Positions 1-37,690 of a stretch of DNA of 37,690 nt are shown piece by piece. Origin of the DNA: Candidatus Berkelbacteria bacterium (GTDB lineage: Bacteria > Patescibacteriota > UBA1384 > XYA2-FULL-43-10 > CAINNR01); contig JAPLVG010000017.1 in assembly GCA_026397235.1 (NCBI GenBank), positions 1 through 37,690 of the forward strand, written 5' to 3'. The position numbers were made by a program, and so were the translations under genes. The notes beneath the pieces were generated by a model. That model was not told where the DNA came from, did no database searches, and saw only the letters and a list, made by a program, of their open reading frames with translations. The first letter of the stretch is position 1. Every line of letters begins with the position of its first letter.

Positions 1-3
1 AAA

Positions 4-92
4 GAGTGGTTGACCCTATGAATAGGGCAATCACTCAACAAACGTTAGGGTCAAACCTGATGCTGGTCCAAGCAACCTAGAGTGGTTGTCCT
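4..92 (+). other. Hairpin cluster with alternative pairings at the window edge
   Basis: Bases 4-19 pair with 22-36 in a long hairpin with one bulge and one G-U pair. TTGACCCT at 10-17 is also an exact complement of AGGGTCAA at 47-54, so the two foldings exclude each other. CAACC near 73 pairs with GGTTG near 84, and a T-run follows. The motif AGAGTGGTTG occurs at 3-12 and again near 80-89. This could be the attenuator-like 3' end of an upstream transcript. The upstream gene lies outside the window, so the role is not known. Confidence 0.35.
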
Positions 93-184
93 TTTTGTAT
101 TTACGGGACTTTCGAATCTAGGCGATTAAAGCTTTACTTAAAATCAAAACTAAGCTAGAACAACACAAACGATCACACGGTCGA

Positions 185-213
185 TTGATCGCAAAAAATA
201 TTTTGTTTATTAA
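185..213 (+). promoter_or_regulatory. Possible promoter of the zinc-ribbon gene
   Basis: TTGATC at 185-190 and TATTAA at 208-213 are 17 bases apart. A GGGAGA ribosome site at 219-224 and the ATG at 229 follow. Confidence 0.35.
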
Positions 214-228
214 TAACAGGGAGAAATC

Positions 229-681
229 ATGAAAAAATGTCCAAAATGCAAGGAAGAAATCGCCGACGGTGCAATAAAATGCAAACATTGCAACGCCGAT
301 CTTAGAAATTGGTTTGCTAGGCACAAGTTTTTGACCGGATTTTTAGGTTTGATTATCTTAATCATTATCATTTCAGCTGCAGGTGGCGGAGACAAAAAGG
401 ATAGCTCCTCATCTAGTAGCTCATCAACCAGTACACCGAAAACTGAAGAAACCAAGAAATTCAATATTGATGATATCTACGCTAAAATCAACACAGGGAT
501 GACCGAAGCACAAGTTAAGGATATCATTACCAAAGATCCTATCAATTGCACTGAGAGCGAAATTCAAGGGTTAGGAACGAGCAAACTTTGCTCATACGGT
601 AATGTTTTCATCGACTCCGGTTCAATAATGGTCACATACAATAACGGAAAAGTATCCTCTAAGACCAAGAGCCAATACTGA
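229..681 (+). CDS. Zinc-ribbon single-pass membrane protein with SmpA/OmlA-like C-terminal domain
   Basis: The 150-residue product starts with a zinc ribbon (C4, C7, C18, C21). A hydrophobic membrane segment follows at about 33-50, then a Ser/Thr-rich linker near 58-70, then a folded C-terminal domain of about 70 residues. That domain contains IDDIYAKINTGMTEAQV, a pattern seen in SmpA/OmlA-type and related BLIP-like repeats (I..GMT..qV..ilG). The predicted topology is a cytoplasmic ribbon with an external C-terminal domain. The start is set by GGGAGA just upstream. Zinc-ribbon plus transmembrane proteins are common in bacteria and generally lack an assigned function. No partner gene is evident, and a gap of about 190 bp follows before the next gene. 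Confidence 0.7.
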   Translation: MKKCPKCKEEIADGAIKCKHCNADLRNWFARHKFLTGFLGLIILIIIISAAGGGDKKDSSSSSSSSTSTPKTEETKKFNIDDIYAKINTGMTEAQVKDIITKDPINCTESEIQGLGTSKLCSYGNVFIDSGSIMVTYNNGKVSSKTKSQY

Positions 682-873
682 CTTTCTCTTTTAGTTGCTC
701 ATATTGAGTGCTTGGATTCTGAAGTCTGATAAATACTAGCTACATTGGTTGCTTCTTCAGCTGTCTAAAAATCTGAAATATCACTCGATCTGATTCTTAA
801 ATTGATAATTAATCAAAGATGGAATAACATATGATTATGTAGTGCACTAAATTTTCGGTTTTAGAGGAGATAG
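682..873. other. Intergenic region with a 15-bp palindrome
   Basis: No coding potential is visible. TTGATAATTAATCAA at 802-816 is a palindrome (arms TTGAT/ATCAA) about 58 bases before the next start codon. It is a possible operator. A TATGAT at about 829-834 could be a -10 box. Confidence 0.35.
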
Positions 874-2607
874 ATGCGCGATGGATCGAGTGAATTGTCT
901 AGGGGAAATTACGGTCAAGATGTAGACTTGACCGATTCTTCAATATTAAGAGATTTTTCAAAAGAAAAGTATTCAACGCAGCGTCGCGAAACGGCATCGA
1001 ATATTGTTGAATCTCGCCAGGCAAAAAGAGAGAAAGAAGCAAAATTAAACGAGTTATTAAAAACGAACGCCGGGTTGGCAGAACTCGACAAGAAATTGCA
1101 GGATTTGAAGCAAAATTTTTGGAGTCGTTGGGCAAATTGTTTGCAGATTGCTAGAACTAGACGAGAAATAAATCAGTTAGGAGAAAAGGGCGAACAATTA
1201 CAGGAAGACATAGATTCAACGTCGGAGATTGAAGAAGCGAGTACTATTCTCGAGAATTTCTATAAAAATATGCGATCAGAATGGGAAGCTGATGGTATTC
1301 CTGAAGAGGAAATGGTGAATGCATTTAGCGAAGAAAATCTTAGTAGTCTCAATTTAACCGACTATACTCTCTTGCTAGGCAAATCCCGCTCTGAACTCGC
1401 TACACATGTCACAAGACAAGGGGTCCGAGACCACACGACTATCTGGGAACATACAGCAGGACTAAACGAGTATCATGATGGCTTCGTTAATATCATTCGA
1501 GATGGCAGAATTAGGTCCGTTGTGGGTTCAATTTATCGGGACGGCAAACTGATGGAGGACATAGACGAATATCTGGAATATTATTTAGAACATAACCACT
1601 CGATTCCTGAATTGAGCCAAGATCAAGAAAATTTGAAAAGATATTATTTGTTTAGTCGCCTTACTCAAAAATCCGCGATGGCTGAGGCTATGTCGTTCGA
1701 AGACAGGGCGAGCGTTCACTTTGGTCTAAGGGAGGTGCTAGACCGTTATTATGGGTCGGAGTCAGGAAATGAAATATTTTTTGCTGTACCAGTTGCTCAT
1801 TTTTTAGCCGATCACCAAATAAGCCAGGCAAATCTGGATAACCAAAATCAAAGCGCCCATAATGACCTGTGGATTTATACAAAGGATTGCGATGGCATTA
1901 GCGTCAACACATCCATCGCTTTTATTCCTCGATCTACGATTGTCGATAGGACAAGCGGCTCAACCTATGATCTCAGCCAGAGAAGTGAGGATGGTACATA
2001 TCAAAAAGTATCCAGTCCGGATAACAGCTGCACTTCAATGGAATATTGGGAAAGTTACTTTCAGCAAAATCCTCAATTGAAACCAAAAAGAGTAATTTAC
2101 TATGATGGAGAGCCCAGTTCCTTTTTGGCAAGTTGGGAAAAACAAAATGGGCTAAAGCTATCGACTAACTCTTTGCCGCGGAGACAAATTGACGAATCGG
2201 GGCTGATAGAAGACTACGAGCGGTATAGTATAATTATTTCTAAAGCCATCAATGAAAAATACCCGATGCCAGAAGTTGTATCTGCTGCTTTGAGCTCATT
2301 AGTGGATTCCTGTGATCAAAATCGTGATGTAATTTTGAAATTAGCTGAGCGATACCCCAAGTTATTTAAAGGTCCCGACCACATCGATCAATTTTGTTAT
2401 TACATAAAACAATACCTAAATCAGCGAGCGGATAATTCAGATATAGAAAATATATACGATTTTATTCCAGATGATTTAAGAGTTGCAATGGATCATATTA
2501 TATCTGTCTCTCCTGATTCGGCTGAGATTAATGATCTTAGCTCCATAATTCAATACGACTTACCCACAATCAAAGATTGTACGAGTAGAGCGTCAGATAG
2601 CAAATAG
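874..2607 (+). CDS. Large hypothetical protein with N-terminal coiled coil
   Basis: This 577-residue product is not recognised. A clear ribosome site (AGAGGAGA) precedes the ATG. Residues about 30-125 are rich in Lys, Glu, Leu and Arg with heptad character and probably form a coiled coil. From about 190 onward the composition is that of a globular enzyme or binding domain, with blocks such as DHTTIWEH, EIFFAVPVAHFLADHQ and NTSIAFIPRSTIVDRTSGS. The region about 440-560 is helical. There is no signal peptide or membrane segment, so it is probably cytoplasmic. It lies in the accessory part of the window, beside other unrecognised genes. I assign no function. Confidence 0.7.
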   Translation: MRDGSSELSRGNYGQDVDLTDSSILRDFSKEKYSTQRRETASNIVESRQAKREKEAKLNELLKTNAGLAELDKKLQDLKQNFWSRWANCLQIARTRREINQLGEKGEQLQEDIDSTSEIEEASTILENFYKNMRSEWEADGIPEEEMVNAFSEENLSSLNLTDYTLLLGKSRSELATHVTRQGVRDHTTIWEHTAGLNEYHDGFVNIIRDGRIRSVVGSIYRDGKLMEDIDEYLEYYLEHNHSIPELSQDQENLKRYYLFSRLTQKSAMAEAMSFEDRASVHFGLREVLDRYYGSESGNEIFFAVPVAHFLADHQISQANLDNQNQSAHNDLWIYTKDCDGISVNTSIAFIPRSTIVDRTSGSTYDLSQRSEDGTYQKVSSPDNSCTSMEYWESYFQQNPQLKPKRVIYYDGEPSSFLASWEKQNGLKLSTNSLPRRQIDESGLIEDYERYSIIISKAINEKYPMPEVVSAALSSLVDSCDQNRDVILKLAERYPKLFKGPDHIDQFCYYIKQYLNQRADNSDIENIYDFIPDDLRVAMDHIISVSPDSAEINDLSSIIQYDLPTIKDCTSRASDSK

Positions 2608-2780
2608 AATCCATAATTCAATTAATGGTTTACTCTGGCACCCGCGCGGCAGTTTCCTCCCCCCACACCTCAGTGGTTGCATAGTTTGGAATTCATTTTC
2701 GTATATGCTCTGCAATTTTCAACTCAAAAGAGTTATAATTAAGGTATCAAAGTTCTTTAAATTAAATTCAGGAGTGGAAA
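2608..2780. promoter_or_regulatory. Intergenic region with -10 box overlapped by an inverted repeat
   Basis: A consensus TATAAT lies at 2734-2739. Its upstream edge overlaps AACTCAAAAGAGTT at 2721-2734, a palindrome with arms AACTC/GAGTT that could be an operator. No strong -35 is present. AGGAG at 2770-2774 is the ribosome site of the 58-residue gene. Nothing else is seen in the C-rich stretch at 2640-2670. Confidence 0.5.
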
Positions 2781-2957
2781 ATGATAAATAATGACCAAAT
2801 CATAGAAAAATCCAAAAAAGTTGATCAAATTATTATTGATTGCTCGGCTAAGCTGAACACAATTGAAAAACAGCAAAATGAAGTTGTTAAAGATCTGGGC
2901 AAAAAAACTGATGCTGTTAAAATCATTAAAGTTAAAAAAGAAATCGAGGCATTATGA
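2781..2957 (+). CDS. 58-residue coiled-coil protein, translationally coupled to the next gene
   Basis: This short ORF has an AGGAG ribosome site about 7 bases before the ATG and is preceded by a TATAAT box. The product is Lys/Glu/Ile-rich, begins MINNDQIIEKSKKVDQIIID and looks like a single long amphipathic helix. Its TGA overlaps the ATG of the 702-residue gene as ATGA at 2954-2957, a typical sign of translational coupling. The long downstream gene has no other ribosome site, which supports both calls. The product may be a small partner that pairs with the downstream coiled-coil protein. That function is inferred from position only. Confidence 0.7.
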   Translation: MINNDQIIEKSKKVDQIIIDCSAKLNTIEKQQNEVVKDLGKKTDAVKIIKVKKEIEAL

Positions 2958-5062
2958 CACTAGAACAAAATGGTGCACCAAAACAAGAAATTTTGGAAAC
3001 GGGTGAGAAACCAGTCGAGGCAGTCAAACCACCTGAAACTTCTGCTGAGATATTCGCCCGAGCAACAAAAATGATAGACGATGCCAATCGTAGATTCGAT
3101 GAATCGACTGGAAGAAACCGGGGGCAAGTTGAAAAAATTGCTTCAGATCCCGACACTCAACCCGCAGATGTACAAACATCTACGGCTCAAATTGATACTT
3201 TGGACCAACAAGGTAAACAAGTTGTTGCTGATGCCAAAGAGCAAATAACACAAACAATCCAACCCGCACAAGCAGAAGCAGCAAAACCAGAAAATTTCGA
3301 CTCGCCGCCCGAAAACGAAAGAATATATATGGGTGCAGTCGAAAGACCTGACGGAACTCTTGATTTATCAAAAGCTCTTCACGCTATTGGAGATACCCAT
3401 AAAGAAATGAAAGCAAGTTTTGAGCGGAACAAATTAGAAAGGGATGCTAAGCTGGCTTCCGATTTAGAAATACCAGAAAGTGCGAAACCTGGAACGCCAG
3501 AATACACATTCTATCAAACCAGAAATGAAAAAATTATCGTCGAAAAAGCCGCACAAGCTGAAGCGGGATCAACTTCTAAATTTAAATATTCTGCTGATTA
3601 CCAGGCCAGGATTGACAGCTTAGACCAACAGTTACAACTTTTATCAGGTCTGACATCGGCAAAGACAAAACCAAGTCCAGAAGTGGCGAAAGCATATCAA
3701 AGGGATTTGGAAAATATCATTGCCACAGAAATGACTAGGGGGTGGGCAAGCGCCTATAAAGAGCAAGATCCATCCAAAATTGCAGAACATCAACAACAGT
3801 CAGAGGATTCGCTCAGGGGTGTGGATTTTCAGAAAGTATCAGACAATGCCAGAGCGGAGGCCGAAAGATTAAGGCAGGAGATGGCAACTAGCGGCGAAAC
3901 AGAAGAGTTGAAAGAGCGCATACAAGAAGAAGAGGAAGCGGCAAGAGAATATCAAAGATACGCGGATATAAAGGATGCTTTCAGTCCGGACAAATCAGCT
4001 TCAGCTGTTGAAGATACCGCACAAAAGCAAGAAGCAACTCAGCAACAAGTTGTTCCTCCTGGCAAAAAGCAAGAATCTAATACGGGTGAGGTGGCTCCTG
4101 TTAGTATTCCAGAAACGGCACCAGCTCCTCAGCAACCAGACCAGCGTCAACCACAAGTCGAAACTAAAAAAATTCTGCCAGACTTTCAACTTCTGACCGT
4201 CAAACCAGAGCAACCGCTCGAAGATTGGAGTCCTGCCGAAATTCGAGGTATTTTGATCCCGCAGTTACAAAAAGATGTTGATACCATCAGTCAACGAATG
4301 AAAACAGCTGACCCTACTGCAATGCCGATTCAAGCACAACGTCGGGTTGATGATCTGCGAGGTGATATTGCTAACTTGGAAAATTATTTACAAATTCGCG
4401 AAGGCGGTCCAGCCCCAGAAAAAGTTATGGTTAAACCACCAACACCCCCAACTGAAAAACCTGTTGAAACTGATCAGCAGCCGGAGCCTGCCCAAGAGAT
4501 TGCAGGAGATGCTACTGAACCAGTAGTAGAAACCGCAACCACCACTCCAGAAATCAAAACCGCCTCAAAAGCCGAGGCACCAAAAGTTGAGCCAGAAGAC
4601 CCATCTAAAAAACGCGAAGAAGAAGTTAATCTTTTACATAAAATGTCTGAGATTTCAAATGAAATTATGGATGGGAATGTAAGCAGTGAGAGGGCAGCGG
4701 AAATCACCAGAGAAATTACATCGTCACTTGAAGGAAATTATAATTTTGACGATTTAACTCACGGAGCAAGAATTGCGCAATCATTAAAAAATCCCAGTTT
4801 GGCTAGACAACTTCTGGGTCGAGCAGAAGCAAGTAACCGTCCTGGTGGGAAAATCACTCCTCGTGTCAGCGCGGAATATTCTTGCATAGTTGCTCGAATG
4901 TTAGCTGAATCGGGAGACATAAAGGGTGCACAAGCGAGTTTAGAAAAAGCCCAGGGAACCTACCCTGAACTTGGCGACGGTAACACAGTTTATTCAGGTG
5001 CAATAAAAGCAATTTCAAAACGAAGTAGTGTAGTTGGTCGATTGTTTAATCGTCAAAAGTAA
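2954..5062 (+). CDS. Long coiled-coil and Pro/Gln-rich hypothetical protein with TPR-like C-terminus
   Basis: The 702-residue product alternates charged helical stretches with low-complexity Pro/Gln/Glu/Thr linkers near 340-400 and 480-545. Residues about 300-335 (EAERLRQEM...EEEEAAREYQ) are a strong coiled-coil candidate. The last 150 residues are helical and include ARIAQSLKNPSLARQLLGRA and AESGDIKGAQASLEKA, which read like tetratricopeptide-type helix pairs. There is no signal peptide or membrane span. The start is inside the ATGA overlap with the 58-residue gene, so the two genes are probably co-translated. The architecture resembles a scaffold or adaptor protein. No specific function can be assigned. 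Confidence 0.7.
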   Translation: MTLEQNGAPKQEILETGEKPVEAVKPPETSAEIFARATKMIDDANRRFDESTGRNRGQVEKIASDPDTQPADVQTSTAQIDTLDQQGKQVVADAKEQITQTIQPAQAEAAKPENFDSPPENERIYMGAVERPDGTLDLSKALHAIGDTHKEMKASFERNKLERDAKLASDLEIPESAKPGTPEYTFYQTRNEKIIVEKAAQAEAGSTSKFKYSADYQARIDSLDQQLQLLSGLTSAKTKPSPEVAKAYQRDLENIIATEMTRGWASAYKEQDPSKIAEHQQQSEDSLRGVDFQKVSDNARAEAERLRQEMATSGETEELKERIQEEEEAAREYQRYADIKDAFSPDKSASAVEDTAQKQEATQQQVVPPGKKQESNTGEVAPVSIPETAPAPQQPDQRQPQVETKKILPDFQLLTVKPEQPLEDWSPAEIRGILIPQLQKDVDTISQRMKTADPTAMPIQAQRRVDDLRGDIANLENYLQIREGGPAPEKVMVKPPTPPTEKPVETDQQPEPAQEIAGDATEPVVETATTTPEIKTASKAEAPKVEPEDPSKKREEEVNLLHKMSEISNEIMDGNVSSERAAEITREITSSLEGNYNFDDLTHGARIAQSLKNPSLARQLLGRAEASNRPGGKITPRVSAEYSCIVARMLAESGDIKGAQASLEKAQGTYPELGDGNTVYSGAIKAISKRSSVVGRLFNRQK

Positions 5063-5077
5063 AAAGTTCTAAAAATT

Positions 5078-5101
5078 AGGGCTACAAGAATTTATTGCCC
5101 T
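5078..5101 (+). terminator. Weak terminator-like hairpin after the 702-residue gene
   Basis: AGGGC at 5078-5082 pairs with GCCCT at 5097-5101, followed by TTGTTGTG. The stem is short and the U-tract is imperfect. Confidence 0.35.
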
Positions 5102-5175
5102 TTGTTGTGTCAAGTAATTATTTTGTATTAAGATTTTGGAATAAAGCAATCTATTTGATTTAAGAAAGCTAAAAT

Positions 5176-5724
5176 ATGAGCGAATTTCCAACTCCAGAAA
5201 TTAGCGAACTACAAGATCCAGCGCTTCCAAAATTTTGGGATGTATTTTTGGCACACCAGCGGCTAAAAGCTGGGATCGAATTTGAATTGGGATTGTTTGT
5301 TCAAAAGATGGTTGTCAATGGAACAGAGTCTTATACTCTTTATGACGATGGTGGTCATCCAATTGACAGGGGTGACCTAGATAGAGTGAACGCTAATTTC
5401 TCTCTTGATACTAGTGGTGTTGCGGGATTTTTTGTTCGTGAACCATGGATGCTGGTTCATACCCATCCAACTACATTGGATGAAGATGAAAGCCAAGTAA
5501 CAAACATTGTTGATTTACCAAGCGATGATGATTTATCTGACGCTGATTTACATAAAATGATTGTTTGGGGAGCTGAAAAATTTGGTTTTTTTGCGACTGT
5601 GATAGAGAGACCGGAAATACCAGAGGACATTGAAGCTTATAGACAAGCCGTGGAAAAATACAAAATAGCAGTCGAATCAAATGATCAAGGAAGATTTCGG
5701 CGGGAAATTTTATCGTTTAGTTGA
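5176..5724 (+). CDS. JAB/JAMM (MPN+)-like putative metalloprotease domain protein
   Basis: The 182-residue product carries HTHP at 95-98 and PSDDD at 115-119. This matches the JAMM zinc motif HxHP...SxxD, with candidate acidic residues E35/E37 upstream in the position expected for the catalytic Glu. JAMM proteins are zinc isopeptidases or peptidases that remove ubiquitin-like or peptide tags. The spacing between the second His and the Ser is about 18 residues, longer than the usual 7-10, so activity is uncertain. The reading frame ends inside the start of a +1-shifted frame whose protein continues plausibly (see next entry). The real gene may be longer and frameshifted. No ubiquitin-like or E1-like gene is adjacent. 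Confidence 0.5.
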   Translation: MSEFPTPEISELQDPALPKFWDVFLAHQRLKAGIEFELGLFVQKMVVNGTESYTLYDDGGHPIDRGDLDRVNANFSLDTSGVAGFFVREPWMLVHTHPTTLDEDESQVTNIVDLPSDDDLSDADLHKMIVWGAEKFGFFATVIERPEIPEDIEAYRQAVEKYKIAVESNDQGRFRREILSFS

Positions 5725-6175
5725 AAGCGATGATACGCGAGAAGCTATGTCTCCAAAACAAGCTGGCATGGATAAGGGCAAGATAGAACTTTCTTCGGGT
5801 GTTGAATTGCCAGAGACTGATTTTATTTATCAGCAGAACGATTACAGAGATAGGAGATATACACTTAGTCCCATGACTGATGAAGAAGAAAAACAAACAG
5901 CACAAGATTATTATCACAACATGGATTTGCACCGAGCAACGGAACATAATCGAATTGAGCAAAGAAGAAGAGTTGTTGCCGCTAATTGTGCCAATATGCC
6001 TAAGAGTGAACTTTCAAACAGGCTAAATTCGTTACGGATTAAATCAGAACAGCTTGGACAACAACTGGAAATAGAAACCGACTCATCCCAAAGAACTAAT
6101 TTGTTATTTGCTCTAAAAAATACGGAAACCGATACTGCAGTTATAGAAGGTCTTGTTTCATCAACGGGTGTATAA
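5681..6175 (+). CDS. Hypothetical helical protein overlapping the JAMM-like gene; possible frameshifted continuation
   Basis: This 164-residue frame overlaps the preceding gene by 44 bases in the +1 frame. No ribosome site is visible before its first ATG, which argues against an independent start. The first residues (EDFGGKFYRLVESDD) read as a natural continuation of the upstream protein, so a single-base indel or a programmed shift near 5690-5715 would give one protein of about 330 residues. The C-terminal part is helical and charged. The family is not recognised. Resequencing or homologues would settle whether one or two genes exist. Confidence 0.5.
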   Translation: MIKEDFGGKFYRLVESDDTREAMSPKQAGMDKGKIELSSGVELPETDFIYQQNDYRDRRYTLSPMTDEEEKQTAQDYYHNMDLHRATEHNRIEQRRRVVAANCANMPKSELSNRLNSLRIKSEQLGQQLEIETDSSQRTNLLFALKNTETDTAVIEGLVSSTGV

Positions 6176-6213
6176 AATACAAAAGTCCAATAAACAGTTT
6201 GTCCATTTTCCCT

Positions 6214-6624
6214 TCACAACAAATTAATTTTCCCCTTATTGTCGTGACTAATAACTATTTTTTTGATCGCTAAGCTTGGAAAAGATTCGGCAACCACACT
6301 ACTCGCTTTTTCTAGCTCTAATCTCTGAAAATCAACTTCTTCATTGAAAGTTTTGAATTTGCTGCTTCCTCCGTATGCACCACAATCGATATGATTTGTT
6401 AGAATTATTTGTTTTGCTTCATGTAACTCCACGGAAACTCTGATACTATCCAAAACGGCTGTTCTGTCAGCTTCGATTATCGGAGACGATAGGTTTTTGC
6501 TTCCGCCAGCCAATTCGATCAAATCAAACTCACCAAACTTTTGCTCCAAAAGAGGTAGCGCATCCGGCCAAAAACGATAATCGATGCAAGATAGAACTAT
6601 TGAAACTTTTTCTTTATGTTTCAT
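6214..6624 (-). CDS. Beta-carbonic-anhydrase-like zinc protein
   Basis: This 136-residue protein has the beta-carbonic-anhydrase signature. SCIDYR gives C13, D15 and R17 (zinc ligand plus Asp-Arg dyad), LAGG is at 39-42, and HIDCGAYGG gives H78 and C81. Together these form the Cys-His-Cys zinc site. Family members interconvert CO2 and bicarbonate, but short members such as this (usual length about 180-220) are often called carbonic-anhydrase-like without proven activity. It is transcribed divergently from the TcmP operon and convergently with the JAMM-like gene, so it is a lone gene. No strong ribosome site precedes the ATG. Confidence 0.75.
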   Translation of the reverse strand: MKHKEKVSIVLSCIDYRFWPDALPLLEQKFGEFDLIELAGGSKNLSSPIIEADRTAVLDSIRVSVELHEAKQIILTNHIDCGAYGGSSKFKTFNEEVDFQRLELEKASSVVAESFPSLAIKKIVISHDNKGKINLL

Positions 6625-6706
6625 AAGGATTTATTATTGTGATATCTTTTGATTTAATTATATCACAGCATGAAAATTAACAGATTAAATTGATATCAGT
6701 TTACGG

Positions 6707-6727
6707 TATAATAGACATGGAAGGAGA
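6707..6727 (+). promoter_or_regulatory. -10 box and ribosome site of the TcmP operon
   Basis: TATAAT at 6707-6712 is followed by GGAAGGAGA at about 6719-6727 and the ATG at 6735. No convincing -35 is seen. This places the start of the three-gene operon here. Confidence 0.55.
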
Positions 6728-6734
6728 TTATTGA

Positions 6735-7151
6735 ATGAAAAATTCATATACAGTTCTTGAATTGCCAGAAAACTCGAAAAAATCTTTAGCTGCCGAGCTT
6801 GAAAACCTCGGATTTGTTTACATCCTACCAGAAATGGGAGGTGGCCCATCTGAGGTAGCACGACTATTGATCGCTTGGATTAATATTCATGATTTTTGGA
6901 GCATGTTGTTTATAGGAGTGCTGGTAAATCGAATTGATAAATTAATAAGCGTAATCTATGACTGGTTTAAGAAAAACCCGCCGGAGGATAAAAAAGTCGA
7001 ATATGTGGTGAATATCTCGGTTTATAATCTAAAAGATTCTTATACTATCAATCTCAAAGCGGACCAAAAATATTCAAAATCCCAAATCCGCAAGATTATC
7101 GAACAGGAGAAGAACAAACAAGCCGTTTTGAAGAAGGTTTTTAAGAAATAA
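6735..7151 (+). CDS. Small hypothetical protein, first gene of the TcmP operon
   Basis: The 138-residue product has a hydrophobic stretch at about 45-65 (ARLLIAWINIHDFWSMLFIGVL) that could be a short membrane or amphipathic segment. The C-terminal half is Lys-rich and helical (KYSKSQIRKIIEQEKNKQ). A strong ribosome site precedes it. It ends two bases before the TcmP gene, so the two are surely co-transcribed. The family is not recognised. Its position suggests an accessory to the TcmP/three-Cys pair, but this is inference. Confidence 0.6.
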   Translation: MKNSYTVLELPENSKKSLAAELENLGFVYILPEMGGGPSEVARLLIAWINIHDFWSMLFIGVLVNRIDKLISVIYDWFKKNPPEDKKVEYVVNISVYNLKDSYTINLKADQKYSKSQIRKIIEQEKNKQAVLKKVFKK

Positions 7152-7153
7152 AT

Positions 7154-8269
7154 ATGTCTAACAACAAAAGATTCTTCAGTGATCAGTCAGAGATAACAAA
7201 ATTAAAATTGTTATTTTTTGAAAACTACATTGAATCATATCTATATAAAATCCTTTACAATTTTGGCAGTTGCAGACTATTTGATCCATTCTGCGGTCCG
7301 GGTAGAGCTGGTGACAATTTGGGCAGCCCGCTGGTTTTATTGAATAAGTTGAGAAAGGTCGTAGCCACGCCGACTATTAAGAATCACTTGAAATTTGAGA
7401 TCATCTTGTTTTGTAGCGATTCGGACAAAAGCAATATTGCGAGTATAGAAAAAGAAACTGCTGCCATAAAAATTGAAAATGTAAAGGTGATATGCAAAAA
7501 TCAGACATTTGATGAATTTCATGATTTTGTAACGAAGAGTAAAATAGCACCCTCAAAAACTCCAAAGTTCATTTTTCTCGACCCTTTCGGCTACAGTCAA
7601 ATACCACTCAATAAAATTGAACAATTGGCTGCACTTCCAAACTGTGAGATTTTATTGTTTGTGCCCTTAATGGACATTTACCGCTTCAGCAATCAGGATC
7701 CTACTGCAATGGAAAAAGGAAGCAGGGTTTTTCTGGAAACATACACCAATCGGGCGATGACTGGCGGCAAAACATTTACAAACCCCCAAGATCTAATGAT
7801 GGTGATAAATATTACCTTGAAAACAAAGCTGAATAAATATGTAAGACCAATGATGTTCGACGCCGGATCAAGAAAAAATTGTTTGTTTCTAATCACCAAA
7901 AATATCAAAGGGTTAATCCTGGCGAATGAGCTGTTCTGTAAAGGTTCAGATACAAGACTTAATACTAAAATCACCGGTGTTGATAAGAATACTAGCCAAG
8001 GGAAGCTAGACTTGGAAGTCGACACTGTTGATGAAGTGGAATTCAAGGGCATTATTACAAAAGCACTTGAAAACGGAAAGTTAAATAACATCGAAATGAC
8101 GAAATTATACGCAGAAAATTATTTCTGTCAGACTTCCGCTCGTGCATATTTAACAAAGCTGATCAAGAAGGATATAATAGGGTTAACAAGGCTCGGTAAA
8201 ACATCACAGCTTTGTATTGGAGCCACCAATTTAAGCTCTGAGCCTAAAGTTGAGTTTTACTTGAAATAA
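7154..8269 (+). CDS. tcmP: Three-Cys-motif partner protein TcmP
   Basis: The 371-residue protein has a Rossmann methyltransferase-like core. Motif I is LFDPFCGPGRAG at 42-53, and FLDPFGY at 141-147 sits where DNA methyltransferases carry DPPY. The PLMDIYRF block and the overall length fit the TcmP family (three-Cys-motif partner), whose genes regularly neighbour a radical-SAM-like protein, exactly as here: the partner starts 17 bases downstream. The last 60 residues look like a winged helix. The biochemical role of the pair is not established as far as I know; nucleic-acid modification is a guess from the DPPY-like site. The call rests on motifs and context together. Confidence 0.75.
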   Translation: MSNNKRFFSDQSEITKLKLLFFENYIESYLYKILYNFGSCRLFDPFCGPGRAGDNLGSPLVLLNKLRKVVATPTIKNHLKFEIILFCSDSDKSNIASIEKETAAIKIENVKVICKNQTFDEFHDFVTKSKIAPSKTPKFIFLDPFGYSQIPLNKIEQLAALPNCEILLFVPLMDIYRFSNQDPTAMEKGSRVFLETYTNRAMTGGKTFTNPQDLMMVINITLKTKLNKYVRPMMFDAGSRKNCLFLITKNIKGLILANELFCKGSDTRLNTKITGVDKNTSQGKLDLEVDTVDEVEFKGIITKALENGKLNNIEMTKLYAENYFCQTSARAYLTKLIKKDIIGLTRLGKTSQLCIGATNLSSEPKVEFYLK

Positions 8270-8286
8270 CATTCTTTTGGAGGGGA

Positions 8287-9150
8287 ATGGAATACATAAA
8301 ACGAAAATCGCTTTTGTACAAGAGCGGTGTTGAATATGCTGACTATGGACTCAACCATGTCGAAGGATGTTCTCACGGGTGTAATTTTCCGTGCTATGCT
8401 TTTATGATCAAAAAACGCTGCGGAGTTGTGAAGACATACCAAGAATGGATCCAACCGAAAATTGTTGAAAATGCTCTTGAACTGCTCGATGCCGAACTGC
8501 CAAAACTGAAAGATAAGATCAAATGCGTTTTTCTCTGTTTCATGACAGATCCTTTTATGTATAAACAACCAGAAATTACTGACTTGACTCTCAAAATTCT
8601 AGCAAGGCTAAAACAGGATGACGTTAAATCGACGGTGATCTCAAAAGGAATTTATCCGAAAGAGCTTTTGGACAAATCAATTTACAATGAAAATAATGAT
8701 TACGGTTCAACTATAGTTTCGTTATCAGAAGATTATCGAAAAAAGTTTGAGCCAGGTTCTGCCCCGATTAAGGAGAGGATAAAAGCTCTCAAACGACTCC
8801 ACAATGCCGGCCTAAAGACTTGGGTGAGTATGGAGCCATATCCAACCCCAAACATCGTTAAACAAGATGTCAGAGAGATTCTAAAGGCAGTTTCTTTCGT
8901 TGATAAGATCGTTTTTGGTAAATGGAACTACAATAAGCGAATTTCCGCACAACCCAGCTCGAAAAACTTCTATAACTCGATGGCCGGTTATGTGATTGAT
9001 TTCTGTAATAAGCGCGGAATTGAATACCACATTAAAGATGGAACAATAAGTGAAGGCTGTTTATCCGAGGAAAAAGTTAACAAAGACCAAATAGACTTTT
9101 ATCTTAAAAGTACTCAAAGCACAAGTTCATCTAAAGCGATGCTAGTGTAA
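8287..9150 (+). CDS. Three-Cys-motif radical-SAM-like protein (TcmP partner)
   Basis: The 287-residue protein has C28, C32 and C36 in GCSHGCNFPCYAF. The context is that of SplB-like radical SAM enzymes (CX3CX2C), but with one extra residue, CX3CX3C. Downstream, VSLSEDYRKKFEPGSAPIKE and RLHNAGLKTWVSMEPYP match the barrel region of such enzymes. The cysteines would bind a 4Fe-4S cluster if the fold holds. A strong ribosome site (TTGGAGGGG) precedes the ATG. It is the last gene of the operon and ends at a bidirectional terminator. The family (Gp37/Gp68-like, DUF5131-related) is known from phages and mobile elements. The substrate is unknown. Confidence 0.75.
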   Translation: MEYIKRKSLLYKSGVEYADYGLNHVEGCSHGCNFPCYAFMIKKRCGVVKTYQEWIQPKIVENALELLDAELPKLKDKIKCVFLCFMTDPFMYKQPEITDLTLKILARLKQDDVKSTVISKGIYPKELLDKSIYNENNDYGSTIVSLSEDYRKKFEPGSAPIKERIKALKRLHNAGLKTWVSMEPYPTPNIVKQDVREILKAVSFVDKIVFGKWNYNKRISAQPSSKNFYNSMAGYVIDFCNKRGIEYHIKDGTISEGCLSEEKVNKDQIDFYLKSTQSTSSSKAMLV

Positions 9151-9175
9151 TAATACTCGAATAATTAGTTTGGTA

Positions 9176-9206
9176 ACAAAAAAGGAATCCCAGGATTCCT
9201 TTTTTG
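9176..9206. terminator. Bidirectional intrinsic terminator between convergent operons
   Basis: AAAGGAATCC and GGATTCCTTT flank a two-base loop (CA), with an A-run on the left and a T-run on the right. It can terminate the TcmP operon on the plus strand and the terminase operon on the minus strand. Confidence 0.9.
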
Positions 9207-9244
9207 TTGATGCCATAGTTTTGGCAATCGCGACACCATCAAAA

Positions 9245-10741
9245 CTAATACCTAAGACCAGGTCTTTGGTAAATCACTTTATACATATCAGAACGAAATT
9301 TCTGCATCGACTCGTATGAGATATTGCAAGTCGATGGTGGATCATTGATAATTCCTGAAATTAGAGTTGTTAATGCATCGCACAAATCATCGTGTCCAGT
9401 TAACCCAAAATCCAGAATCTGATGTAGTAATTGCTCACAGCCTTTTTCGGGAAATACTACTTTTCCCGATCTGATGTACTCGGAAATCATCGAAAGCCGT
9501 GTTCGTTTGTCATTTTGGCCAACACTGACGCCGACGGCATTCACATTTTTTTCTTTCAATATCTGGGTCAGCCCTCTTTGTGTACCGACCTCTTCAATGT
9601 AAAATCTGTGATTGGTAACATCCTTCCATGAATTTACCATGGAGCAGATATTATCAATTGTCACAGGCAACAACATTCTTGAATTTATCGGATTTGGTAA
9701 GATGTAAATTTTCAAGTCCTTGCCATAACCCATAATTTTACAAGTCACAATTGCAGTATAGTCGGCCTTTTCTCGCTCAGAAACAGCGAGGTCGACTCCA
9801 CCAGCGTAGGCACAACTTTCGTCCCTTCGCAGTTCTGGTAGGTCTTGGTAATAATGAATCCAGTTTTTTTCGATGACCGGCTCTTGGTCATCTGCAATTA
9901 TCAATAGATATTCTCGAAGCCAGGCGAATTTATCGCCAACAGCTTTTCTTTCGGCTTCAATCGCTTCCATGTCAGGGTATTTACCCGGCCATGCGATATT
10001 GCCATCTTGGTCAAGTAGAGGATATTTTCTAAATATTCCACTCCTTGCACCTTCCTCGATCTCTCTGGTCAATCTCATAACCAGACTAGATTCATGAAGC
10101 ATATTGCCGATAAGGATTTTTTTAGTATCCCTGGTGCCTAGTGGCAAAACCTCTCCAGTAAACCATCGATAAGTGTTGTTTCTGGATTCCTCTGATTTAA
10201 CGGAGGCTAAATCCTCAATATCGTCAGCAATAATTAAATCTGGTCGGTGACTACCGTGTTTAACTCCACGGATTGATTGTTCTCGTGAAACCGCTATGAT
10301 TTTCGCATTGTGTTTCGGGATTACAAGACTGCAGGAATTCCATTCATCCATTTGACGAAATGGACCAAGGTCTTGCCTTAATAACTCGTTGGTCTCAAGC
10401 TCCTTCTTCAGGTTGGCGAAGTGCTGCTTGGCTTGTTCCTGGGTTTGGGAAATGATCACAACAAATTTGCACTTCATTTTCCCTAATATCGCCCAGATCG
10501 GGTAACTTGTGGTCATGAGCGTGATTTTTCCTGAACCCCTAAAACTGCAAATTACAGCTAGTTTTACATTTTCATCCTCGGATATCTGGAACATCTCGCG
10601 ATGAAATGGGGCGATTTCGTACTTTACATAATCATTGAAATATACATGGAAGAACCAGAGGTGAGAATCCGTTGTTACGGCAACTCTCGCTGCTTGGTTC
10701 TTAATTAACTGGTCGATAGCCACTTTGTTTTCTTTAGTCAT
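9245..10741 (-). CDS. terL: Phage terminase large subunit (TerL)
   Basis: The 498-residue protein has the two-domain layout of terminase motors. The ATPase part carries a P-loop CSFRGSGK at 65-72 and Walker B DLIIADDIED at 168-177. The RNase H-like nuclease part carries GGVDLAVSEREKADYTA around D317, YIEEVGTQ at 381-388 and GHDDLCDAL at 449-457, giving an acidic triad. TerL packages phage DNA into proheads and cuts concatemers. The residue after the P-loop Lys is Ile (ATC), where Ser or Thr is normal; this may impair ATPase activity. The ATG overlaps the small subunit stop as ATGA, and AAAGGAGATC is the ribosome site. No portal or capsid gene is nearby. Confidence 0.88.
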   Translation of the reverse strand: MTKENKVAIDQLIKNQAARVAVTTDSHLWFFHVYFNDYVKYEIAPFHREMFQISEDENVKLAVICSFRGSGKITLMTTSYPIWAILGKMKCKFVVIISQTQEQAKQHFANLKKELETNELLRQDLGPFRQMDEWNSCSLVIPKHNAKIIAVSREQSIRGVKHGSHRPDLIIADDIEDLASVKSEESRNNTYRWFTGEVLPLGTRDTKKILIGNMLHESSLVMRLTREIEEGARSGIFRKYPLLDQDGNIAWPGKYPDMEAIEAERKAVGDKFAWLREYLLIIADDQEPVIEKNWIHYYQDLPELRRDESCAYAGGVDLAVSEREKADYTAIVTCKIMGYGKDLKIYILPNPINSRMLLPVTIDNICSMVNSWKDVTNHRFYIEEVGTQRGLTQILKEKNVNAVGVSVGQNDKRTRLSMISEYIRSGKVVFPEKGCEQLLHQILDFGLTGHDDLCDALTTLISGIINDPPSTCNISYESMQKFRSDMYKVIYQRPGLRY

Positions 10742-11169
10742 TTGATCTCCTTTAAATTATTTGAACTTATTAAATTTGCGAGCTTTAATGCTTTTTTGAT
10801 GTTTGTTTCCTGCTCTTTAGTCAACTTGTAATCTTTAATTTCCAAGTTTCCATTGAGCTCGAGCTTGTTTCTATACAGGTTATGTCTGTGATTTAGCCAG
10901 TACATAACGGCTGTAAGGTTGTTATCCTTCATCGCACTGATCAGCTGGCTTTCTGCCATATCATTGATCAGCGCACAACCCTCCTCTAACGCTTTATCGC
11001 AGGCCGAGGCAAACTTGTTGCTCTCGCGACGCCAACGATAGTAACTATTTCTGCCTATATCGACCTTTTGACAGGCAATTTCCACAACCGGTGTCTTTTT
11101 CAATTGATCAACCAGTTGTTGTTGGATTTTACTTTTACGAATTTTAATTGCGGTTTCAGGTTTGTTCAT
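10738..11169 (-). CDS. Terminase small subunit-like helix-turn-helix protein
   Basis: The 143-residue protein has an N-terminal helix-turn-helix region (VEIACQKVDIGRNSYYRWRR, about 28-47). The family pattern follows: a phenylalanine-containing helix, INDMAESQLISAMKDNN and TAVMYWLNHR. This fits phage small terminase-like DNA-binding proteins (phBC6A51 type) that recognise the packaging site. It is coupled by ATGA overlaps at both ends, to the methyltransferase upstream and to TerL downstream, which supports the assignment. The ribosome site GAGGAGGTCC lies within the upstream gene. Confidence 0.75.
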   Translation of the reverse strand: MNKPETAIKIRKSKIQQQLVDQLKKTPVVEIACQKVDIGRNSYYRWRRESNKFASACDKALEEGCALINDMAESQLISAMKDNNLTAVMYWLNHRHNLYRNKLELNGNLEIKDYKLTKEQETNIKKALKLANLISSNNLKEIK

Positions 11170-11936
11170 TGGACCTCCTCAATTTTTACTGCTTTGATTC
11201 CAAAGGTTTTCTCAAATCGCTCAATTATGACTCGGCAATATTCCGGATCGAGCTCAACACCCATGGAAATTCTTTTTGTTTGCTCCGCCGCCAAAATCGT
11301 GGATCCTGATCCTAAGAAGGAATCAAATATCACATCGCCTACACTTGAACTGTTGAGAATCAGATTTCGTAAAAGTGGGATCGGTTTTTGCGTAGGGTGA
11401 AGGTTGGATTTGCTTGGTCGTGGGTAAAACAATACTGATTTGTCCGGTGATTTCTTGAACTCGTGTGTGCCCAACCACCCGTATAGCACGAGCTCGTGGG
11501 CGGGAAGGTAATTTAGCCTACCAATCACAGCGTGTGATTTAACCCAAACAATCAGCTGTGAGAATTTAAATCCTGCCTCCAAGAATCCTTCACGAAGTGC
11601 AAAAATCATTTTGTCACTGTTAAAGATATATGCAGAATTTTTCTTCTCCAAGTGCGGTTTTACAGCATCAAGCCAATCCTTGGTGAATTTGGCATATTCT
11701 TCATCAGATTGGAACTGATCGTTGATAATATCTCGGTGTTGAGTTTTTGTTTTAACAAATGAATTTCGTGCTTGGCTGACCTGAATTCCATACGGAGGAT
11801 CAACCAGCAAAACCTTGATTTTGTCCTTGCCGATCAGTTTTTTAATAATCTCAGAGTCTTTTGCGTCACCATTAATTATTCGGTGACATCCCAAAGCAAA
11901 CATGTCGCCATATTTGATCTCAATTTTATTCTCCAT
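11166..11936 (-). CDS. DNA adenine/cytosine-N4 methyltransferase, intact motifs
   Basis: The 256-residue protein has the permuted (beta-class) order. The catalytic motif IV DPPYGI is at 46-51, HPTQKP at 180-185 and the SAM-binding motif FDSFLGSGST at 204-213, with conserved spacing. It should methylate an exocyclic amino group of A or C in DNA. No restriction enzyme is present, so this is an orphan methyltransferase of the kind found next to phage packaging genes. Its first 11 bases overlap the ParB-methyltransferase gene, and its last four overlap the small terminase gene. The ribosome site AAAGGAGATCAAA is clear. The target sequence cannot be predicted. Confidence 0.87.
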   Translation of the reverse strand: MENKIEIKYGDMFALGCHRIINGDAKDSEIIKKLIGKDKIKVLLVDPPYGIQVSQARNSFVKTKTQHRDIINDQFQSDEEYAKFTKDWLDAVKPHLEKKNSAYIFNSDKMIFALREGFLEAGFKFSQLIVWVKSHAVIGRLNYLPAHELVLYGWLGTHEFKKSPDKSVLFYPRPSKSNLHPTQKPIPLLRNLILNSSSVGDVIFDSFLGSGSTILAAEQTKRISMGVELDPEYCRVIIERFEKTFGIKAVKIEEVQ

Positions 11937-13221
11937 TTTGATCTCCTTTGTGAATTAATATTGCATCCTGTCCGGTTAAGTTTTTGAACCTTAAAATCGC
12001 CAAATCTACGAAGATTGGCTCAATATCAATTGTGTAACAACGGCGTTTGAGCTGCTCACAGGCGATTAGGGTTGAAGCTGATCCCGACGCTAAATCCAGC
12101 ACAACATCATTGACTTTGGTGCATCTGCGAATAGGCTTTTCGTGCAAAGTGACAGGCTTTTCCGTGCTGTGGATGTAATCTTGACCCGCAAGTCGTTTTA
12201 CCAGCCAAATATCCATCATGTCCAAAATGTCATCGATCTGACGGTTGCCAGAAGCGACATCACGGTTCAAAACCTCCGATAAATTAGCCAGTTTCTGCGA
12301 AATGAACGGTTTACCGATCGTGCCATACAAAACAGGCTCAAAACTCTTGTTAAAAGCTATTTGTGGAGTGGGGTTGATTCCATTTTTCAACCACAGGCAC
12401 AATCTTTTGCTGTTAATACCCAACTCGCGATATATTTCCTGCAGAAGCCACACGTATAATTGATCCGAGTAAAAAAAGACATGGCAGTCAGGTTTAGCGA
12501 CTGACAAGGCGTTACTGATAGTTTTCTTCAGAAACTCTTTGTAATCAGCATCGCTCATATTGTCGTCGATGTGGCCACCGTACGAGGATTTGCCGCCAAG
12601 GCCCGAATTGTAGCTCAGACCGATATTAAATTTGCAATCTGTGTAAATCATATCGACCTTAGTATCATCTAGAAGTTTTTTGACAAACTCCGAGTCGGTC
12701 GAGCTTCCGCAACCGATAACATGGCGCCCCAAAGAGTAAATTTCTCCCAGTTTTGTTTTTGGGACTTTGATTTCTTGTTTTGCTTTTTCAACATCAAAAT
12801 CATCACTTTCTGTACCTAGCGAATCATCCCAAATAGCTGACAGATCGATTTCGTTGAATCCCGCTTCCATGACAATATCGATATCCCAATCCTTGAGAAT
12901 GTTGAGATTGAAAATTCCATTCAACACATTCATTCTGAGTAGAATTTCCTGCATTTTGCGGACATCGGTTATTATAGTTTTCACTACGGGAACTTCCGGG
13001 ATTTTTAACTCTCTGGCAACTATCAGGCGAAGATTGCCTGACAACACAACATACTCATATTTGGGAGCCATATTGACCAGCAATGGTGAAGTCCACCCGA
13101 ACTTTCTAATCGACTTTATTAAGTCTGATTTACCCTTATCATCGAAATCTCGGGGATTTCCCGGATAGGGTTTTAACAATTCTGTTTTTACATACTCAAT
13201 CTTGATTTTTTCTTCTTTCAT
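11926..13221 (-). CDS. ParB-domain/DNA methyltransferase fusion with degenerate catalytic motif
   Basis: I chose the ATG at 13221 because a perfect AGGAGG lies just upstream; the frame stays open to 13266. The 431-residue protein begins with a ParB/Srx-type domain (about 5-95, with PGNPRDF and LSGNLRLIVAREL). It continues into a beta-class methyltransferase. Motif IV reads TDCKFNIGL at 194-202, so the two catalytic prolines of DPPY are replaced by Cys-Lys. Motif I is altered to DLASGSAST at 376-384. HSTEKP at 351-356 is close to normal. It is probably catalytically weak or inactive, perhaps acting as a DNA-recognition subunit for the intact methyltransferase that overlaps it. ParB-methyltransferase fusions are common in phages. 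Confidence 0.82.
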   Translation of the reverse strand: MKEEKIKIEYVKTELLKPYPGNPRDFDDKGKSDLIKSIRKFGWTSPLLVNMAPKYEYVVLSGNLRLIVARELKIPEVPVVKTIITDVRKMQEILLRMNVLNGIFNLNILKDWDIDIVMEAGFNEIDLSAIWDDSLGTESDDFDVEKAKQEIKVPKTKLGEIYSLGRHVIGCGSSTDSEFVKKLLDDTKVDMIYTDCKFNIGLSYNSGLGGKSSYGGHIDDNMSDADYKEFLKKTISNALSVAKPDCHVFFYSDQLYVWLLQEIYRELGINSKRLCLWLKNGINPTPQIAFNKSFEPVLYGTIGKPFISQKLANLSEVLNRDVASGNRQIDDILDMMDIWLVKRLAGQDYIHSTEKPVTLHEKPIRRCTKVNDVVLDLASGSASTLIACEQLKRRCYTIDIEPIFVDLAILRFKNLTGQDAILIHKGDQNGE

Positions 13222-13486
13222 AATTCCTCCTAAATTAGTTCTTATATACAAAAATTCCCGCATCAATCTTGATATGCGGGTTCATTTTTGGCAACCGACC
13301 ACTGCCGAAAACACAAAACCCGCACACTATAGCGCAACTTCTAATGAAGTTTACGCATAATGCAGTGTTTTGTATTTCTGGGGTTGCCGTACTCTACAAG
13401 AACAAAGCTTTCTATAACCCCGTCGATATTTCGACTAAGGCGTTCTCCTTAAGCAATCATTTTTGGATTGCCAGCTAAAAAGGATT
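13222..13486 (-). ncRNA. Highly structured leader or small RNA upstream of the methyltransferase-terminase operon
   Basis: A promoter starting transcription near 13486 leaves a leader of about 265 nt with no convincing ORF. Read on the minus strand it contains these stems in order (plus coordinates): 13466-13471/13453-13458, 13447-13451/13436-13440, 13431-13435/13422-13426, AACCCC/GGGGTT at 13416-13421/13380-13385, a long stem centred on AACTTC-TAAT-GAAGTT at 13336-13351 with outer ACACT/AGTGT arms, and a terminator-like hairpin at 13257-13280. GGTTGCC at 13382-13388 can instead pair with GGCAACC at 13290-13296, which would break the AACCCC/GGGGTT stem. Mutually exclusive stems before a terminator hairpin are the hallmark of an attenuator or riboswitch. 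No known class is recognised. Confidence 0.5.
13251..13280 (-). terminator. Terminator-like hairpin 36 bases before the ParB-methyltransferase start
   Basis: CCCGC at 13257-13261 pairs with GCGGG at 13276-13280, and ATCAA at 13262-13266 pairs with TTGAT at 13269-13273 around a TC loop. On the minus strand the stem is followed by AATTTTTG. This is a candidate attenuator for the operon. Confidence 0.6.
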
Positions 13487-13492
13487 AATTTA

Positions 13493-13522
13493 ATTCTATT
13501 ACCAATCACAGATCTTTGTCAA
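13493..13522 (-). promoter_or_regulatory. Promoter of the methyltransferase-terminase operon
   Basis: On the minus strand a consensus TTGACA (13522-13517) and TAGAAT (13498-13493) are 18 bases apart. The predicted start point is near 13486. Confidence 0.7.
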
Positions 13523-13576
13523 GAGCTCCAAAGTTTTTGTTGATTTATGACACAAAGACGCTAGAGAGTCCAGAAA

Positions 13577-13618
13577 AATGATACGGCCCTTTTTTATAGT
13601 GTATCATTGTGTATCATT
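13577..13618. promoter_or_regulatory. Three AATGATAC-type iterons
   Basis: AATGATAC at 13577-13584 faces two copies of GTATCATT at 13601-13608 and 13611-13618. The latter two are spaced exactly 10 bases apart, so they lie on the same helix face. They sit 55-100 bases upstream of the minus-strand promoter and are a plausible regulator binding site. The rest of 13619-13780 shows nothing definite. Confidence 0.45.
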
Positions 13619-13779
13619 TCGCCTCAAATCGTTGAAAAATAATACAACGCCACAAACCCACTAGAAATGCCAGCTTTATTCCATTTTGAGGGCAAATCTG
13701 GTATCGTAAAAATTAGCCAATGGAAAGGGACAAAGGGTATTAGAAAGGTCTAGACCCAGCTGTCCCGCCAAAGAATAAA

Positions 13780-14275
13780 AATTAGAAGATAAAGACGGTA
13801 AAGAGGGTATAGAAGATAAAAAACGGGGGGAAAGATGGGGAATTACAAAGATACAATCACTTACAAGCAGGCGACGGAAGCTTACGAGCTGACTTATAAG
13901 CAAAATCAAGCCGAGGGAGCGTTGCGAAATAGTGTGAAAGCGCTGATTGAATTTCTCGGTTTTGCTCGCGCTTCCGGCGAAGAATTGCTGGAAGATTATT
14001 TGGATTTAGCCAAGGATCACAAAATTATTATTGTTCGACCAACATCTTTATCATCTCTATCATCTAAATCCTCTTTGTCTTCTGATTTAAATTATCTAAT
14101 TGATTCGATTACCAGGACCAACTACCTGCTCGACCGCTAGCGCCAAGCACTGGAAAAACATTTTATTGAACACGGCGGTCATACGGAAAATTTGGCAAAA
14201 AGGAGAAGGGAATATAGAGGATATTGAAGTAAAACAGAAGGTAAAGACGGTTAAGAAGATAAAGATGATAAAAAA
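13780..14275. repeat. Low-complexity GATAAAGA-type tracts around and inside the four-helix gene
   Basis: Purine-rich tracts built on AGATAAAGA and GGTAAAGA occur at about 13780-13820 and 14223-14275. A tract in the opposite orientation (TCTTTATCATCTCTATC and so on) lies at about 14046-14085 inside the coding sequence. They look like expanding simple repeats or remnants of complementary ends. Confidence 0.6.
13835..14227 (+). pseudogene. Decayed four-helix-bundle (suffix-domain type) protein gene
   Basis: The frame gives 101 residues and an in-frame TAG at 14138-14140, after which the same frame continues with RQALEKHFIEHGGHTENLAK to a TGA at 14225. The text matches the four-helix-bundle family with the suffix domain (relatives of the 23S rRNA intervening-sequence protein). 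Visible parts are QNQAEGALRNSVKALIEFLG, FARASGEELLEDY, then TNYLLDR and the post-stop RQALE segment. The usual stretch between the first helix and QN-AEG is missing. A Ser/Leu-rich tract encoded by simple repeats replaces part of the middle. The TAG probably replaced a Gln codon (CAG). TAG ends normal genes here, so this is a pseudogene rather than recoding. The start has a G-rich ribosome site. Confidence 0.75.
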
Positions 14276-15443
14276 TACCAAAAAACTAAAGTTTCCAAAA
14301 GGCTTTCTCTTTGGGTCGGCGACATCGGCTCATCAAATCGAAGGTCATTTGAATAACGACTGGGCACGCTGGGAAAAGATTCCTGGCAAGATTTCTGATG
14401 GCACAACATCTGAACTTGGCGCTGATAGTTGGAATAAGTGGCGCGAAGATATAAAACTACTAAAAAATACCTCGCAAAATGCCTATAGATTTTCCATCGA
14501 ATGGTCGCGGATTGAGCCGAAAGAAGGTTTTTTTGATGAAGGCGCTATTGATCATTACGATCAGATAATCGACGAACTAATTAAAAATGACATCACACCA
14601 ATGGTAACGTTGTTTCATTTCACATGTCCGCTTTGGCTGGATGATATTGGCGGTGTTGCCAACAGAAAATTTGCCAAGTATTTTGCCCGCTTTTCTGGCA
14701 GAATGGCGAAAGAATTTGGAGATAAGGTTGAACTCTGGTCGGTAATTAATGAGCCTAGCGTGTATGTGAATGCAGGCTACATCATCGGTCATTGGTACCC
14801 GGGCAAGCGCAACATTATTGGTGGGGTCAAGGCATTTTTTCACCTTGTTTCTGCTCATAAACAAGCGTACTCTAGCATGAAAAAGGCTAACCCGAGGGTC
14901 AAGGTAGGGATTGCCATGAATATGACCGCATTTGAGCCGGTTAAAAAAACCTGGTGCAATCGTGCTCTAACGAGGGTAGCAAAATGGTTGGTAAATGAAT
15001 ATTCAATAAATTTGGTTCGCAAAAACCTCGACTTTCTCGGCATAAATCACTACATGTCGCACAAAATTCAGTGCAAAAAACCGATTATGTTTGATGAGGG
15101 TGGAGCTAAAAGCGAATATGGCTGGAGTGTTCACCCGGAAGGACTCTACCAAGTAATAATGGAAGCCAGGCACTGGAATTTGCCAGTCTACATTACTGAA
15201 AACGGCACGGCTGATTCATCTGATAGGTTGCGACAAACATTTATCCCAGATTTTTTGGAAAAGTGCTCTGATGCGATTGCAGATGGTGCCGACCTTCGAG
15301 GCTACTTTTACTGGTCTCTGATTGACAATTTTGAGTGGGCTAGTGGATATTCAATGAAATTTGGATTGCATACTATCGACCGAAAACCCCGCAAATCGGC
15401 CGAGATTTACAAGAAAATTATTGAACAAGCTACAGGTGAGTAG
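14265..15443 (+). CDS. Glycoside hydrolase family 1 (beta-glucosidase-like)
   Basis: The frame is open from 14100, but the upstream part runs through the 3' end of the four-helix pseudogene and a low-complexity tract. I therefore place the start at the ATG at 14265, giving 392 residues. The product begins with KLKFPKGFLFGSATSAHQIE, the classic GH1 N-terminus. It has the acid/base Glu in INEPS (E163), the nucleophile in YITENG (E312) and the C-terminal WSLIDNFEWA aglycone block. Family members hydrolyse beta-glycosides of glucose, galactose or related sugars. There is no signal peptide, so it acts on sugars inside the cell. At 392 residues it is shorter than the usual 430-480. The ribosome site is weak. 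Confidence 0.87.
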   Translation: MIKNTKKLKFPKGFLFGSATSAHQIEGHLNNDWARWEKIPGKISDGTTSELGADSWNKWREDIKLLKNTSQNAYRFSIEWSRIEPKEGFFDEGAIDHYDQIIDELIKNDITPMVTLFHFTCPLWLDDIGGVANRKFAKYFARFSGRMAKEFGDKVELWSVINEPSVYVNAGYIIGHWYPGKRNIIGGVKAFFHLVSAHKQAYSSMKKANPRVKVGIAMNMTAFEPVKKTWCNRALTRVAKWLVNEYSINLVRKNLDFLGINHYMSHKIQCKKPIMFDEGGAKSEYGWSVHPEGLYQVIMEARHWNLPVYITENGTADSSDRLRQTFIPDFLEKCSDAIADGADLRGYFYWSLIDNFEWASGYSMKFGLHTIDRKPRKSAEIYKKIIEQATGE

Positions 15444-15481
15444 TTTTTGTGATAAAATAGAAGCAAACATACAAATGATAA

Positions 15482-15549
15482 GCCCTCCTTCGCTCGAATT
15501 CGTCTCGAGGACTACGACCCTCGCAGACGAATGCTCGCTACGGAAGGGC
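15482..15549 (+). repeat. 68-bp palindromic repeat, copy A
   Basis: The unit begins GCCCTCC and ends GGAAGGGC, with internal CTCGAGG and CCCTCGCAG blocks, and can fold on itself. A second 68-bp copy with about eight differences lies in the opposite orientation at 26043-26110. Confidence 0.85.
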
Positions 15550-15598
15550 GCAACAAAATACTATTGGAAAAATATTAACGAAGTTGCGAAAGGATAAT

Positions 15599-16516
15599 AT
15601 GAAGTGGAAGGAAATTTTATTAAAAGCTCTCGATTATATTAAAAAATACCGTGCTCTTTGGTATTTGGGAATTTTGGCTGCGTTAACCGAAGGCGCTAGC
15701 GGCGGGAATTTTTATGGTTTTAACAATGGCAGCGGAGGTAATAATTCGACTGAAATTCAATCATCGCTAAATAAAGTTGTTGATTGGATTTCCGGTAATC
15801 GCCTAGAAGTAGGCGTTCTACTTGTTGCCTTCATTCTCATCTCATGGATAATTCTTTACATCTCCTATTCAGCGCGAGCAGGATTGATTTATTCAATTGA
15901 TCAAACGGAATTAGGTGAAAAAAAACCGGAATTTCACCAGGCGTTTCATAGCGGGCAAAAATATTTTTGGCGCTTTTTGGGTTTAACATTGCTTATCGCC
16001 TTGATGGTGTTTGCTGTTGCTTTCGTTTTAGTTGGTTTAATCGCAATTTGCATTGTTTTGGCGGTCTCGGTTAGTATTTGGTTTTTAATTGTTTTGATTC
16101 CTCTTGGACTGTTGCTAATTTTGGGAATCATTTTACTTTCCGTTTACCTGAATTGGATTTTGTTGCTGGGGTACAGAGAAATTGTAATTAAAAATAGGAA
16201 AATTATTGTAGCAATTAAGCAGGCTAGGGAGTTGGTTCATCACCATTTTTCAGATATTATTCTCGCCTGGCTGATACAGGCTGCAATTGGTATCGCTGCC
16301 GGTATTGCAACTGCTGTTGTATTATTGGTTGTCGGCGGCGCATTGTTTGTAATTGGCGCTGGAATTTATTTTGCCGGCGGATTAACCGCAGTGATTATTC
16401 ACGGCTCAATAGCGTCGGCAGCATTTATTGCGCTAACTTTACTACTTGCCGGCATTATCAACGCCTATATTTCGATATATTGGACGCTGATTTATAGGAA
16501 ATTAATAATGCAGTAA
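15599..16516 (+). CDS. Polytopic membrane protein, function unknown
   Basis: The ATG at 15599 is preferred over an upstream in-frame start because AAAGGA precedes it at the right distance. The 305-residue product has an N-terminal KYRALWYLGILAAL hydrophobic segment, a Gly/Ser/Asn-rich loop at about 38-55, and five or six further membrane spans. The layout resembles bacterial families of unknown function with a glycerophosphodiester-phosphodiesterase-like membrane domain, which are often seen in CPR genomes. A soluble charged loop around 205-220 (VIKNRKIIVAIKQARELVHH) faces one side. A repeat of the ACACAG family starts at its stop codon. Confidence 0.7.
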   Translation: MKWKEILLKALDYIKKYRALWYLGILAALTEGASGGNFYGFNNGSGGNNSTEIQSSLNKVVDWISGNRLEVGVLLVAFILISWIILYISYSARAGLIYSIDQTELGEKKPEFHQAFHSGQKYFWRFLGLTLLIALMVFAVAFVLVGLIAICIVLAVSVSIWFLIVLIPLGLLLILGIILLSVYLNWILLLGYREIVIKNRKIIVAIKQARELVHHHFSDIILAWLIQAAIGIAAGIATAVVLLVVGGALFVIGAGIYFAGGLTAVIIHGSIASAAFIALTLLLAGIINAYISIYWTLIYRKLIMQ

Positions 16517-16602
16517 GCACACGGACAACTACACAGAAGAAACACTGAAAAAACAATTCCGTGTCAACTCCATGTGGTTGTCAGTGTAGTTTCTTCAATA
16601 TA
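16512..16602. repeat. ACACAG-family repeat and imperfect palindrome after the membrane protein gene
   Basis: The first 25 bases, 16512-16536, match 33342-33366 with one difference and begin at the stop codon. GAAGAAACACTG near 16537-16550 is nearly complementary to CAGTGTAGTTTCTTC near 16580-16596, so the whole stretch can form a long imperfect hairpin just before the PilB-like gene. Confidence 0.7.
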
Positions 16603-16620
16603 AATTTTCCCCGGAGGGAC

Positions 16621-18270
16621 ATGGTTGATCTTGATCAAAAACTATTTAATTTACGCCGGCAGGACGAAGAGGAATTAACTCAGTCGCTAGCGGCAAAACT
16701 TGGGTTGCCATACATCGACTTGGTCGGCTATCCTTTTGCTTCCGAGCTTTACTTGTTATTTCCAGCAGAAATAATGACCGAGTTTGGCTTTGTACCATAT
16801 TTGAAAATTGGCAAGGAAATTAAAATCGCAATTTCGGGCGCCGCTGATGACAAATTAAAAAATTACCTAGATGAATATGCCAATACCAATAATGCAAAAT
16901 TTGTTTTTTCTATAGTTTCAAGAACCGGTTTGCTTTACGCTATCGACTATTTTCAGAAACAGCAATCAGAGCAAGAAAAAAAGGCTCTGGATATTTCTCA
17001 GCACCAAGAAGATATTATAGATAAGGTTAAAACTGTTGCAGATATTGCCCAAGCGGCAAAAAAAGTTACAACCACTGATTTGCTTGATTTAATTTTAGTT
17101 TCAGCCGCCAAAATGAATGCCTCAGATGTTCATGTTGAGCCTGGAGCTGAAGACTTTTTAATTCGGTACCGCGTTGATGGGGTTTTGCAGGATATTTTAC
17201 GAATGAATACCTCAGCCTACAAATTTCTACTTTCAAGAATAAAGTTTTTGGCCAAACTTAAAATGGATGTTGTAGTTGAACCGCAAGATGGGCGCTTTTC
17301 AATCAAGCGCGGTGATGATGAAATTGATTTGCGTGTTTCGACTCTGCCGTCGGCATATGGAGAAAGCATTGTTTTGCGATTGTTGGGACAGGAGATGTCG
17401 ATTAAAAAACTGGTTGACCTCGGTTTCCGACCCGACGCACTGAAAATTATTGAGGGTGCAATTACCAGGCCGCATGGAATGATACTGAATACCGGTCCAA
17501 CCGGTTCAGGAAAGTCGACAACTCTTTATGCCATGATTATGGAATTAAAAAAACCTGGAATAAAAATCATTTCACTGGAGGATCCGATCGAATACCGAAT
17601 CTCCGGTGTTGAGCAGAGCCAGGTGGATCCGGAGGCCGGCTACACTTTTGCTGATGGCCTGCGGGCTGCTCTGCGCCAAGATCCGGATATTTTAATGGTA
17701 GGTGAGATACGCGACAAGGAAACGGCGGAAATTGGCGTCCAGGCGGCACTGACTGGTCATCTATTACTTTCAACTCTTCACTCAAATACTGCCGCCGCCG
17801 CGCTACCGCGGCTTTTGGAAATCGGCGTTCGGCCGTTTCTACTGGCTGGTTCCATCAATCTGATTATGGGTCAGCGGTTGGTGCGGAAAGTTTGCCAAAA
17901 ATGTGCCGAGGATTTTACACCAACCGAATTGGTGTGGGATGAAATTAAAAATATACTTTTGCTAATTAAAGATCGCATTGAACCACAAATTGCTGCGATA
18001 TTGGATTTGCCGATCAATCAAATTAAATTAAAACGCGGTATTGGCTGCCCGGCTTGTAATAAGTCCGGCTACTTGGGTCGTCAAGTTATTGCCGAAGTTT
18101 TAATCCCGTCAGCGACAATGGAAGCGTTGGTCGCTAGGGAAGCAACTATCGCCGAATTTACAAAAACCGCCCTGTCCGAAGGCATGATTACCATGGAACA
18201 AGACGGTTTGATACAAGTTCTAAAAGGGGTAACCACTACTACGGAAGTTTGGCGGGTAACAAAAGATTAA
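16621..18270 (+). CDS. Type IV pilus assembly / type II secretion ATPase (PilB/GspE family)
   Basis: The ATG at 16621 is chosen because CGGAGGGAC lies directly before it; the frame is open further upstream. The 549-residue protein has an N-terminal MshEN-type domain and the secretion ATPase core. Walker A TGPTGSGKST is at 291-300, the Walker B region with MVGEIRD near 359-365, the histidine-containing HLLLSTLHSN block, and two CxxC pairs (C425/C428 and C476/C479) that bind zinc in PilB/GspE. It powers pilus extension or pseudopilus assembly at the inner membrane. The usual neighbours PilT, PilC and pilins are absent here, so this is an isolated copy or part of a split pilus system. Confidence 0.92.
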   Translation: MVDLDQKLFNLRRQDEEELTQSLAAKLGLPYIDLVGYPFASELYLLFPAEIMTEFGFVPYLKIGKEIKIAISGAADDKLKNYLDEYANTNNAKFVFSIVSRTGLLYAIDYFQKQQSEQEKKALDISQHQEDIIDKVKTVADIAQAAKKVTTTDLLDLILVSAAKMNASDVHVEPGAEDFLIRYRVDGVLQDILRMNTSAYKFLLSRIKFLAKLKMDVVVEPQDGRFSIKRGDDEIDLRVSTLPSAYGESIVLRLLGQEMSIKKLVDLGFRPDALKIIEGAITRPHGMILNTGPTGSGKSTTLYAMIMELKKPGIKIISLEDPIEYRISGVEQSQVDPEAGYTFADGLRAALRQDPDILMVGEIRDKETAEIGVQAALTGHLLLSTLHSNTAAAALPRLLEIGVRPFLLAGSINLIMGQRLVRKVCQKCAEDFTPTELVWDEIKNILLLIKDRIEPQIAAILDLPINQIKLKRGIGCPACNKSGYLGRQVIAEVLIPSATMEALVAREATIAEFTKTALSEGMITMEQDGLIQVLKGVTTTTEVWRVTKD

Positions 18271-18293
18271 GAATGCTGGATTGTTTTTCGTTT

Positions 18294-18348
18294 AATTTAT
18301 GGCACACAACTCCATAAATTTGACATAATTTATGGAGTGTGATATCAT
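18294..18348 (+). promoter_or_regulatory. Promoter with triple AATTTATGG/CCATAAATT palindrome
   Basis: TTGACA (18320-18325) and TATCAT (18343-18348) are 17 bases apart, and the ATG at 18355 is at the expected transcription start, so the message is probably leaderless. AATTTATGG at 18294-18302, CCATAAATT at 18312-18320 and AATTTATGGAG at 18327-18337 form overlapping inverted repeats across the -35 and spacer. This layout suits tight repression, possibly autoregulation. Confidence 0.75.
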
Positions 18349-18354
18349 TGGTCT

Positions 18355-19479
18355 ATGATAAAAAGATATTACGACAACCTTGGCAAATATTTAAAACAGG
18401 GCAAGGCGCTGATTATTTTGGGTCCTCGCCGTGTAGGCAAAACTACACTTTTACAAAATTATTTAAGTAAAACCAAACAAAAATACAAACTTGATTCCGG
18501 TGACAATATTCGCACTCAACAGATTCTTGGTTCAGAGGATTTTAAACAAATTTTAGAATATGTCGAGGGCTATGAACTTTTAGCCATTGATGAGGCGCAG
18601 CGGATTCCTGGCATTGGACAGGGATTAAAAATTCTTGTTGATCAACTGCCAAAACTTCGAATTATCGCCACGGGGTCGTCATCTTTTGATTTGGCAAATC
18701 AAGTTGGTGAACCTTTAACCGGTCGTAAAACCAGTCTGAAACTTTTCCCGGTTGCCGAGATTGAACTGGCAACTTTAAAGAACCAGTTTAAATTAAAAGA
18801 GGAATTAAGCGAACTGCTGATTTTTGGCAGTTATCCGGAAGTTTTGCTAGCTAAAAATAAACAAGAAAAGATTTCTATTTTAGAAGAAACAACCAACTCT
18901 TATCTTTTTAAGGACATTTTGGCCTTTGATAAAATTAAAAACCCTAAAATGCTGTTTGATTTTTTGAAACTTTTGGCCTTTCAAATTGGCAAAGAGGTTT
19001 CTTTAAATGAACTTTCAAATCAATTATCAATTGATGTAAAAACCGTTGCTCGCTATTTGGATTTATTGGAAAAATCGTTTGTAATATTTCGCCTTAACGG
19101 CTATAGTGGCAATCTTCGGTCTGAGGTGACAAGCAAAAGCAAGTATTTTTTTCTTGATAATGGTATTCGAAACGCGGTAATATCACAGTTTAACTCACTG
19201 GATAATAGAAATGATATTGGACAATTGTGGGAAAATTTTATTATTTCTGAACGATTGAAAAAACGAACTTATTCGGACATTTATGGTAATTGCTATTTTT
19301 GGCGAACTTATGGTGGGCAAGAGATTGATTTGGTTGAAGAGCGCGACGGTCGGCTTTTTGGCTATGAATGCAAGTGGTCACCATTAAAAAAAGTTTTACC
19401 GCCAAATGATTGGGCCGGCTATAAAAATGCGACGTTTAAAGTAATTGACAGAGAAAACTATTTAGATTTTATTATTTGA
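18355..19479 (+). CDS. AAA ATPase with DUF4143 domain
   Basis: The 374-residue protein has P-loop GPRRVGKT at 23-30, Walker B LLAIDEAQ, the sensor-like ATGSSSF, and the C-terminal DUF4143 part. That part has SYLFKDIL, a winged-helix-like LSNQLSIDVKTVARYLDLLE and a restriction-endonuclease-like end (GGQEIDLVEERDGRLFGYECK, containing the E-x-D...ExK pattern). This family is abundant in bacteria and archaea, with scattered distribution and no settled function. The nuclease-like C-terminus suggests DNA-related or defence/mobile roles. Expression is from the leaderless promoter described separately. It is monocistronic. Confidence 0.85.
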   Translation: MIKRYYDNLGKYLKQGKALIILGPRRVGKTTLLQNYLSKTKQKYKLDSGDNIRTQQILGSEDFKQILEYVEGYELLAIDEAQRIPGIGQGLKILVDQLPKLRIIATGSSSFDLANQVGEPLTGRKTSLKLFPVAEIELATLKNQFKLKEELSELLIFGSYPEVLLAKNKQEKISILEETTNSYLFKDILAFDKIKNPKMLFDFLKLLAFQIGKEVSLNELSNQLSIDVKTVARYLDLLEKSFVIFRLNGYSGNLRSEVTSKSKYFFLDNGIRNAVISQFNSLDNRNDIGQLWENFIISERLKKRTYSDIYGNCYFWRTYGGQEIDLVEERDGRLFGYECKWSPLKKVLPPNDWAGYKNATFKVIDRENYLDFII

Positions 19480-19493
19480 TAAGACCTTTTGAA

Positions 19494-19537
19494 ATAGATT
19501 GCTGCGAGCCGAAGAACATCGGCTCGCGCAATGACAA
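19494..19537. repeat. Palindromic GCAATGAC-type dispersed repeat
   Basis: GCGAGCCGA (19504-19512) and TCGGCTCGC (19519-19527) form a perfect 9-bp stem, and ATTGC/GCAAT arms lie outside. The layout is that of the widespread intergenic CGTCATTGCGAG...GCAATCT repeats. It may also act as a transcript-stabilising or terminating hairpin after the ATPase gene. Confidence 0.65.
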
Positions 19538-19549
19538 AAGGGGAAAACC

Positions 19550-19586
19550 AAAAAACCGCCCTGCCGGAATTTTAACGGACAGGGCG
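19550..19586 (-). terminator. Terminator of the pilin cluster
   Basis: CGCCCTG at 19557-19563 pairs with CAGGGCG at 19580-19586 (inner CCG/CGG). On the minus strand the stem is followed by a GGTTTTTTGG U-tract. Confidence 0.85.
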
Positions 19587-19628
19587 TTTATAATTTGGGT
19601 AAAATTCTAAATAATACAAACAGCAGTA

Positions 19629-19967
19629 TTATGACGTTGCAGTGCCAGCGAAGTTTGAAACTGTTGTCGCAAGAAAATAAGCTAAAGTGATGATAATGAT
19701 ACCAATGATAGCATTAATTATGCCTTGCTGGCCCTTTTTTGCAGAATCGGGATTTCCTCCAGCGGTAATGTAAAGAATGCCAGAATAAATAAGATACAAA
19801 ACTGCCAAAATACCAGCAACAAGCGATGCCCAAGTAATTATTTTATCAGCGATATTTGTTAGCCCAGTCGTACCGGATCCGCCAGGCGCGTCAGAAGTAT
19901 TTAGAAAAGTCCAAGTGAACGCATGTGCTTTTGGCACCAACCAATTCATAATCGTCGAAATCATCAT
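19629..19967 (-). CDS. Small VirB2/TrbC-like pilin
   Basis: The 112-residue protein has an N-terminal targeting segment ending in KAHAF, a likely signal peptidase site. Two hydrophobic helices follow (about 45-67 and 85-104), separated by a short polar loop TAGGNPDSAKKGQQG. This two-helix hairpin with a Gly-x-Pro/Lys-rich loop is the layout of VirB2/TrbC pilins and of many pilin-like proteins in CPR genomes. AAGGAGG lies immediately before the first two ATGs; the second ATG (19964) is about equally likely. It is the last gene of a minus-strand cluster and ends at a strong terminator. The product is a plausible main subunit of a surface filament or channel. Confidence 0.75.
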   Translation of the reverse strand: MMISTIMNWLVPKAHAFTWTFLNTSDAPGGSGTTGLTNIADKIITWASLVAGILAVLYLIYSGILYITAGGNPDSAKKGQQGIINAIIGIIIITLAYFLATTVSNFAGTATS

Positions 19968-20059
19968 CCTCCTTAAATTTGTAATTATTAATTGCTACTT
20001 ATCTAATGTTATTACAGGCAAATTTGGTTGTCAAGTTTTTTGCCGAAATGATTACGATT

Positions 20060-22405
20060 TTATTTCAAAGCTTGACCAAAGATGTTAATTAAAATATTGG
20101 CGGAAAGTATAAAAGCCAGCCCGATAACTGCCCAGATGATAGTTTTTTTGGCACCCTCGGCTTTGCTGTCATCGCCATAGGATGTCAGATAAAGAAAACT
20201 GGCGTAGAGAATGTAAAAAACAGCAACTACCTCGGCGTAATAAACTGCCAACTGGATTATACGCCAAATTATTCCGCTGTCATGACCGATTATATCCATC
20301 ATGCTGGCGTTTGGACCGCCCAGCTGAGTCGGCAAAATGGTGCCCGGATTTGACGGGTCCGGCAAAATGGTGCCAATAATTTTTTGAACTTCGGAAATTG
20401 TGGTTCTAATCAGTACGACACATAATGTGGCGCCGACAATGCCATAAATTGCAAACAATACGCCTTTTTTACCGACTTCAGCACCTTTGGGATCGCCAGC
20501 CGAGGTAATATATTTCATACCGGCGATGATAATAGCAATAACAGCCAAAAATCCAAGAATATAAAGTGAAAACGGCCCGATTAGTTTTAATAGTTTATCA
20601 ATGGTGTCAATGCTGGATTTTTGAAAATTTGCTGCCCAGTCAGCGGTAATACTGCCACCACCGTCCGAGCCTCCGCTTGTATTGTTGTCGCCCATATTTT
20701 CAACAACAGTGATATTTGAGCTCACAACTTTAGTGGCGCCTGGGTAGTCGGGATAAACATTTGGGCTGGTTGGCGCGCCGAATGCTTTTGCCATCACCAC
20801 ATATGTTCCAACAGCTGATTCGGAAGCGTCCCAGGTGACAACTTTATCTTTGAATGAATCTTGAGCAAACGGACCGAATTTTTCTTTTTCATCACAGCCG
20901 GTGGAATCATTACCGGTGATTGTTGTTTGTGTGCCTTTGCAGATATACCAGGCAATTTTTTCAACAGGAGGTGTTCCTTTTAGGTTCGAAGCCGAAATTT
21001 TAATTTGCACCTGTTTGGATGCATCGGCTTTGCTTTTATCAACTGACTGCGGGACGATTAATTTAATTGGTATAACACCTCCTCCAGTAGTAGTATCACT
21101 GCCAGTTCCAGGAAGAACAACGACGTTTTTTGATACTGAGACTAAGGAATTATGATTGCTGTCAAAGGCTTTCAATGCTAAAATGCGTCCGCTGCTGCTG
21201 CTTGGCACTCCGGTACCGAGATTCTGGCCAGTGTTTTGATCCCAGGTAAACGATCCGGAATAAACAAAATTGGCCGGTGTCGAGTTCCAAACACAGCCTG
21301 GGCTATTTGTTGTATCCGGAGAATTAGAATCGCCACGGAAGCTGATTGTGCAGAAAGTTTTTTCATCGATATTTAAGAGAAGCGTTTGCAAAGTCGCACC
21401 GTTTGTTGGTAAAACTAATTTGGCCATATCTAAAGAGAAACTCACAGTTTGGCTTTCGTTGTGCTGGATGGTCGCGATACTTGAGAGTGTTAAACCTCCG
21501 GAAGCCGAATTTCCTGGAATTTGCCGTTGATAATTTGCTTTGGCTGAGTTAAGTTTAGGGACGCTAGTTGTGTCTTGGACTGACGATGATTGGGCATTGC
21601 TCAAAGCTGAATTAAAAATTTTCAATGTTAAAGAATTAGCCGCTGGTTGCTGATAGTGAAAATTTGGATCAACTGAAATTTTAAAGGCATTATAGTAATC
21701 TTGGTCTGAGGAGGCGTCAAAAGTCGCCGGCTGGACGTCTGGGTCGCAATCTGTTGGAGCCCCAGTACATTGAGCCAAAATATTAGAATCCTTTGTTATT
21801 AGAGTGTGGCTTGTATCATCGATTATAAAATTGCTCGATGCCAACTTGGCGGCGCTTTCATATTGACTGATCGCAGTATTTATTGTAGCTCTATTCGAAT
21901 CGTTTCCTTGTGCAAAACTCTTGGCCGCAATGAGCAGTTTATATGTTGCACTTGAAGTGTTGGCAATTCTCCCCCAAGTGTACTGATACGGTGGCATTGG
22001 CACGATAGCCATATATTTTGTTTCACTATTTTCTACGTCCAAATTGTGTATATACGGCACCTCATACGCTGGGTGGCTATGAGGGAATGTAGTAATATCA
22101 CCGCTGTCGGTTGGTGCTCCTAGGGCATTATCAACAGCAGTCTGATCTATTATTTCCAAGAATTTAAAGCTGGTGCCAAATGCGGGAATATTGACAATTT
22201 GGTATTTTATAGATGGGTCAATCGCATCCGCGCTGTAACTGAAATTAAATTGTTGGTCCTGGCCATTGCCAACAAAAACATTTGTTGTATCGGCGGAAAT
22301 AAAAAACTCTTTATAGACCACCAGGCTGGTGATAAATAGAACTACTAATCCAAATAAGACAATTAGTAAATTTCCAAGCCACCTTTTTGAAAAGATTTTT
22401 TTCAT
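20060..22405 (-). CDS. Large surface protein with two C-terminal pilin-like segments
   Basis: The ATG at 22405 overlaps the stop of the preceding gene as TAATG and has GGGGAA upstream. The 781-residue protein has an N-terminal membrane anchor (about 10-32), then about 570 residues of Ser/Thr/Asn-rich, probably exported, beta-type sequence. Two VirB2/TrbC-like units follow at the C-terminus: one around IIIAGMKYITSAGDPKGAEV, the other around FLYLTSYGDDSKAEGAKK. The two loops align with each other and with the small pilin. The proline-rich link GTILPDPSNPGTILP comes from a short direct DNA repeat (20332-20375). It may be a tip or anchor component of the filament. No known family was recognised for the large domain. 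Confidence 0.7.
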   Translation of the reverse strand: MKKIFSKRWLGNLLIVLFGLVVLFITSLVVYKEFFISADTTNVFVGNGQDQQFNFSYSADAIDPSIKYQIVNIPAFGTSFKFLEIIDQTAVDNALGAPTDSGDITTFPHSHPAYEVPYIHNLDVENSETKYMAIVPMPPYQYTWGRIANTSSATYKLLIAAKSFAQGNDSNRATINTAISQYESAAKLASSNFIIDDTSHTLITKDSNILAQCTGAPTDCDPDVQPATFDASSDQDYYNAFKISVDPNFHYQQPAANSLTLKIFNSALSNAQSSSVQDTTSVPKLNSAKANYQRQIPGNSASGGLTLSSIATIQHNESQTVSFSLDMAKLVLPTNGATLQTLLLNIDEKTFCTISFRGDSNSPDTTNSPGCVWNSTPANFVYSGSFTWDQNTGQNLGTGVPSSSSGRILALKAFDSNHNSLVSVSKNVVVLPGTGSDTTTGGGVIPIKLIVPQSVDKSKADASKQVQIKISASNLKGTPPVEKIAWYICKGTQTTITGNDSTGCDEKEKFGPFAQDSFKDKVVTWDASESAVGTYVVMAKAFGAPTSPNVYPDYPGATKVVSSNITVVENMGDNNTSGGSDGGGSITADWAANFQKSSIDTIDKLLKLIGPFSLYILGFLAVIAIIIAGMKYITSAGDPKGAEVGKKGVLFAIYGIVGATLCVVLIRTTISEVQKIIGTILPDPSNPGTILPTQLGGPNASMMDIIGHDSGIIWRIIQLAVYYAEVVAVFYILYASFLYLTSYGDDSKAEGAKKTIIWAVIGLAFILSANILINIFGQALK

Positions 22406-23127
22406 TAAATTCCCCAAATACTGGTATTTAATCCGGCGATATTACCAATAAGTATCACCAGCATCAAAAGTGCTGCCCCCATTAGCGTACTGACAAGAAT
22501 ATCTTTGGCCTCGTTGATTGAACTGGAATCGCCGCGACTGGTCATATATTTAAAACCGGCATAGACAACCATTAAAATTGAAAGAGCGATTGCTGCTTTC
22601 ATTGCAAAACCATAAAGCCTGTCGACATATTGAATATAATTATAACTGGCGCCGCTTTGAATTGCGTTGTCGTTGGTGCCATTTGGGATACTAACTCCGA
22701 CGCCGGTGCCGGTATCGGCGGCTGGGGTTGCAGTTGTGCCAGTGGCTGTGGTTGCGGCGGTTGGAGTTATGGAATTGGATTTTGCCGATGCGGGGCCGGT
22801 GCCAACGCTATTTGTTGCGGTAACAGTAAATGTGTATTTTGTCCCATTAGTCAGCCCGGCGACGGTGATCGGGCTTACAGTTGTTACACTGGCGGTTTTG
22901 TTGCCTGGAGACGAAGTCGCGATGTATTTGCTAATCGCAACGCCGCCGTTAGTTCCGGCAGTGAATGAAATTGTTGCTTTCGCATCACCGGCGACAGCCG
23001 TGACATTGTTTACTGCCCCGGGTACAGTTGCGGCAAAAACAATCGGTGCAGAAAGAAAAAATCCGATTGTCATGACAATAAAAGCAAGAAAAATCAATTT
23101 CCGAATTTTTCCAAAGTTTATATTCAT
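22405..23127 (-). CDS. Secreted fibronectin type III-pilin fusion protein
   Basis: The 240-residue protein has a signal peptide (about 1-32, ending PIVFA), then one fibronectin type III domain at about 35-122. Fn3 hallmarks are PGAVNNVTAVAGDAKATISF, LTNGTKYTFTVTATNSVG and GPASA. A Thr/Ala-rich linker follows, then a C-terminal two-helix VirB2/TrbC-like unit (AGFKYMTSRGDSSSINEAKD between hydrophobic helices). An Fn3 domain on a pilin suggests an adhesive or carbohydrate-binding subunit exposed on a filament. It is coupled to the large surface protein by TAATG. No clear ribosome site precedes its ATG. Confidence 0.8.
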   Translation of the reverse strand: MNINFGKIRKLIFLAFIVMTIGFFLSAPIVFAATVPGAVNNVTAVAGDAKATISFTAGTNGGVAISKYIATSSPGNKTASVTTVSPITVAGLTNGTKYTFTVTATNSVGTGPASAKSNSITPTAATTATGTTATPAADTGTGVGVSIPNGTNDNAIQSGASYNYIQYVDRLYGFAMKAAIALSILMVVYAGFKYMTSRGDSSSINEAKDILVSTLMGAALLMLVILIGNIAGLNTSIWGI

Positions 23128-23176
23128 TTTTTGCTTTTTTCTGTGTTTATTCTGTGTAATAAATCTGTGTGGTTTA
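23128..23176. repeat. ACACAG-family repeat after the solute-binding protein gene
   Basis: On the minus strand the sequence starting at the stop codon reads as repeated ACACAG units spaced by AT-rich bases. It is related to the copies at 16512, 33342 and 36145, which also begin at stop codons. Confidence 0.55.
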
Positions 23177-24574
23177 CCAAATTGCTTTGCGCAGCAGTTC
23201 GGTCACATTTGCTGCAGCAGTATCAAGTGCGGCTTGGGATGATTGGGTGCGAGAATTAAATCGGTCAATCGCCTGTTTAAATTGACCGTCAATATCTACA
23301 GGATAGCGGCCTTTGTTCCAACTTTGGGCTGTTTTGATTTGGTCTTGTGATGGCGTACCGGCACCACGATTTTTCAAAGCTACATCAGTTTCGGTTTTCT
23401 TTGATGAAATTTCTTTAGTTGCCGAGCGATAGGTTGAGGCTTCATCAGTAGAAAGTGATTGAACAAATTGCCAGGCCAGGGCAGTATTTGGCGATGCTTC
23501 GGGGACGACATAGGAAGTGTAATGGGCATAATCAACAATACTGTTAATATCACCGACTTGCGGCATCAGCGCTTGTTGGAATTGGAAATTGGGATAAACC
23601 TGGCGAAGATAAGTGGCGGTGTCGGAGTAACCAAAGATGATCGCAACTTTGCCTTGGACGAAAGCATCAATATCATTTGGTGCAGATGAATTCCAACTGT
23701 AATTAGCCGCTGCGGGATTTGAATAACTGGTATAAAAATCCAATGAATTTTTGCCCGGATAGACATCGCTGCCGGCAGCGTTTTTAATCGGCAAATTAAA
23801 GGTTGCTTGTGATAAATCATCGGAAAGCATATTGGTTTGATTTTGTAACATTAACAACGATAGAATGTCTTGTGAATATCTAACATTATTGCTTGTTCCG
23901 ATTGCCGCCCCGGCAGTTGTAATTGTCGAGCCGTTTTTGACAGTCAGGTAGGGAACAATTTTGTTAAATTCGTCCCAGGTAATCGGGAATTTGCTTAAGA
24001 TTTGGCTTAGTGTGGTTTGCAGTGTTGGGTTGGAGCTGCCGAGAGTTTTATTGATATTACTCCTGGTAGCATCAAAAATTGTCGGATTGTAATAGACATG
24101 CAGAATATCAATTGTCGGCGTCAGCCCATAAATTTGATTATCAAAAACATTATCTTGCATCACAACATTGGCAAAATAATCTTTGGCAACTATCTTTTTG
24201 CTTGTCAGCATGGTGGCCGGCATTGCCGCCAGCTTATCTTTATGGCGGTAAACCCAGTCGTTTGGCATGGCCCAAACATCCGGACCTTGGCCGGAGAGAA
24301 TGGAATTGAGCGCATTATCTTCGTAACTCGCATCCAATGTTTTTTTATAATATTTGACATCAATCCCCTTGTTTTGATTTTTAAAGTCTTTGATGATTGG
24401 ACTAAAAACATCTTCATCGACAAATCCCCAAATTATCAGCGAGTTTGGTTTAGTTGTTGTGGTAGTTCCGCAACCGGTCAGCGACAGTGCCATTGCGACT
24501 GCTAAGGTTGAGGTGCCAAAGACTTTTAGAAATTTATTCCACTTAGAACTTGCAATTTTTCTTTTACTTAACAT
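23174..24574 (-). CDS. Extracellular solute-binding lipoprotein (ABC transporter family 1)
   Basis: The 466-residue protein has a lipoprotein signal peptide ending LSLTGC, so Cys34 or nearby should be lipidated. It has the family 1 (maltose/oligosaccharide-type) binding-protein pattern: IIWGFVDEDVFSPIIKDF near the N-terminus, LSGQGPDVWAMPNDW, and a hinge region with VAIIFGYSDT. Such proteins deliver sugars to ABC permeases. No permease or ATPase gene lies in the window, and the neighbours downstream are pilin-like genes, so a surface-attachment or sensing role is possible. GATCGGAGGG is the ribosome site. It opens the minus-strand cluster. Confidence 0.85.
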   Translation of the reverse strand: MLSKRKIASSKWNKFLKVFGTSTLAVAMALSLTGCGTTTTTKPNSLIIWGFVDEDVFSPIIKDFKNQNKGIDVKYYKKTLDASYEDNALNSILSGQGPDVWAMPNDWVYRHKDKLAAMPATMLTSKKIVAKDYFANVVMQDNVFDNQIYGLTPTIDILHVYYNPTIFDATRSNINKTLGSSNPTLQTTLSQILSKFPITWDEFNKIVPYLTVKNGSTITTAGAAIGTSNNVRYSQDILSLLMLQNQTNMLSDDLSQATFNLPIKNAAGSDVYPGKNSLDFYTSYSNPAAANYSWNSSAPNDIDAFVQGKVAIIFGYSDTATYLRQVYPNFQFQQALMPQVGDINSIVDYAHYTSYVVPEASPNTALAWQFVQSLSTDEASTYRSATKEISSKKTETDVALKNRGAGTPSQDQIKTAQSWNKGRYPVDIDGQFKQAIDRFNSRTQSSQAALDTAAANVTELLRKAIW

Positions 24575-24594
24575 TTATCCCTCCGATCTACAGT

Positions 24595-24660
24595 GAATTT
24601 TGAATTAGGAATTATGAATTATGGTTTTATTCATGATTCACTATTCTTGATTCATAATTC
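24595..24660. repeat. AT-rich GAATTATGAATTATG repeat between cluster and galU
   Basis: Copies of AATTATGAATTATG face ATTCATAATTC arms, so the stretch can fold. Simple repeats of this type recur in CPR intergenic regions, and similar material lies at 31158-31258 and 31423-31449. Confidence 0.5.
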
Positions 24661-25527
24661 TTTCGATATTTCCTTTAAATATTCCCTAAAATCATCGCCA
24701 ATATCTTCTCGCTTTAAGGCCATCTCGACATTGGTTTTAATGTATTCAAAAACATTGCCACAATCGTAATATTTCCCGCCTTCGACTTCACGGCAGTAAA
24801 TTGGACCCTTATCCCGCAATTTATTAATTCCATCAGCCAACCAAATTTCGCCGCCTTTTCCCGGATCCAAATTTCGCAAAGCTTCAAAAATGTCCGGAGT
24901 TAAAACATAGGCGCCATCAAGCGCTAAATCCGATGGAGCTTCCTCGACTGTTGGTTTTTCTATTAATTCATGAGCAATATAAGTCAAGGGTTCAACTTCT
25001 TCAACTTTTGGTACGCCGTATCTAACCAAGTGCGCCCGAGGTACTTTAACAGCTGAAAAAACCGGACGATTGTATTTTTCAAAAACATCAATACACTGTT
25101 TTAATCTTGGAACTGGACTGGTAGTAAATTGATCGCCCCAAAGGACGGCAAAAGGTTCGTCGCCAATAATGTGTTCGGCATTTAAAACTGGCGTGCCGTT
25201 GCCGTATGGACCTTTTTGGCGGACATAAATAAAATTAGCCATTTTAGAGATTTTGCGCATCGATTCCAGCTGATCCAATTTACCGTTTTTTTCCAAGTAG
25301 GCTTCGAGTTCCAAATTGTTGTCAAAATAATCCTCGATCGCCTTTTTGCTTGAACTAGTAACGATAATAATATCTTCAATACCCGAAGCAACCGCATCTT
25401 CAACGACATATTCAATCGCCGGGCGATCAATTACCGGCAACATCTCTTTGGGAATTGATTTTACCGCCGGCAAAAAACGGGTACCATAACCCGCAGCCGG
25501 GATAACAGCCTTGCGAATTTTACTCAT
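24652..25527 (-). CDS. galU: UTP-glucose-1-phosphate uridylyltransferase
   Basis: The ATG at 25527 is preferred over an upstream TTG because GGAGA precedes it. The 291-residue protein has the nucleotidyltransferase N-terminus AVIPAAGYGTRFLPAVKSIP, the PKEMLPV activation loop, FAVLWGDQF, the GalU-type EKP and the GGEIWLADGI block. It makes UDP-glucose from UTP and glucose-1-phosphate for cell-surface glycans. Length and motifs match bacterial GalU. The WecA/MraY-type transferase at 35 kb is a plausible consumer of sugar nucleotides. It is monocistronic. Confidence 0.93.
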   Translation of the reverse strand: MSKIRKAVIPAAGYGTRFLPAVKSIPKEMLPVIDRPAIEYVVEDAVASGIEDIIIVTSSSKKAIEDYFDNNLELEAYLEKNGKLDQLESMRKISKMANFIYVRQKGPYGNGTPVLNAEHIIGDEPFAVLWGDQFTTSPVPRLKQCIDVFEKYNRPVFSAVKVPRAHLVRYGVPKVEEVEPLTYIAHELIEKPTVEEAPSDLALDGAYVLTPDIFEALRNLDPGKGGEIWLADGINKLRDKGPIYCREVEGGKYYDCGNVFEYIKTNVEMALKREDIGDDFREYLKEISKEL

Positions 25528-25539
25528 AAAATTCTCCAA

Positions 25540-25625
25540 TAATGGATAACGAATGTTCTAATAGCTAATAACTAATATTTGTATCATTCGTCATTGGTCA
25601 TTTGGATATTAGTCATCCATTCTTA
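25540..25625. repeat. AT-rich intergenic repeat (TAACTAATA/ATTGGTCATT type)
   Basis: Short degenerate repeats of TAATAGCTAATAACTAATA and ATTCGTCATTGGTCATT are seen. There is no ORF. Confidence 0.4.
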
Positions 25626-26000
25626 TTACCCCATTTCGATTTTTAGCGATTTGGTTTTTGACCGTGCATCTTTTGGAATAATGATGGAAAGCAAACCGTT
25701 TTTCAACTGTGCTTTGGCTTTTTCTGAATTGACAGCAATCGGCAGCACAAAAGTGCGACCAAAAGGTCCCCAATAACATTCTTGGACAAAATGTTGCTCG
25801 TCTCCAGCTTTGTGACCACTTTTGCGCTCACCACGAATTGTTACAACTTCATCGGTAATTTGAACATCAATATCTGCGGGAGCGGTGCCAGCAATTGGTG
25901 CCAATAAATAGATATTTTCGTCGTCTTGATACACATCAATAGCGAGCTGACCCTCAGTTTCCTCATCGCCAACATTTATATTGATACTGTCTTCACCCAT
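25626..26000 (-). CDS. Small heat-shock protein, Hsp20/alpha-crystallin family
   Basis: The ATG at 26000 follows GGAGGGG; an in-frame GTG at 26012 is an alternative. The 124-residue protein has the alpha-crystallin core: LAIDVYQDDENIYLLAPIAG, DIDVQITDEVVTIRGER, ECYWGPFGRTFVLP and the terminal AQLKNGLLSIIIPK. It is an ATP-independent chaperone that holds unfolding proteins. The promoter lies at 26146-26174, so the message has a leader of about 140 nt that contains a 68-bp palindromic repeat. Confidence 0.93.
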   Translation of the reverse strand: MGEDSININVGDEETEGQLAIDVYQDDENIYLLAPIAGTAPADIDVQITDEVVTIRGERKSGHKAGDEQHFVQECYWGPFGRTFVLPIAVNSEKAKAQLKNGLLSIIIPKDARSKTKSLKIEMG

Positions 26001-26042
26001 CAGCCCCTCCACAACTCCTTAAAAAATACAAAAGTCCGTTGT

Positions 26043-26110
26043 GCCCTTCCGTAGCAAGCTTTCGACTGCGAGGGCTGTAATCCTCGAGGCGAATTCGAGC
26101 GTAGGAGGGC
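26043..26110 (-). repeat. 68-bp palindromic repeat, copy B, in the hsp20 leader
   Basis: It is the reverse complement of copy A at 15482-15549, with about eight differences out of 68. It lies between the hsp20 promoter and start codon and would fold in the message. Confidence 0.85.
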
Positions 26111-26145
26111 TAGTCCGTTTAGCAATAAAAATTTGCCCTATAACC

Positions 26146-26174
26146 ATTATAATCTGCAATAATATCGCCGTCAA
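26146..26174 (-). promoter_or_regulatory. Promoter of hsp20
   Basis: On the minus strand TTGACG (26174-26169) and TATAAT (26151-26146) are 17 bases apart. Confidence 0.75.
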
Positions 26175-26190
26175 CTAAATAATTTTTGAT

Positions 26191-26227
26191 AAAAAAATTC
26201 CGGCTTGGCAACTGCGCCAAACCGGAA
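26191..26227 (-). terminator. Terminator of the GC-rich membrane protein gene
   Basis: TTCCGG and TTGGC at 26198-26209 pair with GCCAA and CCGGAA at 26216-26227. On the minus strand seven T residues follow. Confidence 0.85.
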
Positions 26228-26242
26228 CGGTACTCTTTCTTG

Positions 26243-26704
26243 TTATTTTACGACTGATGCTTCGACCAGATCCCATTCATCACCCGCATTTATTACATCG
26301 CGGCTTTTGCGGTAGTGGAACTTGATCTTCTTTCCCTCCACACCGTTTTGGAATTCACCATCGTTCCAGAGGACGGAAAGCGCCTTTCGGGGAACTGACA
26401 ATTCGATTTCTCGGTCGAAGGAGCCTGCTGGTGGAGTCAAGGTGTACACTTCGATACAATCATCCTTGATCGTCCAATGGGGCGGTGCGACAAGCATTTC
26501 GGCCTCGCGTGCGATTGCGAACTGGCGCTGCATTTCAACTCGTTGTTCGAAATCACGCTGGAGATGTGGCTGCCAAACTTCAGTGTAGACAACCATCCAC
26601 GCGATCCAGTTTACTCCCACTGTGATTGCTATTAATATTGTCCGCATCGCCTTCAGAAACTGATCGAATGCCTTGCACTGCTCGGGGGTTATGACCTCAG
26701 ACAT
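26243..26704 (-). CDS. GC-rich gene for a small single-pass membrane protein
   Basis: The 153-residue protein has one membrane span (about 21-42) followed by an external or cytoplasmic domain of about 110 residues with a beta-rich pattern (DDCIEVYTLTPPAGSFDREI and later blocks). I recognise no family. AAGGAAG precedes the ATG and a strong terminator follows. Base composition is visibly richer in G and C than the surrounding genes, which suggests transfer or a different selection regime. A second gene with the same look (short, one N-terminal span, GC-rich, minus strand, own hairpin) is at 37086-37496. The two proteins are not obviously similar. Confidence 0.65.
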   Translation of the reverse strand: MSEVITPEQCKAFDQFLKAMRTILIAITVGVNWIAWMVVYTEVWQPHLQRDFEQRVEMQRQFAIAREAEMLVAPPHWTIKDDCIEVYTLTPPAGSFDREIELSVPRKALSVLWNDGEFQNGVEGKKIKFHYRKSRDVINAGDEWDLVEASVVK

Positions 26705-26753
26705 ATCGCCACTTCCTTATCAGTTTTTCAGTACAGGTAAATAATATCACGGC

Positions 26754-26783
26754 TTGACATTAATTGCATAGATATGATACAAT
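26754..26783 (+). promoter_or_regulatory. Promoter of the winged-helix/comF operon
   Basis: TTGACA at 26754-26759 and TACAAT at 26778-26783 are 18 bases apart, about 30 bases before the ATG. Confidence 0.75.
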
Positions 26784-26813
26784 AATAGTGTTTATTAAAC
26801 TATTGGTTTAATT

Positions 26814-27668
26814 ATGTTATTAGACGCAACACCCAAATTAGAGGATTTGATAGTAAAATTACTAGCGGATAAAGTTTCGGCGACTGCTTTAGATATTCAA
26901 AATAAGCTCATGGAAGAGGCCCAGGAGTTCACGATTCAGGCGATATATAAAGCATTAGGCCTCTTGGAAACTTCGGGTGTTATTGTAAAAAGCAAGAAAA
27001 AGTACAGCTTAAGAGTTTCGTGGGTATTGGATATCTCACATCTTGCCAAACAAGCATCGCTCAATTACAAAAACAATTCTAAAACATATTTACCTAAAAA
27101 GGGCCGAAGAATAATTTGGCATTTTAATGATTTACTCGCTCTTAATAATTTTTGGTCTCAAATTTTATTATTGGCGGCTGAAAATACTAATAATCGGCAG
27201 ATTTTGACTTGGATGCCGCATCCGTGGTTTCATTTGGCTTATTCCGAACAGGAGGAGCAGTATATTAAATCGCTTGAGATAACCGGAACAAAACTTTTCT
27301 TAATTAATGGTGGTGATAGCTTTCTCGATCATTGGGCAGAAAAATACTGGCAGACTAATAACATCGAATACTCAAACAGCCCGAGCTGGTTTCACGACAA
27401 ATATAAAGATCAATACATAAATGTTGTTGGTGATTTGATTTTGACAGTGAAATTAGATGATAAAATCACTCAAGAAATTGACAATTTTTATCAAAAGATA
27501 GGCTCTTTCGATAATCTGGATTTTTCAGAAGTGTTTAGAATTTTTGGTCTAAAAGTAAAGGTTAGCATGTGGCTAGAAAATAACCCCGAGAAAGCAAACC
27601 TTTACCAAAAACAGTTTGCTGATTATTTTGGGATTAAATCAAATGGCCCAGGTAATAAAATCAATTAG
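26814..27668 (+). CDS. Winged-helix DNA-binding protein of unknown function
   Basis: The 284-residue protein begins with a winged-helix region of about 70 residues (ATALDIQNKL, then IQAIYKALGLLETSGVIVKS), resembling transcriptional regulators that read a helix-turn-helix and wing. The remaining 210 residues form an unrecognised domain rich in Trp, Tyr and His, with WMPHPWFHLAYSEQEEQYI and LFLINGGDSFLDHW. It could sense a ligand. It overlaps comF by 26 bases and shares its promoter. The pairing with comF suggests a link with DNA uptake or nucleotide salvage, but this is inferred from position. The ribosome site is weak. Confidence 0.65.
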   Translation: MLLDATPKLEDLIVKLLADKVSATALDIQNKLMEEAQEFTIQAIYKALGLLETSGVIVKSKKKYSLRVSWVLDISHLAKQASLNYKNNSKTYLPKKGRRIIWHFNDLLALNNFWSQILLLAAENTNNRQILTWMPHPWFHLAYSEQEEQYIKSLEITGTKLFLINGGDSFLDHWAEKYWQTNNIEYSNSPSWFHDKYKDQYINVVGDLILTVKLDDKITQEIDNFYQKIGSFDNLDFSEVFRIFGLKVKVSMWLENNPEKANLYQKQFADYFGIKSNGPGNKIN

Positions 27669-28344
27669 CGAATTTTGTCTCGATCTCATTTTCCCCAAAA
27701 AATGCGTCAATTGTGGGGAATTTGGCAGTTTTTGTTGCCAGAAATGTTTGGCAAAAATCAAGCCAATTCAAACCCAAGTTTGCCCGAAGTGTGGAAAAAT
27801 TTCTGATTTGGGAAAGTGGTGTGCCGGATGTAAAAGGGATTCAAACTTGACCGGTATCATCGTTGGCGCAACTTATCGCGTGGGTCCGACCAAGGAGATG
27901 ATTCATTATCTAAAATATAACTCGGTTAAAGAATTGTCGCAGCCACTAGCGGATTTGTTGATCGATCAGCTTATCGAAGCTGAAATTTCAGATAAAACAA
28001 TTACCACCAGCGTGCCGTTGCACAAAAAAAAGTACCTCGAGCGGGGATACAATCAATCGGAAATTATGGCGAAAATTGTTGCTGCTAAGCTCGGGCTCAA
28101 CTATCAAAACCTGTTAATTCGCAAAAGATACGATAAGAAATCTCAGGTTGAACTAAAAGGTGATGCTAGGCGGAAAAATTTGGTCGATGCATTTGCTCTG
28201 TGTCCGATGATTGATATTTCCGGCCAGACAATATTTATTGTTGATGATGTATCTACCACGGGAACAACTTTGGAAGAATGCGCTAAGGTTTTGCGGGATG
28301 GCGGCGCTAGGCGGATTTATGGTTTAGTTGTAGCTCGCGGTTAA
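27643..28344 (+). CDS. comF: ComF family protein (phosphoribosyltransferase-like)
   Basis: The ATG at 27643 gives 233 residues and an overlap of 26 bases with the upstream gene. The N-terminal zinc ribbon has CVNC, CCQKC, CPKC and CAGC pairs. The C-terminal phosphoribosyltransferase fold shows VPLHKKKYLERGYNQSE and the PRPP loop FIVDDVSTTGTT. ComF proteins take part in natural DNA uptake, probably moving imported single-stranded DNA through the membrane. Length matches the family. Natural competence genes such as comEC are not in this window. Confidence 0.92.
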   Translation: MAQVIKSISEFCLDLIFPKKCVNCGEFGSFCCQKCLAKIKPIQTQVCPKCGKISDLGKWCAGCKRDSNLTGIIVGATYRVGPTKEMIHYLKYNSVKELSQPLADLLIDQLIEAEISDKTITTSVPLHKKKYLERGYNQSEIMAKIVAAKLGLNYQNLLIRKRYDKKSQVELKGDARRKNLVDAFALCPMIDISGQTIFIVDDVSTTGTTLEECAKVLRDGGARRIYGLVVARG

Positions 28345-28389
28345 AGATTGAATCTTAGCTTTGAAAATGCTAGAATCATTAGGAACCTG

Positions 28390-28482
28390 GGAAGGTTGCC
28401 CGAGTGGCTTAAGGGAACGGTTTGCTAAACCGTCGGTGGTCTAAAAGCCGCCACGCGAGTTCGAATCTCGCACCTTCCGCCA
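28390..28482 (+). tRNA. tRNA-Ser (anticodon GCU)
   Basis: The acceptor stem GGAAGGT/ACCTTCC, a long variable arm typical of class II tRNA, and a T-loop with GTTCGAATC are present. The anticodon GCT lies at 28434-28436, and CCA is encoded at 28480-28482. It decodes AGC/AGU. Confidence 0.95.
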
Positions 28483-28495
28483 AGAAAAAAGCCCA

Positions 28496-28524
28496 TTGAC
28501 ATTGTGTAATATAGTATATACATT
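28496..28524 (+). promoter_or_regulatory. Promoter of the BrnT/BrnA operon
   Basis: TTGACA at 28496-28501 is 17 bases from TACATT at 28519-28524. The ATG at 28529 is close to the predicted start point, so the message may be leaderless. Confidence 0.6.
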
Positions 28525-28528
28525 ATAT

Positions 28529-28825
28529 ATGAAAGTATTCAAAAACCCACTGGCCTTCGAATGGGATGAGGGCAATAAGGATAAAAATTTTATTAAGCAC
28601 AAAGTAACAAATGAAGAGTGTGAAGAGATATTTTTTGATACAAAAAAGAAAATTGCAGATGACATTTTTCACTCGGGTAAAGAACAAAGAAGTATTATCA
28701 TCGGCAAAACGAAATTGGGAAGATACCTATTTCTAGTTTTTACTACTAGGTATAATAAAATTAGAATTATTTCAGCTAGGGATTTGGATAAAAAAGGAAG
28801 GTCTTTGTATGAAAAAGAAAATTAA
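28529..28825 (+). CDS. brnT: BrnT family toxin
   Basis: The 98-residue protein has the BrnT pattern FEWDEGNKDKNFIKHKVTNE near the N-terminus, then RSIIIGKT, RYLFLVFTTRYNKIRIISAR and the final YEKE. BrnT is a RelE-fold ribonuclease that blocks translation and is neutralised by BrnA. The start at 28529 is chosen because the in-frame ATG-like codons upstream lie within the -35 box. It overlaps the antitoxin gene by 17 bases. The pair sits between two tRNA-Ser genes. Confidence 0.88.
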   Translation: MKVFKNPLAFEWDEGNKDKNFIKHKVTNEECEEIFFDTKKKIADDIFHSGKEQRSIIIGKTKLGRYLFLVFTTRYNKIRIISARDLDKKGRSLYEKEN

Positions 28826-29090
28826 ATTACCAAATTTTCAAAACGAGGATCAGGAAAGAAATTTCTGGTCGAAACTTAATTTGGCTGACTATTTTGAATC
28901 TGCTGATTTTTTGCCTGCCGCTTTTCCCAATCTTAAGCCATCTTCTCGTTCAATCTCTCTCCGAATTCCAGAATTTATGCTTATTAGAATCAAAGAGCAA
29001 GCCAATGAATTAAATGTGCCTTATCAATCTTTGATGAAAAAATATATTGCAGAAGGGATCAGCCAAAAGTCAGAAAGAATTCGTTATTAA
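28809..29090 (+). CDS. brnA: BrnA/CopG-type antitoxin
   Basis: The 93-residue protein has a short N-terminal segment with FWSKLNLADYFE, an antitoxin hallmark, and a C-terminal ribbon-helix-helix (RSISLRIPEFMLIRIKEQAN, then PYQSLMKKYIAEGI). It should bind BrnT and repress the operon. The overlap of 17 bases with brnT gives translational coupling. It ends well short of the broken tRNA-Ser-like remnant. Confidence 0.85.
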   Translation: MKKKIKLPNFQNEDQERNFWSKLNLADYFESADFLPAAFPNLKPSSRSISLRIPEFMLIRIKEQANELNVPYQSLMKKYIAEGISQKSERIRY

Positions 29091-29130
29091 ATTTTAATAT
29101 CTTCAGTTGTTCAGAGACGCAATATTATTT

Positions 29131-29209
29131 GGAGAGGTCGCATACCTGCCCTGAGCGAAGTCGAATGGGGTGGTTGTCCGCCAAAGGCGGATAAAAGTGC
29201 ACCGGCTTG
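29131..29209 (+). pseudogene. Broken tRNA-Ser-like remnant interrupted by a repeat
   Basis: GGAGAGGTCGCATA at 29131-29144 resembles the 5' end of a bacterial tRNA-Ser(GGA). AGTGCACCGGCTTG at 29196-29209 resembles its later part up to the anticodon arm. Between them lies a palindromic repeat (29147-29170) and a TCCGCC-AAA-GGCGGA hairpin (29177-29191). No 3' half or CCA follows. The neighbouring intact tRNA-Ser genes make this reading plausible. Confidence 0.45.
29147..29191. repeat. CCCTGAGCGAAGTCGAA palindromic repeat plus GCC/GGC hairpin
   Basis: The segment 29147-29170 is near-identical to 30567-30590 (TGCCCTGAACGAAGTTGAAG and so on). TCCGCC and GGCGGA at 29177-29191 form a separate perfect hairpin. 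Confidence 0.8.
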
Positions 29210-29229
29210 CCCCGCACTAAAATTTATTT

Positions 29230-29319
29230 GGAAGCGTGTCCGAGTGGTTTATGGAGCTGGTCTTGAAAACCAGAGTGGCAGCAATGTCACCAGAGGTTCG
29301 AATCCTCTCGCTTCCGCCA
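29230..29319 (+). tRNA. tRNA-Ser (anticodon UGA)
   Basis: The acceptor stem GGAAGCG/CGCTTCC, anticodon stem CTGGT with loop CTTGAAA, long variable arm and GTTCGAATC T-loop are present, with CCA at 29317-29319. The anticodon TGA at 29264-29266 decodes UCA. Confidence 0.95.
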
Positions 29320-29554
29320 GATAGAATTGTGGAACTTTTTACAGGCGCAAGAGTAATCAAAAGGGAAGGAAGGTGTTGTTAGAGGTGCCCGAAGGTTGCC
29401 AAATGTCCCCAACAAACAACCTGCTTCGATATGGTACTCACACCACTAATTTGCCTTGAAAAGATCAGCAATTGTGGAACTTTTTTGCTAAAAGCAATGT
29501 TTAAGGCAGTAAAACAATTTTTTAACGCACAAAATATGCTATAATTTATCCAAT
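29320..29554. repeat. Gene-free stretch bounded by a 16-bp direct repeat
   Basis: AATTGTGGAACTTTTT occurs at 29325-29340, six bases after the tRNA-Ser CCA, and again at 29470-29485. GTTGTT and AACAAC arms between them can pair. There is no ORF. TATAAT at 29540-29545 is the -10 box of the mntA/hepT operon and places its start point next to the ATG. The direct repeats could be old attachment sites. Confidence 0.5.
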
Positions 29555-29857
29555 ATGAGCCAAGAAGAAATTATTACAAAAGTTAAAGAAGCGGTTATGT
29601 CTGATCCAAATGAGAGCTGTATCAAAAGCATCTATCTTTTTGGGTCTTTTTTGCATGGAGATGCAAAAAAAGATAGCGACGTCGATTTACTATATGAAAC
29701 ACGAAAAACAATGAGTCTGTTTGAAATTGGCGGAATGCACCACAGATTAGAGGTTAAGCTTGGTCGAAAGGTTGATTTCGTTCCAAGGGATCGTGTTATC
29801 AATCAACTTAAAGAGAAAATATTACCCGAAGCAGTGAAGGTTTATGAAAGACAATAA
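29555..29857 (+). CDS. mntA: MntA-type nucleotidyltransferase antitoxin
   Basis: The 100-residue protein is a minimal nucleotidyltransferase with GSFLHGDAKKDSDVDLL, the GSx10DxD catalytic motif. MntA neutralises HepT by adding AMP residues to it (type VII toxin-antitoxin). It overlaps the HEPN gene by 14 bases. The promoter has a consensus TATAAT about 10 bases before the ATG, so translation is probably leaderless. Confidence 0.88.
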   Translation: MSQEEIITKVKEAVMSDPNESCIKSIYLFGSFLHGDAKKDSDVDLLYETRKTMSLFEIGGMHHRLEVKLGRKVDFVPRDRVINQLKEKILPEAVKVYERQ

Positions 29858-30185
29858 AGACAAAATTCATCTAGAAAGAATACTGGAAGCTATTGACCGG
29901 ATCGAGTTTCATCTCTTGGGGTTTGAATTTGAATATTTCGAAAATGATAAAACAAGATATGACGCTGTATTAATGCAATTGGTCAATATTGGTGAGACAG
30001 TGAATCAACTTAGTGATGAATTTCAAGAAAAACACGATGATTTCCCCTGGCATGAAATTATAGGAATGAGAAACCAAATTGCCCACGGATATTTTAATAT
30101 TGACCCAAAAGAAATTTGGAAGACTGTGAAGAATGATCTACCGGAACTAAAAAAACAGATTGATTTAATTTTAGACAATTACTAA
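29844..30185 (+). CDS. hepT: HepT-type HEPN ribonuclease toxin
   Basis: The 113-residue helical protein has the HEPN active site RNQIAH and the following Y (GMRNQIAHGYF), with the DUF86/HepT arrangement MQLVNIGETVNQLSDEF. HepT cleaves RNA and is silenced by MntA, encoded by the overlapping upstream gene. Length and gene order match the known pair. Confidence 0.9.
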   Translation: MKDNKDKIHLERILEAIDRIEFHLLGFEFEYFENDKTRYDAVLMQLVNIGETVNQLSDEFQEKHDDFPWHEIIGMRNQIAHGYFNIDPKEIWKTVKNDLPELKKQIDLILDNY

Positions 30186-30206
30186 TTTTTTTGATCAGAG
30201 ACCTCT

Positions 30207-30551
30207 ATGGACAACTATGTAAAAATTTATGTTTTTATTCCTAAAAATGATGCTGACAAAGTTCGTTTAGCACTTGGAAAAGCCGGAATTGGCAAAATGG
30301 GCAACTACGATCATTGTTCTTTTGTTTCTGAAGGCAAAGGATATTTTCGTCCACAAGGTGGAGCCAATCCTGCTATTGGAAGCATTGGGAATATAGAAGA
30401 AGTAGAGGAAATAAAGTTAGAATTCGTTTGCCTTAAATCAGAAATTGATAAAGTCTTAGAAGTTGTCAAGAAATATCATCCGTACGAAGAAGTTGCGCTG
30501 GATGTAATCCCGTTATTGGATTTTCCAAGTATCAATAATCCGAACGCTTAA
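30207..30551 (+). CDS. YqfO/NIF3-associated domain protein (CutA-like fold)
   Basis: The 114-residue protein begins YVKIYVFIPKNDADKVRLAL and contains GIGKMGNYDHCSF, GYFRPQGGANPAIGS and the final KYHPYEEVALDVIPL. This is the stand-alone form of the domain inserted in some NIF3/YqfO proteins. Function is unsettled; a metal- or ligand-binding regulatory role is often suggested. No strong ribosome site is visible. It follows hepT after a 21-base gap, probably by chance. Confidence 0.85.
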   Translation: MDNYVKIYVFIPKNDADKVRLALGKAGIGKMGNYDHCSFVSEGKGYFRPQGGANPAIGSIGNIEEVEEIKLEFVCLKSEIDKVLEVVKKYHPYEEVALDVIPLLDFPSINNPNA

Positions 30552-30566
30552 AGGTCCAGACCCGAA

Positions 30567-30590
30567 TGCCCTGAACGAAGTTGAAGGGCA
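30567..30590. repeat. CCCTGAACGAAGTTGAAGGG palindromic repeat
   Basis: TGCCCT and AGGGCA arms close the unit. It is the second copy of the repeat at 29147-29170. Confidence 0.8.
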
Positions 30591-30638
30591 GTTAATAATT
30601 TCATATTCGAGCGCCCGACCACAATATTTAAAGGAGGA

Positions 30639-31157
30639 ATGATGGCAGATGAAAAAAAGGAAGAAAAAAAACCTGTCGTAACAATTTCGCCAACGGATAA
30701 GCCAATTTTCTATTGGCAGGCGACGGAGTTTGAGAGTCATGACAAGCCCAATAATTGGCTGCTTTATATCGTCTTAGTCGCGATTGTGCTGCTTGCCATA
30801 TTATTATATATGCGATTATGGCTCGGCGCAGCCGTTGTTGTTGCCGCTTGCTTTGCCCTTTACAGCCAGTCACGATCTCGCGGCAAAAAGAGAAATTATG
30901 CTGTCTATGATCAGGGTGTGACGGTTGATGACAAAGTTTACACTTTTGATCAGTTCAAATCCTTTTGGGTTTTTTCTTATCAAGACCGAGCAATTATCAG
31001 ATTAGAGCAGCTCAAGCGTCTTGCATTACCGGTAGAAATGCCCGTTAATGACGAAAATCCGGAGCAAGTACGATTATTTCTTTCAAAACATCTGCCGGAA
31101 GCCGAAGATCGCGGTGAAGATATTTCAGATACCATTAATAGATGGATCAAATTCTAA
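30639..31157 (+). CDS. Two-span membrane protein, conserved type of unknown function
   Basis: The 172-residue protein (or 171 from the second ATG at 30642, which is better spaced from AAGGAGG) has a charged N-terminus. Two hydrophobic helices follow at about 41-61 and 63-78 (LLYIVLVAIVLLAILLYMRL, then AAVVVAACFALY). A soluble C-terminal domain of about 90 residues comes next (KNYAVYDQGVTVDDKVYTF, then DRAIIRLEQLKRLALPVEMP). This domain order recurs in CPR genomes near pilus or secretion genes. I give no function. Confidence 0.75.
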   Translation: MMADEKKEEKKPVVTISPTDKPIFYWQATEFESHDKPNNWLLYIVLVAIVLLAILLYMRLWLGAAVVVAACFALYSQSRSRGKKRNYAVYDQGVTVDDKVYTFDQFKSFWVFSYQDRAIIRLEQLKRLALPVEMPVNDENPEQVRLFLSKHLPEAEDRGEDISDTINRWIKF

Positions 31158-31259
31158 TTTCCAATTTTCACTGAATTTTCAATGAATTAATTTTTAAACA
31201 TTAAAACATTTAGTTATTAATTGTAAATTGAAAATTGCAAAATTAAAAATTTTGTTTAT
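31158..31259. repeat. AT-rich simple repeat (AATTTTCAAT/TTGAAAATTG type)
   Basis: Short AATT-containing units recur, with complementary blocks. No ORF or promoter of note is present. Confidence 0.45.
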
Positions 31260-31319
31260 GCGCCTGTAGCTCAGTGGATAGAGCGTCCGGTTGCGGTCCG
31301 GAAGGTCGTTGGTCCGATT
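31260..31319 (+). pseudogene. Truncated tandem copy of tRNA-Arg
   Basis: The 60 bases match the adjacent tRNA-Arg almost exactly from the D-arm through the anticodon arm (TTGCGGT loop) to the start of the T-arm. The copy then stops and joins GTTAATTTTGC. There is no acceptor 3' strand or CCA. It looks like the remnant of a tandem duplication. Confidence 0.8.
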
Positions 31320-31328
31320 GTTAATTTT

Positions 31329-31404
31329 GCCCGCGTAGCTCAGTGGATAGAGCGTCCGGTTGCGGACCGGAAGGTCGTTGGTCCGATTCCAATCGCGGGT
31401 ACCA
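31329..31404 (+). tRNA. tRNA-Arg (anticodon GCG)
   Basis: The acceptor stem is GCCCGCG/CGCGGGT (one G-U pair), with D-arm TAGCTCAGTGGATAGAGC. The anticodon stem TCCGG/CCGGA closes loop TTGCGGA, and CCA is encoded at 31402-31404. The T-arm is slightly unusual (GGTCCGATTCCAATC). It decodes CGC/CGU. Confidence 0.93.
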
Positions 31405-31449
31405 TGAATCGCTTCGCTCAAATTTAAAAATCAAAATTTAAAATTTAAA

Positions 31450-32730
31450 ATGATGGAAGCGCCGGAAATTCGAAAACTGAAAAATGGAATAACTCTGGTT
31501 TTGTCGGAGGAAAAGAGAACTGAGGCGGTGAGCCTTATTGTTTTTATTGGCGCCGGTTCTCGGTATGAATCCGAATCCAATGTCGGCATGACTCATTTTC
31601 TGGAACACATGCTATTTGATGGGACAGAAAAACGCCCGACTGCACTTGATGTCACTAAGGAAATTGACGCCATCGGTGCTGACGTTAACGCTCATCCATC
31701 AGAGGAGTACACCAATTTTCACATTAAAGCAGGCGCAGAACATTTAGAAAAAATCGTTGAAATCTTTTCCGATATGCTGCTAAATTCAAAGATCGGCGAA
31801 GATGATATCGCGAAAGAAAAGCGAGTTATCACCGAAGAGATAAAAATGCGCACCGACATCGCTCCGAGTTATGTTTTTTCACTTTTTGATGAAGCAATAT
31901 TCGGCGGAAGCACTTTGGGGCGGAATATGATGCAGGATCTTGAAGTGATCGAAAAAATTACTCGCGATGACGTCGTGGATTTTTACAAAAAATTTTATCT
32001 CAGCAACAACGTTTTCATCTCAGTTTGCGGAAATTTTGCCGGAAAATCGGCCGATGAAATAGCGCAGCTAATCGAATCAAAATTCACCTTTCCAGCAGGC
32101 GTTGCCAAATTTGAAAAATCACTGCAATTTGAGCAGAAAAAGTTATCATTTGTTACGAAAAATAGCCAACAAACCAATTTCATCGTCGGGTATTATGGCT
32201 GCGGCTACAATTCAGAGGATCGTATTGGCTTGAAACTTTTATCAATCATCCTTGGGGGGAATATGAGCTCGCGGCTTCACACCGAATTGCGCGAAAAAAG
32301 AGGTTTGGCTTATGATGTTAGAACATTTAGTTCATCAATTTCCGATATTGGAATCATTGAAACCGTTGCTGGTGTGGCTGATGAAAAAGCTGGTGAGGCG
32401 CTGACGGCAATCATCGCGGAATATGAAAAGGTTAAAAATGGCGTATCGGATGATGAGTTATCGATGGCGAAATCTTATTTGCTTGGTCAAATGAAGATTA
32501 GCTTTGAAGATTCAAACGAATTGGGTGAGTTCAATCTATCTCAAGTATTTTACAACGGGAAAATCGAAACACTGTCGGAAATTTCGGAAAAAATTGCTAA
32601 AATAACTACGGATGATATTAAAAAATTAGCTAATAAATATTTTGATAAGAAAAAACTTTCTGTTGCCGTTATTGCCAAGGAAAGTGTACGGCCTGCAATT
32701 GAAAAAGTAATTAATAACCTGGGAGAATAA
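31450..32730 (+). CDS. M16 family zinc peptidase (insulinase/processing protease)
   Basis: The 426-residue protein has the inverted zinc motif HFLEH at 49-53 and the third ligand E129 in VITEE, about 76 residues later, exactly the M16 spacing. The catalytic Glu is E52. Two homologous halves are visible: the second begins near FIVGYYGCGYNSEDRIGLKLL and includes ELREKRGLAYDV, which contacts substrate. Such proteases degrade or process peptides. It overlaps the ndk gene by one base (TAATG), suggesting coupled translation. The ribosome site is not obvious. Confidence 0.92.
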   Translation: MMEAPEIRKLKNGITLVLSEEKRTEAVSLIVFIGAGSRYESESNVGMTHFLEHMLFDGTEKRPTALDVTKEIDAIGADVNAHPSEEYTNFHIKAGAEHLEKIVEIFSDMLLNSKIGEDDIAKEKRVITEEIKMRTDIAPSYVFSLFDEAIFGGSTLGRNMMQDLEVIEKITRDDVVDFYKKFYLSNNVFISVCGNFAGKSADEIAQLIESKFTFPAGVAKFEKSLQFEQKKLSFVTKNSQQTNFIVGYYGCGYNSEDRIGLKLLSIILGGNMSSRLHTELREKRGLAYDVRTFSSSISDIGIIETVAGVADEKAGEALTAIIAEYEKVKNGVSDDELSMAKSYLLGQMKISFEDSNELGEFNLSQVFYNGKIETLSEISEKIAKITTDDIKKLANKYFDKKKLSVAVIAKESVRPAIEKVINNLGE

Positions 32731-33341
32731 TGGAAAAGCCAAAGCTAGAACGAACAATGATCGCCATCAAATCCGAATCAATTCAGCGACATTTGATCGG
32801 TGAACTCCTAACTAAATTTGAAAATCGCGGAATGAAAATGGTTGCTTGCAAACTTGTAGCACCGGACGCCGAACTGATCGGTAAACATTACGCTGATGAT
32901 GAATCCTGGTATGTATCATCCGGAACAAAAACAAGGGCGAACTATGAAGCCAAGGGTGAGAAAAATCTACTAGAGCCGGCTGAATACGGGAGATTAACGC
33001 GGGCAAAATTAATGGATAGTTTGCGCGACCGTCCGATTTTAGCTATGATTTGGGAAGGGCCGCATGCCGTTGCACTTGGGAGAAAAACCGCTGGAGCCAC
33101 CAATCCGCTCGCAGCCGATATCGGTTCGATTCGCGGGGATTATTCAACTGATTCCTATGAAATGTCGGATGAAACCGGCCGAGCAATTCAGTCACTGGTT
33201 CATGCTTCGGGTTCTGTAGAAGAAGCTGAAGCAGAAATTAAAATCTGGTTTAAACCGGAGGATATTCTTGATTATGAATTAGTAACCGAAACCGTTATTT
33301 ACGCCAAGGATTGGGGACGGGTTAAAAAGGCATCTAGTTGA
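32730..33341 (+). CDS. ndk: Nucleoside diphosphate kinase, extended form
   Basis: The 203-residue protein is longer than the usual 140-155 because of an insertion of about 45 residues after KHYADDESW. Active-site features are kept: K14 in MIAIKSES, the nucleotide-binding GRKTAGATNPLAAD and R135 in GSIRGDY, and the phosphorylated H158 in SLVHASGS. It balances NTP/NDP pools. The extended form is often seen in CPR. It is co-translated with the M16 protease through TAATG. The canonical Asn-x-x-His is Ser here (QSLVH), which is unlikely to abolish activity. Confidence 0.92.
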   Translation: MEKPKLERTMIAIKSESIQRHLIGELLTKFENRGMKMVACKLVAPDAELIGKHYADDESWYVSSGTKTRANYEAKGEKNLLEPAEYGRLTRAKLMDSLRDRPILAMIWEGPHAVALGRKTAGATNPLAADIGSIRGDYSTDSYEMSDETGRAIQSLVHASGSVEEAEAEIKIWFKPEDILDYELVTETVIYAKDWGRVKKASS

Positions 33342-33366
33342 AGTAAGCACACGGACAATTACACAG
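33342..33366 (+). repeat. ACACAG-family repeat beginning at the ndk stop codon
   Basis: It is 25 bases long, with one difference from 16512-16536. It starts within a base of the ndk TGA and lies 15 bases before the left inverted repeat of the GxxExxY cassette. Confidence 0.75.
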
Positions 33367-33380
33367 TCTCAGTCAGCGGA

Positions 33381-33822
33381 AGTGTCTAGCCACAAATTTA
33401 TGTCACAAATTGACACAGATAAAACATTAAATGAATTATCAAAAAAATTAATAGGGTTAGTATTTGATACTTTTAACTCGCTTGGCTCAGGGTACAGCGA
33501 AAGAATTTATCAAAACATGTTCTCTGAATTTTTAAAAGATTCAGGAATAAAATATGTTCGAGAAAAATATTCACAATTAATAGTTTATGATAAGAGAATT
33601 GGTGGACACAGGGTTGATTTCCTAATTGATGATAAGATTGTTGTTGAGATGAAGTGTAGAAATGAAATTTACCCAAAAGATATTTCCCAGGTCTTAAATT
33701 ATCTGAAGGTAAATAATGTTAAACTTGGATTAATATTCTGCTTTACAATAAAGGGTGTCAAAATTAAAAGATTAGTTTATTAATTTGTGCCTATTTGTGG
33801 TATAAATTTGTGGCTAGACACT
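33381..33822. mobile_element. Candidate GxxExxY cassette bounded by a perfect 21-bp terminal inverted repeat
   Basis: The left arm at 33381-33401 and the right arm at 33802-33822 are exact reverse complements over 21 bases, 442 bp end to end. A second inner pair, CACAAATT at 33404-33411 and AATTTGTG at 33782-33789, lies just inside. Only the GxxExxY gene is contained. No target-site duplication is obvious from the flanks. An ACACAG-type repeat abuts the left side. Confidence 0.6.
33400..33783 (+). CDS. GxxExxY protein (PDDEXK-like nuclease fold)
   Basis: The ATG at 33400 is preferred over the GTG at 33382, which lies in the inverted repeat. The left arm also covers this start codon. The 127-residue protein carries the name-giving motif LGSGYSERIYQNMF (G..E..Y). 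It then has GGHRVDFLIDDKIVVEMKC, the D...ExK pattern of PD-(D/E)XK nucleases, and a final basic tail. Function is unproven; nuclease or RNA-binding roles are plausible. The gene has no visible ribosome site. It is boxed by 21-bp inverted repeats, so it may move as a small cassette. Confidence 0.85.
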   Translation: MSQIDTDKTLNELSKKLIGLVFDTFNSLGSGYSERIYQNMFSEFLKDSGIKYVREKYSQLIVYDKRIGGHRVDFLIDDKIVVEMKCRNEIYPKDISQVLNYLKVNNVKLGLIFCFTIKGVKIKRLVY

Positions 33823-33830
33823 ACAATATT

Positions 33831-34415
33831 ATGAATCATAAACTCATCTGTTTAGTGGGAATGTGCGGCGCCGGCAAATCGGAAGTTGCCGATTATTTGC
33901 AGTCAAAAAGGGATTTTGGTTTCGTTCGTTTTGGCCAGCTGACTTTGGATGTCATCAAAGAGATGGGCGAAAAGCCAAATGAAGCTTTGGAGAAAAAAAT
34001 CCGCGAAGATTTGCGCAAAAAGCACGGTATGGCGGCGTTTGCAATTTTAAATATTCCCAAATTTGATAAACTTTTAAAAAAATCTGATGTAATCGGCGAC
34101 GGTTTGTACTCTTGGGAAGAATATTTGGTCTTGAAAGAGAAATATGGCGATCAATTAGTTATTATCGCGACTTTTGCTCCGCCACTGGTGCGTTACGCGC
34201 GACTGGAAAATCGGGCGACAAAACATGGAGCCGACAAAAATTTACGCTATCGTTCGTTTACTGCTTCAGAGGCTGCTAGTCGCGACAAAGCGGAAATTGA
34301 AAATATTCACAAAGCCGGTCCGATCGCTATGGCCGATTTTACCTTAATCAATACCGGAAAATTACCAGAACTACACAAGCAAATTAATAATATTTTGAAG
34401 GAGATTTATGGCTGA
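33831..34415 (+). CDS. P-loop kinase (dephospho-CoA/nucleoside kinase-like)
   Basis: The ATG at 33831 is preferred because the upstream extension runs into the inverted repeat of the GxxExxY cassette. The 195-residue protein has P-loop GMCGAGKSE at 10-18, a mid LKKKSDVIGDGLYS strand with an Asp, and a lid-like basic segment (RYARLENRATKHG). It resembles AAA_18/CoaE-type kinases and often sits next to dCMP deaminase in CPR genomes, pointing to nucleotide metabolism. It overlaps the dCMP deaminase gene by 8 bases. Confidence 0.78.
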   Translation: MNHKLICLVGMCGAGKSEVADYLQSKRDFGFVRFGQLTLDVIKEMGEKPNEALEKKIREDLRKKHGMAAFAILNIPKFDKLLKKSDVIGDGLYSWEEYLVLKEKYGDQLVIIATFAPPLVRYARLENRATKHGADKNLRYRSFTASEAASRDKAEIENIHKAGPIAMADFTLINTGKLPELHKQINNILKEIYG

Positions 34416-34956
34416 AATTGAGGACACCAGCCATCATCATTCAAAAAAATTCAAGAGTTTAACCAAGAGCGCAAAACGAAAAACATCCAGGCCAAAAGCC
34501 GATTCGTATTTTATGAAATTGGCTTTAGTAGTTTCTGAACGGGCAACATGTCGCCGCCACTCCGTTGGCGCAATTATCGTCAAAGATAAAATAATTTTGG
34601 CCACCGGCTATAATGGCGCACCAAAGGGTTCAAAAGACTGTTTAGAACTTGGCTGTTTGCGCGATGAAATGAAAATTCCAAGCGGTGAACGAAACGAAAT
34701 TTGCCGTGCTGTTCACGCCGAACAAAATGCTATCATCCAAGCCGCTGGTGGTTTTGCTGATGTTTCCGGTGCAATAATGTATTGCACTCATTCACCTTGC
34801 AATGTTTGCGCCAAGATGATGGCAAATGCCGGCATCTCTGAAGTTGTAGTTTTTGAAAAATATGCCGACCAGCAATTCAAAAAATTATTTAAGGAATTGG
34901 GCATCAAAATTCGCTATATGAAACAGCCGACTTTGTCAATTGATTTTTTCGAGTAA
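34408..34956 (+). CDS. dCMP deaminase (cytidine/deoxycytidylate deaminase family)
   Basis: The 182-residue protein has the zinc site HAEQN (H103, E105) and HSPCNVC (C131, C134), plus the N-terminal SVGAIIVKD and GYNGAPKG blocks typical of dCMP deaminases. It converts dCMP to dUMP for thymidylate synthesis. The first 30 residues are His/Lys-rich and variable. It is coupled to the kinase-like gene by an 8-base overlap, and the pair would serve nucleotide salvage in a reduced genome. Confidence 0.92.
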   Translation: MAEIEDTSHHHSKKFKSLTKSAKRKTSRPKADSYFMKLALVVSERATCRRHSVGAIIVKDKIILATGYNGAPKGSKDCLELGCLRDEMKIPSGERNEICRAVHAEQNAIIQAAGGFADVSGAIMYCTHSPCNVCAKMMANAGISEVVVFEKYADQQFKKLFKELGIKIRYMKQPTLSIDFFE

Positions 34957-34963
34957 TAATCCC

Positions 34964-35051
34964 GTCATTCCGGACTTGATCCGGAATCCAGTATTTATAA
35001 GATAGATCCTGAATCAAGAGCCTAGGGCTACCCCTTGGGTTTCAGGATGAC
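34964..35051. repeat. GTCATTCCGG...AGGATGAC dispersed repeat
   Basis: The unit begins GTCATTCCGGACTTGATCC and ends TTTCAGGATGAC, so its ends are inverted, and inner TCCGG/CCGGA arms pair. It stops 10 bases before the WecA/MraY-type start codon. A related short unit is at 36977-37002. Confidence 0.75.
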
Positions 35052-35061
35052 AAGTTGTTGT

Positions 35062-36147
35062 ATGAATTACTTTCTAATCTTTATCATCAGCCTGATTTTG
35101 TCGGTAGTTCTCACCGGCTTTGTTCGGCGTTTTGCGCTTGGACGCGGCTTGGTCATCAAACCCAGAGAGCGCGATATTCACACCAAACCATTACCGCGAA
35201 TTGGTGGCATTGCCATTGCGTTGGCTTTTATTGTTGTCAGTTTAATATATTTTCTGATCGTCAAACCTGACTCGCATATTACCACTGGACACTGGCTGGG
35301 ATATGACAAAAAAATCGTCAGCATTTGGATTTCCGGAGTGATTATTGCTCTCGGAATGCTTTATGATGACATTTGCGGGCTAAAAGCTTACTCCAAATTT
35401 GCGATTCAGATTCTTGTGGTGGTGATAATCGCCGCTTCGGGAATCGGTTTGGATTCTCTGCCGAATCCTTTTGGCCAAGCGATCAATTTAAATAGTGTTT
35501 ATTTGCCGATAAATCTCTTCGGAACGATTTATCACTTTTCTTTCTGGTCTGATTTGCTGACACTTTTTTGGCTTGTTGGCATGATGAATGTTATCAACTT
35601 CATCGATGGTATTGATGGACTGGCTGCCGGCGTTTCAGCCATCGCCTTTTTTATTCTTTATCTTCTGAGTTTAGCGGTTTATCAGGGTCCGGTGGCTGCA
35701 ATCTCGATTATTTTGTGCGGATCGGCTGTCGGTTTTCTTTACTGGAACTTTTATCCTGCCAAAATTTTTATGGGTGACTCCGGAAGTATGTTTCTGGGTT
35801 TGTTGCTCGGCGTTTTGCCGTTAATCTCCGGTGGAAAATTGGCAACTTCATTCTTGGTTTTGGGATTCGCCATTGTTGACGGATTAATTGTTGCTGGTGC
35901 CAGAATTATTCGCGGAAAAAATCCCTTTACCACGCCGGACAAAACTCATTTGCACCATCGATTTTTGGCCGCTGGATTTTCCGTGCCGGCAACGGTCTTG
36001 TCGCTTTACGCTATCGCTGCGCTTTTCGGCTGGGTGGCGTTGCGGTCAACAACGATGAATAAAATTATCGCCTCAACAGTATTAATAGTTGTAATTGGCG
36101 TGTTAATCTTGATTTTGAATCAAATAAAAAAGATTAAGCGGAAGTAA
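35062..36147 (+). CDS. WecA/MraY-type undecaprenyl-phosphate sugar-1-phosphate transferase
   Basis: The ATG at 35062 is chosen because the frame upstream runs through a repeat. The 361-residue protein has about ten membrane helices and family motifs: GGIAIA, LYDDICGLKAYSKFAIQ, NVINFIDGIDGLAAGVSAI, FMGDSGSMFLG and the final HLHHR. It transfers a sugar phosphate (likely GlcNAc-1-P or a relative) onto undecaprenyl phosphate to start a cell-surface polymer. The HLHHR and DGIDGLAAG motifs fit WecA/TagO better than MraY. GalU elsewhere in the window supplies a related sugar nucleotide. Confidence 0.92.
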   Translation: MNYFLIFIISLILSVVLTGFVRRFALGRGLVIKPRERDIHTKPLPRIGGIAIALAFIVVSLIYFLIVKPDSHITTGHWLGYDKKIVSIWISGVIIALGMLYDDICGLKAYSKFAIQILVVVIIAASGIGLDSLPNPFGQAINLNSVYLPINLFGTIYHFSFWSDLLTLFWLVGMMNVINFIDGIDGLAAGVSAIAFFILYLLSLAVYQGPVAAISIILCGSAVGFLYWNFYPAKIFMGDSGSMFLGLLLGVLPLISGGKLATSFLVLGFAIVDGLIVAGARIIRGKNPFTTPDKTHLHHRFLAAGFSVPATVLSLYAIAALFGWVALRSTTMNKIIASTVLIVVIGVLILILNQIKKIKRK

Positions 36148-36171
36148 GTCCACAGATCTTTGACACAGATC
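36145..36171 (+). repeat. ACACAG-family repeat at the transferase stop codon
   Basis: It starts at the TAA stop and continues GTCCACAGATCTTTGACACAG. It is related to the copies at 16512, 23128 (minus strand) and 33342. Confidence 0.5.
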
Positions 36172-36232
36172 GGGAACGGATAAAAAAATCATTCGCATAT
36201 TGGATAAATTAGTAGTTTAGCAGGAGGCGAGC

Positions 36233-36331
36233 ATGCCGAGCCACAAAAAATGGGTAAAAATTGTTTTTATAGTTTTATTAGTTTTGATGTTGGTTTTTAC
36301 GATTTTGCCGTTTCTCGGTAGTTTGAAATAG
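36233..36331 (+). CDS. 32-residue membrane peptide
   Basis: An AGGAGG site with five-base spacing precedes the ATG. The product is MPSHKKWVK followed by a single hydrophobic helix of about 20 residues and a short tail (GSLK). The ribosome site and the lysine-then-helix design make it a credible small membrane protein, which a length filter would miss. It lies in the 226-base gap between the transferase and the coiled-coil gene. Confidence 0.7.
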   Translation: MPSHKKWVKIVFIVLLVLMLVFTILPFLGSLK

Positions 36332-36334
36332 TAT

Positions 36335-36364
36335 TTGACAATATTTTTGATATTCAATTATAAT
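36335..36364 (+). promoter_or_regulatory. Promoter of the coiled-coil gene
   Basis: TTGACA at 36335-36340 and TATAAT at 36359-36364 are 18 bases apart, both perfect consensus. GAAGGA follows before the ATG at 36374. Confidence 0.85.
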
Positions 36365-36373
36365 TGAAGGACG

Positions 36374-36817
36374 ATGGAAAAAAATAATGAGAAAAAACTT
36401 GAGAAAATGATTGGAAAACTTGGCAATCAAATGGCCAGAGGTTTTGCTGATGCCGAAAAGTCAGTTGATAAAAAGATTGCTGATTTGGCGGCTTCTACCG
36501 CTAAGGGTTTTGAACATGTTGAAAAAAGATTCGGGAAAGTTGAAAGTAGACTTGGCGGAGTTGATGTTAGGTTTGATGGAGTTGAGGATAGACTAACAAA
36601 TTTGGAAATTGGTCAGACCAATTTGTCAGAGGATATGAAAGAAGTTAAACAACGACAAATTATTACTGATAAAAAAATTGACAAAATTTATGAAATGGTT
36701 GATAGTCAGACCGGTTTTCATCAAAAATGGGAACTCGAAAACGCAGCCAATTTGCACGCCCATATTCGCTTTGATGGAGAGATTGACAAAATAAAAAAGA
36801 AAATCAAAATCGCCTAA
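36374..36817 (+). CDS. Coiled-coil protein with repeated short motifs
   Basis: The 147-residue protein is almost wholly helical. Repeats of the type VEKRFGKVESRLGGVDVRFD (about 48-67) and VEDRLTNLE recur with 7-residue spacing, as in trimeric or parallel coiled coils. There is no membrane span or signal. It has its own strong promoter and a terminator downstream. Proteins with this VE.RL.GVE pattern are common in CPR and other bacteria and are usually unannotated. Function unknown. Confidence 0.75.
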   Translation: MEKNNEKKLEKMIGKLGNQMARGFADAEKSVDKKIADLAASTAKGFEHVEKRFGKVESRLGGVDVRFDGVEDRLTNLEIGQTNLSEDMKEVKQRQIITDKKIDKIYEMVDSQTGFHQKWELENAANLHAHIRFDGEIDKIKKKIKIA

Positions 36818-36892
36818 CCGCCTTTTTTGTAGGCCAAACTTTAGTTTGCAAATACTGTTCGAGCTTGTCGAGAACTATCATAATTTGGTATT

Positions 36893-36946
36893 AAAAAATC
36901 CCCACTACTTGCCTACCGTCAGGCAGGTTTCTAGCAGGGATTTTTT
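36893..36946 (+). terminator. Terminator with palindrome inside its loop
   Basis: AAAAAATCCC at 36893-36902 pairs with GGGATTTTTT at 36937-36946. The loop holds a second hairpin GCCT/AGGC (36911-36914/36921-36924). The inner piece matches the common GCCT...AGGC dispersed palindrome. Confidence 0.85.
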
Positions 36947-36976
36947 GTATTTAGCTTCCCAGCCCTTGCCGAATTC

Positions 36977-37002
36977 GTCATCCTGAATTTATTTCAGGAT
37001 CT
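36977..37002. repeat. GTCATCCTGAATTTATTTCAGGATCT repeat
   Basis: Arms TCCTGAA and TTCAGGA are complementary. It is a member of the family at 34964-35051. Confidence 0.75.
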
Positions 37003-37078
37003 AGCTCGTAAAGAGCCGGGCAGGAGTGGCCAAAACTTTGTTTCCAAACATATCTTGCGATACATTCAGAAAGAAGTC

Positions 37079-37112
37079 CCCAGCACTACTCATGTCGAGT
37101 AGTGCTGGGAGC
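37079..37112 (-). terminator. Hairpin overlapping the end of the GC-rich gene
   Basis: CCCAGCACTACT and AGTAGTGCTGGG are 12-base complementary arms separated by seven bases. The TAG stop (37086-37088) lies inside the stem. Confidence 0.7.
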
Positions 37113-37496
37113 GGTTCGGCGCACCACGATTCGGATCTCTCTGATTCGCGGTTCCATGCCTGATCCGTCTCCACTATCTTGACGAAAGGCACATAGATAC
37201 TCGCCGCCGAGACAGGTTGCCCAGTCTCCATACGGAAAGTATTGCGCTTGACGATATCCGTCCCAGCCCGGAGGCCGGTGCGATATCGTCAGATGAAGCG
37301 CCGGGCTGTGCAACCGCACTGGCCCAGGAAATGTGATCGTGGTCGGGAGGTCTCGAACGCTTGCATAGCGGCCAAGAATCTCTCCCGACATGGATTCGAT
37401 GACCAGACATGTCGTGTCCGGTCGATGAATCCAGTCCATGGCGATCGTCGCGAAAACGATTGTCAAAATCCCTCCAGCTATCAGCACGGTTCGCAT
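37086..37496 (-). CDS. GC-rich gene for a small membrane-anchored protein
   Basis: The ATG at 37496 is favoured by GAGGTG at suitable spacing; the frame is open to a GTG at 37505. The 136-residue protein has one N-terminal hydrophobic segment (about 1-20, RTVLIAGGILTIVFATIAM) and an external domain with Trp, Tyr and Arg-rich text. I do not recognise it. GC content is far above that of the adjacent genes, and the ends are marked by hairpins. Compare 26243-26704, a gene of similar size, design and composition but unrelated sequence. Confidence 0.6.
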   Translation of the reverse strand: MRTVLIAGGILTIVFATIAMDWIHRPDTTCLVIESMSGEILGRYASVRDLPTTITFPGPVRLHSPALHLTISHRPPGWDGYRQAQYFPYGDWATCLGGEYLCAFRQDSGDGSGMEPRIREIRIVVRRTAPSTTRHE

Positions 37497-37505
37497 ATCA
37501 ATCAC

Positions 37506-37690
37506 CTCGTGGGTGAATTTTTACTTCATCCCTAACTCTTTATACAAAGAATCAGGGAAAAGTGCCCGACATCCAATCACGGAGTCGGGCAGGTTCTTTG
37601 GTTTTTTGACGGCAACCAACCGCTCCCTGGTGATTTATGGCTCACCACTGCCTCGAGCTGATCTGGATCTGGGATAAGACTTCCCAAATC
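37506..37690. other. Edge region with GCCCGAC/GTCGGGC hairpin
   Basis: GCCCGAC near 37564 and GTCGGGC near 37584 form a hairpin followed by GGTTCTTTGGTTTTTT, a possible plus-strand terminator. Promoter-like TATAAA lies on the minus strand near 37535-37545. The final 100 bases show no clear feature. Confidence 0.4.

Follow-up and report, generated by a model that had tools for sequence, protein, structure and literature searches.

Introduction

In lambdoid phages the untranslated stretch ahead of the terminator tR' is ~200 nt long, and the RNA that runs from pR' to tR' bears the name lambda 6S RNA. The lambdoid late promoter pR' has been described together with tR' and the antiterminator Q (PMC6606751). 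RNA antitermination in cis is attributed to the canT RNA of Tn916 and the put RNA of phage HK022 (PMC11658703). A different arrangement is given for IsrK of prophage Gifsy-1: the transcript on which it acts in trans contains a small ORF (PMC4825925).

Little is known about gene timing in phages of Patescibacteria. We analyzed a 37,690-nt stretch (hereafter, the window) that represents a whole contig (JAPLVG010000017.1) of a 925-kb Candidatus Berkelbacteria genome. A preliminary description, made from the letters alone, had proposed that a long leader with mutually exclusive stems and a terminator hairpin precedes a methyltransferase-terminase operon in a phage-like module. None of the literature matches listed describes this leader.

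Results

A packaging operon with a strong promoter

Domain and PHROG matches identified the four genes of the operon as a ParB-methyltransferase, a second methyltransferase and the two terminase subunits (Table 1), in agreement with the preliminary reading. All four proteins are intact, and their departures from conserved columns are no greater than those seen in many relatives. Methyltransferase motif IV, usually DPPY, reads DCKF in the ParB-methyltransferase of the window and DPPY, DLPY, DVPY or DPIY among its relatives, while the second methyltransferase of the window retains DPPY. Since synteny with a same-genus genome extends to a glycosidase at 14283 and ends at the packaging module, the module looks like an insertion. 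Neither a repressor nor an integrase or serine recombinase lies beside the operon, and a PHROGs scan of 14 window ORFs found no other structural phage gene; the window copy may therefore be a decaying remnant.

Two genes lie convergent to the terminase, at 6735-9150, one a radical SAM or weakly DUF5131-type gene and the other unknown (371 aa); in relatives, a serine recombinase often occupies this position. A 109-aa ORF at 28496-28825, flanked by two tRNA-Ser genes, matches a phage ribonuclease-toxin family. The short dispersed repeats at 13575-13771, 15474-15588 and 25997-26111 also occur on other contigs of this genome; those at 13575-13771, beside the promoter, do not belong to the leader.

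The TTGACA-18-TAGAAT promoter reported earlier was confirmed. It agrees with 11 of 12 consensus positions and ranks first among 19 promoter-like sites in 9000-14200. When the 400 nt preceding the ParB-methyltransferase gene were shuffled 200 times, no shuffle reached its score.

Table 1. Coordinates of the operon, its promoter and the elements of its leader.
Feature	Coordinates	Strand	Basis
Sigma70-type promoter TTGACA (13522-13517) - 18 - TAGAAT (13498-13493)	13493..13522	-	sequence, promoter scan, shuffles
Structured leader, inferred transcript start to base before ATG, 265 nt	13222..13486	-	fold z -6.70
5' hairpin 1	13445..13482	-	prefix folds
Small hairpin GTCGA...TCGAC	13422..13435	-	full and prefix folds
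Early alternative, GGGGTT (13421-13416) with AACCCC (13385-13380)	13380..13421	-	prefix folds, helix list
Late alternative, GGCAACC (13388-13382) with GGTTGCC (13296-13290), enclosing rod	13290..13388	-	fold, helix list
Long rod hairpin, base GAAATACAAAAC (13378-13367) with GTTTTGTGTTTT (13319-13308)	13308..13378	-	fold, terminator scan, helix list
Candidate 12-bp antiterminator helix (13327-13316 with 13283-13272), in competition with the rod and the terminator	13272..13327	-	helix list, shuffles
Intrinsic-terminator-like hairpin CCCGCAT...ATGCGGG with AATTTTT tail	13250..13280	-	sequence, fold, helix list
Shine-Dalgarno AGGAGG	13226..13231	-	sequence
ParB-N domain fused to N6/N4 DNA methyltransferase, 431 aa (ATG at 13221)	11926..13221	-	domain match
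Second DNA methyltransferase, 256 aa	11166..11936	-	domain match
Terminase small subunit, 143 aa	10738..11169	-	phrog_4102, 7.2e-08
Terminase large subunit, 498 aa	9245..10741	-	Terminase_6C, 2.1e-07

Structure of the leader

The leader folds with a minimum free energy of -89.7 kcal/mol, compared to a shuffle mean of -61.1 (sd 4.27), and none of 200 shuffles folded as well, which bears out the long multi-stem structure first noticed by eye. As judged from prefix folds, hairpin 1, the small hairpin, the GGGGTT/AACCCC pairing, the rod and the terminator-like hairpin form in that order along the growing transcript. Both of the exclusive pairings originally named are real: GGCAACCCC (13388-13380) can pair with GGGGTT over 6 bp (stacking -12.9), or through its first seven bases with GGTTGCC over 7 bp (stacking -15.2). 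The rod has a U-rich 3' side and is itself terminator-like. The GC hairpin that had been placed just before the start codon, with its T-rich tail, is likewise present; its arms, CCCGCAT (13280-13274) and ATGCGGG (13263-13257), are followed by AATTTTTG, it ends 28 nt upstream of the ParB-methyltransferase start, and its U-tract is modest, with two A preceding five T.

As the preliminary description had anticipated, the leader belongs to no class that we could recognize: Rfam scans at gathering thresholds and at E<=10 returned no match (best E at least 1.2, far under the gathering scores). No homologue of the leader sequence was found in its own genome, 60 relatives, phages or the fetched homologous loci, the sole phage match being a 33-nt stretch attributable to chance (E 0.3). 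Three further candidate features were rejected. The 10 candidate leader-peptide ORFs of at least 5 aa, which a translation-coupled attenuator would use, include none with a Shine-Dalgarno sequence by eye; masking of the Shine-Dalgarno sequence by the 5' part of the leader was as good in 326 of 500 shuffles; and 2 boxA-like motifs are present compared to 2.05 expected.

Competing helices in the window leader

The strongest competing pairing was absent from the preliminary list. It joins GTGTGCGGGTTT (13327-13316) to GAACCCGCATAT (13283-13272), thereby engaging the 5' arm of the terminator, and is the strongest single helix in the leader (stacking -21.6, versus -15.5 for the terminator stem). 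Such a helix was equalled in 5 of 5000 shuffles in which the terminator arm was fixed and the upstream sequence shuffled, in 19 of 2000 whole-leader shuffles, and in none of 300 in a per-leader test. The leader also contains 37 conflicting helix pairs, compared to a shuffle mean of 17.1 (sd 10), a count reached in 8 of 200 shuffles. These properties speak for an RNA switch, whether attenuator or riboswitch, in which a ligand, protein or trans RNA would shift the balance between the 12-bp antiterminator on one side and the rod with the terminator on the other, and the leader itself would decide termination. However, the 12-bp match may partly reflect the repetition of TGCGGG and a T-rich end, as in tandem terminators, and the Rfam scans offer no class for such a switch. 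Moreover, among the other leaders that we chose for having a placeable terminator (16 with that of the window), the competing helix was no better than chance in 14 of 15 (lowest 74/300), L026 (7/300) being the exception; it is not general among the relatives. We therefore regard an RNA switch as unlikely.

In the transcript extended to the U-tract, the terminator fold (-81.4) is favored over a forced antiterminator (-72.9), and the rod, which contains the competing strand, forms before the terminator. Because the terminator fold is preferred and the rod is made first, termination is the predicted default outcome. Exclusive helices are common in shuffles too, so the originally named pair, taken alone, argues only weakly for a switch. 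Nor are the named stems supported as conserved working parts, given that the leader has no homologue, that the covariance model described below misses the window, and that the competing helix is at chance level in nearly all other leaders examined. Of the attenuator or riboswitch logic proposed at the outset, attenuation or antitermination is likely, whereas a riboswitch is not supported by either Rfam or the distribution of the competing helix.

Homologous operons in relatives

Loci with ParB-methyltransferase homologues, from genomes and viral contigs, are designated by L-numbers. Of 379 genomes of the phylum, 21 contain relatives of the gene, a count that includes the genome of the window, whereas the 54 other genomes of the class that were searched contain none; a further 42 loci lie on viral contigs, with more recovered through a second alignment (80 rows). 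Across 23 mapped genome neighborhoods the recurring order is ParB-methyltransferase, often the second methyltransferase, the small and large terminase subunits, and a serine integrase or recombinase. A conserved neighbor (c2) considered as a portal was rejected, as it is a serine recombinase. The divergent neighbor is a LexA/CI-type repressor in three tested loci (L039, L047 and L054), which places the promoter of these loci in an immunity region; in others it is not a repressor, for example an HsdM-type gene in L059. In L100 (2365-5360), the N-terminal part of the ParB-methyltransferase (2365) is split by an insert from the rest (residue 95 on, at 3650).

Terminators recur upstream of the operon

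The same position was scanned for terminators in 50 upstream regions, comprising 22 genome loci, 27 viral loci and the window. The viral set consisted of 24 of the 42 loci (4 duplicates, 13 that were partial or lacked upstream DNA, and L094, which overlaps the upstream frame, were left out) plus 3 from the second alignment; genome locus L023 was left out for want of upstream DNA, and L100 was added later, once the covariance model described below had matched it, for the promoter, fold and helix tests. A terminator was found in 25 of the 50 regions, versus 7 of 250 shuffles. On the sense strand it was present in 9 of 14 divergent copies (gap at least 100 nt), compared to 17 of 89 divergent control genes from the same loci (Fisher p 0.001, rising to 0.003 when L078 and L079, which are homologous, count as one and to 0.007 when the window is dropped as well), and in 15 of 26 co-directional copies (gap at least 60 nt), compared to 34 of 137 controls (p 0.002). 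Antisense terminators numbered 1 of 14 and 9 of 26, respectively, and the difference between strands in divergent copies was significant (p 0.004). The comparison with control genes is conservative, because some control matches are themselves LOOT RNAs. The five divergent loci without a terminator by our criteria were L012, L019, L024, L056 and L087; one is visible by eye in L024 and L056, where it was left uncounted. In the window, the scan ranks the U-rich rod above the GC hairpin. Elsewhere, L045 carries a near-perfect bidirectional hairpin terminator (54 nt, within 5222-5480) in the divergent gap of two other genes, beside a tRNA gene.

A sense terminator in a divergent gap cannot serve the upstream gene, and its position between the promoter of the operon and the first gene is the signature of attenuation or antitermination. 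It could instead be an insulator and nothing else, or the hairpins could serve stability or processing of the mRNA from its 5' end, either way with no antitermination control. Terminators of element genes, such as T1 of Tn916, can insulate against host promoters (PMC11658703), and the excess of terminators in co-directional copies fits such a role. In divergent copies, however, the terminator comes after the best promoter, so that a pure insulator would silence the operon's own promoter too; a stabilizing hairpin, for its part, needs no strand-specific U-tract, yet the divergent copies show one. We accordingly give very little credence to insulation or stabilization alone.

Promoters and folded leaders

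Promoters were scored in 22 leaders of our choosing, which included 13 of the 14 divergent ones (L087 was out). Near-consensus promoters lie 170-380 nt upstream in the window, L010, L016, L024, L056 and L058, and the best site was matched in 0 of 200 shuffles for the first three and in 2, 4 and 5 for L024, L056 and L058, respectively. Corresponding counts were 12 for L025, 28 for L079 and 33 for L059, and the best site was ordinary in the remaining 13 of 22 (55 to 197 of 200 shuffles). Folding was strong as well: for upstream gaps of at least 200 nt the median z was -5.31 (n=20), compared to -0.90 and -0.87 for 54 divergent and 65 co-directional controls (p 8e-6), and z was -4 or lower in 11 of 20 leaders versus 19 of 119 controls. 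With the homologous L078, L079, L100 and L101 counted as one the proportion was 8 of 17 (p 0.006), and with the window also removed 7 of 16 (p 0.015). The folds of L010, L012, L056 and L069 were not unusual (z -0.3 to -0.8). Promoter, folded leader and terminator thus recur well above controls at the position where the preliminary description had suggested looking. The leaders themselves differ in sequence, length and fold; that of L016, for example, is a short lead-in with a single 46-nt hairpin, and L010 has a 37-nt hairpin.

A subfamily with a covarying fold

The leaders of L078, L079 and L101 are homologous to one another. Their consensus fold shows both-side changes in 26 of 87 pairs, with many other cells broken. 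When restricted to hairpin 2 and the terminator rod, both-side changes occur in 10 of 40 pairs, compared to 3.9 in shuffles and 0-2 when the structure was slid; 95.0% of cells are paired, and the covariation score is 0.558, versus 0.392 in shuffles (0/500 as high) and 0.075-0.158 when slid, in a test of three sequences whose structure was derived from those same sequences. A covariance model of this part (R1) also matched L100 (E 1.1e-4), at a site whose end lies ~55 nt before the ParB-methyltransferase start. The window leader was not among the 7 matches of the model at E<=10, and a search of 379 genomes under stricter filters, run without a positive control, found nothing.

The covarying fold of this subfamily, like the possession of a promoter, strong fold and terminator of its own, would suit an independent small RNA: once terminated, the leader would work in trans like IsrK, or serve packaging as a structural RNA, and readthrough would be incidental. 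That function is nonetheless very improbable, given that the leaders of relatives have no common sequence, fold or length and that what recurs is the promoter and terminator, as expected of a barrier in cis.

A probable terminator barrier ahead of the packaging genes

We consider it probable that a promoter-proximal terminator holds the phage packaging operon off by default and is overcome by antitermination, in the manner of lambda pR'-tR'. The strong, constitutive-looking promoter seen in the sequence would start a leader transcript predicted to form several successive hairpins and a long rod, after which polymerase would meet the putative intrinsic terminator. By default, most transcripts would stop there as a ~235-nt structured RNA, and the methyltransferase and terminase genes would thereby remain off. 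A factor from the host, or one that the element encodes, would then bring about antitermination through polymerase or the leader RNA, which would permit readthrough and turn the operon on. In the window copy the RNA could contribute, in that 13327-13316 would pair with the 5' arm of the terminator if rod formation were prevented. Because promoter and terminator recur while leader sequence, length and fold vary, a cis barrier overcome by antitermination appears the likeliest common function of these leaders, judging from the sequences compared.

As to the factor, the Q family (PF06530) was represented above cut-off in none of 20 genomes, with 4 weak sub-threshold matches, and we have accordingly not classed the leader as a Q system. 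An extra NusG paralogue, as in LoaP-type antitermination, was not found in these genomes, each of which gave one NusG match.

LOOT RNA in the same elements

Copies of LOOT RNA (RF03000) were present in several of the elements, on the minus strand of L079 (6784-6663), L048 (8522-8400, the same place as L025 952-1074), L101 (5654-5520), L053 (13504-13382), L056 (1423-1287), L038 (12173-12054) and L100 (8559-8442), and on the plus strand of L051 (3746-3878 and 15243-15368), L052 (4839-4971) and L054 (15504-15625). All 11 copies examined are closely followed by an ORF in the same orientation, and most have a GC hairpin with a CTTTTTG-like tail; the ORFs tested gave one weak Mrr-type nuclease, one weak NucS and one peptidoglycan-binding domain match. 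To our knowledge LOOT RNA has no known function. Its placement suggests that it serves cargo genes as a terminator-bearing 5' leader, and our findings offer it a testable role.

Discussion

A recurring promoter-leader-terminator barrier would show that these elements use termination control as lambdoid phages do, with neither a recognizable Q nor an extra NusG. The leader is also a well-delimited piece of DNA on which readthrough could be assayed simply. A bolder proposal, which we hold to be rather unlikely, is that the leaders are new, rapidly diverging RNA antiterminators of the put/canT kind that would modify polymerase for passage through their own terminator, with the LOOT RNAs, which precede other operons of these elements, as a second branch of one antitermination regulon.

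As with IsrK (PMC4825925), the window would give a prophage-type leader RNA that ends at a terminator, with a readthrough mRNA; unlike it, the window leader lacks a small ORF led by a Shine-Dalgarno sequence. LOOT RNA occurs in the same kind of element and is likewise structured, and most copies end in a GC hairpin followed by a CTTTTTG-like tail a short distance upstream of an ORF; the window leader has no match to RF03000. With canT and put (PMC11658703), the leaders share a mobile element, a promoter, a complex folded RNA and terminators, a likeness of architecture; RNA-based antitermination of that kind may operate in them. Relative to lambda pR'-tR' (PMC6606751), the window operon differs in encoding the ParB-methyltransferase, methyltransferase and both terminase subunits, the leader is more folded, and no Q exceeded the Pfam cut-off in 20 genomes. 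The two nevertheless have in common a strong promoter, an untranslated stretch and an intrinsic terminator ahead of late genes, with a default state that is off, which is here a prediction.

Follow-up and report, generated by a model that had tools for sequence, protein, structure and literature searches.

This locus raises the question of why one small gene should fill the space between the two halves of a perfect inverted repeat, and whether gene and repeats belong together as a unit that moves. The window, that is, the whole 37,690-nt stretch of Candidatus Berkelbacteria DNA analysed here, is contig C7 of its own genome (G000). An inverted-repeat search found that positions 33,381–33,401 (plus strand) and 33,802–33,822 (minus strand) are exact reverse complements of 21 bp, as the original prediction had stated; no other perfect inverted repeat in the window is as long (the runner-up has 16 bp), and five shuffles of the window gave 13–17 bp at most. 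With mismatches allowed, the arms extend to 43 nt matching at 86% (33,381–33,423 and 33,780–33,822), and each contains the word CACARAT roughly three times, pointing one way in the left arm and the other way in the right: CCACAAAT (33,390–33,397), CACAAATT (33,404–33,411) and CACAGAT (33,414–33,420) on the left, and ATTTGTG (33,783–33,789) and two occurrences of ATTTGTGG (33,793–33,800 and 33,806–33,813) on the right. The pair CACAAATT/AATTTGTG, previously described as a second, inner inverted repeat, is present at 33,404–33,411 and 33,782–33,789, but is not a separate feature, being one CACARAT repeat of each arm. Judging from the GWAGTG...CACTWC consensus of dispersed copies, the true ends probably lie 2 bp outside the 21-bp arms, so that the whole element would span 33,379–33,824 (plus strand). 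The gene occupies 33,400–33,783 on the plus strand (127 aa from the ATG at 33,400), and its stop codon (33,781–33,783) overlaps the extended right arm. The left arm had been said to cover the start codon, which is true of the alternative GTG at 33,382, located inside the arm, whereas the likelier start, the ATG at 33,400, straddles the inner edge of the arm. Elsewhere in the window, a 16-bp perfect inverted repeat with a 2-nt loop (9,175–9,208), just outside the ORF at 9,245–10,741, is probably a terminator.

Profile searches agreed with the earlier naming of the enclosed gene as GxxExxY, with matches to PF13366 (E = 5.7e-25, 88.4 bits against a cut-off of 22) and TIGR04256 (E = 1.6e-25, 89.7 bits against a cut-off of 35). 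The catalytic PD-(D/E)XK residues of the protein are E34, D73, E83, K85, Q97 and Y101, and these positions, with E or D at 83, were essentially invariant in an alignment of 74 proteins (E34, D73, E/D83 and Q97 each in 74/74; K85 in 73/73 ungapped), a pattern that matches the known RecB/Cas4 motif. An AlphaFold2 model (mean pLDDT 91.6) had its best PDB match in Cas4 SSO0001 (4ic1, E = 5.3e-5); this protein and lambda-type exonucleases were the nearest solved structures, followed further down by a Holliday-junction resolvase (rank 17) and a homing endonuclease (rank 23). The modelled fold and the motif lead to the prediction of an active Cas4/RecB-like PD-(D/E)XK nuclease. In a paper on RT classification, one gene was called cas4 by one pipeline and GxxExxY by another (PMC8934634).

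A check for other copies in the same genome had been suggested, and a DNA search revealed a second full copy on C20 (38,424–38,881) with 79% DNA identity and the same arms, the 21-nt cores being identical in all four arms of the two copies. Comparison of the two genes gave a dN of 0.11 with saturated dS and a third-position identity of 0.51, indicating that the protein has been kept by purifying selection. A search with a gene-less consensus yielded about ten palindromes of approximately 85–95 bp that carry the element ends without the gene, and those examined lie in intergenic gaps, close behind stop codons. The dispersed copies have sharp ends and unrelated flanks, as expected of an insertion sequence or DNA transposon, and the short palindromic ones share their ends with the larger element, as MITEs do. 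In total, nine PF13366 loci were found in this genome, namely the two with common arms and seven further ones, at least five of which have arms of other sequence; the exact 37-nt arm pattern had no match in the genome's contigs. In a search of 60 relatives, the element DNA had no full copy outside its own genome and weak matches in four others. No clean empty site was found for the window copy, since the NDK loci of the relatives examined also lack the neighbouring kinase and deaminase; the kinase had no match in G001–G003.

The window itself contains further traces of such units. An imperfect, gene-less MITE-like palindrome of CACNGA words lies at 16,505–16,600 (no strand assigned), in which 16,512–16,536 corresponds to positions 3–27 of the element query at 96%; a 25-nt piece of its left arm is found again at 33,342–33,366, beside the element, and this stretch also matches G000:C1:24,756–24,780. 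A solitary arm remnant, GTAAGTCCACAGATCTTTGACACAGAT, is located at 36,142–36,172 (plus strand) at the stop codon of an MraY-like gene; the pattern search gave one match against 0.01 expected, and the remnant is of the arm type of the element at C10:43,079 (L059). Among other features of the window, a nucleotidyltransferase/HepT-like pair (29,555–30,185; PF01909 and PF01934) is a probable toxin–antitoxin module, and the region 28,496–29,090 contains a weak, below-cut-off match to the BrnA antitoxin (28,809–29,090) preceded by a small ORF that is BrnT-like by eye (28,496–28,825).

To place the locus in a wider context, GxxExxY loci were sampled from genomes or plasmids of the same phylum and of Chloroflexi, Verrucomicrobia, Planctomycetota, Bacteroidota, Alphaproteobacteria, Gemmatimonadota and Spirochaetota, most of the genomes being MAGs, and one inverted-repeat scoring procedure was applied both to the GxxExxY genes and, as controls, to the remaining ORFs examined at these loci. 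Flanking inverted repeats with a score of at least 12 were found at 59 of 85 GxxExxY loci and at 4 of 118 neighbour ORFs, a 20-fold excess, and those with a score of at least 20 at 30/85 and 0/118, respectively; flanking arms, which the original prediction had proposed to look for at other GxxExxY loci, do recur. The remaining 26 of the 85 loci, at which no arms were detectable, may reflect decay, truncation or other biology. Arm similarity tracked protein identity (Mantel rho 0.43, p = 0.0005, reached by 0/2000 permutations) in a comparison that controls host kinship only partly and uses the outer flanks as the matched control; for these flanks, just outside the arms, rho was -0.00. The arms are passed on together with the nuclease, as a unit. 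A phage search gave no match and a plasmid search only eight records, so that phage or conjugative spread is not an obvious main route. Among individual loci, an armed GxxExxY gene lies between fabD and fabG on a Sphingomonas parapaucimobilis plasmid (L140), and the reading frame of another armed element (L082, G160:C12) continues into a prepilin-like gene (GFTLMEIIV...).

Analysis of an Anaerolinea thermophila MAG (G196) revealed a burst of copies, with 73 element ends compared with none for the reversed control pattern. Alignments of these copies end at the same two edges, their flanks are unrelated, and many contigs break within a copy. Defective forms share an internal deletion of about 190 bp or an 18-bp deletion, each at different sites; the copies have thus dispersed into unrelated flanks, and defective copies, like the gene-less ones described above, have spread. 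Such recurrent identical lesions would look like the pattern expected of defective copies mobilised in trans. Of the 11 complete copies, three are flanked by an 8-bp duplication, exact in two cases and 7/8 in the third, against a chance expectation of about 0.004 for a duplication of at least 7/8 among 11 copies; most complete copies in this MAG lack one. An exact 8-bp duplication also occurs at L199, which has a variant left end, and no target-site duplication was detectable in other genomes (n = 50). Duplications of this length are usual for several IS families, and an unrelated transposase may have been behind the burst. More generally, an ordinary DDE transposase might move arm-bounded, MITE-like units in trans, with the nuclease as cargo, for example for defence or addiction; gene-less copies do move without a protein of their own, and the lack of target duplications outside the burst makes different drivers conceivable. 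However, across phyla the same gene family is enclosed by many kinds of arm with unrelated sequences, and arm type follows protein relatedness, whereas a passenger would not be expected to be the sole element that stays constant; in the neighbourhoods read by eye, no gene for a transposase stood out. We therefore regard a transposase acting in trans as an unlikely explanation, although the strongest of the alternatives.

An empty site, lacking at the window copy, was found at lepA. In three genomes (G173, G121 and G207; L207–L209), representing three genera of one CPR family, this gene for elongation factor 4 contains a whole GxxExxY element, in frame and without a stop codon, with a net gain of 441, 420 and 417 nt, respectively. 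The insertion point is a turn (VRM-EW...-Y[IV]LNLIDTPGHV), at which ten other family members have four residues. The element is thus inserted into lepA precisely and in frame. The arms of the three insertions are decayed, and the three may stem from one event. These empty sites and the burst copies already contradict the view of an ordinary, immobile gene around which regulatory or terminator hairpins or REP-like repeats have accumulated. Hairpin formation and the position of copies in short intergenic gaps directly behind stop codons would suit such a gene, but symmetric arms on both sides, co-inherited with the protein and in such excess over neighbour genes, would not, and we consider it very improbable.

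Whether the arms act in RNA or in DNA was considered next to the behaviour of 23S rRNA intervening sequences (IVSs), to which the locus had originally been likened. The analogy holds for the layout, a single small ORF in about 450 bp with complementary ends that form a stem around it, and fails for the location: no rRNA was found at any of 40 loci tested or near the window copy. The Coxiella IVS, of 428–444 nt with a 28-bp stem and RNase III processing (PMC4990558), is similar in layout and size. If the arms paired in the transcript and RNase III removed the element, insertion would be harmless, and elements do lie within transcription units, such as that of fabD and fabG. The predicted RNA folds surpassed every shuffled sequence in stability, with z = -5.6 for the complete element and z between -5.1 and -6.8 for the MITEs, but mismatches within arms showed no preference for G.U over A.C (64 vs 56, p = 0.52), unlike what selection for RNA pairing would produce. 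Furthermore, three genera have preserved an open, in-frame element in lepA, as would be expected if it is translated rather than excised, and insertion would still require a DNA step; removal at the RNA level is accordingly improbable as the main explanation, less so than the immobile gene, since layout and stable folds lend it a measure of support. No Rfam intron surrounded the ORF at the window copy or at the 40 loci, as it would in a homing-endonuclease intron. In MITE alignments, the words were kept and the linkers varied, a conservation that would fit protein-binding sites and a hairpin equally well.

Taken together, we favour, with a probability of roughly 0.68, a mobile DNA element, about 450 bp in size and composed of arms and GxxExxY nuclease, in which the nuclease probably recognises the arms, drives movement and gives rise to MITEs. 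The reading of the locus as a cassette, and its comparison with miniature transposons, are supported by the dispersed and gene-less copies, the recurring arms and the empty site. In the proposed mechanism, a Cas4/RecB-like nuclease gene lies between inverted arms in which a degenerate 7–8-nt word is repeated a few times; the nuclease would most likely bind the repeated words, or a hairpin or cruciform formed by them, and its cut at the arms would most likely allow the element to excise or be copied. By working in trans on copies that have lost the gene or an internal part, it would generate MITEs, and insertions are tolerated between genes right behind stop codons and occasionally in frame within a gene. 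That the nuclease itself recognises the arms, cuts and drives movement is the simplest inference.

The control ORFs pointed to a second family, since three of the four with a score of at least 12 were four-helix-bundle-like by sequence and arm-bounded themselves. A direct test of this family (PF05635), which is present in 70 of 116 genomes of the phylum, revealed arms at 25 of 31 loci. Arm-bounded loci with 7-nt repeats include L269–L298 and, in the window's own genome, L068 (G000:C13:8641). These arms have a strong 7-nt period (0.68 vs 0.30 in shuffles), a descriptive value because the list was drawn from high-scoring loci, whereas GxxExxY arms show a weak peak at 9 nt (0.38 vs 0.29). The suggested link between the cassette and four-helix-bundle genes consequently stands in general but not within the window: the decayed gene of this type reported there was not found, and PF05635 matches in the genome were confined to C13 and C23. 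We tentatively suggest, at somewhat less than even odds, that GxxExxY is the engine of an unrecognised class of transposable element, with a Cas4/RecB-like nuclease, no transposase and an element-specific word co-evolving with the protein, and that four-helix-bundle (IVS-type) elements form a second class whose arms follow a 7-nt grammar. If so, the two classes together would account for many of the CACAGAT, CACGAAG and ACGAAT repeats and heptamer repeats scattered in bacterial genomes.

A search of the open-access literature found no description of such elements and nothing on the arm strings, and in open-access full texts essentially no paper was about PF13366 or TIGR04256. In a survey of CPR rRNA insertions, the main text names LAGLIDADG, GIY-YIG and IVP, with no PD-(D/E)XK there (PMC11270868), and four-helix and S23 genes go unmentioned in a paper on Beggiatoaceae heptamers (PMC4679880). 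PF13366/TIGR04256 proteins occur in many phyla, often several per genome, and arms, gene-less copies and precise insertions turn a widespread 'hypothetical' protein into part of a testable mobile element; the protein seems to be part of a type of selfish DNA for which no description was found. The element offers a source for common intergenic palindromes, would tie the Cas4 nuclease fold to transposition, and gives the old puzzle of IVS movement a relative abundant outside rRNA.

Comparison with known systems revealed partial likeness to each. Like the 23S rRNA IVS with its S23/IVP four-helix-bundle ORF, the element is sporadic, measures about 430–450 bp and has complementary ends with little between them but a single small ORF, but it lies outside rRNA, encodes a nuclease in place of a four-helix bundle and has dispersed gene-less copies; its words are spaced by about 9–11 nt, compared with the strict 7-nt period of the four-helix-bundle arms analysed here. 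With insertion sequences and their MITE derivatives it shares terminal inverted repeats, a single gene, dispersed, internally deleted and gene-less copies, and an 8-bp duplication at some; in contrast, it has no DDE, Y1 or serine transposase, its sole gene being a PD-(D/E)XK nuclease, its arms are tandem degenerate words, and target duplication is mostly absent. As in REP/RAYT systems, palindromes flank a gene and also occur alone across the genome; however, RAYT is a Y1 HUH transposase, a domain that profile searches did not find in the GxxExxY protein, and here the gene is enclosed by arms of about 40 nt on either side. Rickettsia palindromic elements are likewise palindromic selfish DNA in frame within protein genes, and to our knowledge have no gene of their own, whereas in lepA the nuclease itself is carried in frame. 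Finally, Cas4/RecB-type PD-(D/E)XK nucleases share the fold and the motif G..E / D / E.K / Q...Y with the GxxExxY protein, which differs in being minimal, at 127 aa too short for the extra iron–sulphur region of Cas4, and in being encoded within its own inverted arms.
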